Source of the DNA: Sphingobacterium sp. UBA2700
GTDB lineage: Bacteria > Bacteroidota > Bacteroidia > Sphingobacteriales > Sphingobacteriaceae
Assembly (NCBI GenBank): GCA_002354335.1
Contig: DELI01000025.1
Location: 1 to 64,000, forward strand
DNA length: 64,000 nucleotides
Reading direction: 5' to 3'
The notes below the pieces were generated by a model. That model worked only from the letters and a program-made list of their open reading frames with translations. It did not search any database and had not been told where the DNA came from. Position numbers and translations under genes: made by a program. Numbering within the stretch: position 1 is the first letter of the stretch; each line of letters begins with the position of its first letter. Of this stretch, positions 1 through 64,000 are shown one piece after another.

Positions 1-7
1 TATCAGT

Positions 8-284
8 TTAGTAGTTAGTAATTAGACATAGGGTTGAATATTGGAGTGCTGTCTTGAGTACCAGGAAAGGAAGGATTTAAGGATTGACAGGATAGTTACG
101 CCATCGGTCTAACTACTAAGTACTAACTACTAAATACTATTTCTGAACCAGGAAAGGAAGGATTTAAGGATGGGCAGAATCTTACGCCATAGGTATAATT
201 ACTAAGTACAATTTCCAAAAAGAATGGCGCCTAATCGGCGCCATCCAAAAGTCTATTCTCTAAAATCTGATGTCTAAAATCTAA
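8..284. repeat. Heptad-repeat locus A (TTAGNNN / NNNCTAA arrays with conserved core)
   Basis: The spacer downstream of arginase is built almost wholly from 7-bp units. TTAG-phase units lie at 8-28. Reverse-phase arrays lie at 106-140, 192-212 and 250-284; the first two begin with GGTCTAA or GGTATAA. Between arrays is a core containing GGAAGGATTTAAGGAT (69-84 and 156-171) followed by a variant of CAGGAT and ACGCCAT. The last array runs into the arginase stop codon (281-283). The same core and array design recurs at 40803-41174. No coding frame explains it. Confidence 0.85.
214..244 (-). terminator. Probable terminator of the arginase operon
   Basis: A perfect inverted repeat, ATGGCGCC at 224-231 and GGCGCCAT at 237-244 with a 5-nt loop, is followed on the minus strand by a T-rich run. 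It lies about 40 bases beyond the arginase stop codon, between two heptad arrays. Confidence 0.6.
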
Positions 285-1225
285 ACCCCAAACGTTTTCT
301 CTAAAATATCGAAGGCTATTTCTGCCATCTTGTTTCCTTGCTTATCCAAGAGTGGATTAACCTCGACGATTTCAAAACATTTTACGCGTTCATCTTTCAT
401 CAGATCAATAATAATTTCTTGGACCTCGCTGGGAAGAAATCCTTTTGGAACGGGTGTTCCGGTTCCTTCGGATACCAGGTCGCTGTCCATGCTGTCGACG
501 TCGAAGGAAAGGTAAAGAATGTCGCAGTCTGCAAGTCTGTCCTTGCATTCTTGGATGCATGCAGGAATTCCTTTTCTCCTGACTTCCTCTACTTTGTAGT
601 TTCTGATCCCTAGTTTTTCGATGAGTTGATCTTCCTCAACCTCTGTATCGCGAACGCCAAAATAAACAATATGTTCTTTCGCTACGCGCGTACCATGGTC
701 GCTCATCGCCTTCAGTTTATTCCAGTAAGCTTGTGTTTCCGGATTGATATCGTTCTTTTGAGCGGAGGTATTATCAATTCCCAAGATTGCAGCGATAGGC
801 ATGCCGTGCATATTTCCGGATGGAGTGGTGTAGGGTGAATGTATATCCGCATGTGCGTCGATCCATATAATCCCTAATTTCTTGTCGGGGAATTTTGCAC
901 GAATACCGGCCACCGTTCCAATCGCTGAGGAGTGATCTCCCGAGAAAACCAAGGGGAAGTTCGCCTTCATCAAACTGTTCTCGACAATGGAACAAAGATC
1001 TTTACACTGTTGATAGATCTGTTTGATGTGCTTAGCACAGGTATTCCCTTCGATTTCGTAAACCGACTCGTTTCGCGTCGGCACGTCGATAAATGGGTGT
1101 TTTTTGAAAAAGAAGCTCCCCTTATTGATTGCTGCAATTTCCATTGCATCAATCCCCAAGTCGGCACCGCGTGTGCCAGCACCGATATCCGACCTGTTCT
1201 TGATCAGTTCAATTGGTCTTTCCAT
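281..1225 (-). CDS. rocF: Arginase / ureohydrolase family
   Basis: This manganese-dependent hydrolase converts L-arginine to ornithine and urea. Of 314 residues, the metal-ligand motifs are all visible: GDHSS at about 96-100, DAHADIH at 123-129, SFDVDSMD at 240-247 and EVNP near 288. Those are the ureohydrolase signatures, and the downstream ornithine aminotransferase neighbour makes arginase the likeliest member. I chose the ATG at 1225 because it comes just after the stop of the upstream gene (TAA at 1229-1227); a TTG at 1237 would give four extra residues inside that gene. The near-contact implies translational coupling. Agmatinase or formiminoglutamase is a less likely alternative. Confidence 0.9.
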   Translation of the reverse strand: MERPIELIKNRSDIGAGTRGADLGIDAMEIAAINKGSFFFKKHPFIDVPTRNESVYEIEGNTCAKHIKQIYQQCKDLCSIVENSLMKANFPLVFSGDHSSAIGTVAGIRAKFPDKKLGIIWIDAHADIHSPYTTPSGNMHGMPIAAILGIDNTSAQKNDINPETQAYWNKLKAMSDHGTRVAKEHIVYFGVRDTEVEEDQLIEKLGIRNYKVEEVRRKGIPACIQECKDRLADCDILYLSFDVDSMDSDLVSEGTGTPVPKGFLPSEVQEIIIDLMKDERVKCFEIVEVNPLLDKQGNKMAEIAFDILEKTFGV

Positions 1226-1226
1226 G

Positions 1227-2489
1227 TTACGATGCAAAGTTAACTAAAGACTTTTCGATAATGTGAAGACATTCCTCGATTTCCTCTTTGCTAATGACCA
1301 ATGGGGGAGCTAAGCGTATTTTATTTCCGTGTGTAGGTTTGGCTAGAAGGCCGTTTTCTTTAAACGCCAAGCAAATGTTCCAAGCAGTGTCATCGTCTTC
1401 AGCTGCGTCGATTACAATGGCGGTCAGCAATCCCTTTCCGCGTACGGTAGTGATGAGTTTGCAACGGGTCGCGATATCCGTTAATCCCGCTCTAAACAAT
1501 TCGCCCATTTCTTCGGCACGTTTGGCAAGGTCTTCATCGATTACTGTTTTAACAGCTTCTAAGGCGACTGCACAGGCAAGCGGGTTGCCGCCATAAGTCG
1601 AACCATGTTCTCCGGGCTTAATGGTCAACATCACCTCGTCATTTGCTAACACGGCAGACACAGGCAATACGCCTCCAGATAAAGCCTTGCCCAGAATGAT
1701 AACATCCGGTTTACTCTTTGAATTCGCATCGCCTATATCGTAAGAGGCGAGCATGCTTCCTGTACGGGCAATTCCGGTTTGGATTTCATCTGCGATGAAA
1801 AGAACGTTATACTGGGTACATAAAGCTCTAACTTGCGCTAAGTAGTCCGCACGAGGTACAATGATTCCGGCTTCGCCCTGAATAGGTTCCACAATAAAAC
1901 CTGCAATAAGTGGGTCCGATTTCAACAAGCTTTCGAAGGCTTCGATATCGTCGTATGGAACCTGAACGATTCCCTCTAAGAAGGGGCCAAAGTTGGTTGT
2001 GGCGGTCGTATCATTCGAAGCGGAAATTACCGATAGCGTTCTACCATGGAAATTATCTTTGGCGAATACAATCTTTGCGCTGTTCTCAGGAAGACCCTTT
2101 ACTTGGTATGCCCATTTTCTACATAATTTCATCGCCGTCTCGACTGCTTCCACGCCGGAATTCATCATCAATGCTTTGTCAAAACCGAATAATGTGCAAA
2201 GGAACTCTTCCAGTTCGCCGAGCTTGTTGTTGTAAAACGCGCGAGAGGTAAGCGTTAGTTTTTCTGCTTGTGTTTTTAGCGCATTAATAATACGGGGATG
2301 ACAATGTCCTTGATTGACGGCAGAATATGCAGAAAGAAAGTCATAATATCTTTTGCCTTCAACGTCCCATACAAATACCCCTTCACCTTTTTCTAGTACG
2401 ACAGGCAGTGGATGGTAGTTATGTGCACCGTACTTATCTTCTAAGTCAATAAAGTGCTGAGCGTTGAGATTTTTACTTGAGATATTCAT
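1227..2489 (-). CDS. rocD: Ornithine aminotransferase
   Basis: This is a PLP-dependent class III aminotransferase of 420 residues, close to the usual size. It would move the delta-amino group of ornithine to 2-oxoglutarate, giving glutamate semialdehyde. Visible motifs are [11 protein letters not shown] (about 109), FHGRT (148), DEIQTG (234-239) and the PLP lysine in LGKALSGG (K268). Pairing with arginase directly downstream gives the arginine to ornithine to glutamate semialdehyde route. It is divergent from an Lrp/AsnC regulator, the usual arrangement for local control by amino acids. A perfect TAATTTTG -7 element lies 31 bases upstream of the ATG. Confidence 0.93.
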
Positions 2490-2519
2490 AATTGTTATTT
2501 TTTACGTAGGTTCGAAAAT

Positions 2520-2550
2520 CAAAATTAAGTTATTTTTATTCAAAAACAAT
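2520..2550 (-). promoter_or_regulatory. Promoter of rocD-rocF
   Basis: On the minus strand, ATTG (2550-2547), 19 bases, then TAATTTTG (2527-2520) matches the Bacteroidota -33/-7 pattern TTG...TAnnTTTG. On the other strand TATTTTTG at 2582-2589 could serve the regulator gene, but no well-spaced -33 box was seen. The 125-bp divergent spacer is the natural place for the Lrp-type regulator to bind. Confidence 0.6.
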
Positions 2551-2614
2551 ATTTTTGTATGTAATTTGACTCTATTGTTTGTATTTTTGAGTTAAATTAA
2601 CATCAACATAGACC

Positions 2615-3076
2615 ATGAACAACATAAATAAACCAGATGATTTCGATGTAAATATCTTGAAGGTTTTGGAGCGTGATGGTCGCATTGCGTACTCCGCTAT
2701 TGCGACAGAATTAGGCGTTTCGAATACGATGATTCATCAAAGAATCAATAGATTGACCGAACAAGGAATCTTGGAAGGTGTAAGACCGGTGCTGAATGAA
2801 AAGGCTCTAGGCTATGATTGGGGCGCCTTTACGGGAATAAGCCTGGAAAAAGATGGTGATTCGAAGCGGGTTATTGAAGAACTTCAGAAAATTCCCGAGG
2901 TCACAGAATGCTACTATATCACCGGGAATTATACCCTATATATTAAGCTCATCGCTAAAAATCACGAGCATATGCGCCAGTTGCTATATGAAAAAATCGA
3001 TAATATACCTGGCATTGCGAAGACAGATTCTATTATCGAATTGGGCTGTGCATTTAAGCGTAATGTTATTCTTTAA
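2615..3076 (+). CDS. Lrp/AsnC family transcriptional regulator
   Basis: A 153-residue protein with the Lrp layout. It has an N-terminal winged helix (DVNILKVLERDGRIAYSAIA, then GVSNTMIHQRINRLTEQGIL) and a C-terminal RAM/AsnC ligand domain (VTECYYITGNYTLYIKLIAK). Length is typical. It is transcribed away from rocD with 125 bp between the start codons, so the inferred role is control of arginine/ornithine catabolism and of itself. The effector cannot be read from the sequence. Confidence 0.9.
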   Translation: MNNINKPDDFDVNILKVLERDGRIAYSAIATELGVSNTMIHQRINRLTEQGILEGVRPVLNEKALGYDWGAFTGISLEKDGDSKRVIEELQKIPEVTECYYITGNYTLYIKLIAKNHEHMRQLLYEKIDNIPGIAKTDSIIELGCAFKRNVIL

Positions 3077-3114
3077 GCTTTTACTATCCTAATATTTGCT
3101 TAACATTAGTCGTT

Positions 3115-3687
3115 TTATTGCGTGGGTTGATAACCTTTGTCTAAGATTTGTCCGAATCCGCTAAACACGGCATTGCTGAAATTGACAAGATGCTGGTAGT
3201 CTGCAGTATCCGGAACATCATTGAGTAAATTTTTAAATTGCTGCCAATGATTCATAAAGTCAGCCTGATCGCCTTTGAAAAAGTTAAGGCCGCGTTGCAT
3301 GCCTTTTTTCTCAAGCATTTTAGCAATGTAAGGGCCGCCCAGCGACGAGCCTTCTAATACATACAGTGCTACCAGCGCTTCTGCATAGTTGCGGGGAACT
3401 GGCATGTTGTTATCGCTCGCTTTGCTAAAGGCTTGTTCTATCTGTAATTCCTTAAAGTCTTGCAGGATCGTCGCGGATCTTTTGTTGCAAAGCTTCTGGG
3501 CAGTTTCGTTCGCTTCAAGAAACGGAAAGCTTAATTCCTCTACTCCTTGATAAAACGTATAGAATTTTTCTAATAATACAGCGTAATCTTCCTCGCTGTT
3601 GATATTTTTTATTTGATCGATAACAAGCTTTTCTACTTGTTTATGTGAATTTAAAGTCTCCGCTTTGAGTTGTTCAGAAAGGCTCAT
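3115..3687 (-). CDS. bphO: Heme oxygenase (biliverdin-producing)
   Basis: A 190-residue all-helical heme-oxygenase-like protein. The proximal histidine is in SHKQVEKL near residue 14, and the distal helix motif is LYVLEGSSLGG near residue 110. It cleaves heme to biliverdin, iron and CO. It lies 26 bp downstream of a bacteriophytochrome on the same strand, so its likely job is to supply biliverdin chromophore rather than to scavenge iron. Bacterial phytochromes are often paired with bphO. Electron donor unknown. Confidence 0.9.
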   Translation of the reverse strand: MSLSEQLKAETLNSHKQVEKLVIDQIKNINSEEDYAVLLEKFYTFYQGVEELSFPFLEANETAQKLCNKRSATILQDFKELQIEQAFSKASDNNMPVPRNYAEALVALYVLEGSSLGGPYIAKMLEKKGMQRGLNFFKGDQADFMNHWQQFKNLLNDVPDTADYQHLVNFSNAVFSGFGQILDKGYQPTQ

Positions 3688-3713
3688 TATGTTTTGTTTT
3701 CGATATGTAATGT

Positions 3714-5912
3714 CTAGTGATTTGGGAAATAGAGATACACTTCCGTACCGACGCCTACGTTACTTTGAATGGAAATCTTGATGCCTAATTTATCGACGAT
3801 TCGCTTCACGATCGCCATACCTACTCCAGAACCGTCAAATCCTGCTGAATTTGACATGCGCTTAAAGATTTCATAGATCGAGTCCAGTTCTTCTTTTTCC
3901 ATTCCGATACCATTGTCTGTAATGATGTACATTACGCCGTTATTTTCTACGTAGGATTGGATTTCTACGTGCGGCTGTTCCGATTTTGCAGAATACTTGA
4001 TCGCATTGCCGATAATATTGAGAAAAAGCTGATAGATCAAGGTCTTTTCACCATAAACAGGTAACAAGTTTTTACAGAAAACGGTCGTTCTTTCGGTTGA
4101 AAAACGATCTTTGCTATGCGTGACGATCTCATCTATAAACTTATCTGTGTTGATGAGTTCCGGTTCATAATTAAAGACATTTGCTTTCGTGAATTCATGA
4201 ATCTTATCCAACATGTTGACAATAGTTTCCACACCTTCAAGAATGTTGGTTGTCATGCGTTTTCTCATTTGATCAGGCACATTATCCTTACTGCGTAGGA
4301 ACTCGCCGGAGAGTTTTATTGCCGATAGCGGATTTTTTAAGTCATGACTAATCGTGTAGGAATAAGTGTCTAAAGCATTATTCATTTCGATCAGTTGCTC
4401 ATTCAGGTTTGATATTTCCGATGCCTTTTTTAGTAGCGTTTCTTGTAACAGATCTCGCAAGCGTTGGATGAAATAGGACTCGCGAAAGGTCCATTTTGCA
4501 GAGGTACCTTTTACTTGTTCCATCCAAACATCGAATGAGGTTCGAGGTGAAGGGACAGTACTGTTTGATTTTTCGTCAAAGCTATAATTCTTTTCTGGCT
4601 TTCCTGCCCATTTCTTTATGGTTTCAATTTCCTGCCTAAACCAGATAAGTTGAAACCCGGCCGGCCCTATGATAGGTAGGTAGGCAATCCCCGGAAAATC
4701 TTTAAAGCTAATATCTACACCGGCTAGTGAATCAGCATGATGATGATTGGATAGATATAGACTCGGCCGATGCTTCCTGAGTGCTTCAACAAATTTAGCG
4801 ATTTGCAAGCGTGGCGGGGTCAGACCGTAGGTATATATATCGTTATCCTGGAGCAAAGCAAAGCCTTCGCTCTTCATAAATTCGTTCAGATCGGAGCTGT
4901 AGACTTTCAATTGTTGATAAACATTGTTCTTCAACAAGATCGTCTCCTTAATCTTGATTTCCAGGTTGAGGGCATCTTCTATATATTCCAGCCGCTCTTC
5001 ATTTTTTAAGTGCTGAAAGCGCGCTGCTGCGTAATGTGTTGCTGTTAAGGCCAGATTTCGCTGCTGCAGATCAACATGTAGCGCTTCGGGATGTTGACAG
5101 CAAACTAATCCCCATAGTTTTCCCATCACCATAATGGAGATGCTTAAGCTGGATTTGAAGCCAGCATTTTGCAAGTATTGTAGGTGGATAGGGGAGAGCG
5201 AACGAATAGCAACTTGCTGTAGGTCAAACTCTCTGTCTTCTGCTGTTTTCAATGTGGTAGGATCCGCTGTCGCATCGACGATAAATCGAAGATGATTTTT
5301 GCTGTATAGCTCGCGAGCCTGTTTAGGGATGTCGAATTCGGGATAGTTAAACCCCAAGTATCGCTCTAGTTTTTCATCAGCCACGGTTTCTGCTACAACA
5401 ATCCCGCTGCTGTCTTCATTAAATTTATAGACCATAATCCGGTCGTAGGGCAGAAGCTCGCTGACAATTCTTGAAAGTTCTTGCCACAAGGTTTCCGTGG
5501 AACGCGATAGCGTATTTAGATGACTATTAAAGGATAGGTTTTGAGCGGATTTATAGTTGGGCTTGAGCTCGAATTCCAAATGAAAAAGATTATCCACGCC
5601 ATATAGAGAGATATAAAATGCGGTCTCGCCTAATACTATTTCTTCTGAGAATCGAAGGGTGTTCTGTTTCTCAATAAGCTTTAGTGCACTATCCAACTGT
5701 AGATTTAACTCCTGCCATTCATCAACAATGACGTCGGGTACTCTTTTGCCGACGATTTCAGTGGTCTTATAAACGCATAGGGCGGTCGCCGGGATGTCGC
5801 TATGAGCCAAGATACGCTGTTCTTGATCAATAATGACTAAAAAACCGATAGGCTGAATAAGTCCAAGAAGATGAATTTTCTCATCCTCGCATTTTTTGGC
5901 ATCAATAATCAT
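3714..5912 (-). CDS. bphP: Bacteriophytochrome sensor histidine kinase
   Basis: A red/far-red photoreceptor kinase of 732 residues with the order PAS-GAF-PHY-HisKA-HATPase. C8 lies before IHLLGLIQPIG with the spacing of the biliverdin-binding cysteine in bacteriophytochromes. The GAF domain has PEFDIPKQAR (191-200, matching the PASDIP motif) and the chromophore-pocket H243. The PHY tongue has PRTSFDVW near 453. The kinase has SHDLKNP (H near 523), an N-box with NIIGNAIKYS, DNGIGM and GSGVGMAIVKRI. No response-regulator domain is fused and none is adjacent, so the output partner is elsewhere. It is the first gene of a two-gene unit with heme oxygenase. Confidence 0.94.
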   Translation of the reverse strand: MIIDAKKCEDEKIHLLGLIQPIGFLVIIDQEQRILAHSDIPATALCVYKTTEIVGKRVPDVIVDEWQELNLQLDSALKLIEKQNTLRFSEEIVLGETAFYISLYGVDNLFHLEFELKPNYKSAQNLSFNSHLNTLSRSTETLWQELSRIVSELLPYDRIMVYKFNEDSSGIVVAETVADEKLERYLGFNYPEFDIPKQARELYSKNHLRFIVDATADPTTLKTAEDREFDLQQVAIRSLSPIHLQYLQNAGFKSSLSISIMVMGKLWGLVCCQHPEALHVDLQQRNLALTATHYAAARFQHLKNEERLEYIEDALNLEIKIKETILLKNNVYQQLKVYSSDLNEFMKSEGFALLQDNDIYTYGLTPPRLQIAKFVEALRKHRPSLYLSNHHHADSLAGVDISFKDFPGIAYLPIIGPAGFQLIWFRQEIETIKKWAGKPEKNYSFDEKSNSTVPSPRTSFDVWMEQVKGTSAKWTFRESYFIQRLRDLLQETLLKKASEISNLNEQLIEMNNALDTYSYTISHDLKNPLSAIKLSGEFLRSKDNVPDQMRKRMTTNILEGVETIVNMLDKIHEFTKANVFNYEPELINTDKFIDEIVTHSKDRFSTERTTVFCKNLLPVYGEKTLIYQLFLNIIGNAIKYSAKSEQPHVEIQSYVENNGVMYIITDNGIGMEKEELDSIYEIFKRMSNSAGFDGSGVGMAIVKRIVDKLGIKISIQSNVGVGTEVYLYFPNH

Positions 5913-6174
5913 GTCGTACGAACGTTAGAAGAAATAGTTAATAGATTTAAATTCCTAAATAAATGGTGTGTAAGCATTAATTAGAAATTATCCGACAAGA
6001 TAGGCAAAAATTTCAGATTATACGTATTTTATATATTGTCGCGAAAACGTTGCAGAAGTTTTGGAAATTTCAGTTTAGGTGAGCATATAATTTGGCATAA
6101 GGTTTTTATTTTGACTTGATATAAATTGTTTTCTGTTTTAAACAATGTGTTTTATAATTCTTAAATTTGAGTTA

Positions 6175-6570
6175 ATGAGAAAAATGCTTTCCATATTTTT
6201 TTTATCACTATACGTGTTTTCAACGACGGAATTGTTTCAGTTGTTGAAACTACCTGTACTGATCGAACATTATTTGGAACATAAAGCACTTGACGGTACG
6301 CTTAGTATTTCAGAATTTATGACAATTCATTATGCGGAGGATCACTTAGCCAACCATCCCCATGATGATGATTATGATCAGGACAAGAGATTGCCATTCA
6401 TGGCCACTTCTTTAACATTAAACTTTGTTTTTGTTTCACCTACCATATACTTCCTCGAGTCAATAAAAGTCGATCAGGAGATTCCTGATATCAAAATACC
6501 TTATCAAAACGATCGATTAGCCGTTTCAACTTTCCTATCTACCATTTGGCAGCCGCCAAGAATTAGTTAA
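6175..6570 (+). CDS. Small exported protein of the czc locus, function unknown
   Basis: A 131-residue protein with an N-terminal hydrophobic signal and an acidic/His stretch (HYAEDHLANHPHDDDYDQD). Proteins with this HY...HDDD...LPF pattern are common just upstream of CzcA/CusA genes in Bacteroidota, but I know of no assigned role; metal sensing or binding is inference. A TAAATTTG -7 element at 6162-6169 lies inside the longer frame that begins at 6145. I therefore prefer the ATG at 6175, or 6184, which would leave almost no 5' leader. Confidence 0.7.
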   Translation: MRKMLSIFFLSLYVFSTTELFQLLKLPVLIEHYLEHKALDGTLSISEFMTIHYAEDHLANHPHDDDYDQDKRLPFMATSLTLNFVFVSPTIYFLESIKVDQEIPDIKIPYQNDRLAVSTFLSTIWQPPRIS

Positions 6571-6749
6571 ACTTTTTATAGCCCAGTACATGCTTTTGGA
6601 GTAGCGACCGTTGTGGTTAGGGCATTGCTGTGGATTTATTTTAATGAACAGTCTGTTTTTTACGGGCTTTCAAAAACTTTCTTGCTATTGCAGTCTCCAT
6701 GCTTACTTGAAAGTTGCTTCTAATAAAAGGGTTAATTAAATAATCAGTT

Positions 6750-9700
6750 ATGCTTACAAAGATTATTGAGTTCTCCATACGGAATAAACTCATCATAGCA
6801 TTATTGGTTTTTGGGCTCATTGGAGTCGGTGCTTATCAGGTAACCAAGTTGCCTATAGACGCCGTTCCTGATATTACCAATAACCAAGTGCAAGTTATTA
6901 CAGTTGCGCCGTCTTTCGGTGCATCTGATATTGAACGTCTCATCACATTTCCTATTGAGCAGGCGAACAGCAATATTGCGGGCCGAAAAGAGATTCGCAG
7001 TTTTTCCAGGTTCGGTCTATCCTTGGTTACTATTGTATTTGAAGATGATGTGGATATCTACTGGGCGCGACAGCAAGTTGCTGAGCGTCTGCAGCAGGTA
7101 CAACAGGAAATACCGCAAGGTATAGGAACGCCGGAGTTGGGGCCTATCTCTACGGGATTAGGCGAGATTTTTCAGTATGTGGTTCGTCCGAAGGAGGGCT
7201 ATGAACAGAAATATGATGTGACTGAGCTTCGAACCATCCAAGATTGGATTATCCGTCGGCAGCTGCTTTCAGTGAAGGGTGTTGCTGAGGTGAGCAGTTT
7301 TGGCGGTAAGTTGAAGCAATACGAGATTGCGGTCAATACGGACAAATTAAATGCATTCGGTATTAGCATCAATGATGTATTTAATGCGGTAAATGATAAT
7401 AATCAGAATACTGGCGGCGCCTATATTGAAAAAGGACCTACGGTGCTCTATATCCGAAGTGAGGGCTTGGTGGCTTCAGTTTCGGATATCGAGCAGATTG
7501 CTATCCGTCGTTTGGGTCAAAATCCGCTTTTTCTTCGAGATGTAGCCGAAGTGAAAATCGGGCATGCCACGCGCTATGGAGCGATGACTTACAACGATAT
7601 GGGCGAAGTGTCTGGTGCTGTGGTTATGATGCTTAAAGGGGCGAACAGCAGTGAGGTCATCGCTGCGGTAAAGGCAAAGGTTGCTGAGATTCAAAAAACG
7701 CTACACGAGGGGGTTGTTCTTGAGCCTTTTCTTGATCGCACCAAGATGGTAGACAATGCGATCAGCACGGTAGAGACGAACCTTTTAGAAGGGGCGTTAA
7801 TTGTTGTTTTCGTGCTGGTAATCTTCCTTGGAAATTTACGAGCCGGCTTATTGGTTGCTTCCGTTATTCCGCTGGCGATGCTTTTCGCCATTTGTATGAT
7901 GAACCTTTTTGGGGTGAGTGGAAATTTGATGAGTTTGGGGGCATTGGACTTTGGGTTGATCATAGACGGAGCCGTTATTATTGTCGAGGCAGTTATGCAT
8001 CAACTAACGCTGCATCCGAAGTATCGTAATATGCTTAAGATTCCTGGAAAGGAAATGGATGCTGTCGTAAGTGAATCGGCAGGAAGAATGATGAATAGTG
8101 CGGTTTTTGGGCAATTAATCATTCTAATTGTTTATCTCCCTATTTTAACGCTTCAGGGTATTGAGGGTAAGATGTTCAAGCCAATGGCCGAGACCGTGGC
8201 ATTTGCATTATTTGGCGCCTTCCTACTTTCGCTTACCTACATACCGATGATGAGTGTTATTCTTTTGCGCAAGCGCAGTCTGAAGCCTTCCTTTTCGGAT
8301 CGGATGATGAAGAAACTCGAAGGCATTTACTTAAAGAGCTTGTTGAAAGTGTTGAGATTTCCAAAGACAGTTTTCACAATCGTTACGGTGTTATTTATCG
8401 CTGCCTTGTTCATACTGAGTCGGATGGGAGGGGAGTTTATTCCTTCGCTAGAAGAAGGAGACTTTGCTGTCGATACGCGTGTGCTACCTGGCAGTAATCT
8501 GCAGACTACGGTTGAAAGCACGCAGAAGGCCTCGCATATCCTACTTACTCGATTTCCTGAAGTCGAAAAAGTGGTTACCAAAATTGGTAGTGGAGAGGTT
8601 CCTACAGACCCTATGCCCATGGAAGCATCGGACATGATGGTTATTTTGAAGGATAAAAAGGATTGGATTTCAGCAAAGACTTTTCCTGCCCTTGCCGAGA
8701 AGATGTCTACCGCATTAGCCGATGTGCCCGGTATTACCGTTGGTTTTCAATATCCCGTACAGATGCGTTTCAACGAGTTGATGACCGGGGCGCGTCAGGA
8801 TGTAGTACTCAAGATTTTTGGTGAAGACTTTGAAATATTAACAGAGCAGGCGATGCAGGTTGGTAAGTTGGTGGAGAGCGTAGCGGGGACACAGAATTTA
8901 TATATCGAGCCGATTGCAGGTTTATCGCAGGTGGTGGTAAAATATAACCGTCCGCTCATTGCGCAGTATGGTTTATCAATCTCAGAGGTGAATCGAGTGG
9001 TCAACGCGGCATTTGCCGGGCAACAAGCCGGGATGCTGTTCGAAGGGGAGAAGCGCTTTGATATGGTGGTTCGTCTGGATGCTGCGCATCGTATGAACTT
9101 GAATCAGATTCGGCAGCTGTTGATTCCTACGGCTACAGGAGTCCAAATTCCATTGTCCCAATTGGCAAACGTCGATATCGTGGAAGGTCCGAATCAGATT
9201 CAGCGGGAGAATGCCCAGCGTCGTATCGTTATTGGCTTTAATATTAGTGGTCGCGATGTGCAAAGTATTGTGGAAGAGTTGAAAACAAAGGTGGAGCAGC
9301 ATATCAAACTTCCCCCGGGTTATACCATAACGTACGGAGGGTCATTCGAGAATTTAAACCATGCGAAGCAACGCTTGATGATCGCGGTTCCTGTAGCCTT
9401 AGCCTTGATCTTTATCCTGTTATTTCTGGCATTTAAATCGATTAGAGAAAGTATACTCATCTATACGGCTATTCCTTTATCGATTATTGGAGGTGTCTTT
9501 CTATTGGCCCTTCGGGGGATGCCATTTAGCATTAGCGCAGGCATAGGTTTCATTGCGTTATTTGGTGTTGCAGTATTGAATGGAATTGTATTGATCTCAG
9601 AATTTAATCGACTTCGAAAACAGGGATTAAAGAATATCGTTCGCATTGTCATTGATGGCGGAGAAAGTCGTCTGCGACCTGTGTTGATGACCGCATTTGT

Positions 9701-11090
9701 AGCTTCCTTCGGCTTTATTCCGATGGCATTGAGTAATGGTGCTGGTGCTGAAGTTCAACGTCCTTTAGCCACTGTAGTTATTGGAGGGCTGTTAATTGCT
9801 ACGCTATTGACTTTATTTGTTTTGCCTCTGCTATTTGTTACAATGGAAAAGGGATTCAAATCGAGGAAGCTGAAGAGTCAACATAGAGCTATTGTCATGC
9901 TTTTGTTGGGGGTAATATCTCTTTCTAATGTGCAGGGACAGACGCCGATTAGTTTAAACCAAGCCTTAAAAATAGCATCCGAACGCAATGGACAATTGCA
10001 GAATTCCAAATTAAGATCGGAGTATGCCAAAGCATTGATTCGTAGTTCCTCGGCAGATATCCCGCAATTATCAATCAGTTCGGAATTCGGGCAAATCAAT
10101 TCTTCGGACAAGGACCTGAAGTTCTCTGCATCTCAAAATTTTGCATTTCCTACGGTATATAAGCAGTTAAAAGATCTTTATCGCGAAAGTTGGAAGGAGT
10201 CTGCGCTGCAAGTAGAGTTAACCGCATTTGGACTGCAACGGGAAGTCAGCTTAACCTATTATGAATTGCAATATTGGACGGAGAAAGCACTGATTTTAGA
10301 AGAAATCAATAAACTATATACGGATTTCTTGCAGAAATCCATATTGCGGGAGCAATCCGGAGAGTCGAATGTTTTGGAGCGTGCGACAGCGATTAATCAG
10401 CAATCGGCTATTCTTGTGCAACAGGAGCAGGTTAAGTTAGCGATTAAGACCTTGCAGTCGCGATTGCAGTGGCTGTTAAATTCTGATATCGTTTACATGC
10501 CGGACAACAAAGAGCGTAAGATGCAGCTTTCCAGCATTGATTCTTCGCATCCAGTACTGCAGGTTTTAGCTCAAAAGCAGATTGTGAGTGCGAAACAGAC
10601 AGATGCAGAACGGATGAAGTTACTTCCGGAACTGCAGTTAGGCTATAATCTGAACAGTTTTAAGGGGATGGGCGTCGATGGTAAATATTATGGTATGACA
10701 CCTCAGTTTCAATCCGTTCAAATCGGTTTCTCCCTGCCTGTCTTTTCCTCCGGGCAAAAAGCGCGCACTCAAGCAGCAAAAGTCGCCGAGCGAATTGCTA
10801 CGAATGAGTACGAGCAGATGGACCGGGGCTTAAAAATCCAACGCGAGGGTCTGGTGCAATCTTATAATAATAACCTAGCTATCGTGACTCGTTTTGAGCA
10901 AATTGATTTAAGCAATGCCCAATTAATTTTAGAAACGGCGAATCGACAATTTTTATCCGGCGAAATCAATTATTTGGAATTTGTGCTGCTGCTGAATCAA
11001 TATGTGGCGGTGAAAAGTGGATATGTGGATGCCTTATGGCGCTTAAATGAAAATACAATTCAAATATTATATCAACAACTAGAGCAATAA
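6750..11090 (+). CDS. czcA: CzcA/CusA-type RND metal efflux permease fused to outer-membrane factor
   Basis: A 1446-residue protein. Residues 1 to about 1035 are a heavy-metal RND permease: an N-terminal first helix, two periplasmic lobes, and helix 4 with DFGLIIDGAVIIVEAV (about 399-414), the proton-relay signature of the metal subfamily. At about 1045-1063 a charged stretch (KSRKLKSQH) is followed by a hydrophobic segment and VQGQ, which looks like an internal signal peptide. The rest is a TolC/CusC-like outer-membrane factor with long helices. No stop or frameshift separates the halves. The likely substrate is a divalent or monovalent metal ion such as Co/Zn/Cd or Cu/Ag. The adaptor follows 2 bp later. 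Confidence 0.92.
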   Translation: MLTKIIEFSIRNKLIIALLVFGLIGVGAYQVTKLPIDAVPDITNNQVQVITVAPSFGASDIERLITFPIEQANSNIAGRKEIRSFSRFGLSLVTIVFEDDVDIYWARQQVAERLQQVQQEIPQGIGTPELGPISTGLGEIFQYVVRPKEGYEQKYDVTELRTIQDWIIRRQLLSVKGVAEVSSFGGKLKQYEIAVNTDKLNAFGISINDVFNAVNDNNQNTGGAYIEKGPTVLYIRSEGLVASVSDIEQIAIRRLGQNPLFLRDVAEVKIGHATRYGAMTYNDMGEVSGAVVMMLKGANSSEVIAAVKAKVAEIQKTLHEGVVLEPFLDRTKMVDNAISTVETNLLEGALIVVFVLVIFLGNLRAGLLVASVIPLAMLFAICMMNLFGVSGNLMSLGALDFGLIIDGAVIIVEAVMHQLTLHPKYRNMLKIPGKEMDAVVSESAGRMMNSAVFGQLIILIVYLPILTLQGIEGKMFKPMAETVAFALFGAFLLSLTYIPMMSVILLRKRSLKPSFSDRMMKKLEGIYLKSLLKVLRFPKTVFTIVTVLFIAALFILSRMGGEFIPSLEEGDFAVDTRVLPGSNLQTTVESTQKASHILLTRFPEVEKVVTKIGSGEVPTDPMPMEASDMMVILKDKKDWISAKTFPALAEKMSTALADVPGITVGFQYPVQMRFNELMTGARQDVVLKIFGEDFEILTEQAMQVGKLVESVAGTQNLYIEPIAGLSQVVVKYNRPLIAQYGLSISEVNRVVNAAFAGQQAGMLFEGEKRFDMVVRLDAAHRMNLNQIRQLLIPTATGVQIPLSQLANVDIVEGPNQIQRENAQRRIVIGFNISGRDVQSIVEELKTKVEQHIKLPPGYTITYGGSFENLNHAKQRLMIAVPVALALIFILLFLAFKSIRESILIYTAIPLSIIGGVFLLALRGMPFSISAGIGFIALFGVAVLNGIVLISEFNRLRKQGLKNIVRIVIDGGESRLRPVLMTAFVASFGFIPMALSNGAGAEVQRPLATVVIGGLLIATLLTLFVLPLLFVTMEKGFKSRKLKSQHRAIVMLLLGVISLSNVQGQTPISLNQALKIASERNGQLQNSKLRSEYAKALIRSSSADIPQLSISSEFGQINSSDKDLKFSASQNFAFPTVYKQLKDLYRESWKESALQVELTAFGLQREVSLTYYELQYWTEKALILEEINKLYTDFLQKSILREQSGESNVLERATAINQQSAILVQQEQVKLAIKTLQSRLQWLLNSDIVYMPDNKERKMQLSSIDSSHPVLQVLAQKQIVSAKQTDAERMKLLPELQLGYNLNSFKGMGVDGKYYGMTPQFQSVQIGFSLPVFSSGQKARTQAAKVAERIATNEYEQMDRGLKIQREGLVQSYNNNLAIVTRFEQIDLSNAQLILETANRQFLSGEINYLEFVLLLNQYVAVKSGYVDALWRLNENTIQILYQQLEQ

Positions 11091-11092
11091 CA

Positions 11093-12247
11093 ATGAAATA
11101 TATAAAATCAATTTATAAAGCCTTGCTGATGTTCTTTTTTATTATCATGGTTTCTTGTCAAACGAATGAACCAAAAGATCAGCAAATTATAACACAAGAT
11201 GCTGTAGACGAAAGTTTAGTCAAATTGACTGACGCGCAGCTAAAGAATGCGGCGATACAGACGATGAGCATATCGAATCAATCTGTTTCGCAGATACTGC
11301 GCATCAACGGAAAAATTGATGTTCCGCCTCAGAATATGCAGTCTGTCAGCGCGGCATTGGGGGGCTACCTGAAAAGTACAGAACTCATTGCGGGTAAACC
11401 TGTTTCGAAAGGACAAGTAATCGCAATTATCGAAAACCCGGAATTCATTAAGCTTCAACAGGATTATTTGACTGCCAAGTCCAAATATCAATTTGCCGAG
11501 CTCGACTTTAACAGACAAAAGACCCTAAATGAATCGAAGGCAAGCAGTGACAAGGTAATGCAATTGGCAAAGGCTGAAATGGATAATCAACAGATACAAA
11601 TGAATGCAATTGCACAGTCTTTACGTTTGGTCAACATTAATCCTGCACAGGTTACTGCTGATCGAATCAGTAAGAGTGCGCCACTTTACAGCAGCATAAG
11701 CGGTTATGTAAGTAAGATCAATGTGAATATTGGCAAATATGTGGCAGCCTCCGACGTGCTATTTGAGTTGGTAAATCCGGATCGGGTTTACCTGAACTTA
11801 TCTGTCTTCGAGAAAGACTTGCAGAAGCTCACGATTGGACAGCGTCTATCGGCTTACAGCAATAGCGAGCCGGATAAGCGCTATGACGGAACTATACAAC
11901 TAATAAGTAGAAGTATCGATGAACAGGGTATGGCCATGGTTCAATGCGCATTGAATGGTAGCGACAAGAGACTAGTTCCTGGTACTTATATTAATGCTGA
12001 AATTGCCGTTTCAACATCTTTTGAGGATGCGGTACCCGAGGAGAGCGTTGTAAATTTTGAGGGCAAGAACTATCTGTTTGTTCAGGAATCGAAGCTAGCT
12101 TATCGTCTTGTTCCGGTCGAAATCGGTCTTGAAGACAATGGGTATGTTCAAGTGAAGAATGCAGTTGAATTAATAGGGAAGAATATCGTGATTAAGAATG
12201 CATATACACTGTTGATGAAGCTAAAGAATACAGAGGGTGAAGAGTAG
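11093..12247 (+). CDS. czcB: RND efflux periplasmic adaptor lipoprotein (CzcB/CusB type)
   Basis: A 384-residue membrane-fusion protein. A type II signal ends in MVSC (C22), so it is probably lipid-anchored. After that come the split lipoyl/barrel-sandwich halves (GGYLKSTELIAGKPVSKGQ; SGYVSKINVNIGKYV) around a helical hairpin, then a beta-barrel domain. It links the permease to the outer-membrane factor encoded by the preceding fused gene. Spacing of 2 bp indicates co-translation in the unit small protein-czcA-czcB. Confidence 0.9.
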   Translation: MKYIKSIYKALLMFFFIIMVSCQTNEPKDQQIITQDAVDESLVKLTDAQLKNAAIQTMSISNQSVSQILRINGKIDVPPQNMQSVSAALGGYLKSTELIAGKPVSKGQVIAIIENPEFIKLQQDYLTAKSKYQFAELDFNRQKTLNESKASSDKVMQLAKAEMDNQQIQMNAIAQSLRLVNINPAQVTADRISKSAPLYSSISGYVSKINVNIGKYVAASDVLFELVNPDRVYLNLSVFEKDLQKLTIGQRLSAYSNSEPDKRYDGTIQLISRSIDEQGMAMVQCALNGSDKRLVPGTYINAEIAVSTSFEDAVPEESVVNFEGKNYLFVQESKLAYRLVPVEIGLEDNGYVQVKNAVELIGKNIVIKNAYTLLMKLKNTEGEE

Positions 12248-12277
12248 TTGAGTATTTAAAATATTTGAAGCCTTTTG

Positions 12278-12988
12278 CTAGCGATATGAGACGTTGCGAC
12301 GAGCGTCTGTAGAAGATGTCTGTTTGTCCTTCTGATTATCCAAAACGCTGCCTAAAGTAATGGCATATTGGGCAAGCATATAGGTGCACATAATCATCAG
12401 ACCAGAGTTGGCGATATAAGCGACAAATTTGTTGGCGGCAAGTATAGAATCGGAGATAATGAACAGTAATGCACCAAGGAATATCAACAAGAAGCTGCTT
12501 GTATTGGTTTGCTGCTTCCTCGTGTAGGAAAAGAACCCCATTAATGCAATAACGATAATGTAGGCAATTACGGGGTACTTTTCTACGCCAAGGCTAGGCG
12601 CTAGAATCGTATAGAAATAATAAGAATAAACGGCTAAGAAACCGGCAACTAAGATGTATAGTTTATCACGGCTCAATGCAAACGCAGAGGTCTGCCTGAT
12701 GAAAGCGATGACATACAAAATATGTCCGATCAGAAATGCTGCCAATCCGAGTAGGAACTTGTTGGGTAACATCAGGAAAATGTCGCCTAGCCAGCCGAAG
12801 AATAAACCGGCGGCAATGAGTTTTTGGAAAACCGTTTTTAAACCTGTAGCAGACCAGACGTAGGTGATTAAGATGACACAAATCAATGGTTTAGTAAGCA
12901 TTCTCAGCGTCGATAGATCTTCTGCTATGCTGTATAAATGTACAGCGAATAGCAGAAAATAAACGATATGAGGAATAGCTTTCTTCAA
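12278..12988 (-). CDS. Lysoplasmalogenase family (YhhN) membrane protein
   Basis: A 236-residue protein with about eight hydrophobic helices. The segment GLFFGWLGDIFLMLPNKFLLGLAAFLIGHILYVIAF, described here by its key GD...LM, GL..FL.GH..Y pattern near residues 60-95, is the YhhN/TMEM86 signature. Family members hydrolyse the vinyl-ether bond of lysoplasmalogens. The actual substrate in this organism is not shown. It converges on czcB with 30 bp between stop codons, and no clear terminator was seen there. It follows the amino-acid permease on the same strand by 15 bp. Confidence 0.8.
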   Translation of the reverse strand: MKKAIPHIVYFLLFAVHLYSIAEDLSTLRMLTKPLICVILITYVWSATGLKTVFQKLIAAGLFFGWLGDIFLMLPNKFLLGLAAFLIGHILYVIAFIRQTSAFALSRDKLYILVAGFLAVYSYYFYTILAPSLGVEKYPVIAYIIVIALMGFFSYTRKQQTNTSSFLLIFLGALLFIISDSILAANKFVAYIANSGLMIMCTYMLAQYAITLGSVLDNQKDKQTSSTDARRNVSYR

Positions 12989-13003
12989 GTTTAAATTTTG
13001 TTT

Positions 13004-14434
13004 TTACAGCCTAGCTTGCTTTGCTTTATTGCGTTCGACGAGTTTGTAGCTGATGAATAAGATGAGGATCCATAGCGGAATAAGCTCAACGGAGATTTTC
13101 AAACCGGTAAACCACATCATGACCAGGACGCCAACTAAAAAGATCAAGCTGAAGTAGTTGCTCAAGGGGTAAAATATCGTTGGGAATTTTGTCTTTATGC
13201 CCTGTTGATCCTTCTTGTTACGGAAGAACATATGGGTCAGGGTAATCATAATCCAGTTAATCACTAAGGCAGATACCACCAATGACATCAGAATTCCTAA
13301 TGCTTCTTTCGGGATAACCTTGTTGATAATGACAGTGACTGCGACGATTGCAGCCGATACGAGAATCGCATTAACAGGCGAGTGATTCTTATTCAATTTT
13401 TTCAGAAACTTTGGTGCATTTCCTTGTTCTGCCAAGCCATATAGCATGCGAGAATTACTATACACACAGCTATTGTAAACAGACAAGGCGGCTGTCAAAA
13501 CGATAATATTTAAGGCATTCGCAATGATTGTAGTGAAATAGAAGGTTTTTCCGAAGAGTTGAAACTCAAAGCCCTTCAGGGTTGCAAATACCTCGACAAA
13601 TGGACTGGTATCGGCAGTTATAGAACGCCATGGCATCAACGAAAACAAGATGAAAAGTGCACCAACGTAAAATACTAGAATACGCCAAAGCACTTGATTA
13701 GTTGCTTTCGGGATGTTCTTTTCCGGATGCTCGGCCTCTGCGGCTGTGATACCGACAAGCTCTAATCCACCAAAGGAGAACATAATGATGACCAGTGCGG
13801 CGAGTAAACCTTGATAGCCTCCCGCACCATCGAATTCCAACCAGCCTTTGGGGAGAAAACCACCATCGTTGTATAGGTTCGCGACGGTTGCTCGCTCACC
13901 ACCATTGCCTGAAATAAGCAGGTAGCTACCGAAGATAATCATCGCAATAATAGCTAATACTTTAACGATAGAAAACCAAAACTCGGTTTCTCCATAGACC
14001 TTCACCGAGGCCAGGTTGATTGCGTTGATAACGAAGAAAAAGAAAAGTGAGGATGCCCACAAAGGGATCTCGGGCCACCAGAACTGCACATACTTGCCGA
14101 TAGCGGTCAATTCTGCCATACTAACGAGGATATAGAGAATCCAATAGTTCCAACCGGAAGCAAAGCCAGCGAAGGGACCCCAGTATTTGTTTGCAAATGA
14201 ACTGAAGCTACCTGATATTGGTTCTTCAACCACCATTTCACCAAGCTGGCGCATAATGAAAAAGGCGACTAAGCCAGCTATTGCATAGCCCAAAATAACG
14301 GAGGGGCCAGCAAGAATTGCTGCCTGGCCAACGCCTAAGAATAAACCTGTACCAATAGCGCCGCCTAAGGCGATAAGCTGGATATGACGATTGCTTAAAC
14401 CTCTTTTAAGTTCTTTGTCCTGATTTTCTTGCAC
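13004..14434 (-). CDS. Amino acid permease (APC superfamily, AAT type)
   Basis: A 476-residue protein with 12 predicted membrane helices. The first-helix motif is LIALGGAIGTGLFLGVG, followed by EMVVEEPISGSFSSFANKYW and then GGLELVGITAAEAEHPEKNIP in the middle. This is the pattern of AroP/PheP/ProY/GabP-type proton-coupled amino-acid importers. Which amino acid it carries cannot be decided from the sequence. Its last codons are close to the lysoplasmalogenase-like gene, possibly one transcript. Confidence 0.9.
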   Translation of the reverse strand: MQENQDKELKRGLSNRHIQLIALGGAIGTGLFLGVGQAAILAGPSVILGYAIAGLVAFFIMRQLGEMVVEEPISGSFSSFANKYWGPFAGFASGWNYWILYILVSMAELTAIGKYVQFWWPEIPLWASSLFFFFVINAINLASVKVYGETEFWFSIVKVLAIIAMIIFGSYLLISGNGGERATVANLYNDGGFLPKGWLEFDGAGGYQGLLAALVIIMFSFGGLELVGITAAEAEHPEKNIPKATNQVLWRILVFYVGALFILFSLMPWRSITADTSPFVEVFATLKGFEFQLFGKTFYFTTIIANALNIIVLTAALSVYNSCVYSNSRMLYGLAEQGNAPKFLKKLNKNHSPVNAILVSAAIVAVTVIINKVIPKEALGILMSLVVSALVINWIMITLTHMFFRNKKDQQGIKTKFPTIFYPLSNYFSLIFLVGVLVMMWFTGLKISVELIPLWILILFISYKLVERNKAKQARL

Positions 14435-14581
14435 TTTTATAGATTAATTTTTCAGCAAATGAAAGGAACGGCATGAGTAAATTCCTGCTAAATGGCCGCT
14501 CTCTACTGCAAGATATATTTTTCAATTTGAATTTATGCAATTGCGAGGCTGAATAATTTCGAAGAGGGGAGGATTGCTTGT

Positions 14582-14634
14582 GGCGAATCCTATCAATTCG
14601 CCGTGCCTAATGACTACATTGACGCATTAGGCAC
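14582..14634. other. Two adjacent hairpins between permease and feo genes
   Basis: GGCGAAT (14582-14588) pairs with ATTCGCC (14596-14602), and immediately after, GTGCCTAATG (14603-14612) pairs with CATTAGGCAC (14625-14634). Both stems are perfect. Neither is followed by a clear T run, so this is not a textbook terminator of either flanking gene. It sits between the start of the permease and the end of the feo operon; the remaining 150 or so bases hold nothing I recognise. Confidence 0.6.
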
Positions 14635-14667
14635 AGCGGTCTGGGAGGAGTTTTTATTCCGATATTC

Positions 14668-14823
14668 TTATTTCTGCGACATATCCACAGAGCAACCACA
14701 GCCTTTGCCGCAGCCTGCGCTGTTCTTCTTTTTTCCAGGGAAAAAAGAACGGAAGATAGCATACAATGCTCCCACAAAAAGTAGGAAGATAATAACGTAT
14801 TGGATAAATAAACTGAGTTCCAT
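14668..14823 (-). CDS. FeoB-associated Cys-rich membrane protein
   Basis: A 51-residue peptide beginning MELSLFIQYVII: one membrane helix, a basic stretch, and the cysteine-rich tail CGKGCGCS. This is the layout of the small proteins encoded after FeoB in many bacteria (FeoB-associated family). Its ATG shares one base with the FeoB stop (TAATG), so I prefer this start to a longer upstream frame inside feoB. Presumed to assist ferrous iron uptake at the inner membrane; mechanism unknown. Confidence 0.85.
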   Translation of the reverse strand: MELSLFIQYVIIFLLFVGALYAIFRSFFPGKKKNSAGCGKGCGCSVDMSQK

Positions 14824-16925
14824 TACTTTAAAGTTTGATACGCAATGAATGCGGCAAGATAGGCAAGACCAGTCATAAAGACTGTTTGGATCAGTGTCCA
14901 GCGCCAAGAGCCTGTTTCCTTACGAACAACAGCAATAGTTGCCATACATTGCATTGCAAAGGCGTAAAACAATAATAAAGAGATTCCCGAAGCCATATTA
15001 TAGGCGGGTTGTCCTGTATTTGCGTTGATTTCAGAACGCATTTTAGATAATAACGTATTCTTCTGTTCGTCGTCTTCAATATCCACATCATCGCCAAGGC
15101 TGTAAACCACTGCCATCGTACCGACAAAGACTTCTCTTGCAGCAAAGGATGATATCAGACCAATACCCATCTTCCAATCATAGCCCAATGGTCTCACTAA
15201 AGGCTCTATACCCATGCCGATATAACCTAGGAAAGAATGCTCTAATTGATAAGATGAAACGGCTTTTGCTAATTCATCCCCTTCCAGTTGTGGTGCAGAT
15301 TGAACAACATAGTCTTCTGCTTTGTAAAACTTATCGTTCGGGCCGAAGTTGCCCAATACCCACAAAACAATAGAGATTAACAAGATGATTTTACCGGCAT
15401 CAATTAAGAAGCCCGATGCTTTATCCCATACATTGGTTGCCACATTTTTCCAATCAGGCATTTTATAAGTTGGGAGTTCGAAAATCAGGAAAGAAGAGCG
15501 AACGCTTTTGATAACCTTGTTGAGAATAAGCGCTGAAAATAACGCGCCGACAATACCCAGGATATACATGGCAAATAGAGCAATCCCTTGCATATTGAAT
15601 CCTAAGAATTTATCGTCAGGGATCACCAAGCCGATAATAACGATATAGATGGGCAAACGTGCCGAACAAGTCATGAAAGGAGTGACCAACATCGTTAGCA
15701 ATCGTTCTTTAGGGTTCTCGATATTTCTTGCCGACATTACTGCTGGAATAGCACATGCCGCTCCCGACATCAAAGGAATAACCGATTTACCGTTTAATCC
15801 GAAAGGCTTTAACCAACGATCCATTAAAAATACGACGCGGCTCATATAACCCGACTCTTCCATAATGGAAAGAAACAGGAATAGGATGACAATCTGTGGC
15901 ACGAAAATAACAATACCGCCAATACCTGCTACAATACCATAGATGAAAAGCGAAGCTAATGGGCCGTCCGGTAATTTATCATCCAAGAATGCTGTCAGGT
16001 CGCCGAACGCGCCGTCGATCCAGTCCATCACAGGTCCGGACCATGCATAGATTGCTTGGAAAATAAGGAATAATAGCCCAAAGAAAATAACGTAGCCGAA
16101 TACAGGGTGCATCAAAAACTTGTCGATATTATTCGTGTTTCCAAGTTTCTGGTTCTCGGTTTGGTTGATGATGGCATCAAGATCTTTGCTTGTTTGATCA
16201 TGACGCGCTAAAGATTCTTGCTTCTGCAAGTCATGCGGATTTAGCGCATAGCGCTGTCTGATCTCCGCAAGCTTAAGTTGGGTTTCTGCTGGCAAGATAC
16301 TAACCTGCTCTTGGGCAAGGTATTGCCAGGTTAGATATTCAGTGGCTAAAGGAAAGAGCTTCTTTGCTTCTTCCATAGCGGGCTGATAGTCTGAAGAGAT
16401 TCGGTAATTTCCGAAGTAATGACCTACTTTCTGGTCCAATCCTTTGATCAGTTCGTCGATTCCTTTACCCGTACGAGCATTGGTCTTATATACTTTTGTC
16501 TGTAAATAAGCTTCTAGCTTGTCGAAATCAATCTGCATTCCCTTTTCTTCCAACTCGTCAATCATGTTCAAGACGAATACTGCAGGAACGCCCAGTTCGC
16601 GTGCTTGTTGATACAGGATGATCGAACGTTTAATGGTCGACGGTTCCGCTACGACAAGTGTGAGGTCTGGATATAATGGATTTTGTTTATCGCTTAGAAC
16701 GTTGAATACAATTTCCTCATCTAACGAACTTGGAAACAAGGTATATGTTCCTGGTAAATCGACAACATGATACTTTTTGCCGTTCGCATTTAAAGTACCT
16801 TCGCGTTTTTCAACCGTGATACCTGGGTAATTACCTACTTTTTGATTAAGTTTTGTAAGCCGATTAAATAGGGAAGTTTTTCCAACATTAGGATTCCCTA
16901 GTAGAATGATTGTTGGGTTTGCCAT
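14823..16925 (-). CDS. feoB: Ferrous iron transporter FeoB
   Basis: A 700-residue protein. An N-terminal G domain has GNPNVGKTSLFN (about 8-19), the switch segment NYPGITVEKREG, and DLPGTY. A helical GDI region follows, then the Gate-type membrane domain (PFMTCSARLPIY, and AAREVFVGTMAVVYSL near the end). It imports Fe2+ across the inner membrane under control of GTP hydrolysis. Its ATG overlaps the FeoA stop as TAATG and its stop overlaps the next start the same way, so all three genes are tightly coupled. Confidence 0.97.
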   Translation of the reverse strand: MANPTIILLGNPNVGKTSLFNRLTKLNQKVGNYPGITVEKREGTLNANGKKYHVVDLPGTYTLFPSSLDEEIVFNVLSDKQNPLYPDLTLVVAEPSTIKRSIILYQQARELGVPAVFVLNMIDELEEKGMQIDFDKLEAYLQTKVYKTNARTGKGIDELIKGLDQKVGHYFGNYRISSDYQPAMEEAKKLFPLATEYLTWQYLAQEQVSILPAETQLKLAEIRQRYALNPHDLQKQESLARHDQTSKDLDAIINQTENQKLGNTNNIDKFLMHPVFGYVIFFGLLFLIFQAIYAWSGPVMDWIDGAFGDLTAFLDDKLPDGPLASLFIYGIVAGIGGIVIFVPQIVILFLFLSIMEESGYMSRVVFLMDRWLKPFGLNGKSVIPLMSGAACAIPAVMSARNIENPKERLLTMLVTPFMTCSARLPIYIVIIGLVIPDDKFLGFNMQGIALFAMYILGIVGALFSALILNKVIKSVRSSFLIFELPTYKMPDWKNVATNVWDKASGFLIDAGKIILLISIVLWVLGNFGPNDKFYKAEDYVVQSAPQLEGDELAKAVSSYQLEHSFLGYIGMGIEPLVRPLGYDWKMGIGLISSFAAREVFVGTMAVVYSLGDDVDIEDDEQKNTLLSKMRSEINANTGQPAYNMASGISLLLFYAFAMQCMATIAVVRKETGSWRWTLIQTVFMTGLAYLAAFIAYQTLK

Positions 16926-17164
16926 TAGATTTTTTCTGCGACGATAAGTTTAGCTTCTGATTTACGGATCGCAATTAAAGCATTGTTTTCGAGGATGTTT
17001 AGACAGATAGGGCCGTTTAAAGGTGCTTTGTGTTTTACTTCTATAACTGATCCCGGGTAGAAACCAAGTTCATAAAATTTCGCGGGAATGTCTAGGGATT
17101 GTATTTCGTTGATTTTGACTCTATCACCAATTTTTAGCTTATCTAGGCTAATCACGTCTTGCAT
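16925..17164 (-). CDS. feoA: Ferrous iron transport protein FeoA
   Basis: A 79-residue SH3-like protein with the FeoA pattern KIGDRVKINEI, then ELGFYPGSVIEVKHKAPLNGP. It is a cytoplasmic accessory of FeoB. A perfect TATATTTG -7 element (minus strand, 17218-17211) gives a leader of about 40 bases. The divergent MarR gene 106 bp away is a candidate regulator, though no operator was identified. Confidence 0.93.
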   Translation of the reverse strand: MQDVISLDKLKIGDRVKINEIQSLDIPAKFYELGFYPGSVIEVKHKAPLNGPICLNILENNALIAIRKSEAKLIVAEKI

Positions 17165-17270
17165 CTGTACTTATTTAGATTAAATTTTAATAAAAATATC
17201 TCAACGGAAGCAAATATAAAGAATTAAAATCTTTTAATTTGTAAGCTAAGTCACACTAATGTATTAAAAT

Positions 17271-17750
17271 ATGCCAAAGATCGAGGAGCTAGTAAAGGTC
17301 AGAAAATTTGCTAGTGCTTGGCATCGTGCAACTATAAACATAATATACAGCAGCAACTGGCTGAATGTGGTATTAGAGAAGAGGGCCGGTGCGAAGCAGC
17401 TGACACTGCAACAGTTTAATGTGTTGCGGGTATTGAGGGGACAATACCCAAATCCGGTAACAAACAATTTACTTAAAGAACGCTTGCTAACGAAGACACC
17501 CGACATCAGTCGCCTGGTGGATCGTATTGTAAGCAAAGGCCTGGTGACCCGAGAGAAAAACAGTTCCGATAAGCGCGCTGTCGACTTACTGATCACTCAA
17601 AAAGGACTCGATCTCCTCGCGGAAATCGAGAACAGCATGATGTTGGATGATTTATTGCCCAATAACATCAGCGAAGAAGAATGCTTACAATTAAGTGCGC
17701 TATTAGATAAGTTTAGAGGACCTCAAGGGGAAGAGACCTTCGAAGCTTAG
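17271..17750 (+). CDS. MarR family transcriptional regulator
   Basis: A 159-residue protein with the MarR winged-helix layout: LTLQQFNVLRVLRGQ, the recognition helix region TKTPDISRLVDRIVSKGLV, then the wing REKNSSDKRAVDLLITQKG. It is divergent from feoA, with 106 bp between start codons, and overlaps the convergent ZIP gene by 4 bp. Control of iron uptake is a reasonable inference from position only. Ligand unknown. Confidence 0.88.
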   Translation: MPKIEELVKVRKFASAWHRATINIIYSSNWLNVVLEKRAGAKQLTLQQFNVLRVLRGQYPNPVTNNLLKERLLTKTPDISRLVDRIVSKGLVTREKNSSDKRAVDLLITQKGLDLLAEIENSMMLDDLLPNNISEEECLQLSALLDKFRGPQGEETFEA

Positions 17751-18616
17751 TGCGCATGGTCGTGATCATGGTCATGTCCTTCATGTCCATGATCATGGCC
17801 TTCGTGATTATGTCCGTCGCCAGAATGATCATGGCCATCATGAGAATGGTCGTGTTGTTCCTGTGCTGGCCCATGATTATGATGATCATGATCATGTGGG
17901 AACAAGAAATTCGCCAATGATACCAATACACCTAACAGTACCGCTGCCATCTTCTTCTTATTGAAAGTGTGGTGATCTGCAGATCCTGATTCAAAGAGAA
18001 TAGTCGTCGAAATGTGTAAGAAGATACCAATTACTACGGCCATCATCTTATCGAAATACTGCGCAACATTTCCAATGTCGCCTTGCGATACACCCTTACT
18101 GACAATAAAGCCTAGTGGCGTCATAGCAGCAAAAGCAGCAATGAAAAGTGTAATTGTCTGTCTTGACAGCTTGGTGTTTATCAATAAACTACCCAATGCA
18201 AAGGCCGCAGGGATGTGGTGGATTGCAATACCAAACACAAGCTCATTTCTATGTCCTGATGCTAATGGGAAACCTTCCAAGAATGCATGCAAACACAAAC
18301 TGATTAGAATTCCGATTGGGAATTTATGTTCATGTTGATGAATATGTCCATGCTCAATACCTTGTGAGAAATGCTCTAAAACAAGCTGGAATAAGAATCC
18401 TCCTAATATGTATAATCCAATTATCTCTCCTGAAGTCTGTCCGCTATGATAAACTTCCGGAATTAAGTGAAGTACGGTAATCGCGAAGAGGTAGGCACCA
18501 CTGAACGATAAGATAAGTTTTAAAAGTTGGGTGTTATCTTTTTTTACAAAGAATACCGCGATACCGGCCACAAGGGCGGAGAAAAATAAGATCGATACAA
18601 TCAGGAAACTACTCAT
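17747..18616 (-). CDS. ZIP family metal transporter with His-rich tail
   Basis: A 289-residue protein with eight predicted helices and the ZIP metal-site motifs HAFLEGFP and HHIPAAFA. A C-terminal tail of about 50 residues is almost only His, Asp, Gly and Glu (HDHSHDGHDHSGDGHNHEGH), following FPHDHDHHNH. ZIP proteins import divalent metals such as Zn2+ or Fe2+; the tail is likely cytoplasmic or periplasmic metal buffering. The start codon overlaps the stop of the upstream phosphatase (ATGA). Next to feo and MarR, a role in metal homeostasis is likely. Confidence 0.9.
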   Translation of the reverse strand: MSSFLIVSILFFSALVAGIAVFFVKKDNTQLLKLILSFSGAYLFAITVLHLIPEVYHSGQTSGEIIGLYILGGFLFQLVLEHFSQGIEHGHIHQHEHKFPIGILISLCLHAFLEGFPLASGHRNELVFGIAIHHIPAAFALGSLLINTKLSRQTITLFIAAFAAMTPLGFIVSKGVSQGDIGNVAQYFDKMMAVVIGIFLHISTTILFESGSADHHTFNKKKMAAVLLGVLVSLANFLFPHDHDHHNHGPAQEQHDHSHDGHDHSGDGHNHEGHDHGHEGHDHDHDHAH

Positions 18617-19215
18617 GCAGGTGTTGTTGCTGGAATATGGTTAGTGGGTTCGAAAAATTTCGGAAAAAAACGTTTAAAGAGATATCCCGTTCCCAAACCG
18701 ATCAGCATGCCGAGTATTGCACCGCAGAGTATATCGAGCGGATAGTGCACACCTACATAGATTTGAGAAAACGCAATAGAAGCGGCCCATAAGATGCATA
18801 ACCATAAAGTATGGCGCCATTTTCTTCGGAATAAAACAATCCAGAAGAATGCCATAGCGAAATGATTCGTCGCATGTGAAGAGGTAAAACTATATCCTGA
18901 TCCACAGCGTGCTCTCAAGTTGACTTCATTTTTAAAAACAACGTCGTTACATGGCCTAACTCTTTTTACGGTTTTCTTGATTAAATGCGAAGACGTGGCA
19001 TCGGAAATCCCAAAGGTTGCTAACGTGCAAGCCACGATCAAAACGCCCACCTTCCCATAGTGTTTAATGAAAAAGATAATCAGGAATAAGTATAGAGGAG
19101 ACCAAGTATAAGGATTACGTAATATCGGCAATAACCAATCAAAGACCGGGTTGCTAAGGCCTTGATTGATGGCTAGGAAAAAGTCTTGATCGAACTGAAT
19201 TATTTTATCTAACAT
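18613..19215 (-). CDS. PAP2 family phosphatase
   Basis: A membrane phosphatase of 200 residues with all three PAP2 motifs: KKTVKRVRP, SSHATNHF and SQIYVGVHYPLD. I start at MLDKIIQFD (19215) because homologues begin with this pattern; an ATG at 19272 would add 19 residues. A TATCTTTG -7 element at 19318-19311 (minus strand) fits either start. Family members dephosphorylate undecaprenyl pyrophosphate, phosphatidate or similar lipids; the substrate here is not determined. Confidence 0.87.
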   Translation of the reverse strand: MLDKIIQFDQDFFLAINQGLSNPVFDWLLPILRNPYTWSPLYLFLIIFFIKHYGKVGVLIVACTLATFGISDATSSHLIKKTVKRVRPCNDVVFKNEVNLRARCGSGYSFTSSHATNHFAMAFFWIVLFRRKWRHTLWLCILWAASIAFSQIYVGVHYPLDILCGAILGMLIGLGTGYLFKRFFPKFFEPTNHIPATTPA

Positions 19216-19403
19216 ATTAATGAAATAGATTTGTCTAAAAATTTTCAAACCAAATCTATAAAAAAAATGCAAGTAGCCTTTCGATTATTGCAAATGAAAC
19301 ATTGTTGCAACAAAGATAGGTAAATAATGGAAAAAAAGAATAATAATCGAATTAATTGTTTAAATCCTTTAAATTTACCGCCATTATATCAATTTGAACA
19401 TCT

Positions 19404-20786
19404 ATGGCATTAATAAAATCTATTTCTGGAATCCGCGGAACCATTGGAGGAAGACCTGGTGACAACCTAACCCCTGTAGACATTGTGAAATTCACTGCTG
19501 CATACGGAAAGATTGTTACGGAGGCTGCTGAAAATAAAACAATCGTTGTTGGACGCGATGCTCGTGTATCGGGCGAAATGCTGTCTAACTTAGTTATCGG
19601 AACGTTGCAAAGCATGGGCATCGATGTTATCGACCTAGGCCTTTCGACAACACCAACCGTAGAGATTGCTGTTCCTAAATTGCAAGCAGCTGGAGGAATT
19701 ATCCTGACAGCATCGCATAATCCAGGACAATGGAATGCCTTAAAATTATTGAATAGCAAAGGAGAGTTTATCGATGATGCGAAGGGGAAGGAAGTTCTTG
19801 AATTAGGAGAAAGCCTTGACTTTGATTTCGCTCAGGTAGAGGATCTGGGCAAGGTTACGAAGGATGACACATTCTTGCAAAAACATATTGACGATGTGCT
19901 AGCGTTAGAATTTGTCGATGTGGATGCTATTAAGAAAGCAAACTTTAAAGTTGCTGTAGACGCGGTGAATAGTACAGGCGGAGTTTTTATTCCTGAGCTT
20001 CTGAAAGCTTTAGGGGTAGAGACGGTTTATAAGATACACTGCGAGCCAAATGGCCTATTCCCTCATAATCCGGAACCTCTGAAAGAGCATTTGACCGATC
20101 TTTCTAAAGCAGTACTCGACAATAAAGCTGACTTAGGTATTGCCGTAGATCCGGATGTTGATCGTTTAGTATTCATGATGGAAGACGGCGAATTATTTGG
20201 CGAAGAGTACACATTAGTAGCCGTGTCTGATTTCATCCTAACCCATAAAAAGGGTAACACGGTGTCCAATCTTTCTTCGACTCGCGCATTGCGTGATGTA
20301 ACCCAGAAACATGGCGGTGAGTATTTTGCGGCCGCAGTCGGCGAGGTCAATGTAGTTACGAAAATGAAAGAAGTCGATGCAGTAATGGGTGGAGAAGGTA
20401 ATGGTGGAGTGATCTATCCGGCTTCTCACTACGGTCGCGATGCATTGGTGGGTGTCGCTTTATTCTTAACACATTTAGCAAAGCTAGGCAAAAAGGCGTC
20501 TGAATATCGTGCTGAACTTCCTCAATACTTCATGTCAAAGAATAAGATTACCCTAACGCCAGGTTTAGATATCGATAATCTATTAGCGAAAATGCAAGAG
20601 AAATACGCGCATGAGCAGCACTCGACGATCGATGGCTTGAAAATAGACTTCGAGAATGAATGGGTCCACTTACGTAAATCCAATACGGAGCCTATTATTC
20701 GTATCTATTCGGAAGGACATACGCCTGAAGCAGCCGAAGCGATTGCTCAGAAAATCATGAACGAAATTCAAGAAATCGTAGGCTAA
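19404..20786 (+). CDS. glmM: Phosphoglucosamine mutase / phosphohexomutase
   Basis: A 460-residue alpha-D-phosphohexomutase with the catalytic serine loop TASHNPGQWN, the metal loop DPDVDRL, the sugar loop GGEGNGGVIYP and the phosphate loop RKSNTEPIIRIY. Bacteroidota GlmM proteins have this length and the metal-loop spacing seen here. The reaction would be glucosamine-6-P to glucosamine-1-P for UDP-GlcNAc synthesis. A phosphomannomutase or phosphoglucomutase is the alternative. A strong terminator follows. Confidence 0.85.
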   Translation: MALIKSISGIRGTIGGRPGDNLTPVDIVKFTAAYGKIVTEAAENKTIVVGRDARVSGEMLSNLVIGTLQSMGIDVIDLGLSTTPTVEIAVPKLQAAGGIILTASHNPGQWNALKLLNSKGEFIDDAKGKEVLELGESLDFDFAQVEDLGKVTKDDTFLQKHIDDVLALEFVDVDAIKKANFKVAVDAVNSTGGVFIPELLKALGVETVYKIHCEPNGLFPHNPEPLKEHLTDLSKAVLDNKADLGIAVDPDVDRLVFMMEDGELFGEEYTLVAVSDFILTHKKGNTVSNLSSTRALRDVTQKHGGEYFAAAVGEVNVVTKMKEVDAVMGGEGNGGVIYPASHYGRDALVGVALFLTHLAKLGKKASEYRAELPQYFMSKNKITLTPGLDIDNLLAKMQEKYAHEQHSTIDGLKIDFENEWVHLRKSNTEPIIRIYSEGHTPEAAEAIAQKIMNEIQEIVG

Positions 20787-20812
20787 GTAGTAGCCTAGGC
20801 TTTCTGTTATAC

Positions 20813-20860
20813 AAATCCCCCAAAACAGCTATTTTTTCTGTTGGGGGATTTTTCTTTTTT
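20813..20860 (+). terminator. Terminator of glmM
   Basis: A 14-bp stem (AATCCCCCAAAACAG paired with CTGTTGGGGGATT, one bulge) is followed by a long T-rich run. It lies 25 bases beyond the glmM stop. Confidence 0.85.
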
Positions 20861-20866
20861 TACGGC

Positions 20867-21442
20867 ATGAAATTCAAGATCATCTTCATCCTATGCGCAC
20901 TGTGCACACTCAGTTCTTCCGCAATAGCACAACAATCCGTTAGCATCAAAGCTAGACAGGACTACAAATTAGTCACCTCGCTCAATCATAGCTTGACGCT
21001 CAGTAGGTCGCCTTTTAAATTATTGTTCCATGTCAAAGGCTTAGAATCGTTTTGTATCGCTTTTACCAGCGACAGGGAGATCTATCGCTCTGCAATAGGC
21101 GAAGCAGATATGGAAGTGATGTGGTTCGAGAATACCGGCATGGCAGAAGGACTTTTTAATGAGGATAAAACAATTCTATTGTCCAATGAGGCGCCGAGTT
21201 ATTGGTTCTACAACTCGCTACAAGAACATCGCTTCGATAAACACCCACAGGGAACAACGAAGGAATGGACCGCAGAACGCTCTGTCGAAAATATCTTCGA
21301 TGTAGATCAAGATGAAAACCACTCGGTACAGCAGATTCAACGACCAATTTATTATATTGTTTATGTGCCGCAATACGACGAGGATTACAAAGTTATAGAC
21401 AAAAAGATCTATACCTATGGTGAGATTCTGTGGAAGCCGTAA
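20867..21442 (+). CDS. Secreted protein of unknown function
   Basis: A 191-residue protein with a clear type I signal peptide (MKFKIIFILCALCTLSSSAIAQ, ending SAIA-Q near residue 22). The mature part is a mixed beta-rich sequence with several Trp and Tyr residues; I recognise no family. It starts 7 bases after the glmM terminator, so it probably has little leader or shares read-through. Location: periplasm or outside. Confidence 0.7.
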   Translation: MKFKIIFILCALCTLSSSAIAQQSVSIKARQDYKLVTSLNHSLTLSRSPFKLLFHVKGLESFCIAFTSDREIYRSAIGEADMEVMWFENTGMAEGLFNEDKTILLSNEAPSYWFYNSLQEHRFDKHPQGTTKEWTAERSVENIFDVDQDENHSVQQIQRPIYYIVYVPQYDEDYKVIDKKIYTYGEILWKP

Positions 21443-21535
21443 TGCTGTTAAGTTTTCGTAAAGTTTTTATCACTTACACGAAAAACAGTTAAAAATACGT
21501 TCATGTTAAGAACATCAACGTATTTAAAGCATCAC

Positions 21536-22465
21536 ATGACGAATAAGATCTCCTCGCTATTAAGCATTACTTTATTATCTATTTCCTTGTATTCGCTGAG
21601 TTCTTGCGTGAAAGACGATTTCGACGCGAATCATCAGCTTGTTGACCCCAGTTTGTCGGAACAGAAAATCAATACCGGCTTCACCAAGCAAGATGTGCCG
21701 ATCAAAGCTGACAATTGGTCAATTAGTTATGTAAAGGATGGAATAACAGGCGAGCCCTTAAAAAATAAAGCCGGGGAGCCCTTTAAACTATCGGAAGCCG
21801 GCGTGATGGAACTGGAAAGTGGCTGGTTAAAGATGGAGAAGACTGCAGATAATAAACTGATCGTTTCCCTTTTAGAAAATTTTAGCGACCATCCCCGGAA
21901 ATTTATCGTAGGATTAGTATCTGATAATAAATTAGACGCGATCACTTATATCCAATCGCGAGGGGAAAGCTATGAAATCATAAAAAAAGATATACAGGAA
22001 GTTGAAGGCAGTAGAAAAGTCTACCGCAGCACCGAAGGCTGTAGTACAATGACGATTACAAATGATACCGGCGTGGAAAAGAGCTTTGATATTACAGCAA
22101 TCTTTGCCGGTGTAAAATATAGTTCTGAATTTACGAGTGAAGATTATGGCGCCTTCGATTGGATCGCTGCGTCAGACTCCCTGATTACGATGGATCAACT
22201 TCTTGTTGACGGATCAGTTCGCTGGAATGGTAAGGTCCTGTACAAAAAAGGAACGACGCTAGAAGATTTTGTGAAGGAAAGCAGTAAGGAGGAAATTAAA
22301 GTAGCTCCGAATACCACAGTGCAAGTCAGCGGAGAGATGGAATACTTGGAAAGAACGTGCGAATATACCTTTACCATAAAGAATGCTTCATCCGGTCATC
22401 AGTTTCCAGTTAGAGGAACCTGGAAACAAAAGGTCCCCTTAAGTCCACATACTAGAATAAATTAA
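21536..22465 (+). CDS. Putative lipoprotein of unknown function
   Basis: A 309-residue protein. The start at 21536 (MTNKISSLL) gives a typical type II signal ending LSSC; the frame is open from 21503 but the extra 11 residues do not fit a signal. The mature protein is likely beta-rich with two domains and has no motif I know. The pattern SSCVKDDFDA after the lipobox is common in Bacteroidota surface lipoproteins of unknown role. No obvious operon partner. Confidence 0.7.
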   Translation: MTNKISSLLSITLLSISLYSLSSCVKDDFDANHQLVDPSLSEQKINTGFTKQDVPIKADNWSISYVKDGITGEPLKNKAGEPFKLSEAGVMELESGWLKMEKTADNKLIVSLLENFSDHPRKFIVGLVSDNKLDAITYIQSRGESYEIIKKDIQEVEGSRKVYRSTEGCSTMTITNDTGVEKSFDITAIFAGVKYSSEFTSEDYGAFDWIAASDSLITMDQLLVDGSVRWNGKVLYKKGTTLEDFVKESSKEEIKVAPNTTVQVSGEMEYLERTCEYTFTIKNASSGHQFPVRGTWKQKVPLSPHTRIN

Positions 22466-22552
22466 AAAAATAAAGCTGCCCTTCGATGCAATGCCCCCAA
22501 AAAGCAGCCGACAGCCTCGCTAACTAATAGCTAGCACCGATAAGCTTCGGTC

Positions 22553-22653
22553 GGGACTAGGACGTGTTAGTCCCAATGTAAACCCAATTCAAACCCAATA
22601 CAAACCCAATGCATACCCAAATCAAAACCGTTCTGAAAGGGCTATGATTTGGG
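22553..22653. repeat. 11-bp CCCAATNNAAA array with hairpin (copy 1)
   Basis: Five 11-bp units run head to tail from 22572 to 22626, each starting CCCAA. They lead into a hairpin, CCCAAATCA (22616-22624) pairing with TGATTTGGG (22645-22653). A second hairpin, GGGACTA (22553-22559) with TAGTCCC (22568-22574), opens the array. The same design is found in reverse orientation at 52318-52399. The rest of the 240-bp gap between genes holds only short dyads. Confidence 0.8.
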
Positions 22654-22705
22654 TGTGTATGGTTTAATGAAAGATTGTTATTGCATGAAGAATCGTCGTT
22701 GTATC

Positions 22706-23665
22706 TTAGCCCTTTTCGGCGCGTCGTTTCTCAACTGCTAGAATATTGCGTTGTATATCTTTCATTATCCATTTTGCCCAGATTCCTGCATAGAAGTTGA
22801 AAGTGGTATTCAAGGTGAAGTGGCTGTACAAATGAAGTCTGTATTTGTTTTGGCCGAGCTGCTCTAGCTCGTAAGTTCCGTTCAGGACATCGAAGAAATT
22901 TCCGCCGACGACAACGTGTTCATCGAGCGTGGTCGATGGAATCTCATGAGGGTTAGCCTTTATTGTGAAGCTCATGCTTTTTTGATGATCGTAATGCGTC
23001 ACTGTTTCGTGAAACACTAGGCCGTTCGTAAAAATGGCTTTTCTATAAGCACCGACACCCTCGTAGTTTAATTCTGCTTCTACGGGACGGGGAAAACCAA
23101 GCATGCGGTTTAGCCAGCCGCTATCTTCGGCCTCAGTAATTTTGGAAACGCGGGTTACCAATCCCCATATTTTGTCGGCTGGTGCTTCGATGTCTATGTA
23201 ATTATAGGCTTTGAATTGCTCTTTGCTTCGTCCCATCCAGGCTTCTAAGGGGGCAGCGAATAAAGGCAAAAGAACCAGGACGCTTACCATGATGGTATCG
23301 TGTTTTTTCTGAAAACTTTTTCCCAGCAATCCTCCAATAGATGCGAATACCATAAAAATAGGGAAGACCATCATCCAACAAGCCCATCCTTCAAGCTCCA
23401 CAAAAAGCGTAACGATTGCAAATACGGTTAATGGGATCCACGGGAACAGTATGGTGAAAGCATTGTTTCTTGTTCGCTCGATTGGAGCGAAATAAACTGC
23501 TAAAGCCCCCATGACGAAAGGAACAACGAATAAAAAACTGATAGACATTAACGCGAATAGCGAGGACAAATTGGAGATATTAAAGAGGAATCTCATGAGC
23601 ATTGCATATGCTACGGGCATGACAATGGCGTGGAAGTATTGGTTTTTGATGATTTTGCTAAACAT
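22706..23665 (-). CDS. Membrane protein with C-terminal SRPBCC domain
   Basis: A 319-residue protein. The first 135 residues hold four or five hydrophobic helices. From about residue 150 (YNYIDIEAPADKIWGLVTRV) the sequence follows the SRPBCC/polyketide-cyclase fold, a hydrophobic-ligand-binding cup. Family proteins of this mixed build are known in Bacteroidota but have no assigned role. The gene stands alone, divergent from the rplU promoter. Confidence 0.72.
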   Translation of the reverse strand: MFSKIIKNQYFHAIVMPVAYAMLMRFLFNISNLSSLFALMSISFLFVVPFVMGALAVYFAPIERTRNNAFTILFPWIPLTVFAIVTLFVELEGWACWMMVFPIFMVFASIGGLLGKSFQKKHDTIMVSVLVLLPLFAAPLEAWMGRSKEQFKAYNYIDIEAPADKIWGLVTRVSKITEAEDSGWLNRMLGFPRPVEAELNYEGVGAYRKAIFTNGLVFHETVTHYDHQKSMSFTIKANPHEIPSTTLDEHVVVGGNFFDVLNGTYELEQLGQNKYRLHLYSHFTLNTTFNFYAGIWAKWIMKDIQRNILAVEKRRAEKG

Positions 23666-23701
23666 AGTTATGTGCTATGGATTAAAGATATCGAAAATAA
23701 G

Positions 23702-23733
23702 TTTGTTTGAATAAGAAATATATTCTATCTTTG
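23702..23733 (+). promoter_or_regulatory. Promoter of rplU-rpmA
   Basis: TTTG (23702-23705), 20 bases, then TATCTTTG (23726-23733) fits the Bacteroidota sigma factor consensus exactly. The start of transcription would be near 23739, giving a leader of about 29 bases before rplU. Confidence 0.75.
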
Positions 23734-23767
23734 CCACTCATTAAATAATAACAATTAATTCATAACA

Positions 23768-24079
23768 ATGTACGCAATAGTAAATATAGCAGGACAGCAA
23801 TTTAAAGTTGCTAAAGACCAATACCTTTTTGTACACCGTTTACAAGGAGACGAAGGCGCTAGTATTGAATTTGACAATGTATTGTTAGCAGAGGACGGTG
23901 GTAAATTTACTGTTGGTACGCCAAGTATCTCAGGTGCTAAAGTTTCAGCTACGATTTTGTCTCATTTAAAAGGTGAAAAAGTAATCGTTTTCAAGAAAAA
24001 ACGTCGTAAAGGCTACAAGAAGAAAAACGGTCACCGTCAACAATTCACTAAAATCCAGATCACTGGTATCAGTTTATAA
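23768..24079 (+). CDS. rplU: 50S ribosomal protein L21
   Basis: A 103-residue protein matching L21: [18 protein letters not shown] at the start and the rRNA-binding basic patch [17 protein letters not shown] near residue 78, followed by FTKIQITGI. It belongs to the large ribosomal subunit. It is followed 43 bp later by rpmA, the usual pair. Confidence 0.98.
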
Positions 24080-24122
24080 TTGAATTTTTAATCTGACGTA
24101 AGTCATAAATTAGAATAAAGAA

Positions 24123-24389
24123 ATGGCACACAAAAAAGGTGCGGGTAGTTCCAAGAACGGCCGTGAGTCACATAGTAAGAGATTAGGTATCAAGATTTTT
24201 GGTGGTCAACAAGCAATCGCTGGAAACATCATCGTTCGCCAACGTGGTACTCAACATAACCCAGATTCTAACGTAGGTATCGGTAAAGACCATACATTAT
24301 ACGCTTTAATCGACGGTACAGTAGTTTTCCGCAAAAAAGCTAACAATAAATCTTATGTTTCTGTATTACCTACAGAAGAGAACAACTAA
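24123..24389 (+). CDS. rpmA: 50S ribosomal protein L27
   Basis: An 88-residue protein with the L27 N-terminus [20 protein letters not shown] and the core [11 protein letters not shown]. The N-terminal tail reaches the peptidyl transferase centre. No cleavable extension is present, unlike Firmicutes L27. A strong terminator closes the transcript and marks the left edge of the accessory region. Confidence 0.98.
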
Positions 24390-24410
24390 GATATCTTAAG
24401 ATCAAAAAAA

Positions 24411-24444
24411 GAGGCTAGCACGATGTGTTAGCCTCTTTTTTTTT
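24411..24444 (+). terminator. Terminator of rplU-rpmA
   Basis: GAGGCTAGCAC (24411-24421) pairs with GTGTTAGCCTC (24425-24435) and is followed by nine T residues. The 217 bases from here to the next gene show no other structure I can support. Confidence 0.9.
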
Positions 24445-24660
24445 GGTTCTATGTGTTGGATGTCTGTTTCCCTAATAGATGTCTTAATTTAAATGGGATA
24501 TTTTCGAAAGAATGATGAGAAAATTTCATTAAATGTTTTGAATAGGAGTAACATAACTAATACTCAAGACCTAAATCGAATTTAAAGCTCAAGATTTTTT
24601 ATTGCGTGATTTGAATGTTGTCTACTTAAAAAGTCTTTTAAAGATTTTTATTTTCATAAA

Positions 24661-25887
24661 TTGTTTTTTATTAAGATTGAACGACAATTGAAAGCATTTT
24701 CTTCTATCAAGCAACTATTGGGTACATTATCCCGTGAGCAGAAGCTCATTAGCGAAATATTCGAGAAACGCAAGTTGCTATCCTATAAATACAACGATGC
24801 ACTTGAAGTACTAGACTTTGATGAGGATAAACTTCGCATTCTTATAGAATTTAATGTTCTACGTGAGAATGGAGCATTTTTGGAACTGGATGATCAATTT
24901 TTACAGTTCTTCGAGCAGATACTGGAAGTAAATGAAGAGATCAATGTGTTTTTTATTAATGAAAATCTACAGTCCATACATCAAAATATCGTGTATTACC
25001 TGCAAGAAAATAGTGAAACGCGACGCTACAACTATCTTAGGCAGATTAAGAATGCGCTTCGGAAAATAGGGCTTATTGCCATTCGGAATGTTGTTGATTT
25101 GAAAAGGAATATTGATAGTACATTCAAAAATGAACCTAACTATAAAATAAAGAAGTCCAAGCTAGAACACCTAGATGTTAAGCGAAACGATATCTCTACT
25201 CTGATAAACCTTGCAGATGCTTTAATCTCTGGAGATGAGGAACAGACTTTTTTTAAAGTGGCCATAGATGAAGAGCTGCAGCAAATCATTTTGTTTTTAA
25301 AGAGTCAACTCAATTCCTGCCGACATAATCTTATAGAAAATCAGAAGCAGATTATAGAGTACTTAAACAGACTTCGGGCCCAAAATTTAATGGTGGAGAA
25401 GATTCGTCAGCTTAAATATCTGAAGGACCAATTTGAGTTACGCTCAAAAACCGATATTCTCGAAATCCTTCGAACAGAAAATTCCTTACTTTTTGAGCCG
25501 AAACCGTCTTATTCGCTTAAACTTTCAATTGAACAGCTCCAGAATGATGATGCAACCTTGGAATTGGTTAAAAAAGTTCATGCACTAAAAAGATTTGGTA
25601 GTAGCCTAAAACAATCTGTTGCAGAAACCGATCTTAGCGAGTATTTGTCTTCTGAATCGGAGCAAGTTCCACAGGTCAATTTAGAAGAAGTGAAAAATAG
25701 CTTTTTAGCTGGCAGCAATAACCTTTTTGATTTTCTACAAACTTATGATTTTGGTATGGAGGTTAATTTTGAAGAAAGGTTGACTTTATACTGCCAGTTG
25801 GTTTCCCAGTTTGATATTTATTTCAGGTTTACGGATGAATATAAGATTAAACATGAAACCGAATATTTAATGATATATCCTGCTTAA
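24661..25887 (+). CDS. jetA: Wadjet JetA-like (MksF/kleisin-position) protein
   Basis: A 408-residue, largely helical protein, first gene of a four-gene unit ending with an SMC-like ATPase and a TOPRIM nuclease. In Wadjet/MksBEFG systems the gene in this position encodes JetA, the kleisin that bridges the SMC heads. I identify it by position and overall character, not by a diagnostic motif. No ATG is available near the start: the frame opens after a stop at 24607 and the first plausible codon is TTG at 24661. It ends 1 base before the next ATG. Confidence 0.72.
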   Translation: MFFIKIERQLKAFSSIKQLLGTLSREQKLISEIFEKRKLLSYKYNDALEVLDFDEDKLRILIEFNVLRENGAFLELDDQFLQFFEQILEVNEEINVFFINENLQSIHQNIVYYLQENSETRRYNYLRQIKNALRKIGLIAIRNVVDLKRNIDSTFKNEPNYKIKKSKLEHLDVKRNDISTLINLADALISGDEEQTFFKVAIDEELQQIILFLKSQLNSCRHNLIENQKQIIEYLNRLRAQNLMVEKIRQLKYLKDQFELRSKTDILEILRTENSLLFEPKPSYSLKLSIEQLQNDDATLELVKKVHALKRFGSSLKQSVAETDLSEYLSSESEQVPQVNLEEVKNSFLAGSNNLFDFLQTYDFGMEVNFEERLTLYCQLVSQFDIYFRFTDEYKIKHETEYLMIYPA

Positions 25888-25888
25888 T

Positions 25889-26461
25889 ATGAGTACAATA
25901 CCCAAACATTCTGCCCATGTATTTGAGATTCTGAATAAGGGTCAATTCATTTGTTCAAATAGTACTAAGGACAACATTCGAAAGCTTTATTTAGCAATAA
26001 ATGAAGATTTTGATGCCTACTATGACTATTTCCTTGGAATCAATATGATCCTCGAAGAAGGTGATGAATATTACCATTTTGTTCGATCGGAAAACCGAGC
26101 GGAACTCGAGCGAAAGCTGGAGATAGCGATGAAATGGATTGATATATTAGCCTTTTTAAAAACCTTCGATAATGGTTTTTGCGCAGGTATTCGTTTTAGA
26201 ATGGCCGATATATTGGCGAGATTAGGTGTGGATGCTGATCTTAAGAGTAAACTTGAAAGCCTGAAAAAATATACGTCAGGCAAGGACAAGCATTCAGAAA
26301 TAATTGTAAAAATACTTGACCTATTGGAACGGGATAATTTTATTGAACTCGAGAATGATATATCTCAAGAATATAAAGCGTTGGCTTCGTTCGCATACTT
26401 GGAAAAGTTAGTTCTGGCTATTAATATACCTGAGGAGATACAGTATGAGATACCTGAATAA
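25889..26461 (+). CDS. jetB: Wadjet JetB-like (MksE-like) protein
   Basis: A 190-residue protein in the JetB/MksE position, between the kleisin-like gene and the SMC-like gene. It is helical with a winged-helix-like centre (FLKTFDNGFCAGIRFRMADILARL), as in the KITE subunits that bind kleisin. The assignment rests mainly on gene order. Its last 17 bases overlap the start of the SMC-like gene, so the two are translationally coupled. Confidence 0.72.
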   Translation: MSTIPKHSAHVFEILNKGQFICSNSTKDNIRKLYLAINEDFDAYYDYFLGINMILEEGDEYYHFVRSENRAELERKLEIAMKWIDILAFLKTFDNGFCAGIRFRMADILARLGVDADLKSKLESLKKYTSGKDKHSEIIVKILDLLERDNFIELENDISQEYKALASFAYLEKLVLAINIPEEIQYEIPE

Positions 26462-29400
26462 AGTAGTATTTATAAATAGCGCGAGTATTGCATATGCCGA
26501 GATCGGCCTTTCGGGGAATGTCCATTTTATAGGAACCCAGGGTGTCGGCAAGAGTACATGTTTAAGGGCTATTTTATTTTTTTACAATGCGGATAAAATA
26601 AGACTAGGTATTGAAAAGGGCAAACGTTCTTTTGATGACTATTATTTGCCACATGCTAACTCATTCATTGTTTATGAGGTGATTACCGAGACAGGGCCTT
26701 TTTGTGTACTTGCATATAAATCTCACGGTAGGGCGGCATTTCGATTTATTGACGCTGCTTACAAGAAGGAAAATTTTGTAGGTTCGGATTTTAAAGCAAT
26801 GGTTTGGGAACAGATTAGAAACACCTTCCCTCAAAATCTATTCTACAGCCGAAAGGTTGAGCGTTACGAAGAATATCGAGATATAATTTATGGAAATAAT
26901 AAAGGTTTACCATCTACATTCCGTAAATACGCCTTAATTGAGAGTAAATCGTATCAGAATCTACCGCGGACGATTCAAAATGTCTTTCTCAACTCGAAAC
27001 TGGAAGCAGAGTTTATAAAACAGACGATAATAATGTCTCTGAATGAAGAGGATGTAAGAATAGACTTGGATCAATATTCACTACATCTTAGGAATTTCGA
27101 ACAACAACTGGCAGATATAGGTAAATGGTCTGAGCAGAATAAGTCTGGAGAAATTGTTGTTCGAGTGTTGGCAGCAAATATTTCATCGCTGCATAGGATA
27201 GTCGGTTTTCTTTCTATCGAAAAGGGGCAACTTATCCAATCCTTAATCAACACTCACAGGTCTCTGGAGCAAACGCAGCCATTGTTGGTCAAGCAGCTTG
27301 ATCAGCAGCAGGAAAAATATGTTGCTGTAGAAAATAAGTTAAAAGTTTCGGATGAGAAGTTTCAGGAGAGGAAAGATAATATCAATAAAGAGATTACGTT
27401 GATGGCTGGCAGGATTTCGGACGCAAGGCGCAAGAATCAGGAGTATCAACTGATGGATATAACAGGCATCATTGACCGGATATCTAAGAAGGCACTGTGG
27501 GAAAATAAAAAGAATAATCTACAGTCTGAACGCGATTTACTTTCTTTCCGTTATCAGGAAATTATGGATAAATATGCTGCTTTGCAGCAGCAGCTTAATA
27601 ATCAACTAGATCAATTTATCAATGAAAAAAACAAGGAAGGAAATAATCTAAAGTCAGATTCTTACTTAAACAAGGATACGATCAGAAAGCAGTATGAAAA
27701 GATTTCGGCTGACATTTTACTTGAACAAGCCGATATTAAACACAATGCGGAGATGAAATTGGTAGAAAAGGCGAAATCCAAACACCAATTTGAATTGCAA
27801 AGAAAAGCTGCCGAGTTCAAGCGTTGGTTTGAAGACGAATTGAAAACTGAAGAACAGATAATTGTAAGAACCCAACAAGAGTTGGTTGTGATTAAGAATG
27901 AGAGAGTAAGTAATCGTAAGCAAATTGAATCGCTTCAAAAAAGTTGGGGACTGGACGAAAAGACGGTTGAACTTGATTTTGAATCAAAGAAAGCTAAGCT
28001 TGATGAATTAATTGTTTCGGAAAATCGAAAAATTGAAAAATACAAGACAAGATTGGCAGCCAGCGGTAACTCCTTCTTTGAATGGCTCAATGACAATAAA
28101 CCAGGATGGGAAGAGAATATTGGAAAAGTGATAAACGAGCAATCGATACTTTTCAATTCGGGGCTTAAGCCGAGAAATGTTTCATTACAGGGGCATTTGT
28201 TTTACGGTGTAGAGCTTGACCTTTCACAGGTAGAATGTAATATCAAAACTATAGCTGATTATGAAATGGATATCCGAAGAAGTAAGGAAGATATTGAGAT
28301 ATTACAGGGCAAACTTGCCGATTTTACAGAACAGCACATCAAAGAAAAGGATAAGATTAGAAAAAAATATCAAACTCAGATAAAGGCACTGAAAGAGTTG
28401 ATCGCTGTTGGTGATTATAATGAAACAAAATTAAATGATGAGTATGCTAGAGCTATTGTGAATCGTGATGAATGGATAAGAAAGTCCCAAACAACGCAAA
28501 AGGCCGAGCTAGAGAAACTAAAAACGGCAATAATTGAAGCCGCTGAAGAAATGGCAATAGCAGAAGAGCATTTACTAGTAATACAAAAGAATATTAATAA
28601 GCGTTTGGATGAGAAAAAGCGGGAAAGAGATCAGAAAATTTCGGAAGTAGATCGAGCGTTAGTTGCTAACCTTGATAAAATAAACGTGACTATTGCCGAA
28701 GAGAAGAATAGGGTCCAAGGTCGAAAAAAAGATATTGAAGACCAGCAGAAAAGGGATTTGGAAAATGATGGTGCAGACGTAGTACGAATAGCAGCTATCG
28801 ATGTTGAACTTGCGAGTATTGAGCAGGAGTTAAACTATATTGAAGCAAACAGAGATAAGTTGGCGGAATACAATAAAGACAAACGTGAGTTATTTGATCG
28901 TGTTGATGAATTTAAGGAAAAGAAAAAGCTCGCAGAAGTAAAGCTGTCAGGGGAACAGGAGCGGCATATGGTTGCAAAGACTAAGTTACAGGAAAGAATT
29001 AGCGATTTGAGAACTACTATTGCAGCCTTGGAGCTCGAGCATCGCGAAACAATGGAAGACTTAGAGGCATTCGACAACTTTAGCAAAACGGATCTCTATC
29101 TTAGCATGTTATCCGATGTACCTAACATTGAGAAAAATAATCCTGTATCTATACGTCTGACTAAAATCATAGCATCTATTCATGAAAAAATCAATGAATC
29201 AACAACACGTATGACTGACTTACGTAGCAATATAAACCGGTTTTTGAGTAATTTCTCTACAGGAAATATATTCGGATTTGAAACTATTCTCGTAGATGAT
29301 GTGGAATATCGTCGCTTTGCCGACAACCTTAGTGAGTTTCTCGAAGAAAATAAAATTGAGGAATACGAGCGACGAACAAATGAACTTTTTGGAAGTCTGA

Positions 29401-30119
29401 TTTCTCAGGTAGGAAAAGAGACTACAGAGTTAGTGTCTAAAGAAGCGATTATTAGCAAGGTTATCCAAGATATTAATCGTGATTTTGTAGAGCGAAATTT
29501 CGCAGGGGTAATTAAGGGAATTGAGCTTAGGATGACAAATAGCGCCAGTAAGATTGTAACTCTTTTGCAGGAGCTACGTGTTTTTAACGACGAATATGCA
29601 TTAAGCTTAGGTAAAGCAAACTTATTTAGCAACGAAGATTCAGCTCAGAATAATAAAAAGGCTGTGATCTATCTGAGGAGTTTCGCACAGGAGATTGCCT
29701 CATCTAAACAGAGTGAGGTATCTCTTTCTGATACTTTCGAACTACAGTTTAAGATAGTTGAAAACGACAATGATAGTGGTTGGGTTGAGAAGCTGACAAA
29801 TGTGGGTTCTGAAGGGACCGATGTATTGGTCAAGGCAATGATCAATATTATGTTGCTGAATGTATTTAAAGAAAATGCTTCTAGGAAATTTAAGGACTTC
29901 AGGTTGCATTGTATGATGGACGAAATTGGGAAATTGCATCCTAATAATGTAAAAGGTATTCTGAAGTTTGCCAACGACCGCAATATTGTGTTGATAAATA
30001 GTTCACCGACTTCATATAATGCTATTGATTATAAACATACCTATTTGTTGAGTAAGGATAAAAGACATACTACGATTGTAAAAAGATTGATTACTAACAA
30101 TCAAATAAATGGAAATTAG
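26445..30119 (+). CDS. jetC: Wadjet JetC-like SMC ATPase
   Basis: A 1224-residue MukB/SMC-like ATPase. Walker A is GTQGVGKST at 30-38. Long coiled coils run on both sides of a central hinge-like patch (FFEWLNDNKPGWEENIGKV, about residues 538-560). Near the C-terminus are the signature-like SEGTD (about 1121) and a Walker B block, LHCMMDEIG (DE near 1159). In Wadjet this motor extrudes loops on small circular DNA and presents it for cutting. Coupling to jetB and jetD by overlaps of 17 and 11 bases supports one complex. Confidence 0.88.
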   Translation: MRYLNKVVFINSASIAYAEIGLSGNVHFIGTQGVGKSTCLRAILFFYNADKIRLGIEKGKRSFDDYYLPHANSFIVYEVITETGPFCVLAYKSHGRAAFRFIDAAYKKENFVGSDFKAMVWEQIRNTFPQNLFYSRKVERYEEYRDIIYGNNKGLPSTFRKYALIESKSYQNLPRTIQNVFLNSKLEAEFIKQTIIMSLNEEDVRIDLDQYSLHLRNFEQQLADIGKWSEQNKSGEIVVRVLAANISSLHRIVGFLSIEKGQLIQSLINTHRSLEQTQPLLVKQLDQQQEKYVAVENKLKVSDEKFQERKDNINKEITLMAGRISDARRKNQEYQLMDITGIIDRISKKALWENKKNNLQSERDLLSFRYQEIMDKYAALQQQLNNQLDQFINEKNKEGNNLKSDSYLNKDTIRKQYEKISADILLEQADIKHNAEMKLVEKAKSKHQFELQRKAAEFKRWFEDELKTEEQIIVRTQQELVVIKNERVSNRKQIESLQKSWGLDEKTVELDFESKKAKLDELIVSENRKIEKYKTRLAASGNSFFEWLNDNKPGWEENIGKVINEQSILFNSGLKPRNVSLQGHLFYGVELDLSQVECNIKTIADYEMDIRRSKEDIEILQGKLADFTEQHIKEKDKIRKKYQTQIKALKELIAVGDYNETKLNDEYARAIVNRDEWIRKSQTTQKAELEKLKTAIIEAAEEMAIAEEHLLVIQKNINKRLDEKKRERDQKISEVDRALVANLDKINVTIAEEKNRVQGRKKDIEDQQKRDLENDGADVVRIAAIDVELASIEQELNYIEANRDKLAEYNKDKRELFDRVDEFKEKKKLAEVKLSGEQERHMVAKTKLQERISDLRTTIAALELEHRETMEDLEAFDNFSKTDLYLSMLSDVPNIEKNNPVSIRLTKIIASIHEKINESTTRMTDLRSNINRFLSNFSTGNIFGFETILVDDVEYRRFADNLSEFLEENKIEEYERRTNELFGSLISQVGKETTELVSKEAIISKVIQDINRDFVERNFAGVIKGIELRMTNSASKIVTLLQELRVFNDEYALSLGKANLFSNEDSAQNNKKAVIYLRSFAQEIASSKQSEVSLSDTFELQFKIVENDNDSGWVEKLTNVGSEGTDVLVKAMINIMLLNVFKENASRKFKDFRLHCMMDEIGKLHPNNVKGILKFANDRNIVLINSSPTSYNAIDYKHTYLLSKDKRHTTIVKRLITNNQINGN

Positions 30120-30969
30120 TAAGGCATTGGCAGATAAATTGGTGCGTTTGGCAAGGGGAGAGCGTTTGCCAGCCAGTTCCATGCGTTCGAAGCTTGTTTC
30201 TGAACTAATAATTGAGGGTATTATCATTGATCAAAGAATAGCAAGGAGCAGAAGTTTGCTTTATGTGGCAGATGTTGATGCCTTGAACGGTTTCCTAAGG
30301 AATCATTTTTCGATACAAGATATTGAATCGTATGTAGCGGTTTTAAAACAAGTTGGATTTTCCAGAGCTGACCTTACGAGGAGCTCATCAGATTCCAAAC
30401 TTGTTCCGGTTAGAACTTTTAAAGGGTTTCTCATAAACAGCTTTATGCCTATCCATGCTAGGTTAGATGATACTGAAATTATCATTCATCCAATTCCCGG
30501 TACTTTTCAATTTATCCACAATTATGAGACATTCATTCCTGCGCCCGAAGTGATAGTTGTAAACGTTGAAAACTCTGAAAATTTTAGCCGTATAGCACAA
30601 CAGCAGTTTCTTTTCCAAGGATTGTCAGTCCTCTTCGTAAGTCGCTATCCTCAAAATCAGAATAAGGATTTATTAAAGTGGCTACAGAAAATTCCGAACA
30701 ATTACCTGCACTATGGCGATTTTGACTATGCTGGGATAAATATTTATTTAAACGAGTATAAACAGAAACTTGGCGAACGTGCTAAATTCTTTATCCCGGA
30801 CAATTTGGAATTGCTGCTTTCGAGCTATGGTAGCAAGGTACTTTACGATAGACAAAATCTAACTGTGGATGTGAGCGAAATAAAAGAAACTGGGATAACT
30901 GATCTTATCAAACTCATTCAACTTTATAAAAAAGGCTTAGAACAAGAGGTGTTTATTGACCTCATTTAA
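30109..30969 (+). CDS. jetD: Wadjet JetD-like TOPRIM nuclease
   Basis: A 286-residue protein with a topoisomerase VI A-like TOPRIM domain: acidic residue E154 in VVNVENSENF, and the DFD pair at 204-206 in HYGDFDYAGI. In Wadjet, JetD nicks or cuts the DNA held by the SMC motor. The N-terminal part is about 100 residues shorter than I expect for the better-known JetD proteins, so this may be a compact subtype. It overlaps the SMC-like gene by 11 bases and ends the operon. Confidence 0.85.
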   Translation: MEISKALADKLVRLARGERLPASSMRSKLVSELIIEGIIIDQRIARSRSLLYVADVDALNGFLRNHFSIQDIESYVAVLKQVGFSRADLTRSSSDSKLVPVRTFKGFLINSFMPIHARLDDTEIIIHPIPGTFQFIHNYETFIPAPEVIVVNVENSENFSRIAQQQFLFQGLSVLFVSRYPQNQNKDLLKWLQKIPNNYLHYGDFDYAGINIYLNEYKQKLGERAKFFIPDNLELLLSSYGSKVLYDRQNLTVDVSEIKETGITDLIKLIQLYKKGLEQEVFIDLI

Positions 30970-31287
30970 TCTTAGTCGTCATTGGAAGTACCCTATGTCT
31001 ACTGTAGGTGTTTTTGTTTTCGGCAAGCAGTGTTCTTTATTTGTTACAAATTGTGAAAGAATTGTCTAAATATGTAAAAGCTATTTCAGTTTCAAATCTG
31101 TGGGATTGTCATTCTTTCGTCTTCGTTAATTTCAGCTTATAGCTCCGTTCACGATTGCTCTAGAAATCTAATAACAACCATCACCCTAATTTAACCAGAC
31201 ACGTTTATACAACTTTTCGATTTGTTGCAGAATTAGATTGTCTCTTGTAGATTGTAATTTTTCTTTCGTAATGGGTAAAATCTTTAC

Positions 31288-31295
31288 TATGTTTG
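31288..31295 (+). promoter_or_regulatory. Candidate promoter of the Panacea toxin-antitoxin pair
   Basis: TATGTTTG is a perfect -7 element with no clear -33 box. It would start a transcript near 31301 with a leader of about 130 bases before the antitoxin. The leader holds a 21-codon frame (31375-31440) that ends inside the antitoxin start region. The rest of the 460-bp gap after jetD shows nothing I recognise. Confidence 0.4.
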
Positions 31296-31374
31296 GCTAT
31301 AATTGAGGCGGTTATATAAAATTAATAATACATGCAAGGGTATTCGACTAGAGTTTCACCGACGAAATTAAACC

Positions 31375-31440
31375 ATGACGGCGAAGAGAATGTCACAACG
31401 TATAACAGAACTTAAAAAAACAGCAAATTATGAGCTTTAA
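31375..31440 (+). CDS. Possible 21-aa leader peptide upstream of antitoxin
   Basis: A short ATG frame, MTAKRMSQRITELKKTANYEL, basic and probably helical. Its stop (31438-31440) lies 8 bases beyond the antitoxin ATG at 31430, so ribosomes finishing it could reinitiate on the antitoxin. There is no conservation evidence and it may be chance. Confidence 0.25.
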   Translation: MTAKRMSQRITELKKTANYEL

Positions 31441-31948
31441 AATTGATAGGAGTAAAGCTATAAATTCAATGCTTTATATTATCGAATCACTTAATGATAT
31501 AGGTATCCCATCGGACATCCATAAGTTGATGAAATTAATGTATTTTGCTGATAAGGATCATTTGGTAAAATACGGCTTCCCTATTACAGGCGATACTTAC
31601 ATTAAACTCCCCTATGGTACAGTTCCATCATTTTCAAATTTTGTGTTAAAAAATGAAAATGACGACTTTAGGGATATTTTCACCAGATCCGGTTACATCA
31701 TATCGTCCGAACAAAAGGCAGATTTGGACGATCTTTCCGAGAGCGAAATTGAAAGTCTTAATTTCTCGATCGATAATTTTGGACATTACACGTTTGAAGA
31801 ATTAACGAAAATTTCTCATGGATATGCGTACGAATCCAGCGATTGGGATATTTCCTATGAGAAAATCGCAGAGGAGGGTGGTGCTGAAAACGATATGAAA
31901 GCTTTTATAAAAGAACAGATTCTTAACGATCATATCTCATTTTCTTAG
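31430..31948 (+). CDS. Panacea-domain (DUF4065/SocA-like) antitoxin
   Basis: A 172-residue protein with the Panacea pattern near its start: KLMKLMYFADKDHLVKYGFP, then ITGDTYIKLPYGTVPS. Panacea proteins are antitoxins that pair with many unrelated toxins (PanTA systems), or proteolytic adaptors like SocA. The partner gene begins 6 bases downstream. The position 460 bp after the Wadjet-like operon points to a small defence cluster. Confidence 0.85.
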   Translation: MSFKIDRSKAINSMLYIIESLNDIGIPSDIHKLMKLMYFADKDHLVKYGFPITGDTYIKLPYGTVPSFSNFVLKNENDDFRDIFTRSGYIISSEQKADLDDLSESEIESLNFSIDNFGHYTFEELTKISHGYAYESSDWDISYEKIAEEGGAENDMKAFIKEQILNDHISFS

Positions 31949-31954
31949 TTTACA

Positions 31955-32407
31955 ATGAGTTTTGGTGATTTATTTCCGAAGAATTTTAAAGAAGAACATT
32001 TCAAGGGAATAGATTTAGGAATCGCGATTTTGGTTGAAATTCCTAATTTTAATATTGATTACAAGAAGATTGCAATTTATTTCGCTAATGATAATATAAT
32101 TGAGGGAAATTGCGGATTGGTCATTATAAACTCTGCAATAAATGAAAATGTAAACAGAAACCAATTCCTTCGATTGCAGCATATCCCCATTGATGTTGAG
32201 CGACATGATTTCTTAGAATACGATAGTTATGTTGACTGCACTCAAATTCATAATAAGGTAATTCAAGAAATTGTAGATTTTTTAGTTCAAGATCCGAAGC
32301 GATTACTAGGGAATGTTGCTCCAGATGTTTTATTGAAAGTTCATGATAAATTAGTGAACAGTAGATTAATTTCTAGAAAGGAAAAATTAAGATACTCTTT
32401 AATATAA
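31955..32407 (+). CDS. Putative toxin partner of the Panacea protein
   Basis: A 150-residue protein I cannot place in a family. It is beta-rich in the middle (GLVIINSAINENVNRNQFLR, then EYDSYVDCTQIHNKVIQEIV). The SYVDC segment recalls the C-terminal strand of MazF/PemK-type RNases, but this is a weak resemblance. Toxin status is inferred from its position 6 bases after the Panacea gene and its size. Confidence 0.55.
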   Translation: MSFGDLFPKNFKEEHFKGIDLGIAILVEIPNFNIDYKKIAIYFANDNIIEGNCGLVIINSAINENVNRNQFLRLQHIPIDVERHDFLEYDSYVDCTQIHNKVIQEIVDFLVQDPKRLLGNVAPDVLLKVHDKLVNSRLISRKEKLRYSLI

Positions 32408-32580
32408 GTCCTACCATTTCTAGGTTTATTTGTCAAAAAAAAGGGCGATTTCAATATTGCATGTTGTTAAGTAGTTACTCCAAGTAAATTCATAAAACTA
32501 AGCGTCGTTCAATACTTAGTGTGTTTGATCTAGGCTACCTCTTTAGGCTGAACGAAAGATAAAGGTAATATGGATTCAAT

Positions 32581-32620
32581 AAAAAGAAAAAAGCGTTAAA
32601 TTTTCTAAAAATAACGCTTA
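32581..32620 (-). terminator. Terminator of tRNA-Ala
   Basis: AAGCGTTA (32591-32598 on the plus strand) pairs with TAACGCTT (32613-32620). On the minus strand the stem is followed by a run of T with one C. It lies 15 bases past the tRNA 3' end. Confidence 0.8.
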
Positions 32621-32634
32621 ATATTACTACGGTG

Positions 32635-32708
<74 letters not shown>

Positions 32709-32733
32709 TTTTGGCTTTCAGCAAAGATATAAA

Positions 32734-33051
32734 TTAGTTTTGCTTTTTGTCGATTAACGGCAAAATATATCGGTAGGTGTCGCTGAACGTTGAATCTTTC
32801 ATAAATTCACTGAATGCTGCATAGCTTTCAGCGGGATATTCGCCCTCTTTAATTTGGATTTTTCTATAACATACCAGCTTCCGATCTTTCATTTTCATTG
32901 ACATTTCATAATAGCGCATCGGGAGTTCGTTTTTTATATCTGCGGACTTAATTATACTATCCAAATTTGCTGGAAGTTCGATTTCAATCTCATCGATATC
33001 GCTGTAACCTCTGGTAATTTTAACCGGATTAATTGGCCTTGCTACTTTTTC
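32734..33051 (-). pseudogene. C-terminal remnant of a DUF3857/transglutaminase-like protein
   Basis: Read on the minus strand from just after a TAA at 33054-33052, the frame gives about 105 residues with ITRGYSDIDEIEIELPANLD, then YRKIQIKEGEYPAESYAAF. That is the C-terminal end of the large secreted DUF3857-transglutaminase proteins of Bacteroidota. The roughly 500 residues that should precede it are missing, because the ABC transporter stop lies 10 bp upstream. An internal TTG at 32964 could give 76 residues but makes no sensible protein. I read it as a deletion scar. Confidence 0.75.
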
Positions 33052-33061
33052 TTAAATTAAT

Positions 33062-34834
33062 TTATGATTCTAATAATTGTTTTTCGTAAAGTGAGCTGTA
33101 CTCTCCTTCTAAAGCGAGTAATTCTTGATGGGTGCCGCGTTCAATGATACGCCCCTGATCGAGTACTAAGATCTGATCCGCATTCTTAATGGTTGAAATC
33201 CGGTGTGCAATGATGATTGATGTCTTTCCTTCCATAATACGGCCAAGATTGTGAAGTATCTCTTCTTCAGTCTTCGTATCAACGGCAGATAAGCAGTCGT
33301 CAAAGATGAGGATATTTGGATCTTTCACTAAGGCACGTGCGATAGAGACACGCTGTTTTTGCCCGCCGGAAAGGGTAATACCTCGTTCTCCAATATGAGT
33401 TTCAAAGCCTTCTTCAAAGCCCTTGATATTGTCATAAACGGCTGCATCCTTAGCAGCCTGCTCAATGCGAGGCATATCCACTTGGTCTAATCCAAAGGCA
33501 ATATTGCGAGCAATGGTATCTGAAAACAGAAATACCTGCTGCGGGACAAAACCGATTTGCTCCCGTACGGCATGGGTTTTAAAGTTTTTGATGTTTTTAT
33601 CATCATATAGAATTGCTCCGGAATCGACATCATACATACGCAGCAGTAAATTCGCTATAGTGGATTTACCCGACCCGGTCTTGCCTATGATTGCCATCGT
33701 TTTGCCGACCGGAATATGAAAACTGATGTTGTCTATCGCTTTAATACCTGTATCCGGATATGTAAAAGATATATTATCCACACGAATATCGCCCGCTATT
33801 TTCGCTTCGCTGCTGCCTTCTTCAATCTCTGATCTCGTTTTTAAGAACTCGTTGATACGCTTCTGCGAAGCTGCGGCTCGCTGAACGAGCGATGTGACCC
33901 AAGCTAAAGACATCGCAGGAAAGGTGAGCTGATTTACATAGATAATGAATTCGGCAATATTTCCGGCGGTAATATTTCCGTCGTTTACCTCCAAGCCACC
34001 AATATATACCGTGATAATTGTGCTGAATCCTACTAAAAAGATAATCAATGGGAAAAAGATCGCCTGAACTTTTACCAAATTTAAGTTGATGTCTTTATAA
34101 CGATCGCTTTCGACCTTAAAAGAATTCATCTTATCTTTTTCGCGTGTATAAGTTTTGATTACGCGAATTCCCGAGAATGTTTCTTGAACAAAAGAGGAAA
34201 GATGCGATAATTGACGCTGTATCCGCTCGCTACGTCTGTTGATAACCTTATTTACAAACAGGATCAATATCGAGATAATGGGGATTGGAAGAAGGGAATA
34301 GGTCGCCAACTTGGCATTTACGTTATACATGGCGTAGATAATCATGATCGACAATACCACCGTATTGATCGCATACATAATCGCGGGGCCTAAGTAATTT
34401 CTCACTTGATTAACATCTTCCGTCGCACGGTTCATCAAATCGCCGGTATTGTTGCGACGATAGAAAGCAAAGTCAAGCTCCTGGTAATGCTGGTAGATCT
34501 CGTTCTTTAAGTCGTATTCGATATGGCGCGATGTTAGAATCAAAGTTTGGCGCATCATGAAGAGGAATATTCCTCTCAACAGGGCAAGCACGAGCACTAC
34601 AATACCAAAGAATAACAGACTATTTCCGAATATTTGATAGATTAATCCTTGTCGCTCGAATCCATCATATAAGCGATAGAGGTCGATATTCTCTTTCACC
34701 AAGTCAAAAGCTTCACGGATAACCTGTGCCGGTAAAATACCAAAGTAATTCGATATGATGACGAAGATGACACCAGGGATAATTTGCCAGCGATATTTAT
34801 AGAAAAACTTATTGAGGTAGGCGAGTTCTTTCAT
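33062..34834 (-). CDS. ABC exporter (fused permease and ATPase, MsbA/LmrA type)
   Basis: A 590-residue half-transporter. Six helices are in the first 320 residues. The ATPase follows with Walker A IGKTGSGKST, Q-loop GFVPQQVFLFS, signature LSGGQKQRVSIARA, Walker B ILIFDDCLSAVD and the switch histidine in IIAHR. It probably works as a homodimer exporting lipids or drugs. A TACTTTTG -7 element (minus strand, 34849-34842) would put the transcript start 1-3 bases from the ATG, an almost leaderless arrangement. Confidence 0.93.
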   Translation of the reverse strand: MKELAYLNKFFYKYRWQIIPGVIFVIISNYFGILPAQVIREAFDLVKENIDLYRLYDGFERQGLIYQIFGNSLLFFGIVVLVLALLRGIFLFMMRQTLILTSRHIEYDLKNEIYQHYQELDFAFYRRNNTGDLMNRATEDVNQVRNYLGPAIMYAINTVVLSIMIIYAMYNVNAKLATYSLLPIPIISILILFVNKVINRRSERIQRQLSHLSSFVQETFSGIRVIKTYTREKDKMNSFKVESDRYKDINLNLVKVQAIFFPLIIFLVGFSTIITVYIGGLEVNDGNITAGNIAEFIIYVNQLTFPAMSLAWVTSLVQRAAASQKRINEFLKTRSEIEEGSSEAKIAGDIRVDNISFTYPDTGIKAIDNISFHIPVGKTMAIIGKTGSGKSTIANLLLRMYDVDSGAILYDDKNIKNFKTHAVREQIGFVPQQVFLFSDTIARNIAFGLDQVDMPRIEQAAKDAAVYDNIKGFEEGFETHIGERGITLSGGQKQRVSIARALVKDPNILIFDDCLSAVDTKTEEEILHNLGRIMEGKTSIIIAHRISTIKNADQILVLDQGRIIERGTHQELLALEGEYSSLYEKQLLES

Positions 34835-35103
34835 GCAAGAACAAAAGTAAGGGATAATTTTAATATTAGTAGGATGAAGGCAAACGATAGTGTTAAATAG
34901 ATGTCAATATAGCTGCTGTTGATAAAACAGAGACGGTAGCAAATTCATTTTATTTGTTACGTTTATTTAGCAGGATGATAACGCAACGCAACAAACCTTT
35001 TAGAATTTGAAGTAAATTGGAATGCAAGCTATATAAAATTTCAAATCTACCGTCGGTAACCTAATTATTTGCTTGTGGATACGATTCCATGCAAAAATAT
35101 TGC

Positions 35104-35111
35104 TACTTTTG
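35104..35111 (+). promoter_or_regulatory. Promoter -7 element of the dehydrogenase-like gene
   Basis: TACTTTTG is a perfect TAnnTTTG element. It lies inside the longer frame that opens with TTG at 35069, so it favours translation from the ATG at 35135. No -33 box with good spacing was found. The rest of the 300-bp divergent spacer shows nothing else. Confidence 0.6.
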
Positions 35112-35134
35112 TAGCTGTAAAATTATGTTCAATT

Positions 35135-36205
35135 ATGCAAAGGGATAATTCCTCACTTTTCGACTTGATGCGTATATCTGACCATCAAAACCTATTTTTC
35201 TGTAACGACAAAGAGGTCGGATTAAAAGCAATCGTAGCTATCCATGATACTACATTAGGGCCGGCGATCGGCGGGGTTCGTATGTTACCATACGCAACAG
35301 AGGCTGAGGCTATTGAGGATGCATTGCGTCTGTCAAAAGCTATTACCTATAAATCCTCATTGGCAGGATTAAATTTAGGTGGTGGTAGTGCAATCATTAT
35401 CGGGAATAATAGAACGGAAAAATCAGAAGTATTGATGCGTCGATTCGGACGTTTCATCAATGGTTTGAATGGTAATTTTATTGCATCTATCGATGTGGGT
35501 ACTACGCAAAAAGATCTGGAGCACATCCACGCAGAAACAAACTACGTAGCAGGTTTGCCGACTTCATTGAATGGCGCTGGCGACACCACAGTTTTTGCTG
35601 CAAAAGGAGTTTATTATGGAATTAAAGCTGCTATTAAGGAGCTTTATGGAGATGATAACCTGGCGGGCAGAAAAATCGCTGTGCAGGGTGTAGGAAGTGT
35701 TGGGGAGCATTTGGTATCCTTATTACGTGCTGAGAATGCGCGTGTATATGTTTCTGACATGACAGAAGAACGTAAGATGAAGATTGCTGCGAAATATAAA
35801 GCGGAGCCTATCACTTACTCTACAAGTTTTGAACTAGATGCTGACGTGTATGCGCCATGTGCGTTAGGTGGAACAGTTAACCCAGACACGGTTCCCCGTA
35901 TGCGTTGTAAAATCATCGCTGGTTCAGCAAACAATCAGTTGTTAGACGAAGAGGTAACAACACAATTATTAAAAGATAACAATATTCTTTATACGCCAGA
36001 CTTTTTGATCAACTCAGGAGCTTTAATTAGCTGCTTCTCGGAGTTGGAAGGCTATGGTGCAGATCGTACAGATTACTTGATCCGCCATATCTATACCGCG
36101 ACAAGACACGTGATCCAAAAGGCTAACGAAGAAAACATTTCTACACATCAAGCGGCAAAAGAGCTTGCGGAAAAGCGTATTTCCGACATGAAGAAATTAA
36201 GATAA
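35135..36205 (+). CDS. Leucine-dehydrogenase-like protein, altered active site
   Basis: A 356-residue member of the Glu/Leu/Phe/Val dehydrogenase family. It has GPAIGGVRM, TYKSSLAGLNLGGGSAIIIG, DVGT and the NAD loop VQGVGSVGEHL. Leucine dehydrogenases carry a catalytic lysine in LNLGG-K-; here the position is Ser85 (codon AGT). The substrate lysine (K73) and the aspartate (D120) remain, but the neighbouring Glu is Ile and the usual GNPSPVTA loop reads GDTTVFAA. The NAD fold looks intact while amino-acid deamination is doubtful. I start at the ATG at 35135 because of the promoter upstream. Confidence 0.85.
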   Translation: MQRDNSSLFDLMRISDHQNLFFCNDKEVGLKAIVAIHDTTLGPAIGGVRMLPYATEAEAIEDALRLSKAITYKSSLAGLNLGGGSAIIIGNNRTEKSEVLMRRFGRFINGLNGNFIASIDVGTTQKDLEHIHAETNYVAGLPTSLNGAGDTTVFAAKGVYYGIKAAIKELYGDDNLAGRKIAVQGVGSVGEHLVSLLRAENARVYVSDMTEERKMKIAAKYKAEPITYSTSFELDADVYAPCALGGTVNPDTVPRMRCKIIAGSANNQLLDEEVTTQLLKDNNILYTPDFLINSGALISCFSELEGYGADRTDYLIRHIYTATRHVIQKANEENISTHQAAKELAEKRISDMKKLR

Positions 36206-36250
36206 TAGTATAATATCGTTCTTTATTAAACATTCGTTCTTTATAAAATT

Positions 36251-37201
36251 ATGCTAAATAGAAGACACCTTCGGGTTAAGGTTATGCAAGTATTGTATGC
36301 CTACAGTTTATCGGAAGATAAAAACCTTCCTGATTTTGAGAAAAGTCTACTGAAAAATGTAGAGGAAGTTGATGAGATGTACATATGGACACTGAATCTA
36401 TTGGATGAGGTGGCCGAATATGTATTGATAGACGTGGAAGGTATTGCCAATAAATGGATTCCTTCGGTGAAAGATCAGACGTTTTCTTCAACAAAATTAA
36501 ACAGCAATACCTTCATTGAATCTTTGCGTCAAAATCGCGAATATTTAGAGAAGGTAAAACGTTATAAAGTTGATTGGAGCTATGACCCTGAGATTGTTCG
36601 TTCCATCTTTGCCCAGCTTAAAGAGTCGGAGGCTTACTTAGAATACCTAGAACAAGAAGATCGCTCTATTTCAACAGAAAAAGATATCATCAAATATATC
36701 TTTAAGAAATTAATTCTTAAGTCGACCGATGTAGAACAAGCTTTTGAAGCCCGTTTTATCAACTGGCCAGTAGACCGCGAGGTTTTACAAGCCATGATTG
36801 CCAAAACATTCAAAAACTTTAGCAGTGAAGTCCCTGCAAAAAACCAACTTGCTGACTTAACGCCTAGTTGGATTGAGGATAAAGATTTTATCCTTGACCT
36901 CTTAAAGCAGACGATTAAATATGCAAAGGAATATCAGGACCTTATCTCGGAAAAGACTAAGAATTGGGAAGCTGATCGTATCGCATTAATCGACAACTTG
37001 TTGATGCGCATGGCTATTACAGAGTTAATTCATTTCCCAACCATCCCGGTAAAAGTAACAATAAACGAGTATATCGAACTTTCTAAGGCATTTAGTACCT
37101 TAAAAAGTAGTACCTTTATCAATGGTATCTTAGACAAGATTTTATCCGACCTCACTACTCAACGTCGTATTAAGAAAGAGGGTAGAGGTCTAATCGCATA
37201 A
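36251..37201 (+). CDS. nusB: Transcription antitermination factor NusB
   Basis: A 316-residue protein with an N-terminal RRHLRVKVMQVLYAY and a C-terminal NusB core (IALIDNLLMRMAITELIHFPTIPVKVTINEYIELSKAFS described by its IPVKVTINEYIELSK motif). This long form, with a central helical insertion, is the normal Bacteroidota type. NusB binds boxA RNA with S10 to promote rRNA antitermination. The last codons read into a small lipoprotein gene 5 bp later, so nusB, the lipoprotein and yajC probably form one transcript. Confidence 0.94.
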   Translation: MLNRRHLRVKVMQVLYAYSLSEDKNLPDFEKSLLKNVEEVDEMYIWTLNLLDEVAEYVLIDVEGIANKWIPSVKDQTFSSTKLNSNTFIESLRQNREYLEKVKRYKVDWSYDPEIVRSIFAQLKESEAYLEYLEQEDRSISTEKDIIKYIFKKLILKSTDVEQAFEARFINWPVDREVLQAMIAKTFKNFSSEVPAKNQLADLTPSWIEDKDFILDLLKQTIKYAKEYQDLISEKTKNWEADRIALIDNLLMRMAITELIHFPTIPVKVTINEYIELSKAFSTLKSSTFINGILDKILSDLTTQRRIKKEGRGLIA

Positions 37202-37206
37202 TTACT

Positions 37207-37644
37207 ATGAAAAAGTTAAGTCTCGTATTGTTTGCAAGCGCTTTAATGTTTACAGCTTGCAACAACAACAGTAAAGAAAATACAAACGGAAACCAAGATT
37301 CTACTACAGTAGCTGGTACCCAAGAGGGAGCCGGAAAAATGGAATTTGAAGAAGATGCATTCAACTTCGGAACCATCAAAGAAGGCGAAGTTGTAGAGCA
37401 TGTTTTCAAATTTAAGAATACAGGTGATTTCCCAGTTGTATTAGCGCAAGTTTCGGCGAGCTGCGGTTGTACCACGCCGACTTACACTTCTACGCCTGTA
37501 AAACCGGGAGAGTTTGGAGAAATCTCGGTGAAGTTCGATAGCAACGGCCAAATAGGACAACAACAGAAAATTATTACGATTGTTTCTAACGCAGAAAAGC
37601 CCGTAACAACGGTGCAGCTTAAAGGCGAAGTGGTAGTGAACTAA
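37207..37644 (+). CDS. DUF1573 lipoprotein
   Basis: A 145-residue protein with a lipobox (MFTAC, C18), a low-complexity Asn/Thr linker and one DUF1573 domain: FNFGTIKEGEVVEHVFKFKN, SASCGCTTP, and an Ig-like end. DUF1573 proteins are abundant in Bacteroidota and lie in the periplasm; their function is not settled. It is sandwiched between nusB (5 bp) and yajC (30 bp). Confidence 0.9.
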   Translation: MKKLSLVLFASALMFTACNNNSKENTNGNQDSTTVAGTQEGAGKMEFEEDAFNFGTIKEGEVVEHVFKFKNTGDFPVVLAQVSASCGCTTPTYTSTPVKPGEFGEISVKFDSNGQIGQQQKIITIVSNAEKPVTTVQLKGEVVVN

Positions 37645-37674
37645 AAGCAAACAAATAAATTATAATAAAACAAG

Positions 37675-37989
37675 ATGATTTCAACTATTTTATTACAAGC
37701 AGCAAGTGGTGGTGGATTGATGCAATTCCTTCCAATTTTATTGATGGTAGTGGTATTCTATTTTTTCATGATTAGACCACAAATGAAAAAGCAAAAAGAC
37801 CATAAAAAATATATCGAAGAATTAAATGTTAACTCTAAAGTGGTAACTACAGCAGGTATCCACGGTAGAATCGTTGAAGTAGGTGATACTACGTTCTTAG
37901 TAGATGTAGGTAATGGTGTAAAGATCCGTTTTGATAAAACTGCCATTGCATTAGATGCTTCCAAAGCTGCAAATGCGAAAACTGCTTAA
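37675..37989 (+). CDS. yajC: Preprotein translocase subunit YajC
   Basis: A 104-residue protein with one N-terminal helix and the motif FFMIRPQMKKQKDHKKYI, then VVTTAGIHGRIVEV. It is an accessory of SecDF-YidC at the inner membrane. It is last in the nusB unit and is followed by a strong bidirectional terminator shared with rlmF. Confidence 0.95.
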   Translation: MISTILLQAASGGGLMQFLPILLMVVVFYFFMIRPQMKKQKDHKKYIEELNVNSKVVTTAGIHGRIVEVGDTTFLVDVGNGVKIRFDKTAIALDASKAANAKTA

Positions 37990-38013
37990 GCAGTACATAT
38001 TAAGTTATAAAGA

Positions 38014-38046
38014 AAAGGGCTATCTGCATGTTAGATAGCCCTTTCC
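38014..38046. terminator. Bidirectional terminator between yajC and rlmF
   Basis: AAAGGGCTATCT (38014-38025) pairs perfectly with AGATAGCCCTTT (38033-38044) around a 7-nt loop. It has T-rich sequence on one side and A-rich on the other, fitting both converging genes. Confidence 0.88.
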
Positions 38047-38934
38047 TTATTTCTTATCACTTAGTTTCCATGCAAGGATCCTATTGATCTTATTGCCCTG
38101 CGACATATTGATCACTTGTATGTCTTTCACTTTATGGTATTCAAGAATAGCACGCAGTGGTTTTATATTCTCCTTGTTGGATACCAAGGTTGTACAATAT
38201 CCGATCTGATCTTTATAGGTGAAGCTGTCGTAGATTAGCTGAGTAATAAATTTCTTCTCTCCGCCATCTGTCCAAAGCTCGGTCGAGAGGCCTTGGTAGT
38301 TTGAGTTCGCATCCTGCGAGATTCGAAGGTTCCTATTTTTTCTCGATACCTGTGCTTCGTGATCCTCTTGTGATTTGAAAAAAGGTGGATTGCACATAAT
38401 CGCATCATAATATTCCTTCGGAAGAATGATACCCTTCAGTATATTTTTCGGATTGCTCTGCTGTCTTAAACGGATGGACTTCGCTAATTCGGGATTGTCT
38501 TTGAGGATCGCATTGCCATTCGTAAGGGAAGGGACATGTGTTTCAGAACCCGTAAATAGCCAGCCATATTCTTTAACTCCTAAAATAGGATAGATGATGC
38601 TTGAGCCCGTTCCTATATCCAAAATATGAACGCCTCTACCTGTTTTCCCACCCAGCAGATCCGCTAGATAATGTATATAGTTTAGACGGCCAGGAACCGT
38701 AGGTACTAAACTTTTCGGCAATACACGCCATCCTTTGATACCATAGGTTGTTTTCAATAGCGCCTTATTGAGATGGAATACGGCCTCTGGCTGCGTGAAA
38801 TCTATCGACAGGTGGTCATGGTCCACCTGAACAACATACTTGCGCAAATCGGGCGTATTCTTAGCCAGTTGTTCAATATTGTAAGCTTTATTGAACTTAT
38901 TTCTGGGATGTAAGTTTTTTGAGATATTTTCCAT
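38047..38934 (-). CDS. rlmF: 23S rRNA (adenine-1618-N6)-methyltransferase
   Basis: A 295-residue SAM-dependent methyltransferase with the RlmF start NLHPRNKFNKAYN, the SAM motif ILDIGTGSSIIYP and the catalytic CNPPFFKS. It modifies A1618 (E. coli numbering) of 23S rRNA. The ATG at 38934 is chosen because a TATCTTTG promoter element (minus strand, 38956-38949) overlaps the next ATG up, at 38949; the leader would then be about 9 bases. Confidence 0.92.
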   Translation of the reverse strand: MENISKNLHPRNKFNKAYNIEQLAKNTPDLRKYVVQVDHDHLSIDFTQPEAVFHLNKALLKTTYGIKGWRVLPKSLVPTVPGRLNYIHYLADLLGGKTGRGVHILDIGTGSSIIYPILGVKEYGWLFTGSETHVPSLTNGNAILKDNPELAKSIRLRQQSNPKNILKGIILPKEYYDAIMCNPPFFKSQEDHEAQVSRKNRNLRISQDANSNYQGLSTELWTDGGEKKFITQLIYDSFTYKDQIGYCTTLVSNKENIKPLRAILEYHKVKDIQVINMSQGNKINRILAWKLSDKK

Positions 38935-38948
38935 TAATTTTATGCACA

Positions 38949-38956
38949 CAAAGATA
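38949..38956 (-). promoter_or_regulatory. Promoter -7 element of rlmF
   Basis: TATCTTTG on the minus strand, a perfect -7 element, only 15 bases upstream of the chosen ATG. It lies within the 33-bp divergent gap shared with the antiporter gene, which starts at 38968. Confidence 0.6.
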
Positions 38957-38967
38957 CCTATTAATAA

Positions 38968-40569
38968 ATGATTGAATCTAATATTTTGTTAGTCATGGTC
39001 TTATTTTTCTTCATGGCCATGTTGTTCGTGATTAGTCAACGCTTTAGTATTTCTTATCCTATCCTGTTGGTAATTGGTGGATTGGCGATATCGTTGATTC
39101 CCGGAATGCCGGAAGTTAGCATCAATCCTGATATTGTTTTTCTTATTTTTCTGCCACCCTTACTCTTTGAGGCGGCCTGGTACACCTCATGGCATAGCTT
39201 CTGGAAGTACAAACGATCAATTATGATCATGGGCTTTGGGTTAGTATTTGTTACATCGCTAGCCGTTGCTTATCTTTCGGTGCAGATTATTCCGGGTTTT
39301 ACGCTAGCCTTAGGTTTTCTCTTGGGCGGGATTATTTCACCGCCGGATGCTGTTGCTGCCACCTCTGTTCTCAAAGGTGTCAATATGCCGAAACGTGGCA
39401 TTACGCTGTTGGAGGGGGAAAGCTTGGTCAACGATGCGGCCTCATTAACCGTATTTCGATTAGCTTTAGCGGTCATCATTACCGGAAGTTTCGAGCCTCA
39501 AGAAGCCATCGTCAATTTCTTTACCCTTGCCGTTATGGGGATATTTGTTGGCCTTGTAATCGGACATATTCTCTATTTTTTCCTGCGCTATGTTGCTAAA
39601 TCCTCAAGTATTACAACACCTATCACACTGATCGCACCATATATCATGTACATCGTCGCGGAACATTTCGAATGGTCCGGTGTACTTGCTGTTGTAGCAG
39701 GGGGATTGTTTTTATCTTTTCGCTCGAAGGATTATATGGATTATCATACGCGCATCCAAACGCGTGAGGTATGGGATACGGTAGGATTTCTGTTGAACGG
39801 ATTCGTATTTATACTCATTGGTCTGGAGCTTCCGATAATTATTGCCGGTATTGAAGATGTCTCGATGGAATGGGCAATAAAAATGGCCTTGTGCATTACT
39901 GCGATCATCATCGTAATTCGAATCGTATTTATCTATGGCGCTGCCTTTATCCCGAGAATGATTTTCAAAAGCGTACGAAAGAATGAGTCTTCACCCGGAT
40001 GGAAACTTCCCTTGGTCATTGGTTGGGCCGGTATGAGGGGGGTCGTGTCGCTTGCCTCCGCACTAGCCATTCCGCTGACGTTGAGCGACGGAACGGCATT
40101 TCCGCATCGCAACCTTATCCTGTTTATTACCTTCGTCGTGATTTTGATTACGCTGGTCGTCCAGGGGCTTTCCCTGCCATGGCTTATCAAAGGGATAAAA
40201 CTTGAGGGCAATTCGGAAGAAATTCCTGAGGAGGTACAGATCGAGGCGATCCGCTATCGCTTGGCACGAGAGGGAATGAAGCTTGTCGAAGAGAAATATG
40301 CCGATGAATTGCGAGAGAGTTTTACGGTAAAGGCGATTTATACACAGATGAAGAGGCGATTAGATACCTCGGCATCCAGCATCGATCAAGAATCTAAGAT
40401 CCGCATAGCCAATGAGAAAGACCTTTATAAAAGAGTAACACAAGACGTCATCGATCAACGCAGGAAGACCTTATACGCCATGCACACAGAGAAAAAATAT
40501 GATGATGCCCTTCTCAGAGAGTTGGAACATAATCTTGATTTAGAGGAATCTAGATTAAACCGGAAGTAA
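38968..40569 (+). CDS. CPA1 family Na+/H+ antiporter
   Basis: A 533-residue protein with 12 to 13 membrane helices. It carries the CPA1 ion-site motifs GGIISPPDAVAATSVLKG and EGESLVNDAASLTVFR, and GWAGMRGVVSLASALAIP further on. A soluble C-terminal region of about 120 residues follows. It would exchange Na+ or K+ for protons. It is divergent from rlmF. A GAAA-loop terminator lies about 200 bases beyond its stop. Confidence 0.93.
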   Translation: MIESNILLVMVLFFFMAMLFVISQRFSISYPILLVIGGLAISLIPGMPEVSINPDIVFLIFLPPLLFEAAWYTSWHSFWKYKRSIMIMGFGLVFVTSLAVAYLSVQIIPGFTLALGFLLGGIISPPDAVAATSVLKGVNMPKRGITLLEGESLVNDAASLTVFRLALAVIITGSFEPQEAIVNFFTLAVMGIFVGLVIGHILYFFLRYVAKSSSITTPITLIAPYIMYIVAEHFEWSGVLAVVAGGLFLSFRSKDYMDYHTRIQTREVWDTVGFLLNGFVFILIGLELPIIIAGIEDVSMEWAIKMALCITAIIIVIRIVFIYGAAFIPRMIFKSVRKNESSPGWKLPLVIGWAGMRGVVSLASALAIPLTLSDGTAFPHRNLILFITFVVILITLVVQGLSLPWLIKGIKLEGNSEEIPEEVQIEAIRYRLAREGMKLVEEKYADELRESFTVKAIYTQMKRRLDTSASSIDQESKIRIANEKDLYKRVTQDVIDQRRKTLYAMHTEKKYDDALLRELEHNLDLEESRLNRK

Positions 40570-40771
40570 TATATGCCCGTACAGGTATCTTCAAGGTAAC
40601 TGGAAACCTTTAGTAACCCATAGTGTAGGATTCAAATAAAGATTGTAACTTAATGAATAATTAATAATAATCGTTTTTAGGGAGTTTATTTTATAAGATC
40701 CCACTTTCATGAGATATAGTTTCCACACTGTATATTAATATAAACGACGTTTTTAAAATGGTAATTAGAAT

Positions 40772-40804
40772 AGCTATCCTCGAAAGAGGGTAGCTGTTTT
40801 TTTT
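40772..40804 (+). terminator. Strong terminator before heptad locus B
   Basis: AGCTATCCTC (40772-40781), a GAAA tetraloop, and GAGGGTAGCT (40786-40795) form a 10-bp stem with one T-G pair, then eight T residues. It is 200 bases past the antiporter stop, so it may end a long 3' UTR or a small RNA made from the 40570-40770 stretch, where I see no other feature. Confidence 0.75.
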
Positions 40805-41174
40805 AGTACTAAGTACTTAGTACTTAGTATTTAGTAGTTAGTAGTTAGACCTATAGTTGGATATTGGAGTGTATTGTCTTGAACCAGAAAATGAAGGATT
40901 TAAGGATGAGCAGGATATCACGCATAGGTCTAATTACTAAGTACTAAGTACTAACTACTATTTTGAAAGGAAGGATTTAAGGATGAGCAGGATATCACGC
41001 ATAGGTCTAATTACTAAGTATTAAGTACTAACTACTATTTTGAAAGGAAGGATTTAAGGATGGTCAGGATCAAGCAGAAAGGAAAAAAGACTTTGATCGG
41101 GTCTAAAATCTCATGTCTAATATCTAACATCTAATGGCCCGGCATAGGTCTAACTACTAACTACTAACTACTAA
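40803..41174. repeat. Heptad-repeat locus B (seven TTAGNNN units, 77-bp tandem core, NNNCTAA arrays)
   Basis: Seven successive heptads, six of them TTAGNNN and one TAAGTAC, fill 40803-40851. Reverse-phase arrays follow at 40927-40961, 41004-41038, 41100-41134 and 41147-41174, each opening with GGTCTAA. Between them is a core with GAAGGATTTAAGGAT starting at 40893, 40970 and 41047, a precise 77-bp period. The outer ends TTAGACC and GGTCTAA are inverted repeats. The last array contains the stop codon of the next gene (41157-41159). Confidence 0.88.
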
Positions 41175-41384
41175 CTTGATTCGTTTCTGAAATAGAAAAT
41201 AAAATAGACTTCCGAAAAAAGGAAGAATTACAACGATCAAAGCAAGAAGAATTGAGTTGAACAGATTCAGTTGTTTGTTTCTGGCAATTTGAATCAAAGC
41301 CACGATGGTCATAAGCAAGGCACAGATTACAAAACATTGCCATAGGAATAAAGGAGATGAGAATGGATTTAAAATAGCGGTCAT
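41157..41384 (-). CDS. Small membrane protein, PLDc_N-like
   Basis: A 75-residue protein with two helices, the second of pattern ILLALIVVILPFFGSLFYFLF. This resembles the N-terminal membrane anchor domain of phospholipase D-like proteins (PLDc_N), often found alone. Function unknown. Its stop codon and last residues come from the heptad array, so the coding end may have been reshaped by repeat insertion. Confidence 0.6.
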   Translation of the reverse strand: MTAILNPFSSPLFLWQCFVICALLMTIVALIQIARNKQLNLFNSILLALIVVILPFFGSLFYFLFQKRIKLVVSS

Positions 41385-41423
41385 AATCTAAGGATCTTAC
41401 TAGGTTAAAGATAGGAATTTAAT

Positions 41424-42305
41424 TTATCTTTCAAATCTTTGGTATTGCGTTTCAAAGAATTGCAGGGTCTTGTCGGGTAAAGTATGGTTCAGAACGATTT
41501 CAAGGTTATTTGCAACTTCAGCTGCAAACAGCTTAAACACCTTCAACATGGCGAACGAAGCCTTCCAATTATCTTTCATATCGGCACCTGCAAATGTGGC
41601 TTTCACGAGCATCCATTCTTCCTTGGATAGATATTGCTCAAACAAGCGCCCATGCTTATTGCTGCTGACTTCCCAATTGTTTTTGGAACCAATATACCAC
41701 TCAATCATTGGCTCCAGATATTCAATACGAATGATATGTTCAAACATAAACTTATAATAGAACAAATCGCCACGATTTAGGCATTTCGGTAGATAGCTCA
41801 CGTCCCACCAGAAATCACTATAGACTTTGTGGAATTGGGCTGCGCTGGGCTTATGGATGAGCGAAACCTGATAGGAGGGCGGCGCAAGATCTTTCGTAAG
41901 ATTGTCTTTGTCGATTAATATACGATAGCCAATATCCCAGTCCTCGGGAAGTTTGCTCTTCCTGGTTTCGGCAATAAATTTTTCCTTATCGTATAACTTA
42001 AAGTCTATCTTATCTGCATCTACGAATTGCACCATTTTCATTGCATGTACATTATTGAAATAGCTTTCATCCTCTTCATAAATGTTCAAGGGCTCCCCAA
42101 ACTGATAAATCCATTCGGAACTGTTTTTATAGGGCGTTAGATCGTCGAATACCAACTCAATATCCAGGTCGCTATACGCATCGACGGGAGCCAAGGGATT
42201 AACAAGCGAACTCGTCAATAGGGCAGCTCGAATATCAGGATTGCTAGCAATCCAATATTCGACGGCTTTAAGTTTTTCAACTCGGCTAGACATTTCTTTA
42301 TCCAT
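41424..42305 (-). CDS. ANT(6)-like aminoglycoside 6-adenylyltransferase family
   Basis: A protein of about 293 residues with the nucleotidyltransferase site AYSDLDIELVF (near residue 48) and the ANT(6) helical C-terminus (SDFWWDVSYLPKCLNRGDLF). Family members adenylylate streptomycin, but chromosomal copies in Bacteroidota are often of unproved activity. The GS before the acidic motif reads SS here. The start is uncertain among ATGs at 42314, 42305 and 42293. There are no mobile genes around it. Confidence 0.78.
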   Translation of the reverse strand: MDKEMSSRVEKLKAVEYWIASNPDIRAALLTSSLVNPLAPVDAYSDLDIELVFDDLTPYKNSSEWIYQFGEPLNIYEEDESYFNNVHAMKMVQFVDADKIDFKLYDKEKFIAETRKSKLPEDWDIGYRILIDKDNLTKDLAPPSYQVSLIHKPSAAQFHKVYSDFWWDVSYLPKCLNRGDLFYYKFMFEHIIRIEYLEPMIEWYIGSKNNWEVSSNKHGRLFEQYLSKEEWMLVKATFAGADMKDNWKASFAMLKVFKLFAAEVANNLEIVLNHTLPDKTLQFFETQYQRFER

Positions 42306-42426
42306 GAGATACAATTTAACGAAAAAAACTGATTTGCTACCGGAGATATGTCTTTCATGGTTTCCATTGTAACAGCAGGATGAATGAAAGTTCTAGACGA
42401 TGTTTGAAAACAAACACTTGGAGAAA

Positions 42427-42462
42427 AAACAAGGGGCTCTCTTTTCAGAAAGCCCCTTGTTT
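42427..42462 (-). terminator. Terminator of purL
   Basis: AAACAAGGGGCT (42427-42438) pairs perfectly with AGCCCCTTGTTT (42451-42462). On the minus strand it ends in TTTTTTCTC, 20 bases past the purL stop. Confidence 0.88.
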
Positions 42463-42482
42463 CATATTGCGTTATTTCCAAC

Positions 42483-45400
42483 TTATTTGTTTTGATTTTC
42501 AATCCATTGGCGAGCATTAACAAATGCTTCCAACCAAGGCGTTACTTCGTCCTGACGTCCTTCCGGGTAGTTTGCCCAGTTCCATTGGAAAGTCGAACGT
42601 TCGATGTGTGGCATAGTCACTAAGTGGCGACCAGTTTTATCACACATCATTGCAGTGTTGAAGTCAGAACCGTTAGGGTTATGCGGATACTGATCATAAG
42701 CATACTTCGCTACGATGTTATATTGATCTTCTGATTGTGGAAGATTGAATTTTCCTTCACCATGTGAAATCCATACCCCTAAAGTACTTCCTGCTAATGT
42801 TGACAACATAATCGAATTGTTCTCTTGCACTTTCACGGATACAAAGTTCGATTCGTGTTTCTGCGAGTCGTTGTGTAGCATCTTGCCATGAACCTCATGT
42901 TCTGGGTTGATCAATTCCAACTCCATGAACAATTGGCAACCATTACAGATACCAACAGATAAGGTATCTGGGCGAGCAAAGAATTTATCCAATGCTGTCT
43001 TTGCTTTCTCATTGTATAAGAATGCACCAGCCCATCCTTTTGCCGAACCCAATACGTCTGAGTTGGAGAAACCTCCAACAGCTCCAATAAATTGGATATC
43101 TTCTAAAGTCTCGCGTCCGCTGATTAAGTCGGTCATATGCACGTCCTTCACGTCAAAGCCTGCTAAATACATCGCATTTGCCATTTCACGCTCTGAATTA
43201 GAACCCTTCTCGCGAATGATAGCTGCTTTCGGGCGTGCCTTGTTTCCATCAATCGCAGGTTTCTTACCATCAAAATGCGATGGGAAAGTAAATTGCAACG
43301 GTTGGTTTTTATAGTTGTCGAAACGTGCTTGCGCTGTTCCGTTCTTGGACTGTTTCTGATCTAAAAGGAAAGAAGTTTTGAACCAAGTATCGCGGGTCTC
43401 CGCAACATCGAATGCGAAAGTGTCCGCATTGTTTTTGATGTTTATAGAAGTACCTTCAATAGCTTGTCCGATCTTCACTGCATCAATCTGCGCCTCTGCC
43501 ATAGCTTTTTCAAATACGGCATCGTCTTTTGCTTGAAGGACGATTGCAATATTTTCGTTGAATAAAGCTTTTACACTGTCTTGCTCGTTCAATCCGCTTA
43601 GGTCGTAGTTTGCAGCAAGATTAACATCTGCAAAACACATCTCTAACAGAGTGGTAATTAAACCACCAGAACCGATATCATGACCCGCAGCAATTTGATC
43701 TTCTTGAATAAGGTCTTGAATGGTATTGAATGCGTTTTTGAAGAAATTGGCATCTTTTACAGTTGGTACTTCCGAACCGATCTTATTGTTGATCTGTGCA
43801 AAAGAAGAACCTCCTAATTTGAAGCCATCCTTCGAAAGGTTGATATAATAGATAGAACCTGCTTTTTTGTTCAAGGTAGGTTCAACTACTTTATTAATGT
43901 TTGTACAGTTACCTGCTGCAGAAATAATCACTGTTCCTGGCGCAATAACACTTTCTCCATTCGGATACTTCTGCTTCATCGACAAGGAGTCCTTACCCGT
44001 TGGGATATTGATGCCTAAAGCGATTGCAAAGTCAGAACAACCTTTTACCGCTTGGTACAAACGAGCGTCTTCGCCTTCGTTGTTACATGCCCACATCCAG
44101 TTAGCCGATAAGGAGATACCGCTTAATCCGTTTTTAATCGGAGCGAAGACAATGTTAGATAATGCCTCTGCAATTGCGTTTCTCGAACCTGCTACCGGAT
44201 CAACTAATGCCGTTAATGGCGAATGTCCTACCGTAGTAGCAATACCCTCAGTCGACTTATAATCCAGCGCCATCACGCCCACATTGTTCAACGGTAATTG
44301 CAATGGACCAGTACATTGTTGCTTCGCAACACGTCCGCCCACACAACGGTCAACTTTATTGGTTAACCAGTCTTTTGCAGCTACGGCTTCCAATTGCAGC
44401 ACTTGATTTAAATATGCAGGGATTTGATCTGCGGAGTAAGATAGGTCAGCATACTTGCGCTCCACTTTCTTATCGTTCATGATGGTCTTTGGCGATGATC
44501 CAAAGAAATCCTCTAACGCGTAGTCCATTGGTTTCACACCGGTAATCGCTGATTCGAAAGTAAAGCGATGATCGTTTGTCACATCACCTACAGCATACAT
44601 AGGAGCGCGTTCGCGATCAGCAACATCTTTTAACTTCTGAATATCTTCCTGCGCAATAACCAATCCCATACGTTCCTGAGATTCATTACCAATAATTTCT
44701 TTTGCTGATAAAGTTGGGTCTCCAACTGGAAGTTTATCAAGATCGATTAAACCACCCGTATCTTCTACTAATTCAGATAAACAGTTTAAGTGTCCACCAG
44801 CACCGTGATCATGGATGGATACAATCGGGTTATGATCGGACTCCACAAATGCACGGATAGCATTCGCAGCACGCTTCTGCATCTCAGGGTTTGAACGTTG
44901 AATCGCATTCAACTCGATACCTGATCCGAAAGCGCCAGTATCTGCTGAAGACACCGCTGCACCGCCCATACCGATGCGGTAGTTTTCACCACCTAGGATA
45001 ACGATCTTGTCGCCAGCCTCTGGTTGATGTTTTTTCGCTTGGTCTAATTTCCCATAGCCAATACCACCAGCTTGCATGATCACCTTATCGTATCCTAATT
45101 TACGGCCATCTTCCTCATGTTCGAAAGTCAATACGGAACCTGTAATCAATGGCTGTCCGAATTTGTTTCCGAAGTCCGAAGCTCCATTTGATGCTTTGAT
45201 CAAGATGTCCATTGGCGTTTGGTAAAGCCATTTACGCTCTTCCATTCCGTTTTCCCATGGTCTATCTGCCAATAAACGAGAATAAGCCGTCATGTAGATT
45301 GCTGTACCTGCTAAAGGCAATGCACCTTGACCACCAGCTAAACGGTCGCGGATTTCACCGCCAGAACCCGTCGCTGCGCCTGAGAAAGGCTCAACAGTGG

Positions 45401-46157
45401 TAGGGAAGTTATGTGTTTCTGCTTTTACAGAGATAACCGAGTCAAACTCTTTCTCTTCGTAGAAGTCAGGTTTATCACCTGATTTAGGTGCAAACTGTGT
45501 AACTCGTGGCCCCTTGACAAAAGCCACGTTGTCTTTATAGGCAGAAACAATATCGTTAGGATTTGTCTCTGATGTCTTTTTGATCAATTTGAATAGGGAA
45601 GTAGGTTGCTCTTCGCCATCGATAATGAATGTGCCATTAAAGATCTTGTGGCGGCAATGCTCCGAGTTTGCTTGTGAGAAAGCAAACACTTCCGAGTCGG
45701 TTAACTTACGACCGATCTTTTCGGAAAGATTGTTTAGATAATCTACTTCTTCCGGGCTTAATGCTAAGCCTTCAGATTTGTTGTAAGCTGCTATATCATC
45801 GATATCCAAGATAGGTTCTGGTGTGATATTGATGGTAAACATATCTTGTGTCAATGCGCTATACTTTTGAGAGATCATAGGATCGAACTCATGGAATTCC
45901 GCATCAACTGCTTGAAACTCTTCGATACGAATAATACCTTCAATGCCCATGTTTTGAGTAATCTCTACAGCGTTAGTACTCCATGGAGTAACCATAGCAG
46001 CGCGAGGCCCTACATAGTAGTCATTTAAAGTTTGATCGTCTAGTTTGTTAGCATTTCCAAAAAGCCAGTTTAGTTTAGCGATATCCTCGGTAGAAAGGTC
46101 TTTCTGGGTTTGAACAGCATATACTGTGTTCGATTGGTTCACGAAGAAATGAATCAT
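42483..46157 (-). CDS. purL: Phosphoribosylformylglycinamidine synthase (single-chain PurL)
   Basis: A 1224-residue single-chain enzyme of purine synthesis, converting FGAR to FGAM with glutamine and ATP. The order is an N-terminal PurS-like domain, linker (LSEKIGRKLTDSEVFAFSQANSEHCRHKIF with the SEHCRH motif), two AIR-synthase lobes (VKAETHNFPTTVEPFSGAATG; IPTGKDSLSMK), and a C-terminal glutaminase (VGICNGCQLF with the nucleophile Cys, and PHIERSTFQ with the catalytic His). Length is usual. Upstream is a TAACTTTG -7 element (minus strand, 46202-46195). Confidence 0.97.
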   Translation of the reverse strand: MIHFFVNQSNTVYAVQTQKDLSTEDIAKLNWLFGNANKLDDQTLNDYYVGPRAAMVTPWSTNAVEITQNMGIEGIIRIEEFQAVDAEFHEFDPMISQKYSALTQDMFTINITPEPILDIDDIAAYNKSEGLALSPEEVDYLNNLSEKIGRKLTDSEVFAFSQANSEHCRHKIFNGTFIIDGEEQPTSLFKLIKKTSETNPNDIVSAYKDNVAFVKGPRVTQFAPKSGDKPDFYEEKEFDSVISVKAETHNFPTTVEPFSGAATGSGGEIRDRLAGGQGALPLAGTAIYMTAYSRLLADRPWENGMEERKWLYQTPMDILIKASNGASDFGNKFGQPLITGSVLTFEHEEDGRKLGYDKVIMQAGGIGYGKLDQAKKHQPEAGDKIVILGGENYRIGMGGAAVSSADTGAFGSGIELNAIQRSNPEMQKRAANAIRAFVESDHNPIVSIHDHGAGGHLNCLSELVEDTGGLIDLDKLPVGDPTLSAKEIIGNESQERMGLVIAQEDIQKLKDVADRERAPMYAVGDVTNDHRFTFESAITGVKPMDYALEDFFGSSPKTIMNDKKVERKYADLSYSADQIPAYLNQVLQLEAVAAKDWLTNKVDRCVGGRVAKQQCTGPLQLPLNNVGVMALDYKSTEGIATTVGHSPLTALVDPVAGSRNAIAEALSNIVFAPIKNGLSGISLSANWMWACNNEGEDARLYQAVKGCSDFAIALGINIPTGKDSLSMKQKYPNGESVIAPGTVIISAAGNCTNINKVVEPTLNKKAGSIYYINLSKDGFKLGGSSFAQINNKIGSEVPTVKDANFFKNAFNTIQDLIQEDQIAAGHDIGSGGLITTLLEMCFADVNLAANYDLSGLNEQDSVKALFNENIAIVLQAKDDAVFEKAMAEAQIDAVKIGQAIEGTSINIKNNADTFAFDVAETRDTWFKTSFLLDQKQSKNGTAQARFDNYKNQPLQFTFPSHFDGKKPAIDGNKARPKAAIIREKGSNSEREMANAMYLAGFDVKDVHMTDLISGRETLEDIQFIGAVGGFSNSDVLGSAKGWAGAFLYNEKAKTALDKFFARPDTLSVGICNGCQLFMELELINPEHEVHGKMLHNDSQKHESNFVSVKVQENNSIMLSTLAGSTLGVWISHGEGKFNLPQSEDQYNIVAKYAYDQYPHNPNGSDFNTAMMCDKTGRHLVTMPHIERSTFQWNWANYPEGRQDEVTPWLEAFVNARQWIENQNK

Positions 46158-46315
46158 TATGAAAGTGAATTTTGAACGTCCTTCAATTAAAGCACAAAGT
46201 TACATATTATTTTATCAATATGATGCTGAGGGTAGGGAACTTTTTGCCTATCAAAGTGCTTTTTTTACGGTAATCGGACGATAGTCCAACGATGTGATTT
46301 TTAGATTCAAAATAG

Positions 46316-46323
46316 TACATTTG
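46316..46323 (+). promoter_or_regulatory. Promoter -7 element of the YbbR gene
   Basis: TACATTTG ends 4 bases before the ATG at 46328. A transcript starting 5 to 7 bases downstream would begin at or just after that ATG, so translation may be leaderless or start at the second ATG (46334). Confidence 0.45.
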
Positions 46324-46327
46324 TAAA

Positions 46328-47275
46328 ATGGCGATGAGGCGAATCAGTAAAGTGCAAAGACGTAAATTATCTATTTTTTTACGATGCATTCTTATTTCAT
46401 TTCTAGCGTGGACACTATTTGCTATCTCTAGCGACTACACCTTTTCAAAGAAGGCGAGCATGTCCTACGTGAATCTGCCGGAAAACAAAGCCTTTCACCC
46501 CCTGCAATCAGACACTGTTACGGTTAAATTGAAGATGACAGGATGGAAAGTCCTGATGGAGCGTATTCGTCCCGATACGGCGAAGATCCAAGTAGATTTG
46601 AGCGGATTGAAAACCAGAAACTTTATCGTTTTTGGAAGTCAGATAGGCTTTATCAACAGGCAGTTTCGCCAGGAGGAGCAGGTTGTTGCTGTATCTCCCG
46701 ATACCCTTTACTTCGATTTCTCTAAACAAACCCAGCGCAAGGTTCCTGTTAAGGCGGTGCATAGTCTAACTTTTCAGAAACAATATGGCATCATTGGCGC
46801 AACCAAAGCTAGCCCTGAATATGTTACCATCACTGGACCTTTAGAAGATGTTGCCAGCATTGAATACTTAGAGACGGATACCATCAAAGGAAAAGATGTC
46901 AATACCGATGTCCGTACGGTTGCTTATCTAAATAAGCAGCAGCGGACCAATATTACCATTTATCCAACATTCTCTGAGATTGTCATTCCTGTTGGAGAAA
47001 TCACGGAGAAGGTGATCGAATTACCGATAAAGGTGGAGAATGGAAAGCAATACACTTCTGTTCGTATCCTGCCGGGTAAGGTGAAAGCGACCATTCTCGT
47101 TGCGGTAAAAGACTATAATAAATGGACATCTCGAGATTTTGAAGCCGTGGTAGATTTAGAGGCCTGGAAGGATCATAGTGTAGAGAGCCTACCGGTCATA
47201 CTAACTAAGGTTCCCGAATTCTGTCAGGTGCTGAGTATAGAACCTCAAAATGTTGATTTCTTTGTTCGAAAATAA
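46328..47275 (+). CDS. YbbR-like domain protein (CdaR-like)
   Basis: A 315-residue protein with one N-terminal membrane helix and repeated YbbR beta domains (VKLKMTGWKVLMERIRPDTAKIQVDLSG at about 58; SPEYVTITGPLEDVASIEYL at about 160). YbbR/CdaR regulates the diadenylate cyclase CdaA in Firmicutes, but no cdaA lies here, so that role is only a family analogy. Its last base is 1 base from the coaE ATG, indicating one transcript with coaE and the exonuclease. Confidence 0.85.
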   Translation: MAMRRISKVQRRKLSIFLRCILISFLAWTLFAISSDYTFSKKASMSYVNLPENKAFHPLQSDTVTVKLKMTGWKVLMERIRPDTAKIQVDLSGLKTRNFIVFGSQIGFINRQFRQEEQVVAVSPDTLYFDFSKQTQRKVPVKAVHSLTFQKQYGIIGATKASPEYVTITGPLEDVASIEYLETDTIKGKDVNTDVRTVAYLNKQQRTNITIYPTFSEIVIPVGEITEKVIELPIKVENGKQYTSVRILPGKVKATILVAVKDYNKWTSRDFEAVVDLEAWKDHSVESLPVILTKVPEFCQVLSIEPQNVDFFVRK

Positions 47276-47276
47276 G

Positions 47277-47867
47277 ATGGGATTAAAGATTGGAATTACC
47301 GGTGGCATAGGTGTCGGCAAAAGCATTGTAACGAAGCTTTTTAAAGTTCTTGGTATAGCAACCTATGACGCGGACAGGGAAGCAAAGGACATCATGATCA
47401 AAAGTGATGATGTTAGGAAAGCGCTGATTGAGACTTTTGGCGAAGAGGTTTATTTCGAAGATGGTTCTCTAAACCGTGCTTGGTTGTCATCCCGTGTTTT
47501 TAAGGATGAGGCAGAACTCAAAAAACTAAATGCCATCGTGCATCCTGCGGTGATTAAGGCTGCGGATGATTGGGCAGCAGCGCAAGAAGGTCCTTATAGC
47601 TTAAAAGAAGCGGCTTTATTGTTCGAGAGCGGCTCATACAAAAGTTTAGATTATTGTATCCTGGTAAGCTCGCCTGAGGATGTTCGCATACAACGCGTAA
47701 TGGAGCGCGACATGGTGAGCGAGGAAGAGGTTCGTCACAGAATGAGCAAACAGATGCCAGAAAAAGAAAAGGAGGCATTGGCCGACTTTATGATATTTAA
47801 CGATGATCAGCACAGCTTAATTGAACAAGTGATGTTGCTTCATCAACAATTCTTATCGAGTAAATAG
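47277..47867 (+). CDS. coaE: Dephospho-CoA kinase
   Basis: A 196-residue P-loop kinase that phosphorylates dephospho-CoA, the last step of CoA synthesis. The start MGLKIGITGGIGVGKS carries the P-loop, followed by DADREAKD and the lid segment near ERDMVSEEEVRHRM. The ATG at 47277 is chosen because it follows the YbbR stop by 1 base; the frame is open further up inside that gene. Confidence 0.95.
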   Translation: MGLKIGITGGIGVGKSIVTKLFKVLGIATYDADREAKDIMIKSDDVRKALIETFGEEVYFEDGSLNRAWLSSRVFKDEAELKKLNAIVHPAVIKAADDWAAAQEGPYSLKEAALLFESGSYKSLDYCILVSSPEDVRIQRVMERDMVSEEEVRHRMSKQMPEKEKEALADFMIFNDDQHSLIEQVMLLHQQFLSSK

Positions 47868-47871
47868 CTGT

Positions 47872-48843
47872 ATGGCTGAAATAATTGAAGATTTTCTAGT
47901 AAAAAGAGATAAAGGTTACTACTGTGCTTATGGCGACTTTTATGTAGATCCCCTGTACCCAGTGCAACGAGCGGTGGTATCCCATGCACATGGTGACCAT
48001 GCAAGTCCCGGGCATCGGGAAATCTACTGCACTAAAGCCACAGCGGCTTTTATGCAGGTCCGTTATCCAAAACAACCAATACAATCCTACCGTGTTTTTG
48101 ACTTCGAAGAGGGCTTCAATATCAATGGGGTAGAGATTGTATTTATTCCTGCCGGGCATATATTGGGTTCTGCACAGTTACTGATGGCTTACAAAGGCGT
48201 TAGATACCTCTATACCGGCGATTATAAACTGCAGGAGGATCCAACTTGTGAGCCCATCAAGATCATCGAAGCGGATGTATTGATAACCGAGACCACCTTC
48301 GCTGATCCGAATGTGAAGCATCCAGATCCAAAAGAGGAGATATTGAAATTGGATGTCCCAAGCAATATCATGCTGGGTTGTTACTCGCTCGGAAAGGCAC
48401 AGCGCATTACCGCCTTGATGAACCTTTATCTTCCCGATCGTGAAATCCTGGTGCATCATAGCATGCTGCCGCTTCATCGCATATACGATAGCTATGCAAA
48501 TTTCCCGATGAAATATGCATTATATAACAGGAAGTCGATGAAAGGGGATGAAAAAAACAAGGTATATTTAGTGCCGCCATTAACGTTCAATAGCTATAGA
48601 CGGGCAAAAAACGTGGTACGTGTGTTTGCGTCGGGCTGGGCAAGATTACAGGCTAGTAATGATATTAGTTTATATCTCTCGGACCATGTTGATTGGCAAG
48701 ATATATTGACCTTTGTTAGTGCTGTTAAACCTAAGGCAATCTGGACCTTACATGGCGACGGTCGTCAGCTGCATGCACATTTGTCAGAAAATTTAATAAT
48801 TCGCGACATATTCGAGCAAACATATAGACCTGATTATTGTTAG
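47872..48843 (+). CDS. MBL-fold exonuclease-like protein
   Basis: A 323-residue metallo-beta-lactamase-fold protein with the metal motif SHAHGDH, then GHILGSAQ, YTGDYK and a late metal/CASP-like block (WTLHGDGRQ). It resembles the ligase-associated exonucleases and RNA 3'-processing enzymes. No DNA ligase or helicase is adjacent here, so that operon is absent. It starts 4 bases after coaE. Confidence 0.82.
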   Translation: MAEIIEDFLVKRDKGYYCAYGDFYVDPLYPVQRAVVSHAHGDHASPGHREIYCTKATAAFMQVRYPKQPIQSYRVFDFEEGFNINGVEIVFIPAGHILGSAQLLMAYKGVRYLYTGDYKLQEDPTCEPIKIIEADVLITETTFADPNVKHPDPKEEILKLDVPSNIMLGCYSLGKAQRITALMNLYLPDREILVHHSMLPLHRIYDSYANFPMKYALYNRKSMKGDEKNKVYLVPPLTFNSYRRAKNVVRVFASGWARLQASNDISLYLSDHVDWQDILTFVSAVKPKAIWTLHGDGRQLHAHLSENLIIRDIFEQTYRPDYC

Positions 48844-48875
48844 TTAATAAATACTAACAATAATAGGAGAGCTAT

Positions 48876-48992
48876 ATGAACAAATTCTTTAGAGCATTAA
48901 TTGCAGGATGGGGAGCCAAAAAGATGGGCTTAGGATGTTTCGGAACCATCATTGTCTTTATTATTATCTATTACCTTTTAGGATATTTGTAG
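48876..48992 (+). CDS. 38-aa membrane peptide, probably conserved
   Basis: A 38-codon frame encoding a basic amphipathic start with GWGAKKMGLGCFG, then one hydrophobic helix ending in LLGYL. AGGAGA ends 5 bases before the ATG, an unusually good ribosome-binding site for this genome. I recall similar GWGAKK peptides in Bacteroidota, but their role is unknown to me. It lies 32 bases after the exonuclease and may share its transcript. Confidence 0.65.
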   Translation: MNKFFRALIAGWGAKKMGLGCFGTIIVFIIIYYLLGYL

Positions 48993-49057
48993 GCGACAAA
49001 ATTTTCAATCCTTCGACAAGTTTAAAAGATTTTGCCGGGGATTGATTAAGACAAAAA

Positions 49058-49082
49058 ATGGCTAGTTGATTTGACTAGCCAT
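49058..49082 (-). terminator. Probable terminator downstream of the sulfatase
   Basis: ATGGCTAG (49058-49065) pairs with CTAGCCAT (49075-49082); on the minus strand TTTTTTG follows. It is 165 bases past the sulfatase stop. The gap between also holds a short dyad around AGAAGGGCCTTCT at about 49186. Confidence 0.55.
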
Positions 49083-49246
49083 CCCTATAAAACTAATACC
49101 CGAGCGGGTCAACATGAAACAAGCCTTGCGTCAGGCTGTTTACCAAATTTAACTATTCGATCTTGAGTACCTTGGTCTAAAGAAGAAGGGCCTTCTTACC
49201 GTATATTGAGATCTAAGTTACCTAAATCCTAAGCCTTCCGAAATAC

Positions 49247-50659
49247 CTATTGTTGGGTATTTTTCTTCAATAATGGGAATATTTCGCTCTCGCTATGCTG
49301 CTCTTCAATAAGCTTTAACATCTTTTTAGCCAGTTTAGTGTTTTGCACGGGTTTCTTTTCCTGAGGATCCCTCTTTAAATCATATAACTCGTAATAACTA
49401 TTTTCTGGGTCCTTAACTTTGAATTTAATCAATTTATAATTTTTATATCGGACAGCTTGGCGACCGCCATCTTCATGAAATTCCCAATATAGATGCTTGT
49501 GCTTTTGTTGTCTACCCTGATTTAGCAAGGAAGGAAGTAAGGAGATGCCGTCGGTTTGCTCCCTTCTGCCGTGCTTCGTTAAGTCCTGGACTGTCGGTAG
49601 GATATCCCAAAATGCCCCGATATGTTCGGTCGTTGTCCCGGCAGGTATGTGGCCCTTCCAACTAACCAGTAAGGGGGTGCGGATGCCGCCCTCGTATAGA
49701 TCTCGCTTATAGCCTCGAAAACCAGCCGTGCTGTTGAAAAAGTCGGGATCTGCGCCACCTTCACGATGTGCGCCATTGTCGCTGCTGAATATAATAATTG
49801 TATTCTCTAAAAGACCTAATCGGTCTAGCTTGTCAATAATCTCCCCGACATAATGATCCATGCGACTAACCATCGCTGCATAGGTTGCTCTAGGTTTTTC
49901 AACGGGGGCATAGCCCGCGATGGTTGCTTTAGGGCCATAATCATTGCCATGATGTGCTTTTTCTTCAAAGGCATGCTCATATTTTTTATAAAACTCATCT
50001 TCCGGACCCGCTAGCTCGGCATGGGGGAGGACCGTAGGAACGAATAGGAAAAAGGGCTGCTCCTTATTACGGTCGATAAAAGCTAGGGTTTGTTCCTGAA
50101 TCAATGCAGGCGCATAGATGGCCTTTTTTGATAAGTCATTGCCCTTCAACTCTACGCGCTGATTGTTATGCCATAGATGTGTGGGATAGTAACGATGCGA
50201 TTGTCGCTGGCAATTATAGCCGAAAAATTCGTCAAAACCCTTGCGATTGGGGTCGCCACTGCTGCCCACCATGCCCAATCCCCATTTTCCAAAAGCGCCT
50301 GTTTGGTAGCCTTGTTCGTGTAATATCATCGCGAAGGTGCGTATGCTGTCTGCTAGTGGTTCCTGGCCTTCAGGTTCTATTTCCTTATTCCCCCGAATAT
50401 GGGTGTGTCCAGTGTGCTGACCGGTCAACAGAGCCGATCTTGACGGGGCACATACCGATGTGCCAGCATAGAATTGGGTAAAGCGCATGCCCGAAGCTGC
50501 GAGTTTATCCAGATTCGGTGTGCTGATTTTTTGCTGTTTATAACTGCCTAAGTCGCCAATCCCTAAGTCATCGGCAAGGATGAAAACGATATTGGGCTTC
50601 TGATTTTGAGCATGAAGTTGAAAGGTAACAAGAAAAAGTAGGGTTAGGAGACGTTTCAT
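49247..50659 (-). CDS. Arylsulfatase-type sulfatase
   Basis: A 470-residue secreted sulfatase. It starts with the signal peptide MKRLLTLLFLVTFQLHAQ; the open frame extends further, into a tRNA gene, and that part is rejected. The catalytic motif CAPSRSALLTG supplies the Cys that becomes formylglycine. Further alkaline-phosphatase-superfamily motifs are ADDLGIGDLG and SSDNGAHREGG. A sulfatase-modifying enzyme must exist elsewhere. Its substrate, perhaps a sulfated glycan, is not indicated. Confidence 0.9.
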   Translation of the reverse strand: MKRLLTLLFLVTFQLHAQNQKPNIVFILADDLGIGDLGSYKQQKISTPNLDKLAASGMRFTQFYAGTSVCAPSRSALLTGQHTGHTHIRGNKEIEPEGQEPLADSIRTFAMILHEQGYQTGAFGKWGLGMVGSSGDPNRKGFDEFFGYNCQRQSHRYYPTHLWHNNQRVELKGNDLSKKAIYAPALIQEQTLAFIDRNKEQPFFLFVPTVLPHAELAGPEDEFYKKYEHAFEEKAHHGNDYGPKATIAGYAPVEKPRATYAAMVSRMDHYVGEIIDKLDRLGLLENTIIIFSSDNGAHREGGADPDFFNSTAGFRGYKRDLYEGGIRTPLLVSWKGHIPAGTTTEHIGAFWDILPTVQDLTKHGRREQTDGISLLPSLLNQGRQQKHKHLYWEFHEDGGRQAVRYKNYKLIKFKVKDPENSYYELYDLKRDPQEKKPVQNTKLAKKMLKLIEEQHSESEIFPLLKKNTQQ

Positions 50660-50684
50660 AAAGGCAAGATAGGCAAAAAGGCAT

Positions 50685-50717
50685 AAAAAAAACCCAATCG
50701 GATGAGATTGGGGTTTT
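50685..50717 (-). terminator. Terminator of the tRNA-Phe genes
   Basis: CCCAATC (50693-50699) and GATTGGG (50706-50712) form a stem extended by A-T pairs. On the minus strand the run TTTTTTTT follows. It lies between the tRNA and the sulfatase start. Confidence 0.8.
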
Positions 50718-50720
50718 CTG

Positions 50721-50793
50721 TGGTGCCAGCTGGATTCGAACCAGCGACACAAGGATTTTCAGTCCTTTGCTCTACCAACTGAGCTATGGCACC
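50721..50793 (-). tRNA. tRNA-Phe (anticodon GAA), copy 1
   Basis: The cloverleaf has acceptor GGTGCCA with TGGCACC, anticodon stem AAGGA/TCCTT with loop CTGAAAA (anticodon GAA) and T arm TGGTTCGAATCCA. No CCA is encoded. It is identical to the copy 44 bp away. Confidence 0.95.
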
Positions 50794-50837
50794 TTTTCAA
50801 GTTTTTGTTTGGAATCTGTTACTTGTCAGATTTTTCG

Positions 50838-50910
50838 TGGTGCCAGCTGGATTCGAACCAGCGACACAAGGATTTTCAGTCCTTTGCTCTACCAACTGAG
50901 CTATGGCACC
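50838..50910 (-). tRNA. tRNA-Phe (anticodon GAA), copy 2
   Basis: Identical in all 73 bases to the gene at 50721-50793 and in the same orientation. It is the promoter-proximal copy. The two are probably transcribed together as a dimeric precursor. Confidence 0.95.
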
Positions 50911-51049
50911 TTTTATTGCACTTCCGTTACCGAACTTGCGTTGCAAATGTACCGTCTTTTTTCGAATTCTAAAACTTTTGCACTAATATTTTTAAACCTT
51001 TTTAGCAAATGGTTGATTTTGATTGAGATAAAATTACATCAAATAAACA

Positions 51050-51078
51050 TTGGTATTCCCCATTTTACGGTATCTTTG
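51050..51078 (+). promoter_or_regulatory. Promoter of mnmA
   Basis: TTG (51050-51052), 18 bases, and TATCTTTG (51071-51078). It gives a leader of about 12 bases to the mnmA ATG. Confidence 0.7.
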
Positions 51079-51095
51079 CACTTCAATAAAATAGT

Positions 51096-52193
51096 ATGAG
51101 TAAAAAAGGAAGAGTTTTGGTAGCCATGAGTGGCGGGGTGGATAGCTCGGTAGCGGCGGTTATGCTTCATGAACAAGGCTATGAGGTCATCGGTATAACG
51201 ATGAAAACATGGGATTATGCTAGTTCAGGAGGCTCTTCAAAGGAAACTGGATGCTGTAGCTTAGATAGTATTAACGACGCCAGAACCTTAGCCGTAAACT
51301 ACGGTTTTCCTCATTATATTCTAGATATCCGCGACGAATTCGGTGATTATGTTATTGATAACTTCGTAGATGAGTATATCGCAGGAAGAACGCCAAACCC
51401 TTGTGTGTTATGTAATACCCATATCAAATGGGAAGCATTAATAAAGCGTGCTAACAAGTTGGAATGCGAATTTATTGCAACCGGACACTATGCAAACATC
51501 CGTCTGCACGATAATGGTCGTTATGTTATCTCTAAAGGTAGGGATGAAAATAAAGATCAGTCCTATGTATTGTGGGGTGTATCGCAGGAGAACCTTGCAC
51601 GTACGCAGTTTCCGTTAGGAAGTTTTACGAAGGCCGAGATTCGTCAGATGGCTTTAGAAATGGGACAACATGAAATTGCAAACAAATCAGAAAGCTATGA
51701 AATCTGCTTTGTACCGGATAACGATTACCGTTCATTCTTAAGACATAAAAAGCCAAACTTGGATCAAGAGATTGGCCCTGGAAACTTTATTCTATCCGAC
51801 GGTACGGTCGTAGGTCAACACATCGGATATCCATATTTCACTATCGGGCAACGTAGAGGCTTAGGTATTGCATTGGGGAAACCCATGTTCGTTATCCAAA
51901 TCTTACCAGAAAGCAACTCCGTTATGCTAGGGGAGGAACATGAATTGGAGCGTTCGCAAGCATTCGTACGCGATATCAACTTAGTGAAATATGCTTCTAT
52001 CGACGAACCAATGGAAGCTGTAACCAAGATCCGATATAAAGATGCTGGTGCTATTTCTACTCTGACGCAGCATGGAAATATCATGCAGGTAGATTTTACC
52101 CATAACGTAAAAGGTATTGCACCGGGTCAGTCTGCTGTTTTCTATGAAGGCGATGATTTGTTAGGTGGCGGTTTCCTGATGAAGGAAAACTAA
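51096..52193 (+). CDS. mnmA: tRNA-specific 2-thiouridylase MnmA
   Basis: A 365-residue enzyme that inserts sulfur at position 2 of the wobble uridine of tRNA Glu, Gln and Lys. It has the PP-loop AMSGGVDSS, the first catalytic cysteine in PNPCVLCNTHIKW, the second in YEICFVPD, and the C-terminal barrel. Length is usual. It has its own promoter and terminator, so it is monocistronic. Confidence 0.96.
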   Translation: MSKKGRVLVAMSGGVDSSVAAVMLHEQGYEVIGITMKTWDYASSGGSSKETGCCSLDSINDARTLAVNYGFPHYILDIRDEFGDYVIDNFVDEYIAGRTPNPCVLCNTHIKWEALIKRANKLECEFIATGHYANIRLHDNGRYVISKGRDENKDQSYVLWGVSQENLARTQFPLGSFTKAEIRQMALEMGQHEIANKSESYEICFVPDNDYRSFLRHKKPNLDQEIGPGNFILSDGTVVGQHIGYPYFTIGQRRGLGIALGKPMFVIQILPESNSVMLGEEHELERSQAFVRDINLVKYASIDEPMEAVTKIRYKDAGAISTLTQHGNIMQVDFTHNVKGIAPGQSAVFYEGDDLLGGGFLMKEN

Positions 52194-52219
52194 GACAGTA
52201 AACAATAGTAGTAAAAGAG

Positions 52220-52258
52220 AGCGGTGCTATCCAAAAAGGTAGCAGCGCTTTTTTTGTT
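52220..52258 (+). terminator. Terminator of mnmA
   Basis: An imperfect stem, AGCGGTGCTATCC with GGTAGCAGCGCT, is followed by a T7 run, 26 bases past the mnmA stop. Confidence 0.75.
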
Positions 52259-52317
52259 TTTCAATAGGAGAGCCAGAGGGATTCAACGGACATGCTATAG
52301 GTTATTGTCATTCTATA

Positions 52318-52399
52318 CCCAATATACACCCCAATCATAACCCTATCGAAGCGGTTATGATTGGGGTTTGTATTGGGTTTACATTGGGTTTGAAAGGGC
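52318..52399. repeat. 11-bp array with 14-bp hairpin (copy 2, reverse orientation)
   Basis: CCCCAATCATAACC (52329-52342) pairs perfectly with GGTTATGATTGGGG (52353-52366) around a 10-nt loop. On its right are 11-bp units TTTGTATTGGG (52367-52377) and TTTACATTGGG (52378-52388), then TTTGAAAGGGC; on its left is CCCAATATACA. Reversed, it lines up with the array at 22572-22653. The remainder of the 400-bp gap between mnmA and gapA holds terminators only. Confidence 0.82.
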
Positions 52400-52498
52400 T
52401 TTATGCAGAACCAGTGTCGTTAAAGACCTTTCGTATTTTAATTGCAATACCAATGGGTTTGAATATTCTTGATGGCCTTTGAAAGCATATACTTTTAG

Positions 52499-52528
52499 AA
52501 AAAAAAAGACTCCGCCCAGTGCAGAGTC
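52499..52528 (-). terminator. Terminator of the pfkA-gapA operon
   Basis: On the minus strand GACTCTGC pairs with GCGGAGTC (52528-52508) and nine T residues follow. A second perfect 13-bp hairpin (52539-52551 with 52557-52569) lies between it and the gapA stop. Confidence 0.85.
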
Positions 52529-52592
52529 CATATATACAAGAGAGGCTGTCCATTTTGGACAGCCTCTCTATTTTAATAAGGTTTTATTAAGC

Positions 52593-54445
<1,853 letters not shown>

Positions 54446-54448
54446 AGA

Positions 54449-55432
54449 TTAAATGTTCATTACTTCGGAAATCGTTATCAGTTCTTCATCTAGCTTAAAC
54501 TCCTTATTTCTAAGCGCTTCTTCTAGACTGGTTGAGGTGATTTTACTGCCCCGGATTCCTACAGTTCCTCGAGTATTGCCTCGCAGCAGTTCGTTAACTG
54601 CAAAATAGCCCATACGGGTTGCTAATATTCTATCGAAACTGCTTGGTGATCCCCCACGTTGCAGATGTCCTAATATACTAACTTTTGTGTCATAAAAATC
54701 AAATTTTTCTTTCACCCGTTTTGCTACATTGTAGGCTCCGCCGTTTTTGTCGCCCTCTGCCACAATAACGATCATGGAGGTCTTATTACGATCTTTCGCA
54801 ACTTCCAGCATATCGATCAGTTCATCGATCGCTGTATCCTTCTCTGGAAGCATAATCGCTTCAGCACCGCCCGCTACGCCTGCGTAAAGAGCGATACTTC
54901 CTGAATCCCTACCCATCACTTCAACGAAAAATAATCGATTATGTGATGCGGCAGTATCTTTTATTTTATCGATTGATTCGATAACAGTATTGTTTGCTGT
55001 GTCAAAGCCTAAGGTATAATCGGTACCATAAAGGTCGTTGTCGATTGTGCCAGGAATGCACATTACCGGAATGTCATATTCTTTAGAAAAAATCTCAGCG
55101 CCGGTGAAAGTACCGTCCCCGCCTATAGCGACTAAAGCATCTATGTTGGCCGCTTTGATATTATCGTAGGCCTTCTTACGACCTTCCGGCGTTCTGAATT
55201 CGGGACAGCGCGCCGACTTGAGCATGGTTCCACCTTTTTGCAGGATAGAACTTACCGAACGGCTTACTAAGTTTTTAAAGTCACCCTCAATCATCCCCTC
55301 GTATCCTCTGTATATTCCTGTAACTTCTAAATTATGATATAATGCAGTTCTGACGACGGCTCGAATGGCAGCGTTCATACCCGGAGCGTCACCTCCAGAA
55401 GTATAAACTCCAATTCTTCTGATGTTATTCAT
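54449..55432 (-). CDS. pfkA: 6-phosphofructokinase
   Basis: A 327-residue ATP-dependent PFK with GGDAPGMNAAIR, GGDGTFTGA, PGTIDNDLYGTD and EVMGRDSG. These match the catalytic (TIDND) and substrate-binding residues of the bacterial PFK family. First gene of pfkA-kinase-gapA on the minus strand, divergent from a NUDIX-fold regulator with an inverted repeat in the shared spacer. Confidence 0.97.
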   Translation of the reverse strand: MNNIRRIGVYTSGGDAPGMNAAIRAVVRTALYHNLEVTGIYRGYEGMIEGDFKNLVSRSVSSILQKGGTMLKSARCPEFRTPEGRKKAYDNIKAANIDALVAIGGDGTFTGAEIFSKEYDIPVMCIPGTIDNDLYGTDYTLGFDTANNTVIESIDKIKDTAASHNRLFFVEVMGRDSGSIALYAGVAGGAEAIMLPEKDTAIDELIDMLEVAKDRNKTSMIVIVAEGDKNGGAYNVAKRVKEKFDFYDTKVSILGHLQRGGSPSSFDRILATRMGYFAVNELLRGNTRGTVGIRGSKITSTSLEEALRNKEFKLDEELITISEVMNI

Positions 55433-55463
55433 TAGGTTCCTCTATTTTTATGATTTACGAATA

Positions 55464-55487
55464 TAATGTGTATTTCTTACACTATTA
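55464..55487. promoter_or_regulatory. Candidate operator between pfkA and the regulator
   Basis: GTGTA at 55468-55472 is inverted as TACAC at 55478-55482 around five bases, with AT-rich flanks that mirror loosely (TAAT and TATTA). It lies 30-50 bases upstream of pfkA. NrtR-like regulators bind palindromes of similar size, but this is one site judged by eye. Confidence 0.35.
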
Positions 55488-55573
55488 AATTTTTTTGGTA
55501 ATTTGTTTGTTGATTTATATAATTGTTAGGATTATCGAATAATCCATATTAATCAAACAAATAAATTTAGATT

Positions 55574-56236
55574 TTGCAGACGCATTTTACCATTGATTGT
55601 GTGATCTTTAGTTTCGATGAAGGTCAATTAAAAATACTTTTAGCAGAAAGAAACGAATATCCGTATAAAGAATGGTGGGCTTTGCCCGGCTATTTTGTCA
55701 ACAAATATGAAGAAATGGAAGACGCCGTTTCTCGTATCCTTTTGGAGATGACAGGCCTAAAAGACATCTATATGGATCAATTGGCGGCTTTTGCTGGAGT
55801 TAAGCGACACCCGGAGGGTAGAATTCTTACGGTCGCTTATATGGCTTTGGTACAAATGGAGGAGGTGAAAAATAAAATTGCGCCAACCTCAGATTATATG
55901 CGTCAGTTAAAATGGTTTCCAGTTTCTGAATTACCGGAGCTCGCATTTGACCATCGCGATATTATTACGTTAAGTTTAGAAAGATTGAAGAAGTCTGTTA
56001 CATACTCGACGGCTCCCTATGAATTATTGCCAACCAAATTTACCCTCACACAACTGCAACAAGTCTATGAGTCTATTCTGAATAAAAAACTCGATAAACG
56101 TAACTTCCGGAAAAAAATCAACAACCTAGGGTATCTAAAAGAGTTGAACGAATATCAGAAAGGAGTGTCCTATAGAGCAGCCAAACTGTACTCTTTTGAC
56201 AAAAGAAAGTTCCATAAACAATTTTCACAAGACTAA
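55574..56236 (+). CDS. NrtR-like transcriptional regulator with inactive NUDIX domain
   Basis: A 220-residue protein with an N-terminal NUDIX fold and a C-terminal winged helix (PTKFTLTQLQQVYESILNKK, then DKRNFRKKINNLGYL). The NUDIX box GYFVNKYEEMEDAVSRILLEMTGL lacks the catalytic RExxEE pattern, so it is a sensor rather than a hydrolase. In Bacteroidota such proteins regulate sugar or NAD genes. It faces pfkA, and glycolytic control is inferred from that. The start is TTG: an in-frame TAG at 55568 leaves no ATG. Confidence 0.82.
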   Translation: MQTHFTIDCVIFSFDEGQLKILLAERNEYPYKEWWALPGYFVNKYEEMEDAVSRILLEMTGLKDIYMDQLAAFAGVKRHPEGRILTVAYMALVQMEEVKNKIAPTSDYMRQLKWFPVSELPELAFDHRDIITLSLERLKKSVTYSTAPYELLPTKFTLTQLQQVYESILNKKLDKRNFRKKINNLGYLKELNEYQKGVSYRAAKLYSFDKRKFHKQFSQD

Positions 56237-56348
56237 TAATCATTTATTTTTTCTGTTAAATTTTTTCGTTTTATGCCTTGCTGGCGTTAAGAAAGTGTTA
56301 ATAATCACTTTTTTGACAATGGCGTGATATTATTTGCTATCATTTCTT

Positions 56349-56356
56349 TACTTTTG
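56349..56356 (+). promoter_or_regulatory. Promoter -7 element of the efflux operon
   Basis: TACTTTTG is a perfect -7 element 42 bases upstream of the TetR gene. The -33 box is not convincing. Confidence 0.55.
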
Positions 56357-56397
56357 AACAATTTTTGAAAAAAGTCAAAAGATAAAAAAGGAGAGAA

Positions 56398-56994
56398 ATG
56401 GAAAATCGTAAGGATCAAATCATCGAAGCAGCGCTAAAACGCTTCTCGCATTTTGGTTTTCAAAAAACCACAATGAACGAGATTGCTGATGATTTGCGAA
56501 TTACCAAAGCAAATCTGTATTACTATTATCCCGACAAAACAAGCCTTATTCTAGCCGTTTTGCACCATGTGATTGATGAGATACATGCAGATGAGCTTAA
56601 ACTTATCAACAAGTACAAAGGTAATCTAATTGACACTTTAATAGGCATATTGGAAATGCGAGCTTCCTTTCTACGGAAGTACTATGTGCTTCATATCGCC
56701 GAGAATTTAGATTGGTTGAAGGGCATGGATATTCAATGTACCATGGAAGCTTTTTATAACCGCGATATTGAGTGTATCGCTGTATTGTTTGAAAAGGCGA
56801 TTGCAGCGGGAGAGGTGGAACTCGAAAATGCGCAAGATGCTGCGGCTGCCTATGTAGAGCTGACAAAAGGGGTAAGTATTTTGCATACGGTGTCGGATAT
56901 TATTACCGGCATACCGAACGAACAGAATGTAGAACTCATATTAGCCAGCCAGATACGAGCAACCAAGTTAATATTTGCAGGAAAAATTAAATAG
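56398..56994 (+). CDS. TetR family regulator
   Basis: A 198-residue regulator with the TetR N-terminal helix-turn-helix (IIEAALKRFSHFGFQKTTMN, then LRITKANLYYYYPDKTSLI). It is first in the unit tetR-tolC-hlyD-acrB, with 12 bases to the next gene, so it likely represses its own operon and senses an exported compound. AGGAGAGAA precedes its ATG, a good ribosome-binding site for this genome. Confidence 0.93.
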   Translation: MENRKDQIIEAALKRFSHFGFQKTTMNEIADDLRITKANLYYYYPDKTSLILAVLHHVIDEIHADELKLINKYKGNLIDTLIGILEMRASFLRKYYVLHIAENLDWLKGMDIQCTMEAFYNRDIECIAVLFEKAIAAGEVELENAQDAAAAYVELTKGVSILHTVSDIITGIPNEQNVELILASQIRATKLIFAGKIK

Positions 56995-57006
56995 AATTAC
57001 ACATAA

Positions 57007-58347
57007 ATGAAAAGGATAAATATAATCACACTGTTATTAGCAGGAATTTTTTCGGGTTCTATGCTACATGCGCAGGAGACCTTGACACTTCAAGAAGCTA
57101 TAAAGTTTGCATTGGAGAACAAGGCCGAAGCAAAGAAATCCAAGCTGGATCTTGAGAATGCGCAATACAAAATTGATGAGGTGCGCGCTGGAGCACTTCC
57201 ACAGGTAAACGGATCGGCATCACTGACCTACAATCCGATGATTCAGAAAAACGTCATCACGATGACAGATCAGGCTACTGGGACGGTGAATACCATCGTT
57301 GCTGAGTTCGGTCAGCCATGGAATTCACAAGCGGTATTGCAGGTAAATCAGCAATTATTTAATCAATCACTTTTCACAGGCTTGAAAGCGGCGAAAACTA
57401 CACGTGAGTTTTACCAAATCAACGACCAACTAACGGATGAGCAGTTGATTGAGAAAGTTGCGAATGCTTATTACGAGGTATTCCAATCGGATCTGCAACT
57501 GAATACCTTAGAAACCAACTTAAATAATACCACAAAAACCCGCGACATCCTCAAAGGACTGGTAGATGCGGGCTTGATGAAGAAAATAGACCTTGACCGT
57601 ACAGAGGTTGCTATCAATAATATGTTAGCACAAAAGCAACAGTTGATCAATGCACAACAACTTCGCGAGAATGCATTGAAATTTGCGATCGGAATGGATA
57701 TCCGAGAAGATATCGAATTGCCGAAAGAAACTTTCGATGTCGACGTGAATGTTGCAGCAGAACAATACAATGTGGATGCTCGTACGGAGGTCAAAATATT
57801 GGAAAAACAAATCGAACTATTGGAGCTGAACAAAAAAGCTAAGGTTTCTGAATTCTACCCATCATTGGCATTTACGGGTAATCTAGGTTATGTAGGCTTT
57901 GGTCCGCAATTCCCACTCTTCAACGATAAGACCAATACGTCAAAGTTCTCTGCATTAGGCTTGAACTTAACGATTCCAATCTTTAACGGTGGAGCAACGC
58001 GTGCCAAGGTAAATCAAGCAAACGTCGATATTCTGAAAGCTAGAGTTGATTTGGAAGATACGAAATTAGGCTTGAACTTAGCCAGCGAAAACGCAAAATC
58101 ACAGATCAGAAACAGCTTATTAACTGTCGATAACAATCGTCGTAACGTTGATTTAGCAAGACAAGTGTTAGATGACACCAACAATAACTATAGAAACGGC
58201 TTAGCGACATTGACGGAGTTATTAGACGCAGAGAATGCATTATCTGACGCGCAAAATAACCTGAACACTTCGCTGTTAAACTACAAAGTTGCTGAGATCC
58301 AGTTGATCAAGGCGAATGGAAACTTAAAAACATTAGTAAACGAATAA
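57007..58347 (+). CDS. TolC family outer-membrane channel
   Basis: A 446-residue protein with a signal peptide ending MLHAQ (about residue 23) and the repeated helical hairpin pattern of TolC (ETLTLQEAIKFALENKAEAK; NYRNGLATLTELLDAENAL near the end). It forms the outer-membrane exit duct of the RND pump encoded by the two genes downstream. Confidence 0.93.
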   Translation: MKRINIITLLLAGIFSGSMLHAQETLTLQEAIKFALENKAEAKKSKLDLENAQYKIDEVRAGALPQVNGSASLTYNPMIQKNVITMTDQATGTVNTIVAEFGQPWNSQAVLQVNQQLFNQSLFTGLKAAKTTREFYQINDQLTDEQLIEKVANAYYEVFQSDLQLNTLETNLNNTTKTRDILKGLVDAGLMKKIDLDRTEVAINNMLAQKQQLINAQQLRENALKFAIGMDIREDIELPKETFDVDVNVAAEQYNVDARTEVKILEKQIELLELNKKAKVSEFYPSLAFTGNLGYVGFGPQFPLFNDKTNTSKFSALGLNLTIPIFNGGATRAKVNQANVDILKARVDLEDTKLGLNLASENAKSQIRNSLLTVDNNRRNVDLARQVLDDTNNNYRNGLATLTELLDAENALSDAQNNLNTSLLNYKVAEIQLIKANGNLKTLVNE

Positions 58348-58368
58348 TCACAACTCTTAATACTCATT

Positions 58369-59427
58369 ATGAAACGCGCTTTAATAACAATTATAGTCAT
58401 TGCATTAGCCCTAGGCGGTATATTCTATATCCTAAACAAGAACAAGGCTAAGGTAGAGCAAGAAACTGCTGTCGTAGCACAGAAAAATGCAGCTGTTGCC
58501 GTACGTATCGACACGGCTGTAAATCAACAACTGAGCTTAGCGTATCAGGCCAACGGTACGTTTATGCCTAAACAAGAAGTGACTGTTGCTGCTGAAACTG
58601 GCGGCCGGGTAGTACGAGTGTTGGTAGACGAGGGTTCTCGTGTATCTGCAGGCCAAACATTGGCGGTAGTAGAAGGCGATAAGCTGAATGTAAATGTAGC
58701 TAACGCACAAGCTGCTTATGATAATGCAAGAGCGACTTTGCAACGCTACGAAAGTGCATTAGCGACAGGTGGTGTTACCCAACAACAAGTTGATCAAATG
58801 CGTTTGCAATTTGAAAACTCGAAAAACAACTTAAAGAGTGCCAAATTAAACGCAGGCGATGTAACGATCAAGACTTCGGTTAGTGGTATTGTAAATTCTC
58901 GTAAGATTGAACCCGGAGCTTATGTAAGCCCAGGTACACCAGCATTTGATATCGTTAATGTGAGCACGTTGAAATTACGTGTGAATGTAGACGAGAAAAA
59001 CGTTGCTACCTTACGTGTTGGGCAAACTGTTAAAGTATTGGCAAGCGTATATGTAGATAAAACATTCAGCGGAAGAATTACTTTTATTGCTCCTAAATCA
59101 GATGGAAGCTTAAACTTCCCGGTTGAAATCGAGATTGCTAATAATCCTAACAACGATCTACGTGCAGGTATGTACGGTACTGCCGTATTTGGAGGCGAAG
59201 GTACAGCATCAGCATTGGTAGTTCCAAGAACAGCATTTGTGGGAAGTATCTCCGACAACAAAATCTTCGTATTGAAAAATGGCAAAGCCATTGAAACAAA
59301 AGTAACATCAGGAAGAAGCTTTGGTGATCAGATTGAAGTGACTAGCGGTTTAGCTGCTGGCGACCAAGTGATCATCTCTGGTCAGATCAACTTGATCGAC
59401 CAAGCTCCTGTGGAAGTGATAAAATAA
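58369..59427 (+). CDS. RND efflux periplasmic adaptor (HlyD/AcrA family)
   Basis: A 352-residue membrane-fusion protein with one N-terminal hydrophobic helix (no lipobox). Lipoyl halves VAAETGGRVVRVLVDEGSRV and IKTSVSGIVNSRKIEPGAYV surround a short helical hairpin, followed by the beta-barrel region. It connects permease and TolC. Spacing to tolC is 21 bp and to the pump gene 25 bp. Confidence 0.92.
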   Translation: MKRALITIIVIALALGGIFYILNKNKAKVEQETAVVAQKNAAVAVRIDTAVNQQLSLAYQANGTFMPKQEVTVAAETGGRVVRVLVDEGSRVSAGQTLAVVEGDKLNVNVANAQAAYDNARATLQRYESALATGGVTQQQVDQMRLQFENSKNNLKSAKLNAGDVTIKTSVSGIVNSRKIEPGAYVSPGTPAFDIVNVSTLKLRVNVDEKNVATLRVGQTVKVLASVYVDKTFSGRITFIAPKSDGSLNFPVEIEIANNPNNDLRAGMYGTAVFGGEGTASALVVPRTAFVGSISDNKIFVLKNGKAIETKVTSGRSFGDQIEVTSGLAAGDQVIISGQINLIDQAPVEVIK

Positions 59428-59452
59428 TTTGTGCTATTACGAAAAATAAAAC

Positions 59453-62400
59453 ATGAAGATTACTGAAATATCAATAAAACGCCCCAGTCTGATCATCGTA
59501 TTATTTATAATACTGACCTTGGGCGGGATATTCTCATACTCCCAATTGGGGTATGAGCTAGTACCAAAATTTGAGGTAAACGTAATTACCATCCAAACGG
59601 TTTATCCGGGAGCATCGCCTACTGAGGTGGAGAATACGGTTACCAAAAAAATCGAGGATGCCGTTTCCTCTCTAGAGAACATCAAGAAGTTGGAATCCAC
59701 TTCGATGGAGAACGTTTCTGTCGTGATGATTACCTTGAACGATGGAGCCGATGTCAACTTCCTCTTGACGGATGCACAACGTAAGATTAATACGATCCTG
59801 AAAGACCTTCCGGAAGACGTTGATCCGCCGTCGTTGAATAAATTCTCATTAGATGACGTTGCGATCATGAGCTTGGCCGTAACATCGAAACTATCCGAGA
59901 AAGAATTATACGACTTATTGGATAACAAGATTCAGCCTATTTTCGCACGTATAAATGGTGTGGCAAAGGTAGACTTAATCGGTGGTGAGGAACGTGAGAT
60001 CCAAATCAGTGTGGATGCACAGAAGTTGGAAGGATACGGTCTATCGATTGGCCAGGTTCAACAAGTTGTCGCACAATCAAACTTAGACTTCCCTACAGGT
60101 AATGTGAGTACGCGCGATAGCAGAACGACTATTCGTTTGGCTGGTAAAGTGACAGATGTGGAAGAGTTGAGAAACCTTCCGATCACAACACCTGCAGGCG
60201 TTACGATTTTCCTACGCGATGTAGCTGACGTGCAAGATGGTATCAAAGAGATTGAAAAAATTGCTCGTTTAGATCAGAAAAACACAATCTTATTGCAGGT
60301 ATTCAAACAATCGGATGCTAACGCGGTAGAAGTATCTAAACTAGTAAAAGAAACGATTGCAACAGTTGAGAAAGATTATGCAACCGATAACATCAAAGTA
60401 TTAGTAGCGAATGACTCGACCGATTATACCCTAAACGCGGCAAACAACGTAATGCATGACTTAATGATTGCGATTGCCCTGGTAGGTTTCATCATGTTGT
60501 TCTTCTTACATAGCTTGCGTAATGCGGCGATTACCATGGTGGCCATCCCATTATCATTGATCGCAACCTTTATCGGTCTATTATTGATGGGCTATACCTT
60601 GAACTTGATGTCCTTGTTGGGATTATCACTCGTGGTAGGTATTCTTGTCGATGACGCGATCGTTGTTATCGAGAATATTCACCGCCACATGGAGATGGGT
60701 AAAAATAAAGTGCGCGCGGCTTATGACGGAGCAAAAGAAATCGGATTTACGGTATCTGCGATTACCCTAGTAATTGTGGTGGTATTCCTACCGATTGCGA
60801 TGTCAACAGGTTTAGTAGCGAATATCCTAGCACAGTTCTGTGTAACGGTTATTATCTCTACCTTACTATCCTTATTGGTTTCCTTCACCGTTGTTCCATG
60901 GTTATACTCTCGATTCGGTAAGTTAGAACATATCAATGCGAAGTCTTTCTTCGGACGTATTATCGTTGGCTTTGAGGCTGGACTAACGAAATTCACACAC
61001 TGGATTACAGGTATCTTAGAGTGGTGTTTGAAGAGCAGAGGTACGAAATTAGCTACCCTTGGTCTTTCCATCTTACTGTTCGTAGGCTCATGTAGTTTAG
61101 TGGGTATGGGTTATATCGGTTCTGACTTCTTCCCGGCATCTGATAAAGGTGAGTACTTAATCCAATTGGAATTAGAGAAGGACGCATCTTTAGAGAAAAC
61201 TAACTTCTTAACCCAAAAGGCAGAGGCTATAATCTTAGCTAAGCCAGAAGTTGAACGTATCATTACTTCCGTAGGTCAGTCGTCCGATGGGGTTATGTCT
61301 ACATCAGGTTCTCGTTATAAATCAGAGATCCACGTGATCATGAAAGATACCTATACAGAAAACTCGAAGGTTTATGCTGCGGTATTACAACGAGAATTGG
61401 AAAATAAATTGGTTGGTGCAAAGGTAAAATCCGTAAACATGGGTTTAATGGGAGCGGAGCAAGCACCATTGAAGCTAACGATTATCGGTTCTGATGTGAA
61501 AGACGCGGGTGAGTTTGCTGAAAAAGCAGCTGGGCTATTGCGTAATGTGCCTGGTGCAACCAACGTGAAGTTATCTTCTGAAAGTGGTAACCCGGAAATC
61601 AACGTCAAAGTAGACCGTGAGAAAATGACTTCATTAGGTCTTAACGTGGCAACTGTGGGTATGACCATGCAGACTGCGTTCTCTGGTAATACAGACAATA
61701 AATTCCGTGCTGGAGACAACGAATACGATATCAATATCCGTTTTGATGAGGCTAGCCGTTCCAATATATCCGACGTTAGAAACTTGAAATTCATCAATCA
61801 GCAAGGAACGCCAATTTCTTTAGAGCAATTTGCTGAAGTGAGCTATAGCTCAGGACCAACCTTATTGGAACGTCGTGATAAATCGCCGGCAGTATCTGTT
61901 CAGGCTTCTATCGTAGGACGTACATTAGGTGAGGTTGCAGGTGAGTGGCAGGCAGAGTTTGAAAAACTAGAGCGCAAACCAGGGGTTGTCTACATCTGGG
62001 GTGGTAACATGGAGAGCCAACAAGAAGGTTTCGGTACCTTAGGAGTAGCCTTATTAGCATCGATCTTGTTAGTTTACTTAGTAATGGTTTCACTTTACGA
62101 CAGTTTCTCTACGCCATTCGTCGTGATGTTCTCTATTCCGTTATCCTTCATCGGAGCGCTATTGCTACTTGCACTGACAGGGCAATCATTGAACATCTTT
62201 ACCATCTTAGGTATCATCATGTTGATTGGTTTGGTGGCGAAGAATGCGATCTTATTGGTCGACTTCGCGAACCACCGTAAAGAACATGGCGATAGTACAC
62301 ACGATGCCCTAGTTGCTGCCAACCATGCGCGTCTTCGTCCGATCTTAATGACGACGATTGCGATGGTATTCGGTATGATTCCAATTGCCATGGCGACAGG

Positions 62401-62623
62401 TGATGGTGCGGATATGAATAGAGGTCTTGCGATCGTAATTATCGGGGGTCTATTATCATCCCTTCTTTTAACCTTGGTCGTTGTTCCTGTAGTCTATTCT
62501 ATCTTCGACAGTATCGGAAAACGCTTCGGTAAGAAAGAAAAAACGAATTACGAAGAGTTGATGACTGAAGATTTCGTGATGAACGAAGACTATGTTGACG
62601 AAATGGACGTTAAACATACATAG
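59453..62623 (+). CDS. RND multidrug efflux permease (AcrB/HAE1 type)
   Basis: A 1056-residue pump with 12 helices and two periplasmic loops. It has the proton-relay aspartates in VVGILVDDAIVVIENIHRHME (about 397-415) and GLVAKNAILLVDFANHR in helix 10. The sequence is of the hydrophobe/amphiphile class, not the metal class seen at 6750. Substrate unknown. A terminator follows at 62654-62680. Confidence 0.95.
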   Translation: MKITEISIKRPSLIIVLFIILTLGGIFSYSQLGYELVPKFEVNVITIQTVYPGASPTEVENTVTKKIEDAVSSLENIKKLESTSMENVSVVMITLNDGADVNFLLTDAQRKINTILKDLPEDVDPPSLNKFSLDDVAIMSLAVTSKLSEKELYDLLDNKIQPIFARINGVAKVDLIGGEEREIQISVDAQKLEGYGLSIGQVQQVVAQSNLDFPTGNVSTRDSRTTIRLAGKVTDVEELRNLPITTPAGVTIFLRDVADVQDGIKEIEKIARLDQKNTILLQVFKQSDANAVEVSKLVKETIATVEKDYATDNIKVLVANDSTDYTLNAANNVMHDLMIAIALVGFIMLFFLHSLRNAAITMVAIPLSLIATFIGLLLMGYTLNLMSLLGLSLVVGILVDDAIVVIENIHRHMEMGKNKVRAAYDGAKEIGFTVSAITLVIVVVFLPIAMSTGLVANILAQFCVTVIISTLLSLLVSFTVVPWLYSRFGKLEHINAKSFFGRIIVGFEAGLTKFTHWITGILEWCLKSRGTKLATLGLSILLFVGSCSLVGMGYIGSDFFPASDKGEYLIQLELEKDASLEKTNFLTQKAEAIILAKPEVERIITSVGQSSDGVMSTSGSRYKSEIHVIMKDTYTENSKVYAAVLQRELENKLVGAKVKSVNMGLMGAEQAPLKLTIIGSDVKDAGEFAEKAAGLLRNVPGATNVKLSSESGNPEINVKVDREKMTSLGLNVATVGMTMQTAFSGNTDNKFRAGDNEYDINIRFDEASRSNISDVRNLKFINQQGTPISLEQFAEVSYSSGPTLLERRDKSPAVSVQASIVGRTLGEVAGEWQAEFEKLERKPGVVYIWGGNMESQQEGFGTLGVALLASILLVYLVMVSLYDSFSTPFVVMFSIPLSFIGALLLLALTGQSLNIFTILGIIMLIGLVAKNAILLVDFANHRKEHGDSTHDALVAANHARLRPILMTTIAMVFGMIPIAMATGDGADMNRGLAIVIIGGLLSSLLLTLVVVPVVYSIFDSIGKRFGKKEKTNYEELMTEDFVMNEDYVDEMDVKHT

Positions 62624-62653
62624 TAAGAACAATTAGAAATACCATATATGCGA

Positions 62654-62682
62654 GGGCTGTCTTTTTAGGCAGCCCTTTCTTT
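62654..62682 (+). terminator. Terminator of the efflux operon
   Basis: GGGCTGTC (62654-62661) pairs with GGCAGCCC (62668-62675) and is followed by a T-rich run, 30 bases after the pump stop. Confidence 0.8.
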
Positions 62683-62783
62683 GTGATAGTTAGATCTAAC
62701 GCGACGTTGTTGGAAATAAAATATGATCTAATCTTTATGTTTGAGTAATTTTATCGCTATTCTTAAGATTAAACACACAGATA

Positions 62784-63374
62784 ATGAAATTTTTCTTATT
62801 TACGCCCATACTATTGTTCATTCTTTTATCCTGCCAGTCTGGCAAAAAGCCACAGGAAGTTAAAGATACAGCGCGAACATTGCCAAAGCTAGATACCCAT
62901 GTTAGGGATATCCCGCAGGATGGAGGTTCAGCAATCGACCTAACAGCAATTCCGGAGAAGTCGCTACCCTATACCGACTCGACCAATTTTGATAATTTCA
63001 ACAATCATGGAATCTCCAATCCAGCATTGATTAGCGCAATAAAGTTCGAGGGAGAATTCGAAAATGTGCAGGATGTCAGGATTCGTTATAAATTAAATTT
63101 TTCAGATGATATCACCGGCCTGGTTGTGACTTATCCAATAGGCGAGCACGAGCTCAATACCACCCTTTTATTGCTTAACAAGGAACTGAAGTTGGTCGAT
63201 CAGATGGACATCGCTTATGACGAAATTGCCGAGTCAGCGATACGTGAAATTAGCCTGATTGAAAAAGAGAAGCTAAGCATAGAACATTGGAATTACTTCT
63301 CCGACGAACCTACGGTAGAGAAGAAGGTTTATCAAATCCGCCAAGATGGAAAGTTGCAGTCTATCAAAAATTAA
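62784..63374 (+). CDS. Putative lipoprotein of unknown function
   Basis: A 196-residue protein with lipobox FILLSC (C17) and a Ser/Asp-rich linker. The C-terminal 110 residues look like a single beta-rich domain (IRYKLNFSDDITGLVVTYPI). I recognise no family. It has no obvious operon partner and overlaps the convergent EamA gene by 4 bases. Confidence 0.7.
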   Translation: MKFFLFTPILLFILLSCQSGKKPQEVKDTARTLPKLDTHVRDIPQDGGSAIDLTAIPEKSLPYTDSTNFDNFNNHGISNPALISAIKFEGEFENVQDVRIRYKLNFSDDITGLVVTYPIGEHELNTTLLLLNKELKLVDQMDIAYDEIAESAIREISLIEKEKLSIEHWNYFSDEPTVEKKVYQIRQDGKLQSIKN

Positions 63375-64000
63375 TGGTTACGGCTGAACAGAGTCGTGCC
63401 TATGCTTGCCAGGACGACGCAGGCAATAGATAACCACTGCAATCCTGTCAAGGTCTCGTTCAGAAATAATAATCCAGATAGTGCCGCAAATGCGGGCTGA
63501 AGACTAGTCAAGATAGAAAAAGTCTTGGCGGGCAATTGTTTTAAAGCGACCATATCCAAAGAAAAAGGAAGAGCGCTTGATAGAATAGCAACGCCTAAAC
63601 CCTGAGCAAATAACAAAGGGGTAATCTTCGCAAGTTGACCATCCCAAATCGCAAAAGGAATAATAAAGGCAGCAGCAATCAGCATTCCTGTAGATACCGC
63701 ATCTTTGCTATTCATCACTTTAGAAACTTTGCCTCCCATGATGATGTAGAGTGCCCAAAAAGCGCCAGCCAAAAAGGCGAGGAATAAACCCAGTAGATCC
63801 AGATCTCCGGTTCCCCATGGAACAATAAGCAAAATACCTGCGCAAGCCAACATCGCCCATACGATATCCAGAAGCTTTCTAGATAGGACCAATGCTAAAA
63901 ACAAAGGACCAACAAATTCTATCGTGACACCCAAACCTAAAGGAATCCGCTGAATTGCCATGTAGAAAATAAGATTCATGGCCGCAATCCCCAAACCATA
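63371..64000 (-). CDS. EamA family transporter (RhtA-like), partial
   Basis: The gene continues beyond the window edge, so its start is missing. The visible 210 or so residues hold about seven helices and an EamA repeat with MVALKQLPAKTFSILTSLQP and ALSGLLFLNETLTGLQWLSI, the RhtA-type drug/metabolite exporter pattern (threonine, homoserine). The first readable codons are Tyr-Gly-Leu-Gly-Ile. Confidence 0.88.
   Translation of the reverse strand, partial: YGLGIAAMNLIFYMAIQRIPLGLGVTIEFVGPLFLALVLSRKLLDIVWAMLACAGILLIVPWGTGDLDLLGLFLAFLAGAFWALYIIMGGKVSKVMNSKDAVSTGMLIAAAFIIPFAIWDGQLAKITPLLFAQGLGVAILSSALPFSLDMVALKQLPAKTFSILTSLQPAFAALSGLLFLNETLTGLQWLSIACVVLASIGTTLFSRNH

Follow-up and report, generated by a model that had tools for sequence, protein, structure and literature searches.

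The whole stretch of DNA analysed here, 64,000 nucleotides from Sphingobacterium sp. UBA2700, is called the window. Its main repeat locus lies in a spacer of 854 bp between two converging genes. The repeat features, read from the sequence, and the flanking genes are given below by window coordinates. The two classes of heptads, A (TTAGTAN) and B (TNAGAYD), were defined from arrays of G001, the nearest genome compared, which was also used for genome-wide counts.

38968-40569, + strand: sodium/hydrogen exchanger gene, left flank of the 854-bp spacer
40772-40804, + strand: intrinsic-terminator-like hairpin, AGCTATCCTC-GAAA-GAGGGTAGCT, with a T-run
40803-40851, + strand: left class A array of seven heptads, the second being TAAG and the last TTAGACC
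40889-40965, + strand: first copy of the 77-bp unit, a GGAT core and an inverted (CTAA) class A array
40927-40960, - strand: right class A array, GGTCTAA and then NTACTAA units
40966-41042, + strand: second copy of the 77-bp unit, 97% identical
41004-41037, - strand: right class A array, second copy
41043-41070, + strand: third core copy, with no class A array after it
41103-41134, - strand: class B array of five units, the second being CTCA; class as defined from the G001 arrays
41147-41174, - strand: outermost right class A array, which has one unit more in the G001 ortholog
41424-42314, - strand: streptomycin-adenylyltransferase-like gene (PF04439, E 6e-65), right flank, adjoining the element

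The T-run of the terminator-like hairpin contains the start of the left array. The initial annotation of this DNA had reported an exact 7-bp phase over up to 49 bp, and the seven heptads of the run 40803-40851 bear this out. GGTCTAA or its complement was found on the core side of the arrays, as had been stated (TTAGACC at the end of the left array; GGTCTAA in the right runs at 40927, 41004, 41100, and 41147). The 77-bp period of the core was also recovered: its copies start at 40889, 40966, and 41043, and one 77-bp unit consists of a core and a right array. The description of the units as TTAGNNN on the left and NNNCTAA on the right held for the inverted heptads, but the NNN bases are not free, being TTAGTAN in class A and TNAGAYD in class B (e.g., 41103-41134). 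A CRISPR array, dismissed already in that annotation, was rejected here as well, because the units are 7 bp long and the 77-bp repeat has no unique spacer, instead of identical repeats of 20-40 bp with unrelated spacers. At the gathering score, Rfam recognised three tRNAs only in the whole window, and the element had no match. As RNA, the arms of the element were computed to give a good fold (-59.3 kcal/mol, z -7.2). The core, GGAAGGATTTAAGGAT (window 40889-40916 and 62-93), carries GGAT every 8-9 bp and in G001 often stands head to head with its inverse.

A second locus is present at the beginning of the window (8-284), with the following parts.

8-28, + strand: left class A array of three units
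62-93, + strand: core
106-137, - strand: right class A array
260-284, - strand: class B array, with a GGCGCC-TAATC-GGCGCC hairpin directly before it

Runs of CCCAA and GGGTT words with a period of 11 were also seen in the window (22572-22626 and 52364-52396), and spacers of G001 hold a second kind of phased repeat, an 11-bp module (AAACCC... / GGGTTT...) in both orders.

Around the main element, the window and G001 were 97.6-98.5% identical. The G001 ortholog had one extra 77-bp unit and one extra unit in the last array; the left array differed at three of its six N positions and at two bases within the second unit. Single units are gained and lost, and the differences in unit number and N positions indicate that the structure changes on a short time scale.

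The initial annotation had proposed a genome search for runs of at least three units, and had named two results that would speak against the element: a restriction to the two loci, or an equal frequency in shuffled spacers. The three-unit pattern TTAGNNNTTAGNNNTTAG matched G001 515 times (275 + 240), against 4 (3 + 1) for the reversed control, and was found also in relatives, so that the two loci are far from being the only ones. The 16-base core with at most one mismatch was found 112 times (41 + 71), against 0 for the control. About half of the G001 pieces overall were chosen for holding arrays or cores; rates are quoted where possible from an even sample, 40 evenly placed 20-kb stretches (800 kb), and genes in all G001 analyses are simple longest-ORF calls, not annotations. 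TTAG and CTAA at period 7 were the two top phased four-letter words in the even sample (256 words, periods 5-15). Its spacers (84,764 bp) held 43 runs of at least three units, where 60 dinucleotide shuffles gave 0.03 on average and never more than 1, and its coding sequence (708,662 bp) held 0, in agreement with the expectation that the runs sit between genes. With other unit spacings, no run was found in the same spacers between 4 and 13 bp; at 14 bp, which is twice 7, there were 13.

The four-unit pattern was present in 29 of 60 Sphingobacterium genomes, with totals from 0 to 213, and in 68 of 198 genomes of a phylum sample, often with other NNN. The reversed control equalled or exceeded it in several genomes of the phylum sample; in seven genomes that were re-examined, the control matches (8 to 159 each) were real GATTNNN arrays. 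Named Sphingobacterium records were the only ones to yield a match to a class A pattern with 20 fixed bases (18 stretches), so the family guessed in the initial annotation is right.

Class definition was based on 237 arrays in the G001 pieces, 113 of class A and 124 of class B; neither consensus unit contains GG. Four and five units were the commonest array lengths, and the two strands were used about equally (129 and 108). The NNN positions do not vary freely: class A holds positions 1-6 at 98-100% and drifts at position 7 (G162/T97/C67/A13 in 339 units), and class B follows TNAGAYD. In 109 core-anchored arrays, position 7 varied with the rank from the core, being mostly T first and then G or C, so that the arrays resemble copies taken from a master, drifting at a single position. 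Neighbouring units had an equal N in 60 of 308 cases (0.195), against 0.327 expected with rank kept (SD 0.022), and 0 of 2,000 shuffles were as low, in line with the earlier statement that this is not a simple microsatellite. The N bases do not match between arms: at the same rank, 50 of 128 were equal (36 pairs), no excess over shuffled partners (0.446). Since neighbours are seldom alike and the arms do not match at N, the arrays are accounted for neither by slippage alone nor by selection for arms that pair perfectly.

Many G001 spacers follow one grammar, namely an array, GACCTAKGGCGG, a class B array, the GGAT core, and the inverse order, with parts missing or repeated. Some spacers were mixed, one end carrying class B and the other class A (1458813); this is beyond what one insertion gives and is a point against reading the elements as insertions. 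Spacer matches of at least 60 bp within G001 (3,769 matches) had a median likeness of about 80%, and hence no recent burst is seen.

Arrays inside a called ORF numbered 2 of 237 in all G001 pieces and 0 of 63 in the even sample. Among the spacers of the even sample, 12 of 67 convergent, 14 of 216 tandem, and 2 of 87 divergent ones had arrays. Where an array end lay within 30 bp of a gene boundary, the array pointed away from the gene in 93 of 96 cases and toward it in 3 (mixed set). The same orientation was kept at six start codons as at gene ends, indicating that the rule concerns the spacer rather than transcription. Seventy-two arrays begin within 15 bp of a stop codon, and this codon was TAG in 48 of them, compared with 215 of 792 genes overall. 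It was in phase with the array in 36 of the 72, against an expectation of 1 in 7, and 33 of these 36 were TAG; the near-stop and orientation counts come from the mixed set, and in the even sample alone 9 of 19 near-stop arrays were in phase. The outer end of the arrays is sharply bounded at TAG. Terminator-like T-runs precede 24 of the 237 arrays by at most 25 bp. Class B arrays and cores were also seen in the G001 spacer 3' of the 5S rRNA gene (L106 16700-17300, G001 3026.7-3027.3 kb; also L109 near 15070), where the 5S rRNA gene was confirmed by Rfam for L106 only.

Truncation of genes by the arrays was considered and rejected, as relatives that are mostly array-free end the same proteins at the same codon. 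For leuS, all 22 readable loci besides G001 stop right after the same C-terminal motif, and one of them (G209) has an array; the set had 30 loci, from which the G001 row was dropped because the wrong stretch had been matched, and seven gave no reading. Alignment extended to the last residue in six of six relatives for purH, in both relatives shown for a gene of 816 aa, and in four of six for a CorC-like gene, the other two ending 3 and 14 residues early. The names leuS and purH are from NCBIfam; the CorC-like and 816-aa proteins had no model above cut-off. The unchanged protein ends of the relatives indicate that the arrays did not cut leuS or purH short, and in most relatives read these genes are array-free. 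At the 3' end of purH (L170 after 6120; L225 and L223), one and the same place carried a class B array in G001 and one of class A in G003, and G209 had a short stretch that looked decayed; arrays of different class at the same place fit selection for place as well. After leuS in other Sphingobacterium genomes (L184, L185, L188, L193, L198), we noticed a different repeat, with TTAGTGATAAT... and ATTATCACTAA-like words.

Comparison of the same site for presence or absence, proposed in the initial annotation, was possible at two levels. Among 40 matched spacers of G001 and G209, arrays were found in G001 only in 4, in G209 only in 1, in both in 2, and in neither in 33; a separate first 60-kb synteny block held no informative spacer. 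Within one genome, the contrast was seen in rRNA operons of G203, another Sphingobacterium. Operons were recognised by Rfam as 16S-tRNA-tRNA-23S in L316, L317, L319, and L326, and as 16S-tRNA-tRNA in L325 and L327. One pair of anchors within the 16S-tRNA-Ile spacer of G203 enclosed 77-78 bp in four of six operons and 6 bp in two; the filled operons were longer by 71-72 bp, a heptad palindrome, and the aligned flanks were identical. A discrete unit is present or absent at this rRNA spacer site, and it is a unit of another species and of another version than the classes of the window.

The target word TAAGAAAA, up to 8 bp long, stands at both ends of the G203 insert, each version being complete on one side and 1-2 bp short on the other. 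Three of the four filled operons need no indel if TA by itself was duplicated; given the 1-2 bp indels at the junctions, the duplicated stretch may be either 8 bp or just TA. The empty operons may also have been produced by precise deletion between direct repeats, by excision, or by gene conversion. The deletion reading comes from the relative G225, which is filled at the same place and has heptad palindromes in both rRNA-operon spacers. The whole 65-bp insert of G203 (L316) gave helices of mostly 5-6 bp with a single mismatch about every 7 bp (z -3.3), and the palindrome in the tRNA-tRNA spacer of G203 lacked exactly one 7-bp unit in one of six operons. In rRNA-spacer inserts of 65-98 bp from five genomes, with several unit types, 7 was the strongest of lags 4-12 in nine of nine, the nine having been picked by eye for a heptadic look and misses not counted. 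Their palindromy ranged from 0.46 to 0.69, with 8% of shuffles as high for the G220 insert (0.46) and 1.5% for the G241 insert (0.49).

Several candidates for an enzyme that moves the units were examined. The Y1 (RAYT-type, HUH) transposase model PF01797 gave 0 matches in G001, G209, and G003. It was found in 13 of 60 Sphingobacterium genomes, with one match each in G203, G225, G226, and G246, which bear arrays or inserts, and with many copies in the array-poor G200 and G232. A link with RAYTs was rejected for its absence from the former three genomes and its abundance in the array-poor two; the transposases of G203, G225, G226, and G246, candidates by their PF01797 match, may have a role there. 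The DDE_3 (IS630-type) model PF13358 was found in only 2 of 60 Sphingobacterium genomes, on which ground an IS630/Tc1-type link was dropped, and had no match in G001, G209, G225, or G203. In 1.04 Mb of G001, no gene was recognised between inward-pointing arrays, as a full-length element would have. Two IS3-family copies of G001 (L131 13113-14479; L087 13688-15047), 98.9% alike, both adjoin class B arrays, as though insertion sequences used arrays as landing places. IS3 as the carrier of the arrays was rejected, as the arrays beside these copies are located beyond the IS ends. The Bacteroides RRM protein RbpB was set aside as a reader of UUAG: 'uuag' occurs 0 times in the main text of the report, which gives an AU-rich preference (PMC11697453).

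We lean toward the reading, which we hold to be slightly better than an even bet, that the feature in the window belongs to a family of palindromic insertion units which are short and non-autonomous and have heptads as their arms. A non-autonomous element spreading in spacers had been suggested from the outset, and the intergenic location, the inverted pairs round a core, the differences between relatives, and the block present or absent within one genome agree with it. For a REP in the strict sense, also suggested, there is no support in this genome: the search for a Y1 (RAYT-type) transposase came up empty in G001, G209, and G003. We infer that classes A and B moved like the rRNA insert of G203, that the heptads are read by a protein, and that their conservation is due to movement and not to regulation. 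The minimal unit would be about 65-98 bp, with a few degenerate heptads, a short core, and heptads in inverted order, and larger elements such as that of the window would be units nested and tandemly duplicated. Units would persist at harmless places: on or directly behind stop codons, directly behind terminators, and in the spacers that separate rRNA from tRNA genes; with an outer end of TAG-NNN-TTAG, landing on a stop codon could leave a TAG stop. The heptads would be kept because a sequence-specific factor reads them, most likely an enzyme that moves or copies the unit, so that the unit would depend on an outside enzyme with the heptads as its recognition sites. Drift at the N positions, seldom equal in neighbours, would keep the arrays from becoming perfect, unstable repeats.

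It is unlikely, in our estimation, that the arrays are regulatory or insulating sequences of the host, in which TTAG heptads or a long RNA hairpin would protect or separate transcripts at gene ends and selection would set their place after stops. TTAG heptads would give stop codons in all six frames within 21 bp, and the 72 near-stop arrays, the fold of the window arms (z = -7.2), and the exchange of class B for class A at purH between G001 and G003 are what this explanation would predict. Against it speak the findings that the orientation is unchanged at start codons (6 arrays), that heptad inserts lie in the untranslated rRNA-tRNA spacers, that the arms match no better at N than shuffled partners (50/128 vs 0.446), that heptads without TTAG exist in other genomes, and that the same genes are array-free in most relatives read. 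More doubtful still is the reading that the heptads are bound by a DNA-binding protein of the host, chromosome-organising or other, and were spread as its sites when spacers recombined. The initial annotation had put forward phased sites for a protein reading one face each 7 bp. Protein-binding sites are possible, since six of the seven class A positions are held and the seventh drifts, and the nearly equal use of strands (129 and 108) suits them. Seven base pairs are two thirds of a helical turn, so the heptads do not present one face and the 7-bp pitch does not match the helix; moreover, the unit sequence differs between genomes of one genus and counts range from 0 to 213 among the 60 Sphingobacterium genomes.

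Least probable is that the arrays are simple heptanucleotide microsatellites made by polymerase slippage, which is disfavoured as the sole cause. The rarity of identical adjacent units (0.195 vs 0.327, 0 of 2,000 shuffles as low), the arms inverted round a core found 112 times in G001, and the confinement of mutations to fixed positions all oppose it, even though the exact 7-bp loss in one of six G203 rRNA operons and the one-unit difference between the window and G001 would be natural products of slippage.

Reading the elements as insertion units invites comparison with known systems. MITEs are short, have inverted ends and no ORF, lie in spacers, and have a target-site duplication. The heptad elements are likewise short, with inverted ends, no ORF, and a location in spacers, and may have a target duplication, and the palindromy of some inserts is weak; unlike in MITEs, their inverted ends are repeat arrays, and no cognate transposase was found in G001 with PF01797 or PF13358. 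REP palindromes with RAYTs, in the parts of the source used here, are short intergenic palindromes in many copies (PMC3733652). The heptad elements differ in having arms made of heptads, no single tetranucleotide tag at one end, and no Y1 transposase in G001, G209, or G003.

Direct repeats of TAACTGA were described from Beggiatoaceae, Cyanobacteria, and some Bacteroidetes (MacGregor 2015, PMC4679880). According to the sections of that paper drawn on, the units are identical, almost always direct, and in the Beggiatoaceae genome mostly just upstream of start codons, and other heptamer repeats were noted in Bacteroidetes spacers. Both these repeats and the TTAG arrays are heptameric and intergenic, and TAACTGA is patchy across phyla, but TAACTGA units are identical and direct, whereas TTAG units vary and their arms are inverted. 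In a survey of sequence patterns, as far as its relevant part goes, Bacteroidetes scored 0.75 for 7-mer tandem repeats, and 18 of 23 groups scored 0 (PMC4060949). Among the matches listed from the open-licence literature, no earlier report of TTAG arrays was found, and literal-string text matches there were, by title, not about bacterial spacer repeats.

The closest likeness is to the GGGAATC and GGGGA(C/T)T heptad repeats of Xanthomonas and Nostoc (Rehm et al. 2015, PMC4692102). In the sections of that report considered here, the Xanthomonas heptads have fixed and free positions, usually four units, a mostly intergenic location, and inverted pairs, with 186 and 183 sites in two genomes and 83% of sites common to two species. 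They are rare between divergent genes and read away from the nearer ORF whatever its direction, lying close to a stop when on the sense strand or close to a start when on the antisense strand, and in some cases overlapping a stop codon; they were related to G-quadruplexes and their function was left open. The Sphingobacterium arrays share with them the 7-bp phase, fixed and variable positions, intergenic location, reading away from the nearest ORF, and scarcity between divergent genes. Unlike these G-tract (quadruplex) heptads, the Sphingobacterium consensus units have no G-tract; sites are shared in 2 of 7 array-bearing matched spacers between G001 and G209, versus the 83% between the two Xanthomonas species; and presence or absence of a palindromic block, seen in G203, is not described for Xanthomonas heptads in those sections.

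We therefore raise, tentatively and as a rather doubtful generalisation, the idea that the heptads of distant phyla (TTAG in Sphingobacterium, GATT in other Bacteroidota, GGGAATC in Xanthomonas, GGGGAYT in Nostoc) might be arms of one class of mobile palindromes, defined by the 7-bp phase and not by the sequence, and moved or copied by an unrecognised enzyme, the quadruplex being incidental. Published work has connected the surplus of heptamer repeats in bacterial spacers with polymerase slippage or G-quadruplexes. In the present arrays, this layout and placement rule occur without a G-tract, with neighbours that tend not to be identical and with block-wise presence or absence of a unit, which opens the origin of such repeats to testing and points to a copying or moving factor.
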